Shown: one piece after another, positions 1 to 64,000 of the stretch
How positions within the stretch are numbered: the stretch's first letter is position 1
How the letters are laid out: every line of letters starts with the position of its first letter
Assembly (NCBI RefSeq): GCF_026210795.1
Contig: NC_089446.1
Location: forward strand, 2,447,001-2,511,000
DNA: 64,000 bases
Direction: 5' to 3'
Source of the DNA: Rhizophagus irregularis
Lineage: Eukaryota > Glomeromycota > Glomeromycetes > Glomerales > Glomeraceae
Program-made: the position numbers and the translations under genes
The notes under the pieces: generated by a model
What the model was told of the DNA's origin: nothing
The model's input: the letters and a program-made list of their open reading frames with translations, nothing else
Database searches by the model: none

Positions 1-3000
1 ATTTAATATTGTATTACTGCCTGTCCAGTTTGACTCAGTTATTGATACACTATCTATTTTCCGCAAATGCAGTCATGCATAACAAATAATTATATTAATA
101 AGGCCTTTTATAGAAAATATATTAACTCGGTTCTCGGAGCTTTGACCTTTCCCTTTTTTTATTTAAGTAGTTCGTTAATCACGCTGTCAGTTTTGTTAAA
201 AGGTTTCCATTTCAAGTAAAATCAAAAGATGTAAGTGAGATTACAAACGCACGCCTCAAGGATTATCTATTCATTTATTTCAATGAAATTTCTTTTTATG
301 TAAATTAAAACTGGTTTTCCTCGTGGTAATCGACAAATCTCAATTTTTTTTATGCGTAATGATTTATGATTTACCCACACAATAACAGATAACGAGTTAT
401 GCACTCGATCTCATTAAATATAACCATATTGTTCGATGATAACATCATATTGCATTGTGCATTTTATTATTTAGACTTATTTAAGCCTTCATTGCTCAAT
501 GGTCATTTAGCCAGTTAAATACCGATTTAGCAAAAAACATCGGCACAAAAATTTTATGCTAAAGTAAAAAAAAAGATTATAAAATCGAATTTTCGCATTT
601 TTTCAAAAATTATCTGAACAACAGCCTTTTGACCTTAGAAAAATCTCTTATGAATTTACCGGCATATAATAGCCTGTTTATTTAAAAATCACCAATGGTG
701 CCATCAGGCATTTTTAGTTTATTGCCGCCCCAAGTGGGTAAAAAATTATTATATAAGCGTGAAGTGAAATTTATAGTAAAATTAAAAACATAGGAAAGGC
801 CAATTAGTTTATACAAATTTCACGAGAATCGATACGAAAAAAAAAAAAATTTTATTCTAGGAAAAAATTTACTTTTGGGAAATTTTAGAATCCAAATGAT
901 CAGACTTCAATCATGAAAGGTAAATATACAGAAAACTATTTTTTCGAATTTTTTAACCTATTATTACTTAGAAAAGGTTGAAACATCTAGAAGTATGTAC
1001 ACTCTAACATTAACAATGCTTTGTTCTGTTCGGTAGGTTTATGTCTAATTTTTTTTTTGAAATCCACTATAAAATGGAAAGGACATAATGTATATTCCCA
1101 AGAAGTTTTCCTGCTAAACTCAAATAATTTTAACTTTTAGTGCTTATTTATTGGATATTATATGTTGCTAGTAAAAGTGTATAGTGTAATTTCAAAATAG
1201 TGAGACTAACATTTCCCCAAATTTTATACAATAATTAGTGCCAATTATTAAGTTAACAAACTGATGTTTGATGGTCATTCTCTAATATACTGTAAGTGTG
1301 CAATTACTAATGCTAAACATCTTGATCTAAAAACTTACTATTCATAGATTCACCTAATTGGTTCAGCAAAAATCAGTGATTATATAGAGTTGTGACTATA
1401 TAGGAGTCAATTTATTAATAAAAATAATATTTAAGTTAAGCAAAAATAGGTGCTTATAAAATTTTTAGCTTTAAGTGAAATACCAACATACTCATTACTA
1501 GATAAATAAATAGAAAATGTTTCTAATTCTCTAAAGGACTTTAATTCAAACTTCTAGAAAAAAGTAAATATAAAGATCAATTTTTATTGAATTTCAACAT
1601 CCTTGTACAAGTGGGTCTTCTTTCAAAGTAAATCATAATAGATTCTATCCTCTCCATTACAAAATGGCATTCACTTTTTACACTGTTCTTCCCACTGATT
1701 AAATAAATAAACAAATAAAGTGTTCTTATATAAAAGGTGATTATATAAAGATCTGATTATAATAGTTTATTAATTAATATATTTCAGGATATTATAGTCT
1801 TTCAATTAATATATATATATATTTATCCAGACTATAATGATACCATTGTTTTGTTATTTTATAGGTTTTTTATTATTAAAATAATGCAATAAAATGTTTA
1901 TTTTAATTGGCAAAAAAAAATTACCTTATTAAATGTTAGATGATATAATAAATTTGCAGTTAATTTTAACTAACACTATAATAATATAATTCACTAATTT
2001 TTGAAGTACATAATTTGAAAAATTTAACTTGATGATATAATAGTATTATTATAGTAGAAATTTTATTAGTTCACTAGTTTTAAATTACTTTTATACCAAT
2101 TTAAATGTTAAATTATTGTATCTAAAAATCTGGCCAAAATTATGCAATAGTACTGGCTAAATTAAGTAAATTTTTAGTATAATTTACTATACCTTAAGTT
2201 TTGAGTATTTTCTTATTACTTTTCTGTTATTTTTAGCAATTATTTAATTTTAATCTAATGAATTAACTGGACTGATTGGTAAAATCAAAAATGCAATATA
2301 ATTGATCTATTTGATTGCTAAATTAAAGTATAAAATACTAAAATTGCAATCTATCTATTTGTTATTAAATATATTGGTATTCTTTACAAATTAATTTATA
2401 ATTTAATATAATAAAAATAGATACTAAAAATAAAAAATTTATTTTACATTATCTTAAAATTTAACATTTCAAATTTACAATTTTTTTTTATTTTAATATA
2501 CTTTATAGATATAAAATATCAAATTTTAATCACTAAATTACAAAATAATTATTTTAATTTTAAATTAAATTAAATTAAATTTTAATTGAATTAAATCTAT
2601 AAATGAAAATTTGATTTATACAGAATATTATTATATATTGCAATTCTGCTATTACCTTTTTTTTTGCTTATTAGTAATAATATCCAAAAGTATAATTTAT
2701 TATTTTATTTTTTATATATTATTTTAATATTTTTAATGAATTAAATTACTAGAATAGTTTGTAGAAAATATCATTAGAAGTACATAAAAGTATAATAATT
2801 ATTGTTGGTTAGCCAATATTATATGACTATGAAATAGTAACAACTTGAAAGTTCTGAAAATGTTGTCCAGTTATAAAGAAAATATAAGTAATATTTTTTT
2901 TATTTTTCTATTTGCATTTCTTTTATTCTTTGTACCTTAGAACAATTTTATCAAATAATAAAAAACTCAAAAGAAATCTCTGTTCAAATTACTTAAGAAA

Positions 3001-4358
3001 TCAGACAGGTCTCTAAAATTAATTAAGTATTTAAATGATGCTTAAAACAGTTTTAAAATAGCAAAAAAGTATGGCTAATAATTATATACAATAGATTTGC
3101 ATGAAAATTGATGAAAGCAAAAATAAAATCAAACTCTATTAAGGTTATTCTTTCTAAGTTAATTAAATGTAATAAATATATATATACAGCAAGCAATATT
3201 TAATAAATACTGCACTGAAATAATCGGAAAAGACTTGTTTATCAAAGTAAATTTTATTTCATGTTACATACTGTATCATTGATTTGAATCTGACCACTTT
3301 TTATATTAGATTAATGGAAGATATAAAATATAAATTCAATTCAAATTATATTTTTCAGGTTATATATATAATCAAAATTAGTTTATAACATAAGGTACAG
3401 ATTATAATTATGATGATGGGAAATAAATATAAACCAGATATTGGTATTTAGTTTAATTGGCTAAATTTTGAATTGCAAATAGCTTTGCTTATCAGATCTA
3501 AATACTTAACAGGTTTTTATAATCATGATTCTGATCATAAATTTGCACTTGAAAAACTTACTGTAATTCAGCAAAATAATCTTATAATAGAGTATATTGG
3601 AATTATATTATTTAATAGTCAAGGTTTTTTTTTCAAAATTTGAATCTTAAAGTAATATTGATTCTTCTATTTCTCTAAATCTTCCAAATATCAAACTTAC
3701 TTATACATCATATTTTATTTATTGAAATGATACCAATTTAATTTATTATAAAATAGATTGAAATAAACATTTGTGGATGGACAATAGAACTAAATATTGT
3801 ATTTAATATGATTTTTAGGCTATAATTCTATGAATGAAATTATTATGATATGCATGAATATTTCTAAATATGATTAAAATTTAATTATATTTTTTTCATA
3901 AATACTGTTGTAGATGAATAAATAATAGTTTATTATATATGGCAAGTTATATAAAATAAAAATTCTATACATATATGTATTTGTAAATTTTGCAGAACAA
4001 ATGATTCTTATTATTATTACCATTTTATAACAGTTTTAACTATAATAAATTTATTATAGAAACAGAAAAACCCATTAATTGGCTGGTATTTGCATCCTGT
4101 CATTATACTAACAGCTAATCCCTTGCTTATTCATGAAATTTATAGTTGGTTAAAACTATCAGATAATCTGGAGATAAGTTATGATAAATTGAATCAGATA
4201 AAATCATCCTGAAAAATCCATTTTTACCTCAAATTTCATATGTGAAATAATGATTACTTGAAAAATGTCTATTAATTTGTTAGTATGATAATAATATAAA
4301 TTGGAGACATAGAACACAAAAATATGCAAATCAAGTTAAAAAAAATTATGTGAATATA
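1..4358. other. AT-rich intergenic region, no gene seen
   Basis: I see no coding stretch, tRNA or bounded mobile element here. The first roughly 800 bases are less AT-biased and may be intergenic DNA of a gene outside the window; the rest is dominated by A/T runs and short TA microsatellites, for example near 1810. A segment at about 1370-1410 resembles the ends of pogo-like elements elsewhere in the window, but no second end was found. Confidence 0.6.
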
Positions 4359-4860
4359 CAGTAGATTACAAAAAGAACACACCAACTTTAAATTAAATTT
4401 ACAATATAAATTACAAATTCCAGTGTAATAAATTTATATTTATTTTAAAGTTAAGGTTTAAAGCAATATTTTAAAAGCATTTATTTATTTAATTAATAGT
4501 AAAATTTTGTAAAAATCATCTAATTTGTAAAAAAGTAAATTTTTAACTTTAACTAAAGCAGATACAGCAAAATAAATGGTAAAATTCAATTCTTTGAGTA
4601 AAAAATAACTTACAGTAAATTACAAAAAGAAAGCACCAACTTTAAATTAAATTTACAGTATAAATTATAAGTTTCAGTGTAATAAATTTATATTTATTTT
4701 AAAGTTAAGGTTTAAAGCAATATTTTAAAAGTATTTATTTATTTAATTAATAGTAAAATTTTGTAAAAATCACCTAATTTATAAAAAAGTAAAATTTTAA
4801 CTTTTTAACTAAAGCAAATACAGTAAAATAAATGGCAAAATTCAATTTTTTGAGTAAAAA
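4359..4860 (+). repeat. ~253-bp sequence duplicated in tandem
   Basis: Two nearly identical copies in direct orientation begin at about 4359 and 4612. Both open with an ACAGTA-like start followed by TTACAAAAAG, then an A/T-rich body ending at TTGAGTAAAAAATA. The opening resembles the terminus of a Tc1/mariner-type element, which is an inference. No coding capacity was seen. Confidence 0.7.
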
Positions 4861-5152
4861 ATAGTTTAGATTCCAAGTATTATAAAAATTAGATTACCAG
4901 TTACTGATTATTGAGAAAATTAATTTTAACAATTATGTAGATCACTGAAATCATAGACTTTTATAGTAAATTATTGATTTTTTAATGATTTACATAATTT
5001 TTAAAATTAATTTTTTAATATTAAATCAGTAATCTAATTTTTATAATACTTGGAATCTAAACTATTTTTTACTCAAAAAATTGAATTTTGCCATTTATTT
5101 TACTGTATTTGCTTTAGTTAAAAAGTTAAAATTTTACTTTTTTATAAATTAG
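4774..5152. repeat. Large inverted repeat (palindrome), arms ~120-180 bp
   Basis: The left arm from 4774 and the right arm ending at 5152 are reverse complements over about 120 bp with almost no mismatch. Imperfect complementarity continues inward to a centre near 4965. The left arm is also the second half of the direct repeat at 4612, so the unit occurs three times, twice direct and once inverted. The transcript would fold into a long hairpin. It may be the remnant of a non-autonomous transposon rearranged by inverted duplication. Confidence 0.8.
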
Positions 5153-5201
5153 ATGATACAATTTTTTTAGCAAATTCTAAGTAACTTGAGATCTTACCTA
5201 T

Positions 5202-5450
5202 TTATATATTTTTCAAAATTCTGAAACAACTTATAATATCTTGAATCTGAATTTCTATCAGACTTAAAATAACACTTGTGCTATAGGTAACTGCTTGAAT
5301 TTTATCTATTCCTATCTTCTTAAATAATATATAAACTTTTTTAGCTCTAGAAGTGATTTTACACAAGTTCACATCAGTAATGTCTGGAAAAAAGGATTTA
5401 ATTTTGCTGTATACCAATATTCTTACAGATTGGTCATCAATTTTATTCAT
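5202..5450 (-). pseudogene. Fragment of a dispersed Rhizophagus repeat protein
   Basis: This is an 82-residue open stretch with the pattern RAKKVYILFKKIGIDKI followed by TYS and a QIQDII segment. From memory, this resembles the C-terminal tail of many short repetitive Rhizophagus proteins of unknown function. It has no recognisable catalytic motif. The methionine is probably an internal residue of a longer ancestor, because the sequence upstream gives no start signal. It lies between two mobile-element remnants, so it is probably transposon-borne debris rather than a gene. Confidence 0.45.
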
Positions 5451-5792
5451 AGATTTAACATCTTTAATTCAATCTTTATACACTTTATAGTAACAATACC
5501 AGCATAGAATCTTCTTATGTCTGACCTTTATTGCTACATTAAATAAATCAACTATGGTTTGTACTGTAATTTTACTAGACCCTGTTAGAATTGTTTCTAG
5601 GAAAAATTCAGGAATCTGAATGGCAAATGTCCTGCCATTGGTATTTTTACTATTGCAAAAGGATAATAGTTTCTGCCTTAAACTTTACTTCACTTTTTGC
5701 TTATAGTAGATTTTTTGATGTAACAGAGCATTCTGATTATCTTTCTCCTTCAAATATAGCTTCTCAGTATTTTTTTCTGAACACGAACTAGT

Positions 5793-6088
5793 AGGACCCC
5801 GGATATCTCCAAAACAGGTCATAAGTCACACTTTTGGCAGATTGGCCCATTTTTCAGGGCTCAAAAAATCGTTTTTTGTAAATATCTCGGCATCCAGTGG
5901 TCCAATTTTGATGAACTTTTTTTTAAATTGTAGAGCTAAATGAGGGCTACAAAATAAAAAAAAGTTCATTAAAATTGAATTACTGGATGCTGAGATATTT
6001 ACAAAAAACGATTTTTTGAGTTTCAGCAAAAAGGGGTGTTTTTGGCCAAAAGTCCATTATGACCTTTATATTAGATATCCGGAGTCCT
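5793..6088. mobile_element. 296-bp palindromic MITE with 8-bp target duplication
   Basis: The element begins AGGACCCCGGATATCT and ends AGATATCCGGAGTCCT, terminal inverted repeats with one mismatch. It is flanked by GAACTAGT on both sides (5785-5792 and 6089-6096). The arms stay complementary for most of the length, meeting at about 5930, so it is nearly a full palindrome. An 8-bp duplication is typical of hAT and P superfamilies; I infer a hAT-like non-autonomous element. Both arms carry a TATCTCGGCATCCAGTG-like segment that recurs in other elements of this window. Confidence 0.85.
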
Positions 6089-6096
6089 GAACTAGT

Positions 6097-6999
6097 GAGT
6101 AGACAGAATAATATAAAAGTAGTTAAGTCTTGGAAAAGCACATGCAATTAGCTAAACATTTTTTCTGTTTTCTCTATCTAATCTCATTACTAACTTTTTT
6201 CTTATAAGAAAGAATTTGTCTTTCTATCATACTATAATGATTTAGATTCATAGTATTATATTAGTCTATAATGAAAGGTAGTATATTAATTTGATCTAAA
6301 GATATTGAATCGAAATCCTGAGATATAGGGAGTTCTCTTAGACTGAATTAGCATTATTCTTTTTAATAAAATAATCAGAATGATCTGATTGCTTTGAAAT
6401 CTCCTCAATAGATAGTGAAATAAATGTTTATAGAGTTATTAAATAAATTGGAAACTTTGGTATGGATGTATTGCTTTATACTAAAATATTAACAGCATTT
6501 TGTTCCTATTTGATTTTCCTGATATCATCAACTAATTTAGCAATAAGGATAGTCTTTTCTTTATCTCTCTATTTTAGATTTATGAATTTGGCTTTATATT
6601 CTTTTAAAGCATACTTTAACTTCACATTCTTAGCCTTAACTTTATTTGATATTCTTAACCTTAACTTTGGCATTCTTCTTTCTAAGTTCTGTAATCTTGG
6701 TTAAGAGCTTTGAATTTATTTCTCTTAATGAATCGATCTCAGATTGCATGTTTGATAATATTTTTTTATATAAGATGGAATAATTTAAAAGTTTGAGTTA
6801 GATATATAAATAATAAAAAATTACATGTAATGATTTATCATACTGATCACTTTTACCAAGAAAAAATTTTATTAATTTATGCAAAAATAAATACAAGATC
6901 GGGACGTAACCTACAATATACTATGCGAGTATATATGAAGTCAAAATTAAAGCCTAAAAGTAGAAATATTTTGAATTGGAGAGGTCAAAAGTCAAAATT
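6097..6999. other. Intergenic, no supported gene
   Basis: Short open frames at about 6462-6704 and 6830-7012 are hydrophobic or basic low-complexity translations of A/T-rich DNA, with no family resemblance I can name. Confidence 0.5.
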
Positions 7000-7000
7000 A

Positions 7001-7463
7001 AAGTCAAAATGATCAAAATTACATTATAATCATGTGATTTTTTATAATTATAATTTAATATAAAATTTTAAATGTAAATAACTCTGTCAACATTGATACT
7101 ACAAATACGAAATATATATCATTGGAATCCTTTCAATGAGCTGAATCTAACCGTGTAAAGATCATAAAAATCAAATCACTAGATATGGAGATCAAGATCG
7201 TTAACTTTGAATTTTAAAATTATTGTTTACTATAAAAATTATAAGACTATTTAATACCAAATTTTAAATGTGAATAACTCCATCAATATTAATGCTACAA
7301 ATATGAAATACATATCATTGGAATTCTCCAATGAGTTGAATCCAACTATATAAAGATCATAAAAATTGAATCACTGAATGCGGAGTTCGTTAACTTTGAA
7401 TTTTAATATTATTGTTTACCATAAAATCATATAATTATAATGTAATTTTGATCATTTTGACTT
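7001..7463. mobile_element. Inverted-repeat element with two internal ~150-bp modules
   Basis: About 45 bp at 7001-7045 and 7415-7463 are near-perfect inverted repeats built around GTCAAAATGATCAAAATTAC. Inside are two direct copies of a module of about 150 bp (7067-7220 and 7263-7415), each opening AATAACTC and containing AATCACTAGAT or a close variant. A direct repeat containing TTGGAGAGGTC lies just outside each end (about 6976 and 7464), too long for an ordinary target duplication. It has no coding capacity and is probably a non-autonomous DNA element. Confidence 0.65.
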
Positions 7464-7617
7464 TTGGAGAGGTCCAAGTCAAAATCATTTTGACCATTTT
7501 GACCATTTTGAAGGTTAAAATTAACCAATTTCAGTTTCATGTATAGTCAAAATATAGTTTACTTTTTTAAATGAAATTGTAAAATTATTATCTATGGTTA
7601 GTAATAAATTATGCATA

Positions 7618-7923
7618 TTAAAATTCACCATTTTCTTGTAACCATGATATTCCCAAGGTTAAATCAGAAAAATTATCAGGCCAATCTGGTCCAACAACTA
7701 TGAATTCACTAGGTATACTTTTATGCTTCTTGCCATCATTAAAAGTAATATACAGATTAACTTTTCCTAATGTGAAATAAGATCCATTTACTTTAGAATT
7801 ACTATCATCTTTTTTGTATACCATTTTCATACCATCAATACTTTTTTCACTAATACAATTTACATTAGTGCTTGTATCAAGTACTGTCTGATTTTCTTTA
7901 ACTGCACAATTTATGAGGATCAT
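7618..7923 (-). pseudogene. Retropepsin-like aspartic protease fragment (retroelement-derived)
   Basis: The 101-residue frame has the retropepsin order: an active-site-like VLDTSTNVNCIS near residue 14 (family D-T/S-G then hydrophobic), a middle strand FTLGKVNLYITF, and a closing LTLGISWLQENG, where the usual pattern is I-L-G-x-x-W-L. The catalytic motif reads D-T-S rather than D-T-G; S is tolerated in some retroelement proteases, so loss of activity is not certain. There is no flanking reverse transcriptase, so this is a fragment. It could also be a domesticated DDI1-like domain, but the short length and surroundings argue for debris. Confidence 0.5.
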
Positions 7924-8225
7924 TTTATTATGGCATATAATATTTAAATATAAAAAATAGATATCTATTCACTGCTCCAGATTAGCTAGAACCACCATTC
8001 TGTTTGATCAGCTAGTATTCTATCACCAGCTCTCTCGACATTAAGGTGAAAATAATACCTTAAGTCAGAGATTGTCTAACTATAAATTTACTGGGTTTAA
8101 GTTGCTGACTCCACTGATCTAGCTTTGATAAGACTTAAATGTCAGCTTAATTCTTGCTCTAATTAAGTTCAAATTAAATTTTCTCAACTAATATATGAAA
8201 TTTTACTGAAAGATTTCATCATCTA

Positions 8226-9007
8226 CTGAAATATCTCATTTTGCGATCCTGGCTTCCTAGAGCAGTTTCCTAGCCTTATTAAGTTTCCATATTTACCAAA
8301 ATGTCTTAAAATCGGAATCCTACTAATATAATCAGTGTTACTTATGAAATTCTCGATATGAATATTTGGATTAAGTGAAATGAGCTGATCAACAAGATAT
8401 TTTAAATTAAGACATAGTCTAACAATTTCTTTGATAGTTATATCAGTAATTTCACAAAGGCTAAGGTTAAGATGCTAGAACCTTGGGTAAGAACGAATAA
8501 CATTACAACTCGATATTTCAGAAAACTCTGTGCACTTAGAAATACTGTATTTAGATATTCTAATGTACGGCACAATTCTGCAAATGTACATAGAGCTTTA
8601 TCAGTTATTTGACGAACAATAAGGCTACTGCATAAATTGAGATACTTCAGATTTGGATATGATTCCGCTATAAGAATTAGTCCTTCGTCGGTAAAACCTG
8701 TAGTACCATCAAAATCCAAATGAATTATATTTGGGAATAAGCGCACAATACCTTTGATTTTTTTATTCGTAAGTGAATGGTAGTGTGAAATTTTAAGGTG
8801 AGTTAGTTTCGAGCTATAATAAAGTAATATATTTAATTCGAGTCCGGAATACTGATCATCAACCCGGAGTCGGAAGATTTTTTTGCTGGGCCACAATGCA
8901 TGTACTCCTGTCAATCCCGTGCGACAAAGTAACAGACAGGTCGACATATCAATTTCGCAATATAAGTTGTGTATACTAGTCTTTAGTCTTTTTTCCCAAA
9001 CAAACAT
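8226..9007 (-). pseudogene. Decayed leucine-rich-repeat (F-box/LRR, AMN1-like) gene
   Basis: On the minus strand the frame contains successive LRRs of the cysteine-rich F-box type: LTHLKISHYHSLTNKKIKGI, IIHLDFDGTTGFTDEGLILI and LKYLNLCSS followed by ITDKAL. A frameshift near 8530 and an in-frame TAG at 8475-8477 interrupt it. A further [24 protein letters not shown] split across the frame, continues to about 8226. Such proteins normally recruit ubiquitination targets, but this copy is broken. The N-terminal part (from 9007) has no clear F-box, and the start is unreliable. The base composition is less AT-rich than its surroundings, as expected for old coding sequence. Confidence 0.7.
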
Positions 9008-9229
9008 GAAGAAAAATGTGAAAGAGTGCCTAGTTGCAACACAGGGCCTACCTTATAAGTTAATAATGACAAAACCACATGTTATGAAGGGCTGAGAACT
9101 TTGCAATTTCGAGATCGCTAGGCTTTAGTCGATCCCCATGTGAAAAGTATGAAGATTCCGTACTCATATGCTTTCATAGAATTCTTGGCATCATACGACA
9201 ATGCTAATCACTCTTCTTATCTCCTTATC

Positions 9230-9780
9230 TTTTTCCCAGCAAGATAAGTGCATATTCCGGAAGAAAAAGAAGGTGGTAGGAAAGCCATCGAGAAGTACGC
9301 CTTTTTCATGTCAAGGTTGTCTGATTGCAACAACATCGAAAAGTTGTGAGTAAATTTTTTTCTTTTTGGTTTTGAGACATACTAGTTTGTCTCCGCGCCG
9401 TGACACGTGTTCAAAATCTTTTATTAAGTGTTCTACGGTTATACTAGTTATGGACTCTTCTCATTAATTATACACTTTACGTTGTTACGGAATGGACAGA
9501 AGAGGGAGATCTCGAGGATTTTCTCCGAAACGATCGAGAACTTTTGTGGCCTCTTAGACTTAAGATAGCGGAACAGATTGCAAACGCCCTCGAGTTCATT
9601 AATCGTGTCGAAATTTATACATCGCCACTCTGCGCTGGTGATGAAAACGTCACGTGATTTTTCGACATTTTTTTCGTCTAGGATAGTAGGACAAGCACCT
9701 AGTCCCTGTTCGCATGATGGCGTGAACTCTATTATTAGAGAACGTTTTCGGAAATTATTTTTTTCAGTTCCTTATTAAAG
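9230..9780 (+). pseudogene. Fragmentary protein-kinase-like pseudogene
   Basis: Translated pieces recall the family: a helix-rich stretch EGGRKAIEKYAFFMSRLSD (about 9270-9330), then WTEEGDLEDFLRN and LRLKIAEQIANALEFIN (about 9490-9600). The latter is the hinge and helix-E region of the tyrosine-kinase-like proteins abundant in Rhizophagus. After a frame change, FIHRHSALV near 9610 could correspond to the HRD catalytic loop with the aspartate lost. Several frame changes and stops follow, so no functional kinase can be made. It may be a separate kinase copy from the one starting near 10120, because it reaches the catalytic loop before that one begins its N-terminal segment. Confidence 0.45.
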
Positions 9781-9880
9781 AGCGGTATATGCTTCGCTTC
9801 GGATAATGATTAAAAAATGTGATAATTTACAATCGGGTGAACCTGGAGATTTGTTAGAAAAATTCTAACATAAATGACGA

Positions 9881-11140
9881 GGAAAAAGTGTCTGATGTTG
9901 ACGGCTCAAGTGACAAAAGGGACGAAGATGCCGCAAAAATTCCGGATTTTTTCTCCAGGGCTGTTGGAGAGTTGATAGATTCTGACGGCAATGATCTGAG
10001 TGAATATCTTACCAATCTATTTAAATTAATTGAGAAGGACGAGACAGTTTCTGAGGACAAGAAATCGCTCTTATCGACTTATATGAGAAGCAGACGGAAA
10101 TAATTCTTACGGGAACCCGACTGAAATCTGTCAAAGATATAAACAGGAAACTTATTCAAAAAAATGAAAATTGTATGCGGAATCTTCTGAAAGTAAATTT
10201 TGATAATTGGTCGAGCGGGCATGAAGTCTTTGACAAACTTATTCGGCGAATCTCAATTAAATGCCCCGACGCCATCGAATGGATCCCTTTCAAATCCATC
10301 AAGATTCAAGAATGTTGAGTATATTGCGCGAGGAGGGCACTATATATAAGGCCGTTTGGAACGATGGCTTGATCGTAGACTGGGATGACAACGTGCAAGA
10401 ATACGTTCGAAGTAAATCACATACAATTGCGCTGAAGTGCATAGATAAAAACGAGAATATGAGTGACGCATATCTACAAGAGGTAAAATAAAGTGAATTG
10501 GTTTTACTGAAGTTATGTTGTGCACGGGTAATGTTTTAAATATCTCTTACTTTTATTCACCGGTCGTTAGGCGAAAACGCTCTTCAGCTTCAGAGTGCAC
10601 GAAAGTTTCAAGCCTTAGCTGAATTGCAGGAGAATCATATTCTGACTTAATTAGTCGAACACAATGAAATCTCCTTTGCGCAGGTATCTATTGATGGTCT
10701 ATTAATGACCATCGATTCATTCTTCATATCATTGGTAAATTAGCCATCCAGTGACCGCTGGAATGGTTCACTGGGATTTACATAGCGGGAACGTTTTTTT
10801 ACGACGGAATTAGAGGTGATTTGGATTTTGCGGTTCGATTGAGCAGGTGGATTCTAATCGAATCGTTGGAGTGTTAGAATATCTCGCTCCGGAATTTCTC
10901 CGTCGTCGCCCGTATACGTCGAAATCAGATATATACAGTTTTGGAATGCTCATGTAGGAAGTTTTCAGTAGACATAACCTTGCACTCGAGTCTGCCGTGA
11001 TCTACGACCTAAAATCGTTCGCAAAATCCCAACCGAGTTAAAGATTTTATGTTAAAATGTTAGGATGCATATCCCGAAAATCGACCAACTGCAGAGGAAG
11101 AGTTCAAAGCATATATGCTAAGGCGAAAATATATGTGAAA
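9881..11140 (+). pseudogene. Broken Rhizophagus-type protein kinase gene
   Basis: The order of motifs is that of the expanded Rhizophagus kinase family: NFDNWSSGHEVFDKLI and AIEWIPF (about 10195-10290), a glycine-loop remnant EYIARGG then GTIYKAVWNDG, a conserved IALKCIDK (VAIK lysine present), AYLQEVK (helix C glutamate), HWDLHSGNV (HRD changed to HWD), VGVLEYLAPEFL (APE), YTSKSDIYSFGM and DAYPENRPTAEE. Short introns probably follow QEVK near 10485. Damage includes a TGA and frameshift near 10316, apparent loss of part of the glycine loop, a disturbed DFG region, TAG after FGML and a TAG replacing the CWD tryptophan near 11062. The piece 9881-10103 is acidic and unrecognised; it may be its N-terminus. 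Confidence 0.75.
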
Positions 11141-11499
11141 GAATTTGAAGAACAAGAACGGGATCTGCCAGAGCTAAGCCTATCAGTAAAATTACGAATG
11201 TGCACGGCTTGCCTGAACCGTGCAATGTCACAGGTACGTTTTCGATTATCCATGTGTAACGATACCAGCCAAACCGATTGTTTGATGAAGAAACGAACAA
11301 ATCGTAGTTTCTGAGGATTACCTTTAATTGAAGCCAGGTATTGTTGATGTGTGGGGTGTTTAATAATTGTTTGACCACGTAATCTTTGTTACAAATAAGT
11401 GGCTATTTTTAAGAAAAGAACTGGAGTAAAAATTGCATTGCTAGTTATTGAGAAATCATGATAATAAAATGCATCAAAAAAGTAATGGCGTATCCAATG

Positions 11500-11760
11500 C
11501 ATAATGTCATGCTCCATCATTGACAATGCGACTACACACAAATTATAATTTTACAGAAAGAGGTATTAAAATTGTTCCTCAAGACTTAGCACCATGTGGC
11601 TTTTTTCTTTTCCGAAAATCAAAAAAGAATTGGAGGGAAGACATTTTAACAGCATTGAAAACTTGGCATGAGCTATTCAGGATATAGTAGAAATATTCCA
11701 AGATGAAAACCGAAATCCGCAGTGAATTTGTACATACTTGAACTACACCATTGTCATTAT
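11500..11760 (+). pseudogene. Mariner-like transposase C-terminal remnant
   Basis: Pieces of the mariner D,D34D C-terminus are readable across frame changes: an HHDNAP-like segment near 11515, then ERGIKIVPQ followed by DLAPCGFFLFRK (about 11560-11620). After a +1 shift come ELEGRHFNSIENLA, a TGA, and AIQDIVEIFQDEN. The PYSP that normally precedes DLAPC is missing. No N-terminal helix-turn-helix part and no paired terminal repeats were found, so this is a truncated relic. Confidence 0.75.
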
Positions 11761-11799
11761 ATGATTATTAGAGGATATATTAATAAACTGGCCAATAAA

Positions 11800-12270
11800 A
11801 GATGTGTAATATTCGTCACATTTTTTATAAAAAAATTATCCCTATGATTCGTATGTCGTACATGATGTAAAGTAGAACGAATCAAAAAAACATATCCGTT
11901 TTTGAATATTGATACAAAAAATGGCGCGGATCAAATCTATTTCATCTTAAATCTAGGATTATGTAATTGCCGAAATCTTAAAGTAAAAGGTTTGATATAA
12001 ATATACTTTGCTATTTCTTCTGCGCAATTTGATGAGCCAATTCTGGCCAAAATTTTCTTTTTTGGTACTTGAGTAACGTTGTATAATCCAAAATGCTGAT
12101 AAAATTGATATGGGATGAAATTTTATCAATTTCAGATTTATGGGTTCTACCTCAAAACAATTCCTATTTAACATATGTTGACTTCATTAAAGGTTTTATT
12201 CCTTTATCACTTTCTTGATATCTTACTTCATTACGGCTTAAAAATTAGGTTGTTAATAATATAATACTAG
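11800..12270. other. Unassigned stretch beside mariner relic
   Basis: A 71-codon minus-strand frame at 11959-12174 includes FWIIQRYSSTKKENFGQNWL. From memory this phrase is reminiscent of repetitive short Rhizophagus proteins, but I cannot assign a family. It may be part of the same decayed element cluster. Confidence 0.3.
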
Positions 12271-12299
12271 AATTACATGATTTCATTTATAAAGAAATT

Positions 12300-12525
12300 A
12301 TAAATAAAATATGGAAATCTAGATGTGAAGTTCAGATTGCACTTGAAAAAAGACTTTCCATTAACAAAAAGACAAAAAGAGAATATTGTTCTAATAATAG
12401 AAATAATTTTAATTTTACTAATAATCTTTTTTTTTTATCTAATTTTGATTATATAAAAAATAATTTAAAATCTTTATATAATAAAATATATTTTGGTAAT
12501 AATATTTTGGATTTTATATAGAGAT
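12300..12525 (+). pseudogene. Possible LINE reverse-transcriptase C-terminal tail
   Basis: One open frame reads INKIWKSRCEVQIALEKRL then INKKTKREY and a long Asn/Phe-rich tail to a stop at about 12520. The IWxxRCxxQ...EK pattern resembles the extreme C-terminus of Rhizophagus LINE reverse transcriptases. No catalytic YxDD region is present, fitting 5' truncation of a LINE copy or simple decay. The call rests on one short motif. Confidence 0.35.
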
Positions 12526-13095
12526 TGGATCTGTCTAAAAAAAATTCTATCCAGGTCACCTGGCAGATGGACCTGCAGGTTATCTGAATGAAAGTTAGGT
12601 CAATCCAACCCATCAATCCATCTACTACCCACCTATAATTCATATAAAAATTACTATTTATTTTAAAACTTGTAAAACATTTATATTATATATTGATTTC
12701 TTTTGTTATATAATAGCTTTATTATGATCAAAAAAGGCAAATTTATTATATTTCAAATATTATTATTAACTCCAAGCTTTATAATATAAACTATTTTTTT
12801 TAACAAATAACAATTGGCTAACTACTTTAAGTTAAATATCATATTTTGAAGATAAATGTAACTTCATCATTTTACTAATTTATTAATAATTAATATTAAA
12901 CAGGAACTTTTAAATAATTTACATTGATCAATAAAAAAATTTAATTAACAACAGGCGATTAAACAGATAATCTGATAATTTGCCAGATTGACTAATGGAT
13001 TGACTTATCTGCCTCCATCCAGATAGAAATTATTACCATCCAGATACCTATCCATCTACAGGTAACCTAGATAGTTCAACCCAGATTTAATCCCT
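12525..13095. repeat. Two GC-richer ATCCA/TGGAT-rich patches in inverted similarity
   Basis: Patches at about 12540-12630 and 12985-13090 share runs such as CATCCAGAT, CCATCTAC and AGGTxACCT and are partly reverse-complementary, bracketing an A/T-rich core. They could be the arms of a decayed foldback element, but no target duplication was identified. Confidence 0.35.
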
Positions 13096-14299
13096 AGTTT
13101 TATACTACATATTAACCATATATCTTTTATTAACTTTTATTTTCTTTCTAAATTATTCTTTTAATAAGTAGACTTATTAGCAAAAGTTAGTCTATAAATT
13201 AGTTTAGTTGGTTTTAGGTAATGTATTTTATTTTAAATTTATCATGTATTACTTTTTATTTATAATTAGTATATTGAATTTAATAAAGTTTAATAAATAA
13301 GATATAGCTTTAATTTAAAGCCTTTTTACCATAAAAAAAAAATAATAAATTTTTAATATAATTTCAGCTATTAAATAAATTGTTTAATATAATGAATTTC
13401 AGATTATATATATATATTTGGCAAAATATAACTTTATTATAAAATCAATTTTAAGGCTATTTATAGTTTGAATCTAAAGTAAAAGGTAAAATTTCCTATT
13501 AAACTGATATTAAATATATATATTACTACTCTAATATTTAAAAATAAACTTAAATTACAGGATCTAACACAAGTAGAAATACTAAAAATCAGCAAAAAAA
13601 TAGCACGAAAAGCAGTGGCTATTCTTGGCTATTCTTGACTGTTTTTGGCTATTTGCAAATTAACCTATATTATTTGTAAATAGTTTATACAAATTTGTGA
13701 ATATTTTATGCAATTTATGCCATTTTTTTTGCCTGTTTTTGGTCATTTGATATGTGTAAAAAGGTATATTTAAATTTTAAAGAATATATATTTAAAAATT
13801 TACACTACAGTTATTAATAATTTAAAAAAGAAATTTAATGATTGTTATATCATTTAAACAAAAATAATGGACCCTTTATTTTAAAAATTATATAATAATA
13901 ATACTTGAAATTTTAATATGTAATAATATAAACTTTAAAGAATATAAAGTTAAATTTTCATACTTTTAATTTTCATACAGCTGTATTTATTAAAAAAATT
14001 TTAAATTTTTAATGATTGATTAAAAAAAAGTGAATAATTTTTATTTTTTAAAATACTAATTGTTAATTTTAAAAATAAAATATAAAAATTCATATAATAT
14101 TTATTCTTCAGAACTGTAACTTTTAAATAATATATAAATTATATAAATTAAAGTATTTTATTATGTAAAATTTTAAAATGTAAAAATACAGTATTGTTAT
14201 TTTAAAAATTAAATTTTTTTCTTAATTTTTTATATTAAAATTTCTATTATTATTATTATATATAATTTTAAATAAATAAGCAATAATAAACTATTTATT
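13096..14299. other. AT-rich intergenic region
   Basis: No gene is seen. At about 13600-13750 there is a TTGGCTATT-rich stretch like those at 17850-18060 and 22730-22880 inside the neighbouring large element, suggesting shared repeat ancestry. Confidence 0.5.
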
Positions 14300-14461
14300 T
14301 AATTTTATAGATAATTATTAATATTTCCTTTTATAAGATTTTTTAATTCATAATTACATAAAAGCTAAAACTATGAAATTTTAAATATATATAAAATAAA
14401 TAAAATTTATGATAAAACTTCTTTATTGAATCATCATGTAATTTTAATTTAGTTTTCTTTT
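14300..14461 (-). pseudogene. Distal half of a MULE transposase split by an 8.7-kb insertion
   Basis: On the minus strand the sequence immediately outside the large element reads KTKLKLHDDSIKKFYHKFYL. This is the segment that normally follows the YHIxQNIKK motif of FAR1/MULE transposases. The upstream half ends with the equivalent of YYIIENIK at 23209, just beyond the other end of the insertion. Joining the two flanks across a 4-bp duplication gives a contiguous match apart from a one-base deletion. The homology fades below about 14370. Confidence 0.6.
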
Positions 14462-14830
14462 CCCTATAAAAAATATATATACGGTTAGTATACTGTATTT
14501 TCGTATTTTGCGAACAGTATATTTATAGTATTATTACCGTATGATTACAGTATTTTCACATACTGTATATATTTGGTATTCTGCACACCGTATCATATAT
14601 ACGGTTTGCGTACAGTATATTTTTCCAGTTTTACCCGTATGTTTTATACTTGTAAACAGTATATTGTTTTATATTTTATATTGCGAACAGTATACTTTTC
14701 CAGGATAAACCGTATATTTTATACTGATAAGCAGTACTTTTTTCCAGTTTAAACTGCATATTTTGTACTGATAAATAGTATATATTATTCAATTAAATCG
14801 TATATTTTATATTTGCAAACAGAATTTAAA
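14462..14830 (+). repeat. Left terminal/subterminal repeat of the 8.7-kb element
   Basis: Degenerate tandem units of about 50-65 bp contain ACCGTAT, ACAGTATAT and TTTTCCAGT. The outer about 60 bp is the inverse of the right end at 23150-23208. Such dense subterminal motifs are typical transposase-binding arrays, which is an inference. Confidence 0.75.
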
Positions 14831-15714
14831 ATGCATTTATAATCAATAAAATTTTTATTAAATAATATTAAATATACAAATATTTTTTATAAATAATATA
14901 AATAAAAAACTAGTATAAAATAATATACTATTTGTAAAAAAAATAATATTAGCAAAATATAAACAAAAAAAAAAGAAATTTAATTAGTAATATTATCATT
15001 ATTTTAAATATAAAAAAGGAATAATAAAAGGTTAGTAAAAAAAAGAAACTTAATTAGTAATATTATCATTATTTTAAATATAAAAAAGAAATAATAAAAA
15101 GTTAGTAATATTATTAATATATTAGTTAGATATAAAAAAGTAATAAAACGATAGTAGTAATGTTAGTAATATATTAAAAAAATTAAATAAAATACATAAA
15201 AGTAAAAAAAAATATAATTAATATATGTTAACATATAATATTAATATAAAAATAAAAACATAAAAAGGTGTACATATAGTTGTTTAATTAATATTGTTAA
15301 AATTCACCATTACAATTCCAGAGAGATATTAGCGAAAGTAATTGTTAATTGATATACGTGCGTATCACTTTTTGTATAATTAGTAGTTTAAGTACAAATA
15401 TATATATTGTATATTATCAAAATAAGTTTTTTATTTAATTTTTATTATTATATGTTAAAATAGTTTTGGTATTCATTTTTATTGTCTTTTTTTTTCTAAA
15501 AAAAAAGAAGAGAAAAGAATATTTTTGAAAAAATAAACAAAAAATAAACAATAACGTGTTATTAATGCATGTGATCAGGTGATCAGCTGAATTTTAATTG
15601 GTTAAATATAGAAATGCGAAAATTAAAAAGCAGAAGTATTTTTTTAAAATTTAAATCATACAGATTGTTTTTAAAGTTCAATTAGTAATTTAAAAGTTCT
15701 TTTTTTTAATAAGA
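14831..15714. other. AT-rich interior of the 8.7-kb element
   Basis: No gene is seen. A segment of about 55 bp is duplicated at 14985 and 15045, containing AATATTATCATTATTTTAAA. The 15540-15650 stretch, with GATCAG followed by AATTTTAATTGG, matches the arrangement at 29370-29400 in the Plavaka-like element. Confidence 0.5.
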
Positions 15715-15938
15715 AAATTTGTAAAAATTTTTTTTAATACTGCTTAATTTTTAAATTAAAGCCTTAATACTAAATTAGTTAAATTAGAATTAAGAAAAAT
15801 TTGTAAGAATTTTCTTTGATACTGCTTAATTTTTAAATTAAAGCCTTAATATTAAATTAGTTAAATTAGAATTAAGCAGTATTAAGAAAAATTCGCAAGA
15901 ATTTTCCTTAATACTGCTTAATAGTTAAATTAGAATTA
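15715..15938 (+). repeat. 92-bp repeat array, left part
   Basis: Two to three diverged units contain an imperfect 42-bp palindrome that begins and ends with GCAGTAT/ATACTGC, followed by TTAAAGCCTTAATACTAAAT. The array is interrupted at 15938 by nested insertions and resumes at 17246. Confidence 0.75.
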
Positions 15939-16117
15939 GGGAGCTTACACATATTATGTAATTATTATAGGGGGGGAGGGGTAGTTAAAATTTTACGTTA
16001 CACTTATTTAAATCATATGATTTATAAATATTATAATTTGATTGGTTATGAAATCTAACAGGAGGGGGGGGTAACGTTTATAATAAAATGAATATTACGT
16101 GATATGTGTAACTCCCC
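15939..16117. mobile_element. 179-bp PIF/Harbinger-like MITE with TTA target duplication
   Basis: The ends are GGGAGCTTACACATATTATG and the inverse of GGGGAGTTACACATATCACG, flanked by TTA at 15936-15938 and 16118-16120. A 3-bp TTA duplication with G-rich termini is the signature of PIF/Harbinger elements. Both inner arms carry runs of seven or more G. There is no coding capacity. Confidence 0.8.
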
Positions 16118-16120
16118 TTA

Positions 16121-17245
16121 ACATATGGGCTGATTTATGGAATTAAGTTTTTATATTCAAAAAACTAACTTTATTAAGCAAATGCAAATACAAGTTACAT
16201 GAAAATGATAGATTCACACCAGCTGACATAAATAAAATTGATTTGATTATATTATTTTTTGATTTTTTTTAATAATATCATTAAAATTAAAAAATTTAAA
16301 TATAATTGTCATGACAAAATATTGAATAACTTAACGTGTATCTGTGCTAGATGAATGAATTTATATTCATTAGAAAGAGGTAATCAAGAGCTATCTATAA
16401 ACCAAATATCACATGAATTGAATCACAAGTTGCTGAATAATTACGTTCAATGTATTTGTTTTTAACTTTTGACTTTGATCGTTAATATCTTCACATCTAG
16501 TAATTCAATTTGAATGATCTTTTTTCGTTCAGGTAGTTTAGGTTCTGGCCTTTCATATGAATATAAATATATGTGTTTAGCATGTATTTACGCTGATATA
16601 TTAACGATTTTGTTAATTGAATAAAACTCTGATACAAAAATTTTTAAAATTATAATTCTTACCAAAAGATGATCTTTACAGGTATTATTGAGCTCTTTTT
16701 ACTTTACTTAATAAGGTTTTATTTGCTATTTCTGTTTTAAATTGAATAAATTAATAAAATCAATTTTAAAAAGTAATTAACAAGTAGAATAAAATCAGTA
16801 TAGTAAAAAACAAAAAAAAACATCTCAAAAACTCTAAAGCATAACTCACATTTTTATTTTGTATATTTTTACTAAAAAAAAGAAGGAACTAAGGTTAAAA
16901 ATAAATGAAAAAAGATTTTTCTTATTAATATAAATTATTAATATTTGTTTTCTTAATTATTGATTAAAAAAAACCTGCTATATATGCCTATAAACTTTTC
17001 TAAGTCACCTAACAAAAATCTGATTGAAAAGTGATTGAAAAGTGATTGAAAAGTGATTAAAAAAGAAAGTAGTTGACATTGTTATTTTTGAATAAACGTT
17101 AAAAAATTTTTTTTTATTTTTTGATAGATTTAGATCATCTGATTATGTAACACATATAATTTAAGCTTGTGAAACATAATTCTTGTTAAAATGTGCAAAT
17201 CTTTATGAAAATCTTAATTTTGGCTAATTCCACAAATTGGCGAAT
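16121..17245. mobile_element. 1.1-kb TIR element (copy 1 of 'element X')
   Basis: The left end contains GCTGATTTATGGAATTAAG and the right end the inverse of GCCAATTTGTGGAATTAG. The interior has a triple GATTGAAAAGT run near 17030 and a module at about 16470-16630, TCACATCTAGTAATTCAA, recurring in other elements. A second copy lies at 27345-28086, with its last 30 bp at 37738. It splits the 92-bp array, probably with a TA-containing duplication. No protein-coding frame was found. Confidence 0.6.
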
Positions 17246-17640
17246 ATAAGCAGTATTAAGAAAAATTCGCAAGAATTTTCCTTGATACTGCTTAATTTTT
17301 AAACTAAAGCCTTAATACTACTAAATTAGTTAAATTAGAATTAAGCAGTATTAAGAAAAATTCGCAAGAATTTTCCTCGATACTGCTTAATTTTTAAATT
17401 AAAGCTTTAATACTAAATTAGTTAAATTAGAATTAAGCAGTATTAAGAAAAATTCGCAAGAATTTTCCTTGATACTGCTTAATTTTTAAATTAAAGCTTT
17501 AATACTAAATTAGTTAAATTAGAATTAAGCAGTATTAAGAAAAATTCGCAAGAATTTTCCTTGATACTGCTTAATTTTTAAATTAAAGCTTTAATACTAA
17601 ATTAGTTAAATTAGAATTAAAATCTTAATACTAATTTATA
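17246..17640 (+). repeat. 92-bp tandem repeat array, right part (4 units)
   Basis: Units start at about 17250, 17345, 17437 and 17529, almost identical. Each carries the imperfect palindrome GCAGTATTAAGAAAAATTCG with its inverse, then TAAATTAGTTAAATTAGAAT. The array is the continuation of 15715-15938. The palindromes could form a series of hairpins. Confidence 0.9.
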
Positions 17641-18261
17641 AAAATGATTTATAATTGAGTTTTAAATTTAGTATTATCAATCAGACTTTGAACTTAAAAA
17701 TTAAACAGTATTAACAAAAATTCTTGCGAATTTTTAATAATTGTGATTTTACATCAGTGAGTTTTTGGGTAGTATATATTAGTGGATACTAGTATTGTTT
17801 GATGCTTTAAAGTGTAGAAAAACTTACGTCAAATAAATAAAAACTGGCAAAAAAATCAAATAGCCAATTTTTGGCTATATTTGTCCGATTTGTAACTTTT
17901 TGTAGCTGATTTTTTAGTACGAATTGACAAAAATTGAATATGCCAATTTTTAAATTGCATATTCAAATCGGATTGCTGATTTTAGCTATATTTGTCTGAT
18001 TTGTGACTTTTTACAGCCGTATTACCAATTCTTAACTACATTTTTCAGTTTTTTCACTATACAAAAAAATTGTATATACTGTACATTATGAAATATATAT
18101 TTTTATAAAAAATTATATTGTAATATTGAATTAAATTTTAAAAAATATTTTATTAAGCAATATTAAATAAAAAACTAATCTTAAATAATTAAATTTTAAA
18201 CAAAATACATTTAAGAATATAAATTTACTTGTAATTCAATGTAATATGCACAATTATAAAA
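17641..18261. other. Spacer with inverted-repeat edge before the satellite
   Basis: GTCAAATAAATAAAA at 17828 is the inverse of the sequence ending at 22884, so a nested unit of about 5 kb including the satellite may be bracketed by short inverted repeats. The adjoining 17845-18060 is rich in TTGGCTATATTTG-type phrases also seen at 13600 and 22740. No gene is seen. Confidence 0.45.
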
Positions 18262-21200
18262 ATTAATAATTCCACAAATATTAACTGTACCTTCATTAAA
18301 ATAAATATTCAAGTAGATTCTAAGCTGCTGAACAATTTTCAATTAATAAATGAAGTCGATTTGCTTTGGCTAAAGTGCTCAAAATACGCTCTGAAGTGAC
18401 AAAACGGAAAAAAATAAAATTCGTGAATGAGTACCGTTGTGAAAATCGCGAATAACTCATCGCATTAACTGTACCTTTTCGTGAAAATTAATATTCAAGT
18501 AGATTTTGACATGCTGAACAATATTCAATTAATAAATGAAGTCGATTTGCTTTGGCCAGTGCTCAAAATACGCTCTGAATTGACAAAATGGAAAAAATAA
18601 AATTCGTTAATGAGTACCGTGAAATCGTTAATAACTCATCGCATTAACTGTACCTTCGTAAAAATTAATATCCAAGTAGATTTTGATATGCTGAACAACT
18701 TTCAATTAATATAAGAAGTCGATTTATTTTGCCAAAGTGCTCAAAATACGTCTTGAAGTGACAAAATTCAAAAAAAATAAAATTCGTGAATTAGGCACTG
18801 CTAGAAAATCGCGAATAACTCATCAAGTATTAACTGTACCTTCGTGAAAATTAATATTCAAGTAGATTTTGACATGCTGAACAATATTCAATTAATAAAT
18901 GAAGTCGATTTGCTTTGGCTAAAGTGCTCAAAATACGCTCTGAATTGACAAAATTAAAAAATAAAATTGCGACCAGTACCGTCAGAAAATCGCAATTAGC
19001 ACGTTGTGAAAATCGTGAATAACTCATCAAGTATTAACTGCAACTCTCTCAAAAAAATTAATATCCAAGTAGATTTTGATATGCTGAACAACTTTCAATT
19101 AATATATGAAGAAGTCGATTTACTTGCCAAAGTGCTCAAAATACGCCCGCTGACAAAACGAAAATAAAATTCGTGAATGAGTACCGTTGTAAAAATCGTG
19201 AATAACTCATCAAGTATTAACTGCACTTTCGTGAAAATTAATATTCAAGTAGATTTTGACATGCTGAACAATATTCAATTAATAAATGAAGTCGATTTGC
19301 TTTGGCTAAAGTGCTCAAATATGCTCTGAATTGACAAAATGGAAAAATAAAATTCGGCAACGAGTACCGCGTAAAACGTAACACCTATCAAGTATTAACT
19401 GTACCTTCGTGAAAATTAATATCCAAGTAGATTTTGATATGCTGAACAACTTTCAATTAATATAAGAAGTCGATTTACTTTCGGCTAAAGTGCTCAAAAT
19501 ACGCTCTGAAGTGAGCACCAAAAAATAAAATTCGGACGAGTACCGCTGTGAAAATCGTGAATAACTCATCAAGTATTAAATCAATTTCGTGAAAATTAAT
19601 ATTCAAGTGGATTTTGGACATGCTGAACAATATTCAATTAATAAATGAAGTCGATTTGCTTTGGCTAAAGTGCTCAAAATACGCTCTGAATTGACAAAAT
19701 GGAAAAAATAAAATTCGAATGAGCACCGTTGTGAAAATCGTGAATAACTCATCAAGTATTAACTGTATCTTCGTAAAAATTAATATCCAAGTAGATTTTG
19801 GATACGCTGAACAACTTTCAATTAATATAAGAAGTCGATTTATTTTGGCTAAAGTGCTCAAAATACGCTCTGAAGTGACAAAACGGAAAAAAATTCGCGG
19901 AATGAAAATTTTGTGAAAATCGAATAACTCACTGGCATTAACTGTACCGTGAAAATTAATATTCAAGTAGATTTTCACATGTCAACATTGTCATTCAATT
20001 AATAAATTCGTCGATTTGAGCGGCTAAAGTGCTCAAAAATATTTCCCTAATTGACAAAATTTAAAAAAAATAAAATTCGGCAATTTAAAGACGCGAAATC
20101 GCTAATGAGTACCGTTGTGAAAATCGCGGACAACTCATCAAGTATTAACTGTACCTTCGTAAAAATTAATATCCAAGTAGATTTTGATATTACTAACAAC
20201 TTTCAATTAATATAAATTAAGTCGATTGTATTTTGGCTAAAGTGCTCAAAATACGCTCTGAAGACAAAAACTAAAAAATGTACTCGTGAATGAGTAACAA
20301 GCGTGAAATCTAATAACTCACTGCGTATTAACTGTACCTTCGTGAAAATTAATATTCAAGTAGATTTTACATTTAACAATATTCAATTAATAAATGAAGT
20401 CGATTTGCTTTGGCTAAAGTGCTCAAAATACGCTCTGAATTGACAAAATCGAAAAATAAAATTGGCCAGGAATGAGTACTGCTAGAAAAATCGTGAATAA
20501 CTCATCAAGTATTAACTGTACCTTCGTAAAAATTAATATCCAAGTAGATTTTGGATATAAGAACAACTTTCAATTAATATAAGAAGTCGATTTACTTTGG
20601 CTAAAGTGCTCAAAATACGCTCTGAAGTGACAAAACGGAAAATAAAATTCGCACGAGTACCGTTGTGAAATCGTGAATAACTCATCAAGTATTAACTGTA
20701 CCTTCGTGAAAATTAATATTCAAGTAGATTTTGATGCTGAACAATATTCAATTAATAAATGAAGTCGATTTGCTTTGGCTAAAGTGCTCAAAATACGCTC
20801 TGAATTGACAAATGAAAATAAAATTGAATGAGTACCGTTGTGAAAATCGTGAATAACTCATCAAGTATTAACTGTACCTTCGTAAAAATTAATATCCAAG
20901 CAGATTTTGATATGCTGAACAACTTTCAATTAATATAAGAAGTCGATTTACTTTGGCTAAAGTGCTCAAAATACGCTCTGAAGTGACAAAACGGAAAAAT
21001 AAAATTCGTGAATGAGTACCGTTGTGAAAATCGTGAATAACTCATCAAGTATTAACTGTACCTTCGTGAAAATTAATATTCAAGTAGATTTTGACATGCT
21101 GAACAATATTCAATTAATAAATGAAGTCGATTTGCTTTGGCTAAAGTGCTCAAAATACGCTCTGAATTGACAAAATGGAAAAAATAAAATTCGTGAATGA

Positions 21201-22460
21201 GTACCGTTGTGAAAATCGTGAATAACTCATCAAGTATTAACTGTACCTTCGTAAAAATTAATATCCAAGTAGATTTTGATATGCTGAACAACTTTCAATT
21301 AATATAAGAAGTCGATTTACTTTGGCTAAAGTGCTCAAAATACGCTCTGAAGTGACAAAACGGAAAAAAATAAAATTCGTGGAATGAGAAAACGTTGTGA
21401 AAATCGTGAATAACTCATCAAGTATTAACTGTACCTTCGTAAAAATTAATATCCAAGTAGATTTTGACATGATGAACAATATTCAATTAATAAATGAAGT
21501 CGATTTGCTTTGGCGAAAGTGCTCAAAATACGCTCTGAATTGACAAAATGGAAAAAATAAAATTCGTGAATGAGTACCGTTGTGAAAATCGTGAATAACT
21601 CATCAAGTATTAACTGTACCTTCGTAAAAATTAATATCCAAGTAGATTTTGACATTCTGAACAACTTTCAATTAATATAAGAAGTCGATTTACTTTGGCT
21701 AAAGTGCTCAAAATACGCTCTGAAGTGACAAAATAGAAAAAATAAAATTCGTGAATGAGTACCGTTGTGAAAATCGTGAATAACTCATCAAGTATTAACT
21801 GTACCTTCGTAAAAATTAATATCCAAGTGAATTTTGACATGATGAACAACTTTCAATTAATATAAGAAGTCGATTTACTTTGGCTAAAGTGCTCAAAATA
21901 CGCTCTGAAGTGACAATACGGAAAAAAATAAAATTTGTGAATGAGTACCGTTGTGAAAATCGTGAATAACTCATCAAGTATTAACTGTACCTTCGTAAAA
22001 ATTAATATTCAAGTAGATTTTGACATGCTGAACAACATTCTATTAATATAAAAAGTTAGTTTACTTTGGATAAAGTGCTCAAAATACGCTCTGAAGTGAC
22101 AAAACGGAAAAAAATAAAATTCGTGAATGAGTACCGTTGTGAAAATCGTGAATAACTCATCAAGTATTAACTGTACCTTCGTGAAAATTAATATTCAAGT
22201 AGATTTTGACATGCTAAACAACTTACAATTAATATAAGAAGTTGATTTACTTTGGCTAAAGATCTCAAAATACGTTCTGAAGGTAAAAAAATTTGTAACT
22301 TAATACTACTGTATTATATAAAAAATGTAAATAATTCCAAAAATATTAACTGTACTTTTATGAAGATTAATATCTTAACAGTTTTAAACTTACTGAACTA
22401 CTTTTAATTAAAAGAATAAGATTTACTTTAACCAAAATGCTCAAACCATACTTTGAAATA
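18262..22460 (+). repeat. Satellite: ~23 units of ~185 bp arranged as 370-bp A/B dimers
   Basis: Units begin with TAACTCATCAAGTATTAACT and contain CAATTAATAxxxGAAGTCGA and AAAGTGCTCAAAATACGCTC. Two unit types alternate almost strictly from the second to the nineteenth. Type A has ATATTCAAG, GAACAATATTC and TGAATTGAC; type B has ATATCCAAG, GAACAACTTTC and TGAAGTGAC. The units at both edges are diverged, as expected when unequal exchange homogenises the centre. Minus-strand open frames of about 72 codons across it are repeat translations, not genes. Confidence 0.95.
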
Positions 22461-22899
22461 TGTGTAAAAAAAATATAATATTTGTTTATATTTTAAATTA
22501 TGAGTTATTTAATTTAAATGTGTTTATATTTAAGAAAAAAAATATTTTAATTCTATTTTATAAAGTATTTAAAAAGTATTTTAGTAAAGTTTTTGAGGCA
22601 AAAAAATAATTATAACTGAAATAAAAAAAAAAATCAAAGTTAATAAATAAATATTAAACCGTAATACATAATCACATGTTATATAATTAAAATTAGAAAT
22701 TTTTATATTAAAATCGAAAAATCCTACTACAAATAGCCAAAAATCGGCAATTTCATGTTAAAAATCAGAAATATTATATTAAAATCAAAAATATTTATTA
22801 AAATCGGAAATATTATATTAAAATTGCCAAAAAATCAGATAGCCATATTAAAAAGGGCAAAAATCTGATTTTTATTTATTTGACCTGTATATATTTGTA
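22461..22899. other. AT-rich spacer between satellite and right terminal repeat
   Basis: No gene is seen. Short AAATCGGAAATATTATATT-like units repeat several times at 22740-22850, and GATTTTTATTTATTTGAC ends at 22884. Confidence 0.5.
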
Positions 22900-23208
22900 G
22901 AAAATACGTTATAAACGTATGAATTTTAATATACTGTAGAATAATACGTATACCGTATCCTTCATTTACAATATTTTTGTGAACCGTATACAAAATACTG
23001 ATATACAGTAGAAATGGTATACGTTATAGACGTATGAATTTAATATACCGTATCACACAGTATGTTTACCGTATACTTTATTGTATTTTTTACTAAACAC
23101 ATTTTGCAAACAGTATATATTATACTAATATGCCGTATGTAAAAATGCGAACTGTATCAAAAATACGTATATACAGTGTAAAAACCGTATACATATTTTT
23201 TATAGGGT
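22900..23208 (-). repeat. Right terminal/subterminal repeat of the 8.7-kb element
   Basis: This is the inverted counterpart of the left end, again dense in ATACGGT, ATACTGT and CAGTATA motifs. An internal near-duplication occurs with TACGTTATAAACGTATGAATTT at about 22910 and a close variant near 23020. Confidence 0.75.
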
Positions 23209-24620
23209 TTTAATATTTTCAATAATATAATAAATACATAACAAATGCTATGCTTGAAGATAAATAACACAATAACAGCAATTACTGCAGAATCACCATT
23301 TGTAAAAATTACTTTAGGTAAAACATTATCAACTGATTCTAACATATATTGAAAAATCCATTTATAAGCAACTTGAGTTTCATATTTAATTAAGGTTTGT
23401 TTAACAATTCTCGTTTTGAAATTATTATTAATACAGTCAACTCTGGATATAACGAATCCTTCATTCTAAGAGGTTTAGTTCAGTATATAGTGAATTCGTT
23501 ATATAATATATAAAACTAGTTTTCTTTATAGGTAATTTAGGCCAAATTTGTAATGCTGGCCAAAATTATAATTTCTTTTAACATAAATTTTCAAAAAAAT
23601 TACTAGTAATTCTAGCCAGCACTATAAAATTGGCCTGGACTACTATATAGTCACATGACTGTTCGTTATAGAAAGTATAAAGTTATTATATAGCTGATAT
23701 ATAGGGGCTGGTTAAGTTTAGTTTGGATGCGTTATATAGTGTTTTATTATAAAAGTTCGTTATATCCAGTGAAATTATTTATAAAAAATCAGTTTTGAAA
23801 ATTATAATTCAGTATAGCGAGGTTTCAGTACAAACAGGTTCGTTATAATATAACCAGAGTCGACTGTACAAACAAATAAATTTAATACTATATCATAACA
23901 ATTTGTCTTTACTGTATTATCATAAATAATCACATTATGATATTTTAGCTATAAATCATTATGTTACTTGTTAGCTAGTTATCTAGAAAAGGCCTGTAGT
24001 TCATTATTTGGACCTTCTAAACATGATATAACTATATAATTTTGATCTTTATCATACTACTTCAAAAAATATGATAACATTTCAGCAGCATCAAATTCAT
24101 TATAGATTCATATATCTTTAAACTTACTAATTGCATTATATAAATTCTTCTTTTTAATATGATATTCTGAAAATTTTTTAGTTAGAAAATCATATTGCTG
24201 ATCAGCTTCTAAATGACCAGAAACAGTATAATGCTCAATCTTACTCAAGATAACTTGTAAAAGTTTTAAATTTTTTGGGGCTAAGTCAATAATTTCTGAA
24301 TTACATTGATGATTATGATTATCTGAAAGTTGGGTAAGTTTTATAATATATACTCATTTTCTAAAATAAAAATTAACATGCCATAGATAATTTGTTTCGA
24401 CTGAAACAGTATCACGATGAGTATTAATGTCTTTAACTTTCTTAGTTTAATTTATTCCAAATTTTCAACAGACATATTCTTGGTGTTGAATAATGAACTT
24501 ATCAATAGAATCAAGATTCTTGCGATATTTATTAGTGATAAAATCCTGCTATTTTGCATATGCTTCAACTGCAATATAAACAGAATTCTAATCATTAAAT
24601 AAATTACTAACCTGAAGTTT
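23209..24620 (-). pseudogene. FAR1/MULE transposase pseudogene, split by two insertions
   Basis: Read on the minus strand from 24620 downward, the FAR1-type N-terminus is recognisable: SVYIAVEAYAK, then a TAG, QDFITNKYRKNLDSID and QEYVC followed by TGA where a Trp is usual. Next come DNHNHQC with LAPKNLKLLQVILSKIEHYT and AISKFKDI. The catalytic-core region continues beyond a pogo-like MITE (23434-23866) as WIFQYMLESVDNVLPKVIFT then NGDSAV, the second acidic motif, and a frameshifted YYIIENIK. There it meets the 8.7-kb element. The rest lies at 14300-14461. Many stops show it is long dead. Its former function was excision and reinsertion of a Mutator-like element. Confidence 0.8.
23434..23866. 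mobile_element. 433-bp pogo/Tc1-type MITE with TA duplication
   Basis: The ends are CAGTCAACTCTGGATATAAC and the inverse of CAGTCGACTCTGGTTATATT, flanked by TA on both sides. The repeated CGTTATAxxGAA motif and CAGTCxACTC terminus are typical of pogo/Tigger-like elements. It is inserted in the MULE pseudogene and has no coding capacity. Confidence 0.85.
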
Positions 24621-25601
24621 TATTTCATATATATTATCTTGTTTAGTATTATTTAAAATAATTTCACTATTTATAATTTATATATTATGAGTTAAATTTA
24701 GAAAAAACAAAAAAAAAACAAATGAGTGTAATTATAATGTTACATGAAAAAAAAAGAGAGGAAAGATGGTTAAAAAGTTTAATGAAAGCTTAATTTATTA
24801 TCAATATTATATCAGTATTATATCATATCATATAATTCTGCAGCTATATGTGATACTGCGTATCAATTTTATTAAATTAAAATTAGATTATAAAATAATT
24901 ATTTTTAACTTTTTATTTTATTTTATTTTTTTTAAAAAATAATTATAACAAAATGAATTTATTTAATATATTTCAGAAAGAAATTTCAATTGTAAAAAGA
25001 TTGTAAAATTTTTATAAATAATTATACTAAATAATAAAATTTTAGATTATTAAAAAGATTGTTGATAACTTTCTCTCTAGATGAAGATCATCTAGGATGA
25101 TTTTATTTAGGTAATTTCATTTACAATTAATTTATTAAATTTATTAAATTTAATTAGTATAAATTTTAATATTTCTCATTTTGTAATTTGCATATAAATC
25201 CTCTGTAAATTTTTTAAACTTTTTTAATATTTTTGCATTAAAAATTTATTAATTATCTGAAGCGAAGCGAAGGACAATATATGTCTACGCACTATGAAAA
25301 AAAAATTAATCACATGAGTTTCTCTGTCTGCCACGTGATTGTCATCTAATGAAATCGGCAAATTTTAGTTTTTTGTTCCAGACTTACAATGGTTTCTGTT
25401 TCCTAGTTTTTAATAGATTACATAAATCATTGATTGAAAAAAAATAAACTTATACTATCCAAAATACTAAATTTTTTGATAGAAATAACAAAAAAAATAA
25501 GCTACAATGATAAAGAAAAGAGAATATGTATCAATTTAAATATAAAACTGCTAATGAATAATTATTTTTCGATTTTTTCTAATAAAAATTAAACTTTTCA
25601 A
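24621..25601. other. AT-rich intergenic region
   Basis: No gene is seen. GAAGCGAAGCGAAGG at about 25260 matches, inverted, GCTTCGCTTCGGATAAT at 9791, and may be the end of a dispersed element. Confidence 0.45.
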
Positions 25602-26700
25602 TAATTAAACTGTTTTATGCTTGATAAAAATCTTTATGAAATTGAACAAAATTTGATTTAAAAATACTTTTTAATTTCTTTTGAATATTTTGAACAATAT
25701 GATAAATACAAATAAAATACACTATTATATCAAAAACATTCTTAATAACTCGAAACATAGCAGATTTTCCATCAGTATATATTGAATATAGCATAATATT
25801 TCTAGTAGCAATTTTAATATTTTCATAAATCCATTTAAATGTTGTCTCAGTTTCATCATCAACTAGAGTATATACAACCAATCTAATATAATTATCATAG
25901 TTAATACAAATAATAATATTTAAGGTCAAATTATAGCAATTTTTTTAATATGTTGAATCATTAATTACAACATTATGATAACATAACTAGAATTGTTTTT
26001 ATGTTGAAGACATCTAAAATATTGAAGTAAGTTTTTCATTTGTTTCATCAAAACAAGTTTGATAATACCATTCTGGATTTTAGTTTGATATTCTTTTAAT
26101 AAATTAAGCAAATTTGTTACATTATATTGTAATACAATAGGTGTTAAAGTTTGCATTTTTGAATAAAATTATAAAGTGTTTCAAAATATATATACTGTTG
26201 TGAATTCTTTACTTGCAGCAAATTTTAAATAATTTTAGTACTAATTAAAGATTCACTATATGTTATATATAAAATTTTATATCAGCCTTTATTTCTTCAG
26301 AAAACTATCAGTATTTTGTTAAAGTTTTATATATTAATAAATTCAATGAATAATTATAATCATTATTATATGAAGTTACATAAATTGCAGAAGATATTTT
26401 ATTTCAATTTAAACTAACTTTTTAGAGACATCTAATTGAATTTAAAGTATATTGACATTACTTTGATAAATTAGTCACTTTATTTGTTTATAATTATCTG
26501 AAAAAATACATAAATAAGTTCTTTTAATAAGGCATTATAAACTATTCTTTAAAGTAATATAATCTTCTCTGCATTTTCTATAGCAAAACTTTTTGATAGT
26601 GTATATTTATTAAAAAATCTATTAACTTTTTTCCATAAATCAAATTCTTTACTAATATTCAATACTTGTTTCTCATTTTCATTTTCTAATCCACTTTTAT
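25602..26700 (-). pseudogene. Second FAR1/MULE transposase pseudogene
   Basis: A degenerate FAR1-like segment (about 26300-26700, with YNNDYNYSLNLLIYKTLTKY and EEIKADIKFYI) is followed by MQTLTPIVLQYNVTNLLNLL, then the core LTLNIIICINYDNYIRLVVY, DDETETTFKWIYENIK, IYTDGKSAMFRVI (acidic catalytic residue present) and CIYHIVQNIQKKLKS. One clean in-frame TAA at 25945-25947 sits where the codon is probably CAA. The homology stops just after FYQA at 25615, short of the family C-terminus. It is better preserved than the copy at 23.2-24.6 kb and belongs to a different subgroup, judging by the core sequence. Confidence 0.8.
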
Positions 26701-26810
26701 AATTTTCATAATTGTTATTACCAGAGCTATATATAATAAAAAAAACTTAAAACAATATATATATATAAATAAAATTTTCAGTTAGTATAATAATTGATAG
26801 TTATTTTCTA

Positions 26811-26936
26811 ACCTTAATCTTAACCTTAATCCTAATCTTAATCTTAACATTAATTTTTTATTCTAACTTTAACTAACCCTAATTTTAACCTTAATTCTAA
26901 CCTTAACCCTAATCTTAATTTATCCTAACTTTAATT
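26811..26936 (-). repeat. Degenerate interstitial telomere-like repeats (CCCTAA type)
   Basis: About 20 hexamer-like units of the CCTTAA/CCCTAA/TCTTAA type run in register-broken succession, including a perfect AACCCTAA. The G-rich strand is on the minus strand. It looks like an old internal telomeric tract. Confidence 0.75.
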
Positions 26937-27344
26937 AATTAAAACCAAAAAAAAATCTCTAAAATTAAACAAATAAGAAGCATATTTATATCAAATTTCT
27001 GATTAAATATTAAAGGATAGTAGTATAAAAATGAATAAAATAAGTAAAAAAAGTGTATTATATATTCTTTTTCATGTAATTTTATAAGAGTAAATAAAAT
27101 AAATAAATCAATAATAAAAATAAATAAGTAATAGAATAAATGTGATAAATGAAATGGAAAATGTAAATGAAACAAATAAAATGAAAGAAAAAAAGTATGA
27201 GAAAGGTATGAGAAAAAGATTTTAAAAGCTAATATATTATAAAAATAATCTAAATATATGACATGTAATCATATTACATAAATTTTATTAAACAGATGAT
27301 TATAATAACTAATGGTTAATTATAGTTATTACCTTTTTTAATAC
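26937..27344. other. AT-rich spacer, no gene
   Basis: The only open frame (about 26939-27175, minus) is a Phe/Leu/Ile-rich translation of AAATAAAT-type simple sequence. Confidence 0.5.
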
Positions 27345-28086
27345 ATATTCGCTGATTCACAGAATTTACCGATCATTAGTTATGTGGTGCAGTACCGATT
27401 AAAATCGATCAAAATCTGTTCTTACATAAGAAAAAATGTCAAAAAATATATAAAAAAACTTTTAAGACCTTTCCCAAAATATTTACCTCTTTAACCTGAA
27501 GCTAGTAAAAGAAGTTTCTAGAAAAAAAAGGAAAAAATATTATAAAGTTAGTTTATTAAAAAAATAAAAAGAAAAACTTTACAAAATTCAGAATATTTAA
27601 TAATTTAACGAAAAAAAATTAACTGAAAAATAATTAATAATAAATATCAAATAAATTTTAATTAAACAACTAATCAATACATAATCTAAATTTGCTAAAA
27701 TATTGTTATTAATATTTGAGTTATTTATTTATTAAAAGATTTTTTTTGAATAATTTTGCTTTCTAAATAAATTTTTTCTATAAACTATAAAAAAAAAATA
27801 AAAAACAGCTCTAAGTTATATCTAATATAATATAATTACTAATATACTTGCAAAAATTCTTAACTTACTTGATGTAAAAACTGGTTGAAAAGTTGATAGG
27901 GAAGTTGATGGGGAGTTTAATAGAAAGTTTACAAAAGAAAAAAATTTTTTAACGCTACTTTTTGTTGAAGTAATTTCTTGATATTTGTCATATGATCATG
28001 TAATACAAGTGTGATCATTTTTGCAAAACTTAATTTATCTAATTTTTATTAAATTATTGTCAAATTCCTTAATTTAGACAAATTTT
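27345..28086. mobile_element. Element X copy 2, interrupted by the Plavaka-like element
   Basis: The left end, ATATTCGCTGATTCACAGAA, matches the ends of copy 1 at 16121-17245. The interior GGTTGAAAAGTTGAT repeats and the CATATGATCATGTAATACA stretch match 17010-17160. The right terminal segment is missing here but reappears at 37738-37767 (TTAATTTCACAGATCGGTGG), after the 9.65-kb insertion. Copy 2 is therefore older than the insertion. Confidence 0.6.
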
Positions 28087-28560
28087 CATCAGGAAATTAT
28101 ATAGTGCGAAAAGTTGTGCAAGTTTACACATCATAATATTTCGTAAGCTTCCAGACCCGCTGCAAGTTTGCATAAGCGTAATATTTTGTAACTTTTTAAA
28201 ATATTTCGAAATATTACGATATGCAAAGCTTCATAATTTTACGATTTGTAATATTCTGTAATTTTGCAGTTCGCAATATTTCGTAATTTTACATAATATT
28301 TTGTAAGTTTTCAGACCCGCCGCAAGTTTGCGTAAGCGTAATATTTTGTAACTTTTTAAAATATTTCGAAATATTACTGTATGCAAAGCTTCATAATTTT
28401 ACGATTCATAATATTCTGTAATTTTACTGCGTAATACTTCGCAACTTTTTAAAATATTTCGAAATTCTATGATGCGTAATGCTCCATAATTTGACGATTC
28501 GTAATATTCTGTGATTTTACACAACTTAATATTTTGTAATATTTCAAAATATTTTGATAA
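28087..28560 (+). repeat. Left terminal and subterminal repeats of the Plavaka-like element
   Basis: A unit of about 160 bp, recognised by CAGACCCGCCGCAAGTTTGC, repeats two and a half times from 28151. It is packed with CGTAATATTTTGTAA and AAATATTTCGAAATATT motifs that also make up the right-hand array. Confidence 0.8.
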
Positions 28561-29340
28561 ATAATACTTCATTTTCTGTACTATAAGTTTATATAATGTA
28601 TGTTTTATTAGATATAATTTTATTAAACCATAAAAAATTACAAGTATTTATTAATATATACAGAATACATAAAAGTAAAAAAAAGAAAGAGTAGAGTAAC
28701 AATATTATTAGACGTAAAAAGAAGAGAAACAGCTATAGTAACGTTAGTATTAGATATAAAAATAAAAGAAATATTGTTATTATTGTTAGTATTAAGGTAA
28801 AAAGAGTTAAAGAAACAGTAAAAGGAGTAAAAGAAACATGGATATTATCGTTAGTATTAAAGTACAAGTAAAAAGAAATAAAGGAAACGTAGATAGTATT
28901 GTTAGTATTACGACATAAAGTAACAAAGAGGTAAAAAAAAAAACGCGTTAATATTAAAATAATTAGTATTAATAAATAAATATTTCTATACCTGCAAAGT
29001 AATTGAACAAAGGAATAAAGAAATAAAGAGAAAGGAAAAAATAAACATGTTGTTAGTATTGTTAGTATCGTTAGTATTAAAGTACAAGTAAAAAGGAATA
29101 AAGGAAACATGGATATTATTGTTAGTATTACGATACAAAATAACAAAGAGGTAAAAAAAAATGAAAATAATTAGTATTAATAAACAAATATTTCTATACC
29201 TGCAAAGCAATAAATTATGAAATATATGTAAATATATTGTATATAATTAAAGAAATAATAGAAAGAAGAGACAAAAAAATTAAAAATATTGAACAAAAGA
29301 ATAAAGAAATAAGAAACAAAAATAAATAAGACAAAAACGT
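28561..29340. repeat. Degenerate GTTAGTATTA-rich tandem stretch
   Basis: Phrases such as ATTGTTAGTATTA, AAAGTACAAGTAAAAAG and AACAAAGAGGTAAAAAAA recur with changing spacing between about 28690 and 29200. Minus-strand open frames over it (28733-29210) are Leu/Phe/Thr-rich repeat translations, not supported as genes. Confidence 0.6.
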
Positions 29341-29660
29341 GTGCATGATTAAATGATTAAATGATTAAATCACATGCAAGGATCAGCCTAATTTTGATTG
29401 GCCAGAAAATACGATATCGTAAAATTATGGAAATCCGCATTTTAAAAAATCACAGAAATTGTATATGCACAATTACTAAATATCATCTCCTCGTGATAAA
29501 TTAAAAATTATCAACACAAATTCAACACAAATTTAACAAATTTAACGAAATTTGGCCAAAATTAACAAATTTTTACCAGAATTATCAACACAAATTGAAC
29601 ACAAATTGAACACAAATTTCAGCCACGATTTATTTATGTCACACCCGTGTTGTTAAGAAT
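29341..29660 (+). repeat. Inner inverted repeat, left arm
   Basis: From TTACTAAATATCATC to ACACCCGTGTTGTTAA this arm is the inverse of 35385-35595, about 90 percent alike by eye. Weaker complementarity extends outward to about 29341, against 35960. It holds repeated ACACAAATTGAAC units. It directly precedes the 3' end of the accessory gene. Confidence 0.85.
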
Positions 29661-29742
29661 TAATAACCATTTTATTTATTAAAACTATATTAATTATGAT
29701 AAAAAAAATGCTATTACGTGTGATATATATAAAAAATAATAT

Positions 29743-31129
29743 TTATTTCTTATGCAACCCATAATTCTCTAATAAACTATTTACATACCGACCTTCCTCC
29801 TCCGTGTTATAAGAGTCAATAGAAAGTATATCATCGTCAGCTATGCAATCGTTAGCCGCACTATCGTTGGCCGCACCATCGTTAGGCCTACCATCGTTAG
29901 TCGCACCATCGTCAGCCGCACCTGCTCCATCGTCAGCTGCTCCATCACCACCATCATCTACATTATTACCATCATGAGAATCGTCATCCAAATGTGTAAA
30001 TTTATCCCTATTTTCCAACTTTTGCTAAAAATCAATAAATAAATAAATAACTGTAATTCAAATAATTCACATTTTGCAAATTGTAAATTAAAAACTTACT
30101 AAGTTGTTGATTATCTTCGACTTCATTATACTTTCGCTCATTTGAATGTTTTAATTATTAGGATTTAAGTACGTTTCACATATGCTAATCGCATACGCTA
30201 TTTGTGTTTTTGAGGGATTTTTATTTTCTTTTCGCAACTTATCAATTATCAGCGACATATATATCGTAGATTACCCATCTTTAACCTTTTTAAATAGGTT
30301 GTTGTAACATCTTTTCACCTCCGCTTTACTCTTCCATTCCTGAATCTTTGACGGACTAGCCTGAGTGTTAATAGACGGTAATTTATGCCCAGTCACTTCG
30401 AAAACAGAATACATAACGTCTTTGACTCTAGACGTGAACGTCCCTCGTATGCTTCTATGTTGTTGTACTAACTATTAAAAAAAAATGTTAGTATGAAATT
30501 TAATAAAATTCATAATTGCTTTAACTTACAGTCGGGGCAATTTTTTTTTCAAAAAAAATAATCCATTGATTTTTTTTGAACTGGCGCATAAATTCCAGAT
30601 TTTCGTCTTTTAAATATTTTTCGGTAGCGAGTTTGTACTCGTCTTGCGAAGGATAAACAAAATTTTCAAATAAAATTTTCGACACCTTCTTAACGAGCTC
30701 CTAATCAAACGAGGTTAGCATTTCAGGTTTACATTAAATAATATTCATCTTTATTACCTTTACATACTCCGGATCTATTGTATTATTATTATTTTTGTTA
30801 TTATCGTTGAGCTTTTTTTCTATGCTTGAGAGACGGGTTTCGAGATTTTTTTGTTTAGTGATAAGAACTTCAAGCTTAGAAATTATCTGCGAATTGGTTC
30901 TTAATAGTTTTTCTATTGCTTTTTTATTAACTTTAACAATAAAATATAATTTAACTATATATTATATAATTTCTTTTATAAAGAATATGATACATATCAT
31001 GTCATATATACCATCAACGCTATCATCGGATATTCTCACTCGCTTCTCAGCTTCGCTACCCTCAGTACTATGTTTTGAAAATCTTTCATTATCGTCAATT
31101 CTTCGTTTCTCACCACGCTTTGTAGCCAT
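29743..31129 (-). pseudogene. Five-exon accessory gene of the Plavaka-like element, two stops
   Basis: Start at 31129; exons 31129-31012, 30930-30758, 30700-30530, 30471-30100 and 30024-29743. All four introns are GT-AG and phases agree throughout, giving about 371 codons. The N-terminus (MATKRGEKRRIDDNERFSKH) is basic. Exon 2 is a coiled-coil-like helix (LLRTNSQIISKLEVLITKQK). Exons 3-4 are a helical domain with LVKKVSKILFENFVYPSQDE and GTFTSRVKDVMYSVFEVTGH. Exon 5 is acidic with DDGAA/NDGAA repeats. In-frame TAA codons at 30271-30273 and 30151-30153 disable it. I recognise no domain. It is divergent from the transposase and ends just inside the inner repeat, so it is probably a transposon accessory protein, possibly nuclear. 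Confidence 0.7.
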
Positions 31130-32252
31130 TATGATAATAAATTTGAAATGAAAATATGAGAAACTGAAAAGGAGGAAATATATGAGAAAAAGGAGGAAAT
31201 ATATGAGAAAAAAGAGGAAATATATGAGAAAAAGGTGAACTAGAAAATTTGAAAAGGATGAGAAAAAAGGGGAAATACATGAATCAGAAATTCAGAAAAA
31301 GGAGGCAAGCTGTCATATAGTAATTTCCGCCATTCTATACTAAAAAAAAAAAACTTGCGAAATATTGCAAAAAATGGATGAACTAATGCGAAATATTACG
31401 AAAAATGAATGTACTAATGCAAAAATTTTGCATCGTGATATTACGAAAAAATATTGTAACACTTTCATAAGAGAACTTTAAAAAAAAACTCTCGTAAAAG
31501 CACATAGTACAATCGAAATATTAATCAAATCCAATTTATAAAAAAATAACATGTTACACATGTTGGGGCTTTTATGCATGGAAAAAAAAAGTTGCAGCCA
31601 GTGAACTCATTTGGCTGATCAGATTGATAGTGATCTTGAGCGCTTATAACTTGATTATCGCATAAATTTGTGGCTGATCATCCGTCCATTATTGTAAAAG
31701 TGATTTGCCGTGTTAAGCCAATAAATTTGCGGCTGATTATCAGATGATTAGCCGATTAAATAAGCCATCCGAATTCTTACAGCCCGTTACAGCAAATTCA
31801 AAATATGCGAAACACTCAGCACTTTAACTGTCAGATTCACTTGGCAGGTTGCCGGCAAATTGAAATAGTAAATAAAATAATAAACAATATTTATATGGTA
31901 CATCATAGACTTGTTACATTTATTTTTAGATTTGCCAACCCACGAACTCGGCAAGTTCCTGACAGCAAAATTGCTGAGTGTTTCGCATATTTTAAATTTT
32001 GCTATAATGCGTAAAATTGCGAATGATTCCACGATATTAGCCACCAGATTCTTACAGCCAGTTCCATTCATTAATGCGTAAATTTGCGTAGTCGTGTTTA
32101 TTCAAATAACTCAATCAATTGTAATCCATTCAATTAATTCATTAAATTTTTACAATGAATTTGCAATATAATTTTATTAGCACACATAATCTCATATAAA
32201 TTAAATAGTGAATTGATACTTTTCAACAAATTTGACGCGTTAATTTAGTAAC
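31130..32252. promoter_or_regulatory. Bidirectional promoter region between accessory gene and transposase
   Basis: This 1.1-kb stretch separates the two divergent starts. It contains three units of GGAGGAAATATATGAGAAAAA at about 31170-31230, several TGCGAAATATT motifs like those of the terminal arrays (31350-31450), and an inverted-repeat insertion at 31792-32002. No obvious TATA box can be singled out in such AT-rich DNA. Confidence 0.45.
31792..32002. mobile_element. ~210-bp inverted-repeat insertion in the promoter region
   Basis: GCAAATTCAAAATATGCGAA then ACACTCAGCA on the left matches the inverse of the right end at 31970-32002. Complementarity continues imperfectly inward as CTGTCAG and TTGCCGGC-like pieces. 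A direct ATTCTTACAGCC repeat lies about 20-45 bp outside each end (31772 and 32048). No coding capacity. Confidence 0.65.
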
Positions 32253-35200
32253 ATGAGTTTCAAATGCCCCCTTTGTATGTGAATATTCAGTCAACGCTTT
32301 GCATATACTCAACACGCCCAAAAATGCTTAAAAAATGTAGAAGTAGAAGTAGAAGATGATGATGATAATAATGATAGTGAAAAATATAGCAGTAAAATGG
32401 ATACAAGAAGTGATCTAAGTAGTGAATATGAAAATGATAAAGTTGAGGTAATTATGTTATTCCAGATTATTCTTTTTAAAGAAAAAGCTCAATAATTATG
32501 TTATTCCAGATTATTCTTTTTAAAGAAAAAGCTCAAATTATACTAACTCATTTTGGTTTATAATTTTAGGTGGATGATGATAATAATGTACAAAATATGT
32601 CATTTGACAGTATTGGAAGTGCAATATCAGTGATGAGCCTTGAAAATAGTAACTTTGAAAATATATTAGATTCATCTGAAGACCCTGAAATTTTTGAAGA
32701 ACCCAAAAATCTCAATACCAAAACTTGCACAGAATTTCCTAATGATGCTTATAAAGATCTAATGTTATTAGTAACGAAATATAAAATAAACAATAAAGGT
32801 GGTAATGAAATAATACGTTTTTTTAATAAACATTCAAATCTTACAGAATCACCATTACCAAAAAATATTGAACAGGGACGAGCATTTATGAATAATATGA
32901 AGTTTTCTAATTTAGAATTTAGTAAAGTTCTTATAACAAAACATAAGGATAAAGATTATTTTCTTTATTATCAAAACTTAATACAGTGCATCAAAAATAT
33001 CTTAACTGTTCCTGACATAACACAAAATTTTGCGCTATCTTACGAAAACTATGAGGTAAATAGTAAATATTAGTTAATTCAATAATTTAAATAATATTTA
33101 TTTTAATTTATTTATATTATTTTATAGTATAATAGAGAAAGTATTTACAGTGAACAAAACACTGGAAAATGGTAGAAAACTACGCAAGAATCCTTACCTA
33201 CTGGTTCCAAATTATTATCAATTATTTTATATTCAGATGCAACAACTACAGATACATTAGGAAAAAGTCAATTGCATCCAATATATATTTCATTAGGCAA
33301 TAACCCAATATGGCGTCGTAATAAACAGGATGCAAAGCAACTTTTGGGATATTTACCAATTTTAGAAGCTGCAAATAAAGATCTGATTCGTAATACCTTT
33401 CATAAATCTTTACGTCATTTACTAGAACCAATTATTTTATTAAAAAATGGTATAGACCTTTTTATAAATAATGAAAATACCTGGTTTTATCCTAGAGTTT
33501 CAACTATTATTGCAGATTGGCCAGAAGCCGCAAGTTTTTGTTTAGTTTATAAATCCTCCAATTCAAGCCTTCCATGTCACTCCTGTTTAATTAAAAGGGA
33601 CAATCTTGCAAATATAAACTTATCGGTTAATGATGTAATACTAAGAACTCATGATGAAATGCGTAAATATTTTGAAAATGATACACAAAAATCTGTTTGC
33701 ATAGAATTTGTACCTAATTTTTTTTGGGATTTGCCGTAAGTATGCAAAAGTAGAAATAATTATAATAACATATATATATATTAATTATAAATATTTATAT
33801 TATCAAGGAATATAAATATCTACTTGGCTACTGTTCCTGACAGAATGCATCATTTAGATTTGGGTTTATTTCGTTATCAAATTATCTTCACGTGCGATAT
33901 CTTAAAATTGCAACATGTTAATGGTAATAAATTAGTTGAAGAAGTAGATCGCTGTCTAGCAGCAATTCCACGTTTTCCCGCCATTAAAATTTTTTCCAAT
34001 GGATTGCAGTCAATTGCAAGATTAACTGCTAATGAATATCGAAGTTTGATGAAAGTCATGATATTTGTTATTGATAATTTATATGATGAAAATAATAACG
34101 AAGTAGATAATTTTGTAAATAATAATGATCTTGCGAAATTGTACGAATATTGGAATGAAATGTATATTTTAAGTAGATATGAAGAATTTAGTGAAAGTGA
34201 CTTGGAGAAATTTAATGTATGTATTAAAATTTTAGTAAAATCGAAAATTTAAATTAAATAAATTAAATTAACATTTAAATTTTAGGATGCAATACATAGA
34301 TGGGCGCGGATATTTGTCAAGGCTTTTAAATTTGTTTCTCCTTCCAATTTGAAGTTGCCTAAATTGCATTCATGAGTTTATCACATTATTGACTCAATAC
34401 GATCTTATGGCGCAATAAATGGCTATACCACAGAAACTTACGAAAGTCTTCACAAATATTTCGTTAAAATACCCTACCGAATTAGCAATAAAAAAGATGT
34501 CGAACCTCAGCTTTTACGAACTGTAAGTATTTGGAAATTTATTTATTGTATATATTTATTATATAACTTAAGATGGAAATTAAATTAATAGATAAAACGT
34601 CAAGCAATATCTATTAGAATGTCTCAACATTCCGTGAATCCGGCAAAAATACCTCGCACTTGTAAATTTTCTGCAAAACTCTTTGATTTCTCTTTACAAG
34701 ATGCAAATACATTTTTTAATGAAAAAAAAGATTCCGTAGACAATAAAATGCAGACCGGTTTTGCTAGATTTATAAGTTGTCTGGATTCATATCTAGATTT
34801 ACTTGATGGTTTCACAATTATTGGTGAAACCCGAATAAACATATACGGATCGGTAATACTGGAAAATGGTGCCATAATGCATGCCACAAACAGGTATCAT
34901 AATAAAGTATGGTTTAGCGACATAGCTATTTCAATGGATTCTGAAGAATCAAATGATTATATATCAGACAAAGGACTTTGTTATGGACAGGTATTTTTCC
35001 AATTTATGTAATAATTTATTATAAAGTATTAATAAATATTTATTATTTATAGGCCTTATTGTTAGCAGAAGTATTAACAGACCCACCGCTAAATCTCGCA
35101 TTAATTCAATGGTACGATTTTAAATCTAAAAGGAACCCATATTTATATGGATGTCTACTCACTTAAAATTGATAGAATTATATAACTTTGTAGCTATAGA

Positions 35201-35279
35201 GTCTATACATGGTGTCGTTCACATAGTACCCCGATTTGATAAACAAAATGAATATTTCGTAAATAAATATATTTTTTAG
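32253..35279 (+). pseudogene. KDZ-superfamily (Plavaka-like) transposase, seven exons, inactivated
   Basis: Exons 32253-32447, 32570-33055, 33128-33735, 33808-34216, 34286-34522, 34592-34990 and 35053-35279, with GT-AG introns and matching phases. The N-terminus is a zinc finger: CPLC, FSQRFAYTQHAQKC. The catalytic core follows: YSDATTTDTLGKSQLHPIYI then SLGN, LLGYLPILEA, CHSC, VPDRMHHLDLGLFRYQ (second acidic residue), and YTTETYESLHKYFVKIPYRI (candidate third acidic residue). The C-terminus has ALIQWYDFKSKRNPYLYGC. Lesions are TGA at 32280, TAG at 33173, TGA at 34373 and a frameshift near 35160. The expected length of about 850 residues is complete, so this was the autonomous transposase. 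The Plavaka assignment is from motif memory. Confidence 0.8.
32449..32536 (+). repeat. 44-bp tandem duplication inside transposase intron 1
   Basis: Two identical copies beginning TAATTATGTTATTCCAGA, starting at 32449 and 32493, doubling most of the intron without touching the splice sites. Confidence 0.9.
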
Positions 35280-35384
35280 TCACTTGATATAGGAGTTTTG
35301 ATTTATTTTAATAAAATTATATCCTTAAAGAATTTATGGTCACGTTTCCCATATCATAAATAAAATGCAGATTTATTTATTTAA

Positions 35385-35960
35385 TTATTAACAACACGGG
35401 TGTGATATAAATAAATCGTGACTGAAATTTGTGTTCAATTTGTGTTCAATTTGTGTTGATAATTCTGGTAAAAAATTATTAATTTTAGCCAAATTTCGTT
35501 AAATTTGTTAAATTTGTGTTGAGTTTGTGTTGAATTTGTGTTGCGTAATTTTTTATTTATCACAAGGGGATGATATTTAGTAATTGCATGTATAACGTAC
35601 AAGATTTTTTTTTATGATTTTTTTAAGAAATGTATGCAAAATATTTAATCAGAATATAATTGTTTTATTTTTAAATATGATATATTGATGATTTTTTTTA
35701 AAAAAAAAATTGATTTTTTTAAAATTCAATAGAATGTGCTAATAATAAATTGGTTTATTTTTAAATATAATATATTGATATTTATATTTAAATAACCAAA
35801 ACATGTACATGATTTTTAATTATTTTTAATTGAAATCAAACTAAGATTTTTTTTTAAAAAAAAATTAAAATAAATTAAGTGATTTATATTTATATTTAGA
35901 ATCATGATATTTATATTTAGATAATCCATATCCGCATGAGATTTAATTAATATGTTTAAT
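35385..35960 (-). repeat. Inner inverted repeat, right arm
   Basis: Inverse of the left arm at 29341-29660. The core (35387-35595) is well conserved; from 35600 to 35960 the match is broken by A/T-rich insertions, including two diverged copies of a TTTATTTTTAAATATxATATATT stretch. Confidence 0.8.
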
Positions 35961-36118
35961 GATGAAAAGTCTAATAAATTAAATTTTAATTGAAACGAGA
36001 AATAAAATCAAACCAAAGAGGTATTGTTCAAATTTTATTTAAAGTGACATTTTACGACTTTCTTTCAAATTTTTACTCATCCCAAAATCAAATTATAAAA
36101 ATCAAATCTAATCTAATA

Positions 36119-36741
36119 ATGCCTCGCCACACACGTCGTCATTCCCACTATAACGTCCATTGGAACTGGGCTATGATGGACGAACTTGTTGACATACGCG
36201 AGACAGAAACCGCGCCTATCACAATATTAATGGTAGAAGCCGCCAAGATTTTTGGAACTCTGTTGCCAATAGGTTTATATAACTAATATCTATAATTTCT
36301 TTAAGAAAGAATTTAAATTCAAATTAACCAATCCATTTAATTGAATCAGAATAAATAGAATATTTCGAACGAGGGTTTCCGGGTAACAGTGCAGCCAAAG
36401 TGGAGGAACCTCGTCAGGGATTACCATGTAAGTAAATAAATAAAATTACATTCATATAAATTAAATGTATTTACCGAATATTCAAACTGATTTTGATATT
36501 TAGAACTATGTCCTTTATCGTAATGGTAACCCTGGGCGGCGGCTGTGAACGCGTACTGGCGCAAGATATTATCGCGAATTTAGAACGAGATTTTGGGAAA
36601 GGCCGGGTAATTATACTATAATAAAATTTATAATTAATATTTACGTTCATGTTTTAAATTTGATAAATTTGATCAATTTTAGTTACGCGTGATGATTGTA
36701 GGGCAAGGAGAAACTTACCTACGTATCGTAGAAGAAGATAA
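36119..36741 (+). pseudogene. Small basic gene in the right arm, Myb/trihelix-like
   Basis: Probable exons are 36119-36272, 36350-36425, 36504-36606 and 36683-36741. Exon 1 reads MPRHTRRHSHYNVHWNWAMM then DELVDIRE and ILMVEAAKIFGT, a Trp-spaced helix pattern like Myb/SANT or trihelix DNA-binding domains. Exon 2 has VQPKWRNLVRDYH but only in a shifted frame. Exons 3-4 give NYVLYRNGNP, a TGA at 36545-36547, TRTGARYYREFRTRFWERP and a terminal RNLPTYRRRR. It is more GC-rich than its surroundings. It lies between the inner repeat and the terminal array, so it moved with the element. The DNA-binding role is inferred. Confidence 0.55.
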
Positions 36742-36764
36742 TTATTTTTATTTTTTTATTATTT

Positions 36765-36895
36765 ATTAAATGAGTAGCTAGGCCCAGTCCGTACCAAATA
36801 TCGGCTGGAGACTCACGTTTTTTTGGGCTGTGACTGATACTGACGTCCACGCCGTACAGCCTGGGTACTATTTTATAAAATAGTAGCGAACAAGT
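36765..36895. repeat. GC-richer dispersed repeat
   Basis: The segment includes GGCCCAGTCCGTACC, GGCTGGAGACTCACG and GACGTCCACGCCGTACAGCC, closing with a TACTATTTTATAAAATAGTA palindrome. On the minus strand it translates as RLYGVDVSISHSPKKRESPA, a phrase I associate with many short repetitive Rhizophagus proteins. It may be a SINE or MITE; no ends were defined. Confidence 0.5.
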
Positions 36896-37109
36896 ATCAA
36901 ATGTGTATTTTTTTATTAAGTTATAATAAAAATTAGAATTTACTTTAATTTTTAACATAAAAATTGTAAATAATAAAAAATTCGTAAATAAAAATAAATT
37001 TGCTTTCTCAAACTTAAAAAAAAAGGTGTTTATATAAAAGAAAAGGTGTTTATATTATTTTTGATTATTCAATAGTATCACATACCCCTTGTATACGTTC
37101 TACTGCATA

Positions 37110-37737
37110 TGCAGTTTACAATCTCATAAATTTTCGAAATATTTCAACCGTAATATTACGCAGGTTTACAGTTTTGTAAATTTTCGAAATATTTTAACCG
37201 TAATATTACGCAGGTTTACAGTTTTGTAAATTTTCGAAATATTTCAACCGTAATATTACGCAGGTTTACAGTTTTGTAAATTTTCGAAATATTTCAACCG
37301 TAATATTACGCAGGTTTACAGTTTTGTAAATTTTCGAAATATTTCAACCGTAATATTACGCAGGTTTACAGTTTTGTAAATTTTCGAAATATTTCAACCG
37401 TAATATTACGCAGGTTTACAGTTTCGTAAATTTTTGAAATATTTCAACCGTAATATTATGCAGGTTTACAGTTTCGTAAATTTTCGAAATATTTCAACCA
37501 TAATATTACGCAGGTTTACAGTTTCGTAAATTTGCAGAATATTTTGACCGTAATATTGCATAAATCTTACGATATTGAAAACTTACGTAATATTTTAACC
37601 GTAATATCACATAAATCTTACGAAATTGTAAGCTTGAGTAATATTTTGAAATTTTTCGAAATATTATGCCATAAACTTTTGTAAACTTACAAAATCGTAA
37701 ACTTACGCAATTTTTCGCGCTATAAAATTTCCTGATG
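37110..37737 (-). repeat. 50-bp tandem array and right terminal repeat of the Plavaka-like element
   Basis: About eight to nine copies of a 50-bp unit (CAGGTTTACAGTTTTGTAAA, then TTTTCGAAATATTTCAACCG and TAATATTACG) run from about 37110 to 37556. They then decay into related motifs up to the terminus. Sequence identity falls towards the terminal end. Confidence 0.9.
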
Positions 37738-37923
37738 TTGTTAATTTCACAGATCGGTGGATATGATATTATTTTTAACTTTTAAATTTAATAAAAGGGT
37801 TTTATTTTTTATTATATTTATTTACAATATATTGCATCTTTATATAAAAGTCAAAAACAGCAATTTAATTCTTTTTTAATATATTAAGTAAATTGTAAAA
37901 TGTAAAGTAAATATATATATATA

Positions 37924-38882
37924 CAGTCAACTCTTTTTATAGTCACACATTTGGGACAGTCCATATTTGGTGATTATAAAGAAATGTGACTATATAAAAA
38001 ATTTCTTATATTAGTATATCATAATTCCGGCCAAAAATTAACATAATTTTGGTCAAATTATACTCAAAACTTTATTGTATTGTAACTCCGCCAATATTAA
38101 TCGTAGAGAGATGATCTTACCGCCATTCGATTCGTCTCGATGAGACGGTTCTAATGGTATAAAATACATCGAAATCCAATCACTAGATTAATTTCCGAAA
38201 TTAAAAAATATTAATGGTTTTTGTGTAATAACTCTGCCAATATTGATCCTAGAGAGACAATCTTACTACCATTCGATTCGTCTTGATGCGACAAATCTAA
38301 TGGTATAAAATACATCGAAATCCAATCACTAAATCAATTTCCGAAATTAAAAAATATTAAATAGTTTTTAAGTGGTAACTCCCGTCAATACGATCCATGG
38401 TAGATGAGCTTACCACCATTCGATTCGTCTTGATGAGGCGATTCTACCGAGCTATTAATCGTCTTTTTACAATCACTAGGTACTGAGAAATTTAGTAAAA
38501 TGTTAAACGGCGCAGTAAATGTAAATCAAGAAATATAATAATGCCAATGCTTACCGTTTTGTTGAATAACTCATCAGCCAGTGATTGTAAAAGGATAAAA
38601 CTACTACCATTTGATTCATCTCAGTGAGACGATTCTAACAAGCTATGGTACATCTTTGTACAATTATTAGATGCCAAGTTATTTAATATATTCTTTATAT
38701 AACTGTGATTATAAACGGTTTTTTTTAATATAAGATTTTTGAGGATAGGTGTGATAGTGACTATAGATAGATTGTAACTATATAGGATAGATTTTAATAA
38801 TAAAGTGTTTTGAACATTCGACTAGTATGACTATATAGTAGAATGTGACTATAACAGGAGTAACTATAAAAGGAGTTGACTG
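37924..38882. mobile_element. 959-bp pogo/Tc1-type element with four internal modules
   Basis: The ends are CAGTCAACTCTTTTTATAGT and the inverse of CAGTCAACTCCTTTTATAGT, flanked by TA. Four diverged direct copies of a module of about 145-195 bp start at about 38081, 38227, 38370 and 38565. They open with AACTC and contain CCATTCGATTCGTC and CCAATCACTA-type phrases. No coding frame is present, so the element is non-autonomous. Confidence 0.85.
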
Positions 38883-38884
38883 TA

Positions 38885-40643
38885 TATAATATATAATTTT
38901 AAAAGCAATATAATATATATATATAAATTTACATAAATAATGTGAAAAAAATAGAAAATTAAAAAATTTAGCAAAAATCAGAAAAGGTTAGCATATTTAT
39001 TATATAAAAAATCTCAAAAAAAGAAAAAGCAATATATCACATATAAAAAATTATTAAGTCTTTAATAAATAATATTATTTTTTAATTAATAATATATTAG
39101 TTTATATTATTTCAATTATATTAAATAAATTCAAGTCAAATTAAATAATATAAATATAAAATTTCTTTTATAAATGAATTTATTTTTTATTTTAAGTGAA
39201 ATTTGATATTTTTTATGTTCAAGTTATAAATTATTTTAAATAGAGTGAATTTATTCCTCATCTTAGATGAAATTCTATATTTCATTTTCAAGTTATAAAC
39301 TGTTAAAAATATCAAAAATGGTATTTATAACTTTTCTTATTAAAGTATTAAATAAATTTGTAAAATAGACAAAATTACTTACAAATTTTAATTTTAAAGA
39401 TTATACAAAACTTATATTAAATTTTTTTTTTGAAAAAATTATATTGTTTTTTTTTTTGGAAATGATTAGTAAATAATTGGTATAACATTATTTTTATATA
39501 TTAAATCTAAGAGTAAAAAATTATCTAAATGAAAAATAAATTTTTTTTTTAAATATATTAAAAATAATATTTATAACTTTTTTTTAAGATATTAAGTAAA
39601 TTTGTAAAGTAAGTAAAATTACTTGTAAATTATAATTTTAAAAGTTATATAAGTTTATATTAGATTTATTCTAATAGATTAATAGTATTAATACAAATAG
39701 ATAATACAATATGCATAATTTATTAAGTTAACATAATATTAGTTGCCTTTTTAAAAATAGTAAAATTTCTTTAAATTTATATTTAAATTATCATATAATA
39801 TTAAAAATGAAATATATAGTTAGACTTTTCAATATAAAAGTAAATTATATATTAAAACTAAAATTAAATAGATACAATTAAAGATTATATTCAAAGATTT
39901 TTAATATTTTTAATAAGATTTAGAATCTTTATCAATTAAATTTATTTACCAATTATACTAATACTTAATTACCTTATTATTTTTTTTGGAACTTAAATTT
40001 ATAGCTTATTAGAAACATTTGTTGGTTGAACAAGTATTTTAGAAGTTAATGTTTATAATTACATAAAAAAATAAAAAAAGAAACTTAAATTTATTAGTAA
40101 AAAAAAACTATTTTTTTTTACTAAAAATTACATTATTTTTTTTTAAAAAATAATTAGTAAAATAATCTGTATAATATTTATTATTCAAAAAAAATGAAAA
40201 ATTACTTGAACAAAAAATAAAATTTTCAGTTTTTTGATTTTAACTTTATATAAATAAAATATAGAGTATTGCTAATCTTAACTGGGAAAATAATTCCTCC
40301 TCCCCTTAAAAATTTAAAAAAAATAAACTTTTTTTATGAAATATATAAAATAAATATAATTGGATATTAATCGCATAAAAATTTAGCAATTCTTGGTTTT
40401 AAAAAGAATTTTTATCATGAAAAATACAATTTAACTATAAAATCAAAATTATGTATTTTTCTCAAAAACCATCTGAACAACTACCTTTTTTAATTTAATA
40501 AAACCTTTTCTTCTCATAAATTTACATATAATTTTATTTTTAGATTACTATGCAAGTCAATATTTTAATTAAAAATTGAAATAAAGGGAGAGGGGAGGAA
40601 AATTCCTTCAGGTTAAGTTTAGTAATTCTCTAAAATATATATA
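38885..40643. other. AT-rich intergenic region, no gene
   Basis: Only A/T-rich DNA with two similar stretches containing TTTTAAAGATTATA and TTTTAAAAGTTATATAA near 39400 and 39650. No open frame of note. Confidence 0.55.
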
Positions 40644-40652
40644 TTATTTAAA

Positions 40653-40957
40653 GGAATATGTTTTTTTTCGCACCTGCGATATGTCGCATCTCCCTTTTTT
40701 GGTAATTTTTATATATTAATTATGTCGATCATTTTTATCACATGACTTCATTAAGATTTCCCATTTTTTAAAAAATCCTTGCATGAGATCTTATACACTT
40801 ACTATGTACTATAAGAAACCTTATACTATACATATTTTTGACCGTTCTACAAGTTTTCTTAATATATCAAAAAGGATTTAGAATGTCATTTTTGACTTTT
40901 ATATGTAACATATTATAGGGATGCGACATAACGCAGGTGCGATAAAAAACAAAACCC
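40653..40957. mobile_element. 305-bp MITE with 9-bp target duplication (MULE-type)
   Basis: The left end GGAATATGTTTTTT and the right end, the inverse of GGGTTTTGTTTTTT, are followed on both arms by TCGCACCTGCG and TATGTCGCATC. TTATTTAAA flanks both ends (40644-40652 and 40958-40966). A 9-bp duplication points to Mutator-like mobilisation, consistent with the MULE relics in this window. Confidence 0.85.
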
Positions 40958-40966
40958 TTATTTAAA

Positions 40967-42354
40967 TTATTTTAATTATTACAAATTTCAAATTTAATTA
41001 TAATATTTCAAATTATTTTAGCATTTTATATAGTAAATTATACATAAATTAAATGATAAATTATAGCATTTCAAATTATAATTATAATATAAAATATATA
41101 TATATATATTCTTTTTTTTAGCTACAGTACATTTGAATTTTATTAAATAATAAATTTTACAATATAAAAGAGATATAATAAAAGAAAAAGAAATCTAATA
41201 TTTGTAAAAATTGAACTACCCATTGATTTATAACTGAACAGTCATGTATGTACTATCAAAGAAAACTTTGGACTGGTAAAGTAAGTTTAATATGTAATTG
41301 ACCTTTCTTAAAGAGAGTTTTCTTTTTCAGATCTATATCTAAGTGCTCCTAAAACTTATTATAATTGCAACATAAAATCTGAGACCTTTATGTAAAAAAA
41401 AAGAAAAAAAAAAGTAACAAAATAAAAGTCAAGGTAAAAAATAATAAAGTAAAAAAAGGGGTTAGTAAAGAATTTGAGGTAAGTAACCACTATAGTATCC
41501 TATTTATCCTGCTTATAGCTTATCTTAGTTTGCCCAATCATTCTGTCAGTTGGCAAATCTACTTAGTAGATTTCTAATTTTTACTAATAACATTAGCTTA
41601 AAAGTACTATAAAGATTTTTTTTCATAATTTTTAGTATTTTTAAGTTTGTCATTTATTAAAAGACTTTCCCTTCTGCTTCTTATTTTCTAAATCATTTAA
41701 TGCTACTTTTAAATTTACTTCTTAGTTCTGCTTATAAGATGAACTATGATTCTTTAATGACATACATGATCAGTTCAAGGTAGACACAAAATATCTTATC
41801 TATACATATTTAAATTTTTCAAAATTAAATTCCATATTGGTAACTTTCAGTTATCCAAATCTGCTTAAAAATTATAATATATATTAATTAATTTGAAGTG
41901 TCCTTTTTTTTTAAATAATCTTGAAAGCTTTACATTTATCTAGTGAAAGAAGACAATAAATGGCAAGATTATCAGCAAAATAAATAATTTGATTTGAAAA
42001 TATTTTTTAAGACTGCTTGAAATTTTTCATGCTTTTTGTATTATTTCAGATCCTAAACTGCTAAAAACCATCATATAGGCAAACTTCTAAGAGTAGCAGT
42101 TCAAATTTCTTTATTTTATTGATTCAAAACCATTTATTAAAATTAATGGATATTGTAAGTATCAGATATTTCTTTTGCATCTTGAACTTCATAGCCAAAA
42201 CATTATCTTAAGCTTTAAGGTAATTAAATATCTTTATCTGAGTCCATTTGAAAGAAATATTATATATAATTATTTTCTGAATATTATCCTTAAATATAAA
42301 CTCATATTCAGTTATAATTATAAAAATCATTTTTTCTGATGCATATTATTAATT
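40967..42354. other. Intergenic region, no supported gene
   Basis: A/T-rich sequence with a few less biased stretches (41480-41800), no continuous coding frame on either strand. Confidence 0.45.
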
Positions 42355-42690
42355 TTTTTTAGACTTTCTAGACTTTTTTCTATTACTATTAGGATTTTTT
42401 GAAGTAGTATTAGTATTTGATTTTTTATATCCAATAAAAGTAGATAAACTAAACTGACTATTGTCAGGCGTTTTTTTCACAATATTGGCAAATATTATCA
42501 TATAGTTCTTTTCTCTTGAGGTAAATGGTATAGCTTTAGTATTTAGAGGTTTTGTTTATGTATCAACAATTATGTCTTCTGATTGGTATACAGTATTTTT
42601 AAAAATTTCTAAATCAGCATTAAATGACTTCTAAGGTAACCTTTTTATTAGATGATTTTATTGATATGTTAAAGTCAAATGACTTTTTTT
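42355..42690 (-). pseudogene. Possible decayed repetitive-protein fragment
   Basis: On the minus strand, NADLEIFKNTVYQSEDIIVD, a TAA, KPLNTKAIPFTSREKNYMII and FANIVKKTPDNSQFSLSTFI are followed by a Lys/Ser/Asn-rich tail ending SRKSKKN at a stop. The tail of basic low-complexity residues and a decent open reading suggest former coding. I do not recognise the family. Upstream, at about 43320-43410, EAVQLFVDRKFTDQVE in a related orientation may belong to the same relic. Confidence 0.3.
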
Positions 42691-44737
42691 CAAATTCCAA
42701 AAAGATTACTCATAATCACTCCAAAAATTTGTTTAAAAGTTGCTATTTTGTAGCCAAATTTGCTTGCAATTTTGTTTTTTAATTAAAGATACTTTTAAAT
42801 ATCTTAAAATATTTTATTATAACAAATAGTAGCTAAATTTTTCAAATTAGAATATTTTTTTATCTATTAACCCTAAAAATATAAAATTATCACTATTTAA
42901 TGCGTTTTAATGAAAAGAATCTGATAGAAATAAAATTATTCTTTTACAAATATTATATAATAGAATAATTTATAAAATCTAAAAATTTATAAATTGATAT
43001 AACTTTTTATCTATCATTTTTAGAGTTATGATTTTATTATTATTAAATATGCCTTAATAAGAAGAATCTATAAACAAATATAATTTCATCTTTTTATAAT
43101 CACTAGATCTTAAGATATTTTAAAAATTCAAAAATTTTTAAAATTAATTTTAATCTCTACAGTTTAAGGGATAATATATATGAAGTTCTTATATGTTTCA
43201 TTATCAACTAATCCTAAATATATTCATTCATCTTTAAATTAATTATAAAAGGTATTATTAATAAAAAGGTCATGTGTATCAGATTTCAAAAGACTTTAAA
43301 GTGTTTAAAATATCTTTATAGCACTACTTTTACAAAGATTTTTGAAAACCTACTCTACTTGATCAGTGAACTTTCTATCTACAAATAGCTGTACAGCTTC
43401 TTGAATTTTTTTTAAGCTTATATAAATATTGTTATTATGCCATAATTTAAAAAAAAATAAAAATTTTTTCTTTTCAAAAAAAATAGTCTATGCGATTATT
43501 AGAAAAAATTCATCTTACAAAATAATTTAAATATATATTACAAATATTTTTTTTTTTAAAATTAGGTTAATATATAATAATATATAAGATAATATTGTAA
43601 AAAAATTTGCAAATTATATTATTTATAATATTTTTTAATATTAAATTAAATAATTAATTATATATAAAAAAATTTAAAAGTAGAAATAATTTATTTAAAA
43701 AAATTATTTTTAAGAAAAATGCAAAATTTTAACTTTTTAATTTTTTTTTACTTTACTAAAATTTTTTTTCAAAATTTTTATTATGATTAACATTAAATTA
43801 ATACTACTTTATTATTCAAATTTAAATTTATAATTGATATTGTTTAATTTTATTTAAAATTATAAACTGGAATTTTAAATTCTGACTAAATTATAATTTT
43901 TGGTTAAAACAGGATTCTGCTTACTTATATAAAGATTACTGTAAAAAATTGGCCCTTTACTAATATTTTTACCTTACTTTTTTCATAAATTCTATTTATA
44001 GTTAATTAGCTAAAAAGGAAAAAATCATAACAATGTAATATAAAATTTTTTATAATAAAATCTGCAAATAATTTTATATATGATAATTTTTATCTTAAGC
44101 CTGAGGGTGCCCTATCTTATAAGTAAGTGAAATTCTGTTAGAACCTTTAATAAAATTAAGTAGTAATAATTATCAGTAATAATATTATTACTATAATGCT
44201 AAAAGTTTATATGTGATTTTATTTTAATTTTTTAAGCTGATTCTATATCATGTGATCCAGAATTCAGTTAATAATTATATAAAGTATTAATAAAATGTGA
44301 TTTTTGAAAATTTTTTATTACAAAAAAGATAAAACATAAGAAAAAGTAAATTTTAGCAATAAAATCAACAACTATTATTTTATAAAAGTCATACATTGAT
44401 AAAAAATTTTTTAAAAATATTACATTTGATTTATATTATAATAATTTAAGCTGGTATTATCACAATAATACATGAAGTTAACCCAAATTATCATAAGTTC
44501 TAACTAACATACTTTGTTTCAAATTATATGAAATCATACAATTTCAAATGTTTATAACTTTTTATATAAATCTTTTTTTAAAAATTTGATCAGTAATTTA
44601 ATAGAGTTTACTTTAAAAAAATAAAATTACCATATATCGCAGGCTATAGTAATCCCTATATATAGTATCCTTTTTGAAAATTTCATAGAATTGTATAGTA
44701 CTTAGAAGAGTATTTTACATTTATCTTGTGGTCCAGT
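42691..44737. other. AT-rich intergenic region
   Basis: No supported gene. Simple A/T runs dominate 43430-43900. Confidence 0.5.
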
Positions 44738-44926
44738 GATCAGATTTATCGCCATTTTCAAAATGATGTATGCAGTTAAATTTGAATAAAAAAAAAGAAA
44801 ACTGTAAACTGGACGAAAATTGGATGTAATATAAACAAAAAATAGATGAAAACTGCAAATATTGGTATTCAAATATATAATCACAAATAAACTGCATACA
44901 CCATTTTGAAAACGATGATAAACTAT
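44738..44926. mobile_element. ~190-bp inverted-repeat element
   Basis: GATCAGATTTATC, CATTTTCAAAATG and TGTATGCAGTT on the left are mirrored by the inverse of the right arm (44887-44926), with two or three mismatches. Ends and target duplication are unclear. The minus-strand frame at 44702-44992 only reads through the two arms. Confidence 0.6.
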
Positions 44927-44992
44927 CTTTTTTTGTTTGGTAGCTCTTATTGAGCTCTTTAAAATAAAAAAAAAACCACTTAAATTATTCAC

Positions 44993-45264
44993 AAAAAATG
45001 AAATTTTTAAGTTTTATTTAGTACCTGAGTGTACAGATACTCAGAATATTATGGCCTGAAATATACAGTACCAGTTTATTTTTTTTTAATTGTATTTTTT
45101 TAAGATGTAATTCATCTAAAAATTACAGAAAATTACTATATAAATTCAAAAAAAAAATTAAAACCAAAAAAAGGCATTAGATTTTAATAACCCTTTTTCA
45201 AGTTTATAGTTTTTGATGCATTTTTTAAAACAAAAAAAAAGATATTAAAAATTGGACTGGTATA
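44993..45264. other. Left part of a possible Tc1/mariner-like non-coding relic
   Basis: A/T-rich DNA between the TACAGTACCAGT near 45060 and the MITE at 45274. The sequence after the MITE ends at about 45706 with GGTGGTCCAATACTTTTGGC then AGTTGTA, which resembles a Tc1/mariner terminus. No matching left end could be fixed. Confidence 0.3.
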
Positions 45265-45273
45265 TTATAATAT

Positions 45274-45421
45274 GAGTATCCTTAACTTACACATCATATG
45301 TATGATATTAACGTACATACTGGCCAGAAGTTAAGTTTAACATTATTATGTGTATAACTCCCAATTTTGGGCTAGTGCATATGTTAATATCATATACATG
45401 ATGTGTACGTTAAGGAACCTC
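45274..45421. mobile_element. 148-bp palindromic MITE with perfect 9-bp target duplication
   Basis: GAGTATCCTTAAC at the left and the inverse of GAGGTTCCTTAAC at the right open arms of about 60 bp that are nearly complementary. TTATAATAT flanks both sides (45265-45273 and 45422-45430). The 9-bp duplication suggests mobilisation by a Mutator-like transposase. Confidence 0.85.
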
Positions 45422-45430
45422 TTATAATAT

Positions 45431-48119
45431 AATTACAAAAAATATTTTTTTTCAGGTAAATCTTCTGAAATTCTAGATAAATTTTCTGCTACCCTAATTA
45501 AAAGGTTGAGAATTTTGCCACTTTAAAAATTAACTATATCTGTAAATTTTACTATTAATTGCATAAAAAAAACACTTCTAAATAGTGTTTTGCACTTTAA
45601 ACATTAAAATAGTTATAACTTTTATTATCAAAAATCTGATAATTTTATTTTTTTTATTAATTTTTAAGGTGGTCCAATACTTTTGGCAGTTGTACAATGT
45701 AAATTCCTTTTATAATAGTAAATATGCAATTTTATTAGTTTAGTTTTTACAATTATATAGTATTTATATAATAATTATTGCTAATTCTATGCAAAATATT
45801 AAATTTCATCCATTATTAATCTTAGATAAATTAGTAATTAATTAAAATGCCTTTACTTGTAATTACTGATTATATGTTAATTTTTGTTTAATAAGTTCAT
45901 TAACAAATATCAGGGTTTAATATTATTGCAAAATTTCAACAGAATTTAAATGAAGTTTATACAATTTCAGAAATCTTAACAAATAATCTTAGTTTTTTTT
46001 AAAGAAAATTTTATAGCATTAATTTGAAATATCTTAATATATAGAAGTACGATTATGCAATTCTATGTTGCTAATGCTTTTTGTGAAACAAAATCTAAAA
46101 AAAAAGACTTTAAACACGTGTTATGACCGACCTAAAGATTATAAAAACGAAGGACGTGATATCAAATCTTATTATGGTCGCACGCGTATCAAAATTTCCC
46201 TAAGATTCATTTAAAGAATTCTTGAAAGACATACGAAGAAAAGTCTCGGGAATACTTATAATGGTTATATAGTAAAAATATGATAATGGTTAGTGAAAAA
46301 TTTCATTGTTGTTTTTTCGGAGATATTTATAAAGTTATCAAGATGAATACACATGAACATGGGATTAGTGATAAACATGCGTGCGGGGAGGGGAGGGATA
46401 GATAAAGTTAGAATTTGAAAATTGATTGGCAATTAAAAAGCTGACGATATAATTTTTAAAGATCACTAATTACATGTGTTAAATGTTCCATTCGAGCATA
46501 TTGCAAATAAAAAAGAATCCATGTTTAGGATATTTCAGATAAGTACCCGCTTTATAGACCTAAATACATTCCAGGTTTAGATAAATTATACATTTGATCG
46601 TGTAACATAATAACGAAAGATATATTCAACGTCACCTCAATAAAGGAAGTCTTTTCTAAATCGAAAAGTAGAAAGCTCTCATTATTTATCACGATATACA
46701 ATATGCAGGGACGATCATCCTCTCTTTTATCCAGAGTAGGGTTCGCTATTGTTAAAAGTAATTTTTGTCAGCTTGAATTGCGTTCTTTTTATTAACTTTA
46801 AATTTCCAATATTTTTAATTGTTTTTCTATCTTTCTTTATCGTGCATGTTTTTTTTTTCATCTTATTTTTTATCTTAACTTTTTTCCTTATTATTTTTAT
46901 TTTTATCTTATCTTTTATTCTAATCCTTCGTAATTATGTATAATGATGATAAGATAAAAACAATGTTTACAATGTTTCTTTTTTTCTTCTGTTATTTAAC
47001 TAAAACGGAAACAAACAAAAATGTGAGTCAACATTTCTTCGAAATTTATATGCGTTATTTTTAAAAAAAAGCAGGTTTTTACAATTGATTATATTATATT
47101 GTATTTATTGTATTTGTAATTATTATAAATTAATTATTTAATATATTTAAAATACAGTGAACTATATTAAATATACAAGTAAATATACAATAAATATTTA
47201 AATATACAATAAATATCTAAATATACAATAAATGACTAAATATACAGTGAATATCTAATTATACAGTGAATATTTATATGTAGTTATGTAGTTGAATATT
47301 TTATATGCAGTAGATTTAATATACAAGTGAATATTTAATATTTAATTGATTTATTTCAATTGTCATAGTAATGTAATATATTTATAAAATAAGTAAAATG
47401 AATAAAGTAAATAATTTAATATGATATAATATATTACTTATTATATAGTTAGTAGTAGATATTATTCATATTATTATATTGTACATTATAATATATTATA
47501 CTGTATAAATTATTTAAATCAGAACCTTATTTTATTATATATAATTGATTTTATTATTAACGATTAAATGTATAAATATATAAATATATAGTACTTTATA
47601 TTACAATATAATTTTATAATATTCACTTATAAATAAATAAGTAGACATATATTTTTATTTAGAAAATTTAATAAAGTGAAAACCTCAAGAACTTTATGCA
47701 TGTTAATAGATTTTTTTGAAGGATACGAAAACATATTTGATTTATATGATTGAAAAATCAAATTTTAGTGGATAACGTGTTAAAAAAAAAAATTTTCCTT
47801 CCTCCACGAAAGATGTTTTCATTGGTTATAAGTCTGGTAGGTTACACGAATTTTAAAACGGGTTGACAAATGACATAGTCTCTTAACTCTCTATGTCATG
47901 TGATGTCCTATATCCTTTACCGTTCAGTCCGTTCACCCTCTCTACAACGAATTTTTATATAGTGAATAACTTGCTATAATGAAGAAAAGTTCAGGTACAG
48001 ATTTTTTTTATGATAATAAAATGACCCTCAGTATAGGGAATTTCTCATTATAACGAATTTTAATCTCCAGCCCATGGGATTCTCTCCTACTTTTATCAAC
48101 GGATGATTCGAAACTCCCT
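45431..48119. other. Intergenic region, partly less AT-rich
   Basis: From about 46080 to 46750 the composition is closer to unique DNA and includes a GGGGAGGGGAGGG run, but no coding frame with a recognisable motif was found. 47140-47660 is TA-rich with ATATACAATAAATAT-type repeats. The segment at about 47940-48060 contains CTATAATGA and CATTATAACGAA, possibly a decayed pogo-like element. Confidence 0.45.
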
Positions 48120-48356
48120 ATGGCCCAATCCCGTATGTCGTACAGTGAGTGCCACATTATTTTTTTTGAATTTAATGATGCAATATCGATAAAAAAGGGA
48201 ATGGAGTTTCTTGGCAGAAAAGATAAAATTGAAATTATAAGTTCGAAAAAAAATATAAATTGGAACGAATTCTTCACCATCTTCAATTCTAGTAAATATT
48301 TAATATTCAACAAACTACACATTGATTCAACAAAAAAAAGGATGCAAAGTTTTTAA
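48120..48356 (+). other. Unrecognised 78-codon open frame
   Basis: The frame includes SYSECHIIFFEFNDAISIKK and WNEFFTIFNSSKYLIFNKLH. The codon choice and amino-acid mix look more protein-like than most frames here, but I cannot name a family, and the opposite strand is also open over much of it (48008-48322). It could be a fragment of a repetitive Rhizophagus protein. Confidence 0.3.
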
Positions 48357-48889
48357 ATTGTTTACAAAAAATTTTACTTGTTTTTTTATTTTTTTTATTA
48401 TTAATAAATTAACTACTACTATATAAACGTATATTGGAAGGTTTGGAAGGTTAATTGAATTTTTTTTTTTTTCGAATTATTTGAAATATTGCATATTTTG
48501 GAAATCGTAAAAAATATCTATATATATGCCATATTGTTTATAACGAAATCTATATAACATAAATCGCATAGACCATAGAGATCTTAAAAAGAGAATAAAA
48601 AAAAGCCCAGAAAAAAAAAAATTATGCTTTTCTAAAAATACACTATATATATATATATATATCATAATTCCTCTTTTTTTCAGAGAATTAATACGAATTT
48701 AGAAAATATAATACAAATTAAATGTCTCGTGATTGACAAAAAAGTTAAAAGAAAATGTCTTTGATTTCCCACAAAAAGAAATTCACTGCATGATAAATTG
48801 TACACCGAAATGTTCAGAAAAAATCCCAAAAAAAAAGAAATAAAAAGAAAATTTTTCTTTCTCCAAAAATAAAAAAGAAAAAAAAAAAA

Positions 48890-49792
48890 TTAAAGATAAT
48901 AAATAGTGCCAACTGTGCCATCATCTTGCCTACTATTATCTAACCCCTCGAAAATTGATGGATTTATACCAACGTCAGAACTTCCATAGTAAAACGAATC
49001 AAATTCCCATGTAGGGGTAGAGGTAAGTGGCGGTTGCTGAAATATAAATAAATCTTGCATATGTGGCTGTCGTGTTAAAGCATTTTCTGTATAATTTGTT
49101 GACGTTACCGTTTGTAATAATTGAGGAATGAGCTCATCGCTTAATGCTTGAGGAATTTGCTCACAGTAATTTTCCGAAGAGTAACAATCATTATCATAAA
49201 AGTAAAGACTGTTATCGACTTGGGAAGGGTTAAACCAATTTCTATTTTCTTGTTCTTGTAAAATTGTTGAAGTAGGAACACTTTTCTGTTCTTCCGAAAC
49301 GTGTTGAACAACAGCTCTAGATTCAGGTGAAGCTTTTCTTTTCTTTTTGCTCTTATTTTGTGTTATTAAACCAGCATCGTAGACAATGAAATCTTCTTCT
49401 GCAGTTTTTCTTTTTCGTCTTTCATAAGTGTAATTTGGGTATTTCTCGCGATGTCTCCTCTTAAGTTCTTCAGCGATAAGAGAATAACTCCTTTTTTCAT
49501 TTTTACTTGCACCATTCCAGATAAATGACGCTGCCGTTGAAATAACCCTACCATCATCAGATGTTTTATGCAATTTTGCAACGTGAGCCAGTTGGCGCCT
49601 AAATACAATGAAACTGTTCATTTCTCGTGGAACTGTTCCTTTCTCTGGCATTTGTAATTCATCAGCCGAGCGAGGGCAAGGAAGCAAATTCTTTTTGTCT
49701 AACTTTTTTATGAATTCAACAATATTGGGAGGCGGTGGGTTTCCATTTTTGTCTTTCAATGACCATTGTTCTGATAATTGAGATAAACTCAT
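48890..49792 (-). CDS. MATA_HMG-type HMG-box transcription factor
   Basis: Intronless frame of 300 residues. Residues 55-124 form an HMG box of the MATA_HMG class: PREMNSFIVFRRQ opens helix 1, FIWNGASKNEKRSYSLIAEE covers helix 2 and its loop, and KRRHREKYPNYTYERRKRK closes helix 3 with the conserved YPxYxYxRRK ending. RRKRK (125-129) and KSKKKRK (147-153) are likely nuclear localisation signals. The C-terminal half is Gln/Ser/Tyr-rich with acidic patches, suitable for transcriptional activation. Such proteins bind DNA in the minor groove; in other fungi they include mating-type and sexual-development regulators, and Rhizophagus has many copies. The start at 49792 follows a TATATAAAA-rich leader. 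No stop or frameshift: the best candidate for a working gene here. Confidence 0.9.
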   Translation of the reverse strand: MSLSQLSEQWSLKDKNGNPPPPNIVEFIKKLDKKNLLPCPRSADELQMPEKGTVPREMNSFIVFRRQLAHVAKLHKTSDDGRVISTAASFIWNGASKNEKRSYSLIAEELKRRHREKYPNYTYERRKRKTAEEDFIVYDAGLITQNKSKKKRKASPESRAVVQHVSEEQKSVPTSTILQEQENRNWFNPSQVDNSLYFYDNDCYSSENYCEQIPQALSDELIPQLLQTVTSTNYTENALTRQPHMQDLFIFQQPPLTSTPTWEFDSFYYGSSDVGINPSIFEGLDNSRQDDGTVGTIYYL

Positions 49793-49900
49793 TTTTATAT
49801 AAAGCGTTCGTTTATATTTATGTTTAGAAGAGAGTATGAAAGAGATGAAAGCAATGAAAGCGATGAAAGGAAATAATTCTTTTTATATAAAAGAGAATTT
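49793..49900 (-). promoter_or_regulatory. Candidate core promoter of the HMG-box gene
   Basis: Reading on the minus strand, TTTATATAAAAAGAATTATT lies about 90 bp before the start codon, the best TATA candidate. A second TATATAAAA is only about 5 bp before the ATG and is too close to serve the same start. A purine-rich ATGAAAGAGATGAAAGCAAT stretch separates them on the plus strand. Confidence 0.4.
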
Positions 49901-52900
49901 CAGTATGATTCTTGTTAGATTCTTTTGCAAATCAAGTAATGAAAAAATGGGTGAGGAGAAAATTTGTGATCGAAATATTCGTGTCTTTTTATAAAAAAAA
50001 AATTTGATTAATCCCTCGTTTTAAAGTTATTTTATATGTATGTATGTATATATATATATACACATATATAAATGAGGTAAATAAACGATATATTTTAAAA
50101 TATTTTTTTTATATTAATTAAAATAAATAAATCAACTTAAAAAAAATTATACAATAAATTTTTGAATAAATATATATAAAAAAAAATAATTAAAAAAAAA
50201 AAAAAAATGGTTAATAAGTATATTATATTTTGAACACAAATAATAAATAATAAATAAACACTATCACATAATAGTAAAAATAATAAAAATATAAAAAAAA
50301 AAGGCTTGAAAAGTAACAATTTTTTTTTTTTACTTACTCAATTGTGCAACTAGCGTCAATAATATATATATACAAATATAGTAGTATATAAAAATGTATA
50401 TATATGTATATATAAAATTATATTACTTTTATTTCAATATTTCAATTTTATGTGATAATACGTTATATGCGAGATAAGAAATTCGTTAACCAAAAAATAA
50501 TCTCTCGCTTTGTTAAAACTTCTACTTTAATCGACCGCCGTGGGCTGATGAAAATTTGCTACTAAATTATCTGCGTGTCATTAAATGTGTAAAATAATTA
50601 TCAAATTATTTAGTGTAATATATTGAAAATATATTAAATATATTGAATGATCCTTCTATAAATAACAGATAATATAACAGATAATATATGAAATATATGT
50701 GAAAAAAAATTATCAGATATATTTAAAAAACAGATAAATAATATTACAACAGATATTTTTAATATTGTACTAACCTTATTTTGGTAATCGTTGAATGAGT
50801 AGCTGCGGTAATCCTTTTTTTTTTGTGAAATTCAACTGATAATCCTCCCACATAAGGACAAAAAAAAAAAAATTGATATTCTTTAATTTTACGATCGTAA
50901 AACCAATAAAATAACAATATATATTAAATTATCGGAAAATCAATATAATATGAGTGCATTTATAGCATTTATATCTGATACGACATGTACCGAAGAATCT
51001 ATTGAATCTATTGAGAATGATTATTCCTTAGTCCTTGGACAATCTGGTTTTTTGGAAATTTTTTTTTATAGCATATATACGTTACATTAAATGACATAAT
51101 AATTTGAAATTTACTGTGTATATTATAGGGATTGAACGTAAACGTTTACACATATATTAATAAAAATGCGCTTAGTCCAAATATATAATCAATATAATCA
51201 ACCACATGATTTTATTAAAAAAGTATCGAAATGTTTTGATAAATAATGTTTGATCATGGGGTTCAATTACTTTTTTATTGATTTAATATTTCGGTCATCT
51301 GATACTTTGAGAAACCTTTTTAGTAACGTACGCGTGATTTATTTTTCATTATTTGAATGATGATATAGTACATTAAAAATCGTTAAATTTACATTTCAAG
51401 GAACGATTTTTTTTTTTTTAAGCGTTTCAGATAATGCATATTGTTTTTACGATTGTGATTATTTTTAATCTATTTTTTTTGTTTTTTTTTCTCCCGATGT
51501 TCTTATCTTTTACTTATGATTATGCGCAGTATAAAATTTCACAATAACTAAAAAAAAAAAAATTAAAAAAAATATTAGGTAATATAGAGATTTTATTGAT
51601 AGGCTCTTTTTACGTACATAAAATTGTACAGACATACTATACTATACATAAATAGGAATTTTTATGTTTCTGATTGGCTACTTTTTCTTATAAATGATTC
51701 CGGATAACGGAGATTCAATGGGGGGAGTTTTTTTTAAAAAAAAATAAATTCATCTTATAATAAAAACAAGAAGCTACTTTATTTACTAATCCGGACCGGA
51801 GCATTAAAAAATGCTTATCACGTGTTATCATCAAACTGATTATTTTATAATCTCGTAATTTCGGCCGGAGTTAACAGAAATCACCTGACTTATACACGAT
51901 TTAACGAAAAAATAATTAAAAATTTCACACTTTTTGTAGGAATGTAGGTTAAATCGCTTTTATTTTATTTTATTTTATTTTTGCTCTTTCTTCTATCTCA
52001 ACAGAATTAATTTTATTTTTTGGATAGCTTTATACATGTAATTAATTAAATTAATTATTGTATTGAGATAGTAATTTGCGGAATTGTGTGGTGACTATAA
52101 AATGAATCATGATATAAAATTATAGAACGTATCAAAAAAGTAAGTTGAAATATTACTATATAATTTGAGGAAGTTATAATTTGAAAAATTAATCATCTAT
52201 TATTATTTAATATCACAGTGATAAATTTGCTACCTCATTGCATAATTCGAAGAATCAATATATAAATATACAATAAATCCAAGAATTATACCAATAATAT
52301 ATTGACTAAACGAATGGAACTTCAGTGAAAATTTGACGTTTAATCATGAAGTCTCAATATTATTCATGGTAAACAAATTTATTGCCATAATTTATTAAAT
52401 ATGTTAAGATTTTTTTTTGTTTTATTTTTGAAGAAACAAGCAATTGTTCGAATTTTGAACACCTCAAATATATAATTTTATAATTTCAGCCAAAAATATG
52501 CGGCTAATTCGGGCCAAATTTATTCAAATATTCGAACGGTCCCAAAAGTCACGTGCAAATTCCTTACCAATAATAAAACTAAATCAATAAGATTTATGGA
52601 ATTAATGAATAATAATACTAAATTATTACATGATTGGAGTAATAATTTTTGTCTAATATAATAATTAACTTATTACAGTAGCTACTGAATATTATTTAAT
52701 ATAAGAACTTAATTGTAAATATTTTAACTTTGAAAAATAATTTTGAACTTTATATATTAATTTATTTATTTACAATAATATAAATAATTTTAGGTTTAAT
52801 TAAGAAATTTTTTTATTAAAATCAAATAATTTTAATATTAATTAAAAACTTAAATCTTAAATTATACTTATAAATAAATTAAAAAACTAAATTCTAAACT

Positions 52901-53420
52901 TTTATTTTAATATATAAATTATTACTTATTAAATATAAATAATAACTTTTATTATTATTTTAATTAAAATTATTTTGATATATAAATATTATTATTTTAT
53001 TTAACTACATTTATAATTATTATATTTTAATAAATAATTAAATATAATTGATAAAATTTGTTAAATTTAACAAAATGTAAACACTTTATAGTAATTTTAT
53101 ATAATTAACCTATAAACTACTTGCCATTTACTAGAAAATTTATATATGTATTACTAGATAGTTATTATAGTTTTATAGGTATTCTGCATGTGAAATAGGC
53201 AATTTTAGCATTAATATGTTATGCTCTACACCTGGTAAATTACAAATTCACTAAATTTAATTTGGTAAATTTTATTAATTATACTATTTATTATAAATTA
53301 ATTAATTAATTAAATAAAAATTAATGTATGATGTATTTTGAATTTTTTTTTCTAATAAAGAAACTAAATATGCTGCAGTATAAAAAAAAAATAAAAATTA
53401 AAAAATTATAAATATCAGTA
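49901..53420. other. Gene-free region right of the HMG-box gene
   Basis: Mixed A/T-rich and moderately complex DNA. The 50440-52600 part is less repetitive and may hold regulatory sequence. A short frame, 50950-51090 (plus, 46 codons, MSAFIAFISDTTCTEESIES), has protein-like composition but no recognisable family. 52680-53350 is almost pure A/T. Confidence 0.4.
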
Positions 53421-53432
53421 ATATTTTAATTG

Positions 53433-54158
53433 CAGATCTGCCTAAAATCGGCACTGCGTTACTAATAAAATTCAGGGTTAAATTTGCCGATTTTGTGCTA
53501 GAACACAAACTTCAAAAAAGGATATTTCATAGATGATATATTGACTATAAAAAAATCATATGATATACTGAAAAAATACTTGAAAAACCCAAATTTGCAA
53601 AAAAAAGTTATACATTTGTATGCAAAATAATGAGTTTACTATGTGCGCGCGTCAGATTTACACCTTAAAATATACAAAATTTCAATATTTCATTTTACTA
53701 TATTGCATTATTATACTTGAAAAACCCAAATTTGCAAAAAAAAGTTATACATTTGTATGCAAAATAATGAGTTTACTATGTGCGCGCGTCAGATTTACAC
53801 CTTAAAATATACGAAATTTCAATATTTCATTTTACTATATTGCATTATTTACATTAAAAACCTATAATTTTTAGCTTCTAAAGTTGTTTTTAAAAGTTTT
53901 TTTGAAATATTTTTATTATTAAAAACAAGTGAAAGTTGAAAAAAACCAGTTACAGAAATATAATTATAAAATTTTTTGGTAAATATGACTTGTCATAAAA
54001 TGAAAGAAAATATTGTATTTATGATATTTTTGTTTGTAAAATGGTTGAAACTTATTTTGTGCGCGAGATGCAAAAAATGCTTTTTTTTATTATCACTATT
54101 ATTCCCAAATTTTATTAGTAACGCAGTGCTGATTTTAGGCGGATCGGCAATTAAAAAT
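53433..54158. mobile_element. ~0.73-kb element with ~50-bp terminal inverted repeats
   Basis: The left arm GCAGATCTGCCTAAAATCGG then CACTGCGTTACTAATAAAAT is matched by the inverse of the right arm (about 54105-54150) with five or six mismatches. AATT flanks both sides of the GC ends and may be a 4-bp duplication or part of the repeat. No transposase; the small frames at 53620 and 53976 are repeat translations. Confidence 0.75.
53575..53850 (+). repeat. 137-bp perfect-looking tandem duplication
   Basis: Two copies in direct tandem, each with TTGAAAAACCCAAATTTGCA and ATGTGCGCGCGTCAGATTTA, differing by one or two bases. It lies inside the inverted-repeat element, so it arose after or during its spread. 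Confidence 0.9.
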
Positions 54159-54625
54159 TAAGATCTTTAAAAATTTTCTTAATTAAATTTATAAAGAATT
54201 TTAAGAAATTATTTCTATCTTTATAAAAATTTTATAAAATATTTTTAAGAATTTATAAATTTTTAAAAATCCTTAAAAAATTTTATAACTAATTTAAAGA
54301 TTTTTAAAAAATTTTTCCATTTATAAAGAATTTTAATTTTTAAAATATTACTAATAAAATTAAAATTCTTTAAAGTAAATATTAGTTTTTAATAATTTTT
54401 TATATAATAAAAAAAAAAATATTAAAATTTATAATTATTTATTTTATAATTTTTTACTTCAAATCACTAAAGATGTATTACTATTAGCTAGAATTATCAA
54501 TTTTTACTGGCACTATATTTTTTTAATACTAGTTGATCATCATAATTTTAATCATCAGTGATCATCACCCCTGATAATAGTTAGAAAAAAATAAAAATCA
54601 ACTTTAATTTAATTTTATATAATAA
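54159..54625. other. AT-rich spacer
   Basis: No gene. A/T-rich DNA with a GATCATCATAATTTTAATCA stretch and its near-inverse at 54535-54580. Confidence 0.4.
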
Positions 54626-54895
54626 AAAGGAAAAAATATTTTACACAGATATATAGCAATACACCTTCTTTTTGGTAATTTTCTTATAGTAAATATATTG
54701 ATCATTTCTTATTACATAAATATGTGACATCGTTAAATTTTCTGATTTTTGAATAAATGTCACATAAATTTTATGTACATATTATAAAGTTTTTAAAAAA
54801 TATATACTATGCATATTTTTGCTTGTCCTACAACTTTATATATGAAATATTATAAAGGATATATTGTAACGTATCTGTGTATAAAATTTAAACTC
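54626..54895. mobile_element. Decayed second copy of the 305-bp MITE
   Basis: TTTTTGGTAATTTT, then TATTGATCATTTCTTATTAC and TTTTTGCTTGTCCTACAACTTT align in order with 40695-40860 of the MITE at 40653. The termini have lost nearly all CpG: CGCACCTGCG is replaced by TACACAGATA-like sequence. Ends are no longer certain. Confidence 0.65.
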
Positions 54896-55589
54896 TAATA
54901 AAAATTTTTGTTTAAATACTATATTATATTTTTTATTTTTTTTGCAGCATATTTAAATCTTTATTAGAATAAATGTGTTTATAATATATCATACAAATAA
55001 AAATAAACTAAATAAACTAATTTAATAAGAAACTAAACTACTTGTTATCCTAAAAAGGATCTTACATATACACTAATACTATATTATAATAATATTATAA
55101 TTATATATTAGTATTAATTAAAAAATCTTTTTTTAATATATTTTTATTATAATTAAAGTGTAATTTTTAAATTTAAATCTGTAAAAATTTACTAATTATA
55201 TATAAATATATATAGAAAAATTGTACATTATACCGAAGGATACCAGTATTCTATTTCAAAACACATGATTGTATATTAATTTTGTAATACTAAATCATTG
55301 TATGATACTATAATTTAGATTTTTTAATTTATATTACATAGTACATACAATAAACTTTTTTTATACTTGAATGAAACTTTTTTTTATATAAAAACTGTTT
55401 TTTTTTGAACTTTTTGACAAATATTCTTTCTTATTTAATAAATATTTCACTTAAACACAATTTCATAAACTTTTCTTAAAGGTAAAAATTTCACTTAAAT
55501 ACAATTTCATAAACAACTTTTTCTAAATGTAAAAATTTAATAATCTTTATACATAATGAGTAAGAGTTACGTTGACTATAAAATTGCTT
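54896..55589. other. AT-rich intergenic region
   Basis: No gene seen. A short direct repeat with TTTCACTTAAAxACAATTTCA occurs at about 55447 and 55488. Confidence 0.45.
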
Positions 55590-55705
55590 AAAATTAGGGT
55601 TAGAAGAATTACTTAAGATTAGGATTAGGGATTAAGATTAGAGTTAGAGGTAGAGTTAGAATTAGGATATGTTAATTATATGATTATTTAAGGTTAGAGT
55701 TAGAT
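55590..55705 (+). repeat. Degenerate interstitial telomere-like repeats (TTAGGG type)
   Basis: Hexamer-like units such as TTAGGGTTAGAAG, GATTAGGATTAGGGATTAAG and TTAGAGTTAGAGGTAGAGTT fill about 115 bp on the plus strand, with an outlying AGGTTAGAGTTAG just after. Orientation is opposite to the tract at 26811-26936. Confidence 0.75.
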
Positions 55706-55929
55706 ATATTTACTATAGAATTGTTTACTAATTGTTTATATTTTAATTTTTAAATGTTTAAAGAAAATAATATTAACTTTAAAAATCTATCAATTGATTT
55801 ATCATCTGAAGATAAGATCAATTTATTTAAATATAATAGTTTTGAAAATAAAGTTGTAGTTTTTTAAAAGAATTATATAGTAAATAAACTTTTACTTCAT
55901 TTGACATTTTTGAGCAATATTTAAAATAA

Positions 55930-56570
55930 TATATAACTTAAATGGGATTTGAATCATTCATATTGAAAAAGAAGATAATGTATATGCTTAAAAAATTTAC
56001 AAATGTCATCATAGAGGTAAGTATGAATACTTGATTCTATAGAAAATTAAGAGTGAAAATCAGTTTGTGTAAGATGTGGTTTTTTGTTAAATATTTTATA
56101 TTAAAAACATTCAAATTTAGTTTTTATTAACAAATTTGTTGAAAAACATAATCATACGTTAAATAGTCAAAAATTATTTCATCAATTTACTTTATCTTTG
56201 CATAAAATACCTGTTGATGTAAAAAAAGAGATTTGTTTTTTAGTTTAAGATAGTCAGTTAGGTACTACAATTTTAAAACAAATTTTAAGAAAGAAATTTT
56301 CAGATTAAAAAATTTATTATCAAAATCTTTATAATATGATACATAAATTTAAAATTGATGCTCAGATTAAAAATAATACTGTAATTTTATATGAATATCA
56401 TCTTATGAAATTACAACAGAAGGATTCTGATTGGTATTTTAATGTTAATTTTAAGGGTATAAAGGTTGAAAAAAAAGAACAAGCAATAATGTGACATATG
56501 CAAATCTTGGTATCAGGACTCCTATAAAAAACAATAAAAAAGGTAATGCTTGTTTTGATTAAGAAAATTT
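55930..56570 (+). pseudogene. Third FAR1/MULE transposase pseudogene (N-terminal part)
   Basis: The frame reads NKFVEKHNHTLNSQKLFHQF, the conserved NxHNHxL zinc-ligand motif of FAR1-type DNA-binding domains. Then comes SLHKIPVDVKKEICFLV, a TAA, DSQLGTTILKQILRKKFSD, another TAA, and KIYYQNLYNMIHKFKID, ending after DWYFNVNFKGIKVEKKE at a TGA. Both TAA codons (56246-56248 and 56306-56308) replace probable CAA. The segment before it (55930-56120) is more decayed. No DDE core follows, so the copy is truncated. Confidence 0.75.
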
Positions 56571-56786
56571 AATAGTTGAATTGAATATATAATTAGTACA
56601 ATCTAAAAATTTATGTTTCATTATTTTTTCATTTATTACTTTATTAATTTGCATTTTTATTTTTAATTAATATTTATTTAAAAAGTTAATAAATAAAAAG
56701 TATTTGTAAAGAAAATTTTTAAATCAGAATTTAAATATTTTACTAATAAATTTTTAAAAAAATTTTATTGTACTAATATTACCATA

Positions 56787-56912
56787 CCATTTCGAAATTA
56801 AACAACTCCTGAAAATAAGCAACCCTGGCCTGCATTATGGCGATTTTAACCAGAATTATGACTACGTTGGTCAGAATTAAATTCAAAAAATGGTTGTTTA
56901 ATTTTGAAATAG
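56787..56912. mobile_element. 126-bp palindromic MITE with TA duplication
   Basis: CCATTTCGAAATTAAACAAC and the inverse of CTATTTCAAAATTAAACAAC form the ends, flanked by TA. This fits a Tc1/mariner-type non-autonomous element. Confidence 0.75.
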
Positions 56913-56914
56913 TA

Positions 56915-57999
56915 CAGTATATATAGTTTTATAATGTAATATGTACTGATACTTTCTTTGTCCTTTTATAATTAATATATAGTAGTAAAATATATTGATA
57001 TTTTAGATTATACTACTAATATTAATTCAAATAATATTATAATAAATTTGGCTAAAATTAATATAAAGGTTCCATCTAAATCACATGATATTTTAATATA
57101 TTAGCTATCCAGAATTTGCATAATGCTAGCAAGAATTGAATTTGATCTGCATTATAATTCACTGATAATAGTATATGTAATAATAATTTAATATACCAAT
57201 ATATTTTTCTAAAATAACAATATCAATATATAAAGGTCTGACTATATACCAAAATTTGAGATATATTATTTGTAAAAAAAAAGTTTAAAATAAAATTAAT
57301 TTTCCAAGAATATTAATCAATAAATATAAATGGCATTTTATAATTGTCTATATATTCTTAGGATTGGAGAAGTGTGTAATTAAGAATACTATTAAGCAAA
57401 AAGATATAAAGTTTATTGTAATTTTAAATAAGATCTTTGCAAAAAAATGCGGTAAATTGATAATAAGCATGCAAAAAATATAAAGTAAAGGAATAGTACT
57501 ATTAGAAAAAGCTGGCTAAATTAGTTAAGTTAGTCTTAGCATAATTATTAGCAGTAAATGAAAATCTATAAATTTCTTAAGTACAACTGAAAGTACCTAT
57601 GAAAATACAGCTCTTAAGTATACTTTTATATAGCTTTTTTGCATTTTAAAAATTTTAAAATAAAATCTAAATAGGTGTATTCATATACCTAATTATATCT
57701 ATAAAAATTGAACTTCTTATATTTTTTCTAAGAATATAGCATATATATTATATGCATTTATATATATATAGTATATCATATACATTATATATAAATACCA
57801 TAAATAAGATATGATTTTTTTCTTCTAAAAGTCTTAATTTTTATAAGTACAAATAGGTATATAAGTACAAATAATAAGGAATATAATCAATCAGCTCAAA
57901 AAGTTAAAAATGTTATTATATAAAAATATACTTAAGAGTGTCTTTATAAATGTATCCAAAAAATTCTATAGAATACTTAAAAATCAGTATACTCATTGC
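56915..57999. other. AT-rich intergenic region
   Basis: No gene. Short TA microsatellites near 57750. Confidence 0.5.
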
Positions 58000-58007
58000 T
58001 TTGATTT

Positions 58008-58684
58008 GGGATCCTCCCGAAATCCTGGCAACCATAATCCCGATATGATAAAATCTTGACACTCCTATTCCCAACTAAGACAATATCCTGAATGATTAAA
58101 ATACTGAAAGAATTATATTTTAAATAGTCCAAAATCTGGAATTCAAAATTCCCGAAAGTTCAAGTTACTGATGAGTCAAAATCCTGACACAATAAAGAAA
58201 AGAATTTTTTTTCATGTGATCATTTATGTAATAATATCGTAGTGATTGCACAATTGTTAATAATTTGCATAATTTGCCAAGGAGTTATTATGTCAATTAC
58301 TACTGCGTGATCTCACTATATATTATACTGTAACATGTAAGTCATAAATCAAAATTGCAATCTTTATCATTTAAATTGGAAAATTGGAAATAGTGCATAT
58401 GTATTGTATATATGATTGTATTAATTATCGCAAATTATATAATCAGTAGGAAATGATCTTTCTAGTAAACAAAAATCAAAGAGATACTCAAAATTATAAT
58501 ATTATGTCGGGATTTTGACTCATCAGTAACTTAAACTTTCAGGAAATTTAAATTCTGGATTTTAGACCATTCGGGATATGATACTTTCAGATTTGATCAT
58601 TCAGTATATTGTCTCTGTCAGGAATACGTGCCTCGGAATTTTATCATATCGGGATTGTGCTTGTCGGGATTTTGTGGTAAACCC
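58008..58684. mobile_element. 677-bp element with ~200-bp terminal inverted repeats
   Basis: The arms 58008-58200 and about 58500-58684 are inverse copies, sharing AATCCCGATATGATAAAAT, GAATGATxAAA, GAAAGTTxAAGTTACTGATG and GAGTCAAAATCC. TTTGATTT flanks both ends (58000-58007 and 58685-58692); a ninth base, C, can be included by shifting the boundary, so the duplication is 8 or 9 bp. A Mutator-like origin is plausible given the G-rich ends. The middle has no coding capacity. Confidence 0.85.
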
Positions 58685-58692
58685 TTTGATTT

Positions 58693-61653
58693 AGTTTAAA
58701 CCATAATCAGATTTTAAAAGTGTTTACAACATTCTGCAAATATATTTTAAAAATCTTAGAAGTATACCTTGCTCTTGATGATAAATAAATAGTTGAAAGT
58801 AAAATTAATAATAATGTGTAAATAAAAGTATTACTACCTAATGTGATTCACTATCCATTTTAGAATTGGTTATAATTATTTCAGTTATTGAGATATTTTT
58901 TTGGATATTGAGACACTTGAAAGTTGTGAGAAAATTGCAAAAAAGTAATAAGAAAGTATTTGGAATTAACAAAAAATTGAATCATATGATTAATACAGTA
59001 AGGTGCAGTAAATTTTTAATTAATTTTAGCTAACACTATTCCATAATTTTAGCTAAATTTAGAATATAATAATTTAGCATTTTAGCATTTAAGTTGGCCT
59101 GAAACTGGTAAATTAATCAAAACATTTTGACTCTTTACTAGTTTCCTGCTAATACCATGATAGTTTTAAAATACTATTATGTTATTATTATAATACTAAC
59201 TTGAATTTCTCAAATTATATGTTTTAAAAATCAGCTAGAATTATAATATAGTATCAGTTAAAATTAAACACAAATTTACTGTGCTATCTGATATAATATT
59301 TTTTTTATATTTAATAAGCAATCAAATAAGTACAAAAAGGCAAACATTTTAATATAAAATCTGGTATTCAAATAAATACAGAGAGTTAACAACTTTAATA
59401 TAGAACTAAGTATTTAAATAGGTATAAAGGTCAGAACCACCAATATAGAATTTAATGTATATAGTTCATATGGTGGCAATTAGATTATATTATTAGATTA
59501 TATGGCTATAGTCTTATAGAGTGATATTATAATTTAGTCTTAGTGGAATACCACCATATAATATAATTTATTATATAGTGATATTCCATTTAATTACTAA
59601 TTTTATTATTAAAATGAACCTAATAATTATATAAAAAATAATTGTAATTTGTAATTTATATTTATTTAATAGATTTTAGCTATTTTAGTTATAAATTTCA
59701 TTTAAATTTTAAATTCCAAATTTATTCTCATAGCCAAATCTTAAATTTTAATTCCTATACTAAACCAAATTTCAAATTATTTTGGATTTATAGTATTTAT
59801 AATATATATAAGAAAAAAATATTACAGATACTTGTTTTTTTAATACATAGTAATTAGTACATTATAATTACATTATAACTGTATACAATCAATTCTTTTT
59901 AAGTACATTTCCATTGAAATCATAATAAAATTTAAAAAAATGTGTATTTAGAAAGGGCATATATTTAAAAAAAAATTATATATATTTTTTATACACTTGA
60001 AATTGAGTAAAAGAATGCATTTAAAGAAAAATATATAATGTATGCATATAAAAAGTATACATTTAGAAAGAATTGACCATAGTATAATAGTATCCATATA
60101 GTGAAAATATATATACAGTTACTATAATAAAAAATTAAATTTCTGTAATAGAGAAATTTATAAAATTTAATATTACAAAGTATTATAAAAAACAAAAAGA
60201 GGAAATTACAATTAAAATTACAAAATAAAAGTAAATTATTGACATTTAAAAAAAAATCTAATATTAATATTTATTTTTATTTGGTATTAAAATTTTGAGA
60301 GTTAAATTTTTGATTTAAATCAGTAAATCACTGTAAACTTAAATTATAAATTACTACTGAAGATTATGTCTTTATTTGATCATAAAATTAAAAAAATAAT
60401 AATAATTTAGTATTAATTGATATTACATTGTATTAGGCTTATTTGTACAACATAAATTCAGGGCCAAGTTGTAATGCCAATTGATATTAATAAGGGAATT
60501 ATATAATGCATCAAATAATCAAATAAACCCTAATTTGAGTTTTTCTTTTTGATAGGAATTTTTTTTTATTTATAGAAGGCTGAGAAGAAATTACTAATCA
60601 GCAGCTTTTCAATGGGATAACTATTTTTGATTATCCTAATTTGGATGTAAGGCTGCAATATAATCAACGTTTCAGCCACTTCATATCAGATATAAGCAAA
60701 TAGATAACTTTAACTTTTAGCAAGAGAATATTTTCAATTTTATTTTAAAAAATTTTGGACGTTTGTCTTATATTTTTTGGATATTCAATTTTAAGTACAT
60801 TCTGACCTTTATACCGATATATATATATATATATATTACTTGCCCACTAAGATTTAAACTTGAATTTTTTTTGCATCCGACATGTAAATATTGGTATAAT
60901 TTGACATACCGACATATTAAAGATTTTCTCATGGATTCCAATATATCGTTAAATTCGTTTCCTCAAGTTTGACTGTACCTTTATAACGATATGTGAAGAA
61001 ACGCGTCGTTAAAAAAGAAAGTTTTACGATATATGCAGATTATATGCTAACAAACATAATTAATATTACGATGATTAATAAAAATATTAATTGACTTGTA
61101 AAAAAAATTTGATTATCTTTTATTAAGAAAATATTTAATAACTGGGAGAAGAAGAGGAAGGGGGAAGGGGAATAATACGTAATACGAAACCGATTTTACT
61201 ATCGATTTTGTTTATATTAACAGCTTCATTAATCGTAAGTTCTCAGTAAAATCACTAAAACCCAACGATAAAAAAAAAAAAAAAAAACTTAATTTATTTT
61301 TCGGTATAACAATATTGCCGAAACTCCGATGAAGAAAAAATACTGCGAAATTTTCAGCTAGATATGTTTATATAATATGATTTATTATTTATCTATTTCT
61401 CATAAAATAATTCGTTATCAATTAATCACAAAATTTTTCCTTAAAAAAAAAGGACCCCTGTTTCAAACTTTCAAAATATTTGTTCAAACTCAAGGATTAT
61501 TATTGGGTAAAATTTTCTTATTTGTGTAAATATCCTTTTTTTGTCTAGCCGCCAACAATGAATATCTCAAATTAATTAAGACCGGCTGTGTCACTCAAAA
61601 TTTAAGTAATCAAATAATCAAATAATGTTCCCAAAATATTCGTTCTTGTTCTT
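58693..61653. other. AT-rich intergenic region
   Basis: No gene supported. A TA microsatellite lies at about 60818-60836. A CAAGTTTGACTGTA end near 60965-60978 looks like a single surviving Tc1/pogo terminus. ATATGGTGG at 59469 is mirrored by CCACCATAT at 59549, a possible 90-bp hairpin. Confidence 0.45.
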
Positions 61654-61866
61654 ATGACCAAACTTATGTTAATTTTTGGTATATTAAAAAGCGATGATCG
61701 CAAACTGAATATGATTTCAATGATTCCAAATGATTTCAATGATAATCTGATAATCTTATTAAGAAAGAAACGCGAATTTTATCAAAAATCAGATTACTAT
61801 TCGAAGAAGTATTTTGACAAATATGGAAATTGTTCACATGAAGAACTATTATTATTTTCTCATTGA
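61654..61866 (+). other. Unrecognised 70-codon open frame
   Basis: MISMIPNDFNDNLIILLRKK and YYSKKYFDKYGNCSHEELLL are plausible protein sequence, but I recognise no family and the start is arbitrary. It may be a relic exon. Confidence 0.25.
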
Positions 61867-62950
61867 CAAGTTATTCAAGAAAGTATAAAAATAAAAAAAA
61901 TCAAGGGTCTGAATATATGCAAATTAATGCACGATTACGTTTCATGCATATATAAATCATTACGAGCATAAACCGTTTGCCATTAACTTAATTAGCGCCT
62001 CTTATATCACACAAAATATATTAATACTTATGTGATCATAAATTGTAATGACTTGTAGATTCTGGTGAGAGATTTTAATTGATACATTTAAATACATTTA
62101 AATACATTACAAACAAAAAAAAAAATATTTATTAACTTAATTAAGAACTAACGATACGGGTTTAATTGGTTTTAAATTTCATATATAGAAATTAATAATC
62201 GGACAATGGTGAAAAAGGGATCATTCTGATATTAAAATATAATTATTAACAGTGCATTGCTTTTTGACTCAGTGAAGACTCGGTTTTTTCCATTGTCAAT
62301 ACAAATATTTCGGTAAATTAAAATGTTTATGTTTGTTTTTCATTTTCCCCCACATTCTTCTAATTTATGGTTTGTCTTTTTAGCATAACAGCTTTACCAT
62401 TTATAGTTGAATAAAAAAAAATATACTGTAATTAATTATGTAGTGATATCATTTTATCAAATATCACAACCCCCAGAATATGAAATTTTTTTTTAGAGGT
62501 ACTGAATTTTCTTCCAAGCGACTTAAACCATTATGAAGGCTAAAGCTGTTAAAAATTTATCAATATTTTTGTTTAGATTTCCTTTCGAGACATTCCTTCC
62601 AAACTGATAAAAGATTATCGCGGAAATCATTTTCCAAAAATTAGTATACCCGTAAATATATAAGAATGTTATTTATTTTAAGATATTGCTATATTTCATC
62701 ACTTTTATTTTAAAATTGAAATATATATATACTGTATATACACAAATAAATAATATACAGTAATATACACTACTGCTAACTGAAATTACTTTAAGATATA
62801 GAATTATAAACACTAACGAAATCTGCGAAGACGATGTCCTCACGATGAAATCCGAAATTTCTTTAAAAATGAACGAAACAGTTTGAAAATAATCTTAAAC
62901 AACATACGTAAGACGGACATTTATTACATACTCCAGTTACTCCACGATAG
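61867..62950. other. Intergenic region, no gene seen
   Basis: Moderately complex DNA. Apart from short simple repeats such as ATTTAAATACATTT near 62090, nothing is recognisable. Confidence 0.4.
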
Positions 62951-63343
62951 TGGGAAATTTATTTCCGTATTAATAAAACAACGGCTCGGGTTTTACCGTC
63001 GATCGACTCGATCGTGACTAAGCGTTGTGCACGTGTTCAGGAGTTGGATATACAATGTACACCCGTTTATTGGGGTAACATATTTTGTATAAATAAGATA
63101 AATAATTCTCTATTACTAAATGCTAATCTGAATAATAAACATAGCATTCGCAATTTATGGACCATGTTTTTTTAGAAAGCTAATAGCAATGCTATTAAAT
63201 TTGTAGGTAAATACGATAAATTTTCATCATTTCATTATTTTTCTTGTGGGAATAGCAGATGTGATCATGTTCTGATTCACGAGAGTGACGAGACTTATCT
63301 GCACATGGTTTCGCGGATTCGAGTAAAGCGTGAGTAATTTTTA
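62951..63343 (+). pseudogene. Possible exon(s) of an unrecognised gene
   Basis: One frame stays open for about 130 codons except for a single TAG at about 63173. It reads TARVLPSIDSIVTKRCARVQ, LLLNANLNNKHSIRNLWTMF, the TAG, AIKFVGKYDKFSSFHYFSCG and RCDHVLIHESDETYLHMVSR then IRVKRE. The composition is more GC-rich and protein-like than the surroundings. GTGAGT after AAGC at 63327 could be a splice donor, and the TTTTTTAG ending at the TAG could be an acceptor, which would make two exons instead of a nonsense codon. Function unknown. Confidence 0.35.
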
Positions 63344-63422
63344 GCATACTATATACATGTATATATATGTATAGTAACTACTCATAATAATAAATTTATT
63401 AAAATGTAGAAATTTAACACTT

Positions 63423-63579
63423 GGGGACTGGTCCAGCAAAACAAGGGGTTGGGTCCAAAAAATTTTTTTTTGAAATTTTATTATATTTGTAATTTTTAGT
63501 GGAATTGACATATAATTGTCATATAAACTTAAAAAGTTTTTTTTAAGACCAAACCCCTTGTTTTGCTAGACCAGTCCCC
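63423..63579. mobile_element. 157-bp palindromic MITE
   Basis: The ends GGGGACTGGTCCAGCAAAAC and the inverse of GGGGACTGGTCTAGCAAAAC lead into arms of about 55 bp, both continuing AAGGGGTT. ACTT flanks both sides, a probable 4-bp duplication. No coding capacity. Confidence 0.8.
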
Positions 63580-63583
63580 ACTT

Positions 63584-64000
63584 GCGTTCAATATTTTAAC
63601 TCAAAGTCGAAGTCGAGTTAAAGCTCTTTTATCAATCATATTCGTTAACTAATGTGCTTCATGAAGTATTATTTCTTTAACGTTTACCTATCTAAGATGC
63701 AATTATTTTTGCAAAAATCACGATTGAGGGGGTAAGATTTTATTTGTTAATTAATAGAACATTTTTTGTAACGTATAATAAACACCACAAAAAATTTTTA
63801 GAAAATTGCATATCGGAGTTTTTTTTGGAATGAAAACTAAAAAAATGATCATTTATCGGAATTTTCCCTATTATTTTTGTGTTAAAATACTTTGTAAATG
63901 AATTCAAAATTAATCGCATTTATTTATTAAATGAAAATAACATTATGCATAGATTCGTCTACTTATAAACTATTACTAAATTTAGCTTAGAAATTACTTA
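63584..64000. other. Intergenic tail of the window
   Basis: No gene, RNA or mobile-element end seen. Confidence 0.4.

What the first reader, a model, noticed from the sequence alone, without database searches (positions are those of the whole stretch)
28087..37737. Complete relict KDZ/Plavaka-like transposon with accessory genes, caught inside another element
The matching termini, subterminal arrays, inner inverted repeats, a seven-exon transposase, a divergent five-exon gene and a third small gene form a coherent 9.65-kb unit. Its edges coincide with the break in element X, whose last 30 bp reappear at 37738. A KDZ-type element with two accessory genes and such layered ends in a Glomeromycotan fungus looks poorly described.
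Basis: partly seen in the sequence, partly recalled or inferred. Interest (0 to 1): 0.78.

Follow-up and report, generated by a model that had tools for sequence, protein, structure and literature searches.

The report
Three-gene Plavaka transposon in Rhizophagus
A decayed copy of a recently multiplied jumping gene of a plant-root fungus sits inside another repeat; besides its transposase it carries two helper-like genes, one for a DNA-binding protein and one that often sits beside this kind of transposase in the genome.

Summary
Window 28087-37737 is one complete mobile element with 41-nt inverted ends CATCAGGAAATT..AATTTCCTGATG and a TT duplication; four of four copies of the interrupted repeat X show the empty site. 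It is Plavaka (CACTA/EnSpm-related), not KDZ: Plavaka domain E 1.8e-36, PlavakaB-type ends and duplication. The genome matches the R. irregularis DAOM197198 assembly of 2023 in scaffold count, N50 and nearly in size. 251 ends of the family occur there (control 0); among 37 pairs from the 100 listed ends, 21 are full length and 10 are 3.5-4.1 kb. The window copy is a relict with all three genes broken. In 21 aligned full copies the transposase is intact in 4, the divergent gene in 3, the third gene in 12, all three in none. New here: the third gene encodes a Myb/SANT-like DNA-binding protein, not found in four distant Plavaka loci; the divergent gene encodes an uncharacterised protein found upstream of 81 of 123 Plavaka hits, including families with transposase cores 44-49% identical. 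Proposed: transposase cuts, Myb protein binds the subterminal arrays, the partner assists. Only anatomy and conservation are shown. A new variant of a known kind.

The parts
28085..28086 (.). left copy of the 2-bp target site duplication (TT)
   Evidence: empty site in 4 of 4 X copies fetched
28087..28127 (.). left terminal inverted repeat, CATCAGGAAATT...
28132..28560 (.). left subterminal array; core AATATTTCGAAA 5 times in the first 520 bp (both strands), 0 times in the 7.3-kb middle
28638..29211 (.). further left-end direct repeats (65-, 104- and 54-nt families)
29470..29663 (.). left arm of the inner inverted repeat, beyond the 3' end of the divergent gene
   Evidence: I1, I4; cross-matches
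29743..31129 (-). divergent partner gene, five exons (31129-31012, 30930-30758, 30700-30530, 30471-30100, 30024-29743); 381 aa in an intact copy (L003); two stops in the window copy
   Evidence: homologues upstream of other Plavaka transposases
31794..31999 (.). 41-nt inverted repeat (31794-31834 / 31959-31999) between the two divergent genes
   Evidence: I5
32253..35279 (+). Plavaka transposase gene, seven exons (32253-32447, 32570-33055, 33128-33735, 33808-34216, 34286-34522, 34592-34990, 35053-35279); 852 aa in intact copies; window copy has stops in exons 1, 3 and 5 and a frameshift in exon 7
35381..35586 (.). right arm of the inner inverted repeat, beyond the 3' end of the transposase gene
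36119..36741 (+). third gene, four exons (36119-36272, 36350-36427, 36504-36606, 36683-36741); 131-aa Myb/SANT-like protein in A-type copies; broken in the window copy
37064..37563 (.). right subterminal array of 50-bp units (limits approximate); 1 to 10 units counted in 22 copies
37697..37737 (.). right terminal inverted repeat, ...AATTTCCTGATG
37738..37739 (.). right copy of the target site duplication (TT)
37740..37765 (+). last bases of the interrupted repeat X, which continues from 28086

Best explanation
It is a DNA transposon of the Plavaka group, PlavakaB type by its ends, presumably moved by cut and paste. The transposase recognises CATCAGGAAATT ends and inserts into a 2-bp target, which is duplicated. 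The third gene encodes a Myb/SANT-like DNA-binding protein that most likely binds the tandem subterminal units and brings the two ends together or regulates the element, the job ascribed (recalled) to TNPA in En/Spm and to the Myb/SANT protein in Harbinger. The divergently transcribed gene encodes a conserved partner of Plavaka transposases, most likely an assembly or transport cofactor. The window copy jumped into repeat X, lost function and decayed mainly by C>T/G>A changes, at a raised rate at CpG, as methylated cytosine would give. Shown: borders, TSD, empty site, family, gene models, domain, conservation, decay pattern. Inferred: the binding and cofactor roles, the role of methylation, mobility today.
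For: Ends and TSD. Plavaka domain 126.4 bits against a cut-off of 26.3. D, D and CxxC kept in 4 of 4 aligned transposase cores, HxxxxH in 4 of 5. Constraint: transposase 17 synonymous to 13 replacement fixed differences where 77% replacement is the neutral expectation; partner gene 31 to 45, ratio about 0.43. Myb_DNA-bind_4 E 3.6e-9, above cut-off; plant protein GT-1 in PDB at E 0.0076. Both ends share the core AATATTTCGAAA (5 left, 8 right, 0 middle); 92 shared 9-mers against a mean of 30 and a maximum of 64 in 200 shuffles. Partner gene in all 4 distant Plavaka loci read, one of them weakly; upstream and divergent at 81 of 123 Plavaka hits; 65 of 148 and 15 of 27 partner hits lie so within 6 kb, chance about 0.25% each (many hits are copies of the same families, so not independent). 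C>T rate 0.027 at CpG against 0.006-0.008 elsewhere.
Against: No binding or transposition was measured. Fixed differences in the Myb gene are 3 synonymous to 8 replacement (ratio about 0.83), so selection on it is not shown by counts; support is the domain and exon length differences of 3, 0, 9 and 3 between the A and B types. None of 21 copies keeps all three genes. 46 of 148 and 11 of 27 partner hits have no scored Plavaka hit within 20 kb, and 42 of 123 Plavaka hits have no scored partner upstream. The shared subterminal core is AT-rich and part of the likeness may come from composition. Of the 62 private C>T/G>A changes of the window copy only 22 are at CpG. The partner protein has no Pfam hit above cut-off and no convincing PDB hit, and the fold of one exon failed (pLDDT 45.6).
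Confidence: 0.72

Rival explanations
1. The two extra genes are passengers: the transposase alone mobilises the element, and the Myb and divergent genes are cargo without a role in transposition.
For: Two-gene relatives of 6.55 and 6.78 kb (L028, L031) have the same type of ends but no Myb hit better than E 3.4 in their 10-kb loci, so Myb is dispensable for Plavaka in general. Replacement changes dominate in the Myb gene. Part of the partner-gene hits lie away from any scored Plavaka.
Against: The divergent gene is kept next to distant Plavaka transposases and is under constraint. The Myb reading frame is intact in the most copies (12 of 21), though it is also the shortest.
Confidence: 0.2
2. 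A composite: an older two-gene Plavaka element (29470-35586, bounded by the inner inverted repeats) was swallowed by a second element that supplied the outer ends, the arrays and the Myb gene.
For: The inner repeats bracket the two-gene core, 6.1 kb long, close to the 6.55-6.78 kb of two-gene relatives. Short copies carry outer parts plus Myb without the core.
Against: The outer tips of the inner repeats do not carry the CATC(A/G)GGAAATT-like motif that the outer ends and L028/L031 share. Short copies keep most of the right inner arm, and four of the five junctions displayed have filler, so they look like deletions, not empty sites.
Confidence: 0.12
3. A KDZ (Kyakuja-Dileera-Zisupton) element, as the title of the finding suggests.
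For: An earlier review placed Plavaka near KDZ (stated in PMC12730594, passages).
Against: No KDZ model in the Pfam scan at E<=10; 2-bp TSD instead of 7 or 8.
Confidence: 0.02

Closest known systems
PlavakaB DNA transposons of fungi (Kojima 2025, PMC12730594; passages read)
   Same: Plavaka transposase, ends CATCA..TGATG, 2-bp TSD, CxxC and H(3-4)H motifs
   Different: Myb/SANT-like gene and a divergent partner gene; no TET/JBP gene found; 9.65 kb with long subterminal arrays and inner inverted repeats; Glomeromycotina, while the Plavaka families in the passages read are from Agaricomycotina
Plavaka of Rhizophagus irregularis (G3 2024, PMC11075540; passages read)
   Same: same superfamily and, by assembly statistics, same species; reported as particularly prevalent, and among superfamilies with more upregulated families in colonised roots
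   Different: the passages read give no structure, ends or companion genes; whether this very family is in their library was not checked
En/Spm (CACTA) with TNPA and TNPD (recalled)
   Same: related transposase clade, subterminal arrays, second protein suspected to bind them, internally deleted copies
   Different: ends not CAC..GTG, TSD 2 not 3 bp, DNA-binding protein is Myb/SANT-like
Harbinger elements (Nuwa lineage) with a Myb/SANT protein (PMC12730594, passage)
   Same: DNA transposon with a separate Myb/SANT-type DNA-binding protein
   Different: transposase is Plavaka, not Harbinger; TSD 2 bp, not 3

Membership tests
PlavakaB | Plavaka transposase domain (PF18759) over its cut-off | tested here: met
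   126.4 bits vs 26.3 (L023 protein); E 2.6e-18 for window exon 3
PlavakaB | termini 5'-CATCA..TGATG-3' | tested here: met
   definition from PMC12730594
PlavakaB | 2- or 3-bp TSD | tested here: met
   2 bp in 25 of 26 both-ended copies
PlavakaB | C(2)C and H(3-4)H motifs between second D and last E | tested here: met
   CHSC and HSWVYH in L023; CxxC invariant in 4 of 4 aligned; HxxxxH in 4 of 5, L030 has Y for the first H. Which residues are catalytic is inferred
PlavakaB | groups with PlavakaB in a transposase tree | not tested
KDZ | KDZ transposase model | tested here: not met
   no KDZ hit listed at E<=10
KDZ | 7- or 8-bp TSD | tested here: not met
   2 bp; definition
EnSpm (CACTA) | CAC..GTG ends and 3-bp TSD | tested here: not met
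   definition
TET+ Plavaka | TET/JBP dioxygenase gene | tested here: not met
   no such family among the Pfam hits of the three proteins
Harbinger with Myb/SANT protein | separate Myb/SANT protein | tested here: met
   PF13837 E 3.6e-9
Harbinger with Myb/SANT protein | Harbinger DDE transposase | tested here: not met
   only Plavaka over cut-off for the transposase

The most novel reading that the evidence does not exclude
Plavaka in this fungus is a multi-protein transposition system: transposase plus an obligatory, divergently transcribed partner of a protein family with no described domain, to which this family added its own Myb/SANT end-binding protein. The 3.5-kb copies, which carry only the Myb gene between the ends, would then be a self-standing lineage that makes its own end-binding factor and borrows the rest, and so can help or throttle the full copies.
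Probability: 0.3. Interest if true: 0.7.

Novelty: new variant of a known kind. Interest (0 to 1): 0.52.

Why it matters
Plavaka is reported as particularly prevalent in this widespread plant symbiont (PMC11075540, passages), yet my searches of the held library found no account of its ends or companion genes there. A defined family with known ends, young copies, deletion derivatives, a DNA-binding protein with candidate sites and a conserved partner gene makes Plavaka transposition testable, and its aligned copies give a gauge of C>T decay at CpG in a fungus known to CG-methylate its transposons (PMC8647823, passages).

Tried and rejected
KDZ membership: rejected on domain and TSD. Composite origin from the inner repeats: tips do not look like Plavaka ends, kept as a rival. 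The third gene read in the window copy alone gave an open frame without a Pfam hit; the copies showed that the window has two single-base losses there, and the copies' frame gives the Myb/SANT domain. Partner gene: no Pfam hit above cut-off and no convincing PDB relative, fold of one exon useless (mean pLDDT 45.6), so no fold search was made. Viral contigs: 42 pattern matches, none a relative of the transposase. Ends of L029 and L030 were sought and not found. PF13837 search of the own genome: of 246 candidates 150 were scored and listed; exon splitting works against this gene, so the list does not tell where else this Myb gene occurs. Decay wholly by CpG deamination: rejected, since only 205 of 457 pooled and 22 of 62 window C>T/G>A changes are at CpG. 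Target preference and dating in years were not attempted.

Method limits: searches of the genome scored only the best candidates (for example 40 of 152, 123 of 180), so counts are lower bounds. The gene-state counts rest on 21 full copies including the window; the last five were chosen partly because short searches had shown open frames, so fractions are not a random sample. Some single-base breaks may be assembly errors. In some searches the end of the third gene was set wrongly by me (therefore counts it as intact in none); one search corrects this. One search used 148 of 150 rows (two second pieces at listed loci dropped) and 27 of 32 rows (five loci already dropped). In one search the fixed differences of transposase and partner gene rest on 13 A and 3 B copies; for the Myb gene three A copies (L004, L005, L008), which carry B-like bases there, were left out, the short copies L013-L017 were added to A, and L019 was counted with B. 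In one search the partner gene of L018 was compared with L003 only, and its last exon (75% identical, repetitive) aligns less surely.
Full report
What was checked. The finding describes 28087-37737 as a complete transposon with layered ends and three genes inside another element. Repeat analysis confirms the outer 41-nt inverted repeats, the two subterminal arrays, and an inner inverted repeat of 153 plus 41 nt at 93-95% complementarity. The genome that holds the window (146,748,485 bases, 32 contigs) can be placed: the R. irregularis DAOM197198 assembly in PMC10234402 (passages) has 32 scaffolds, 146,773,001 bases and an N50 of 5,085,394, and contig 13 here is 5,085,394 long.

Borders. The end motif occurs 251 times with up to two mismatches, the reversed control pattern never. 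In 26 both-ended copies that I read, 25 have a perfect 2-bp duplication directly outside CATCA..TGATG (18 of 18, 3 of 3, 4 of 5; L035 lacks it). Four of four fetched copies of repeat X run through the site without the element..AATTTT|GTTAATT.., while the window has ..AATTTT[element]TTGTTAATT... The insertion into X is therefore direct and clean.

Population. Of the 100 ends listed, 37 pairs form: 21 of 9.3-10.0 kb, 10 of 3.5-4.1 kb, 6 longer than 10.1 kb. Over the gene region, 21 full copies differ by 1.4% on average, at most 2.3%. Two groups exist, called A and B here; they differ in the transposase (30 fixed differences) but hardly in the partner gene (1), which suggests exchange between them.

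Transposase. Seven exons with GT-AG sites give 852 aa with a Plavaka domain at 126.4 bits. It is intact in 4 of 21 copies. Fixed differences between A and B are 17 synonymous and 13 replacement, neutral expectation 77% replacement, ratio about 0.23. Distant relatives in the genome, 44-49% identical over the core, keep D, D and CxxC (4 of 4 aligned) and mostly the HxxxxH motif (4 of 5), as reported for the CACTA-Mirage-Chapaev-Transib clade (PMC12730594, passages). By ends and TSD it is of the PlavakaB type described there.

Third gene. Read in the window alone it makes no sense, because the window copy has lost two single bases there. Other copies give a 131-aa protein that matches Myb_DNA-bind_4 at E 3.6e-9, above the curated cut-off, and the plant DNA-binding protein GT-1 in the PDB at E 0.0076. 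Its four exons differ between A and B types by 3, 0, 9 and 3 bases, while an intron differs by 11. It is intact in 12 of 21 full copies and 1 of 6 short ones. Substitution counts (3 synonymous, 8 replacement) do not by themselves show selection.

Divergent gene. Five exons, 381 aa in the intact copy L003, with a coiled-coil-like stretch and an acidic repeat tail by inspection; intact in 3 of 21 copies. It matches nothing in Pfam above cut-off or in the PDB convincingly. But tblastn finds it in divergent orientation upstream of the transposase in the four distant Plavaka loci fetched (three at E 1e-12 to 1e-14; L029 weakly at 0.03 and then by alignment). Genome-wide, 81 of 123 Plavaka hits have such a hit within 6.5 kb upstream, many of them A/B copies; in the search with the L029 protein 15 of 27 hits were so placed within 6 kb, in the search with the L031 protein 65 of 148, against about 0.25% by chance. 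These hits are copies of a smaller number of families and so not independent. Against the link, 46 of 148 and 11 of 27 hits have no scored Plavaka hit within 20 kb. Some of these are missed pairs: the hits at C15:4025875 and C11:5189796 lie about 3 kb from transposase exons that one search lists. Others may be transposases lost or unscored, or an independent life of the gene. Constraint: 31 synonymous to 45 replacement differences between L018 and L003, ratio about 0.43.

Related elements. L028 holds a 6,555-bp and L031 a 6,784-bp element with ends like those here (CATCAGGAAATT/CATCAGTAAATT and CATTGGGAAATT/CATCGGGAAATT), 2-bp duplications and the two-gene core, but no Myb hit better than E 3.4. 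So the two-gene core looks older in this genome and the Myb gene an addition in this family; this rests on few loci.

Short copies. Six were read (L013-L017, L019; 3,337-3,659 bp). All lack about 29409-35396, that is both core genes, and keep the Myb gene and both ends. L013, L015, L016 and L019 share the same filler junction although L019 is of the B type in the third gene; L014 has another left breakpoint (the junction of L017 was not displayed).

Decay. In the window copy 62 of 80 private substitutions are C>T or G>A, 22 of them at CpG; pooled over 21 copies the rate is 0.027 at CpG and 0.006-0.008 in other contexts, and 205 of 457 such changes are at CpG. R. irregularis transposons are in general highly CG-methylated (PMC8647823, passages), so deamination of methyl-cytosine is a likely part of the cause, but more than half of the changes are outside CpG. 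Four copies (L004, L005, L006, L034) do not show a C>T majority.

Mechanism. Shown: a mobile family with defined ends, target duplication, a constrained Plavaka transposase, a gene for a DNA-binding type of protein inside the ends, and arrays at both ends that share AATATTTCGAAA (5 left, 8 right, none in the middle). Inferred: the Myb protein binds these arrays and the divergent gene's product assists the transposase. Neither is measured.

Novelty. The literature searches in the held library (listings, and passages of four papers) turned up Plavaka in R. irregularis but no description of its ends or companion genes, and no Plavaka with a Myb/SANT gene; papers outside that library and all supplements were not seen.

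Noticed in passing
genome G000:C7:3695084-3712697 and similar places on C14, C1, C18, C32, C13: Other Plavaka loci have several partner-gene hits in tandem, about 3 kb apart, on the same strand downstream of the transposase (30 such hits), some beside one divergent copy. Possibly larger elements with an expanded partner gene.
   Followed up: no
window 27800-28086 and 37740-37765; L024-L027: Repeat X: 39 other places at 90-94% identity among 40 scored of 80 candidates; a sharp end at GGATATG followed by unrelated sequence in the four copies read; its own kind was not determined.
   Followed up: partly
L013, L014, L015, L016, L017, L019: A 3.3-3.7 kb internally deleted form keeps only the Myb gene; the same filler junction occurs in A-type and B-type copies.
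   Followed up: partly
L035: The only both-ended copy read without a matching 2-bp duplication (TA left, AC right); perhaps a recombinant.
   Followed up: no
window 38072-38446: A direct repeat with 146-bp spacing just right of the element; the stretch 37738-38020 beside it has 704 candidate places in the genome.
   Followed up: no
window 48890-49882, minus strand: A 330-aa open frame with an HMG box (Pfam E 1.2e-8).
   Followed up: no
window 31794-31999: A 41-nt, 90% complementary inverted repeat lies between the two divergent genes.
   Followed up: no
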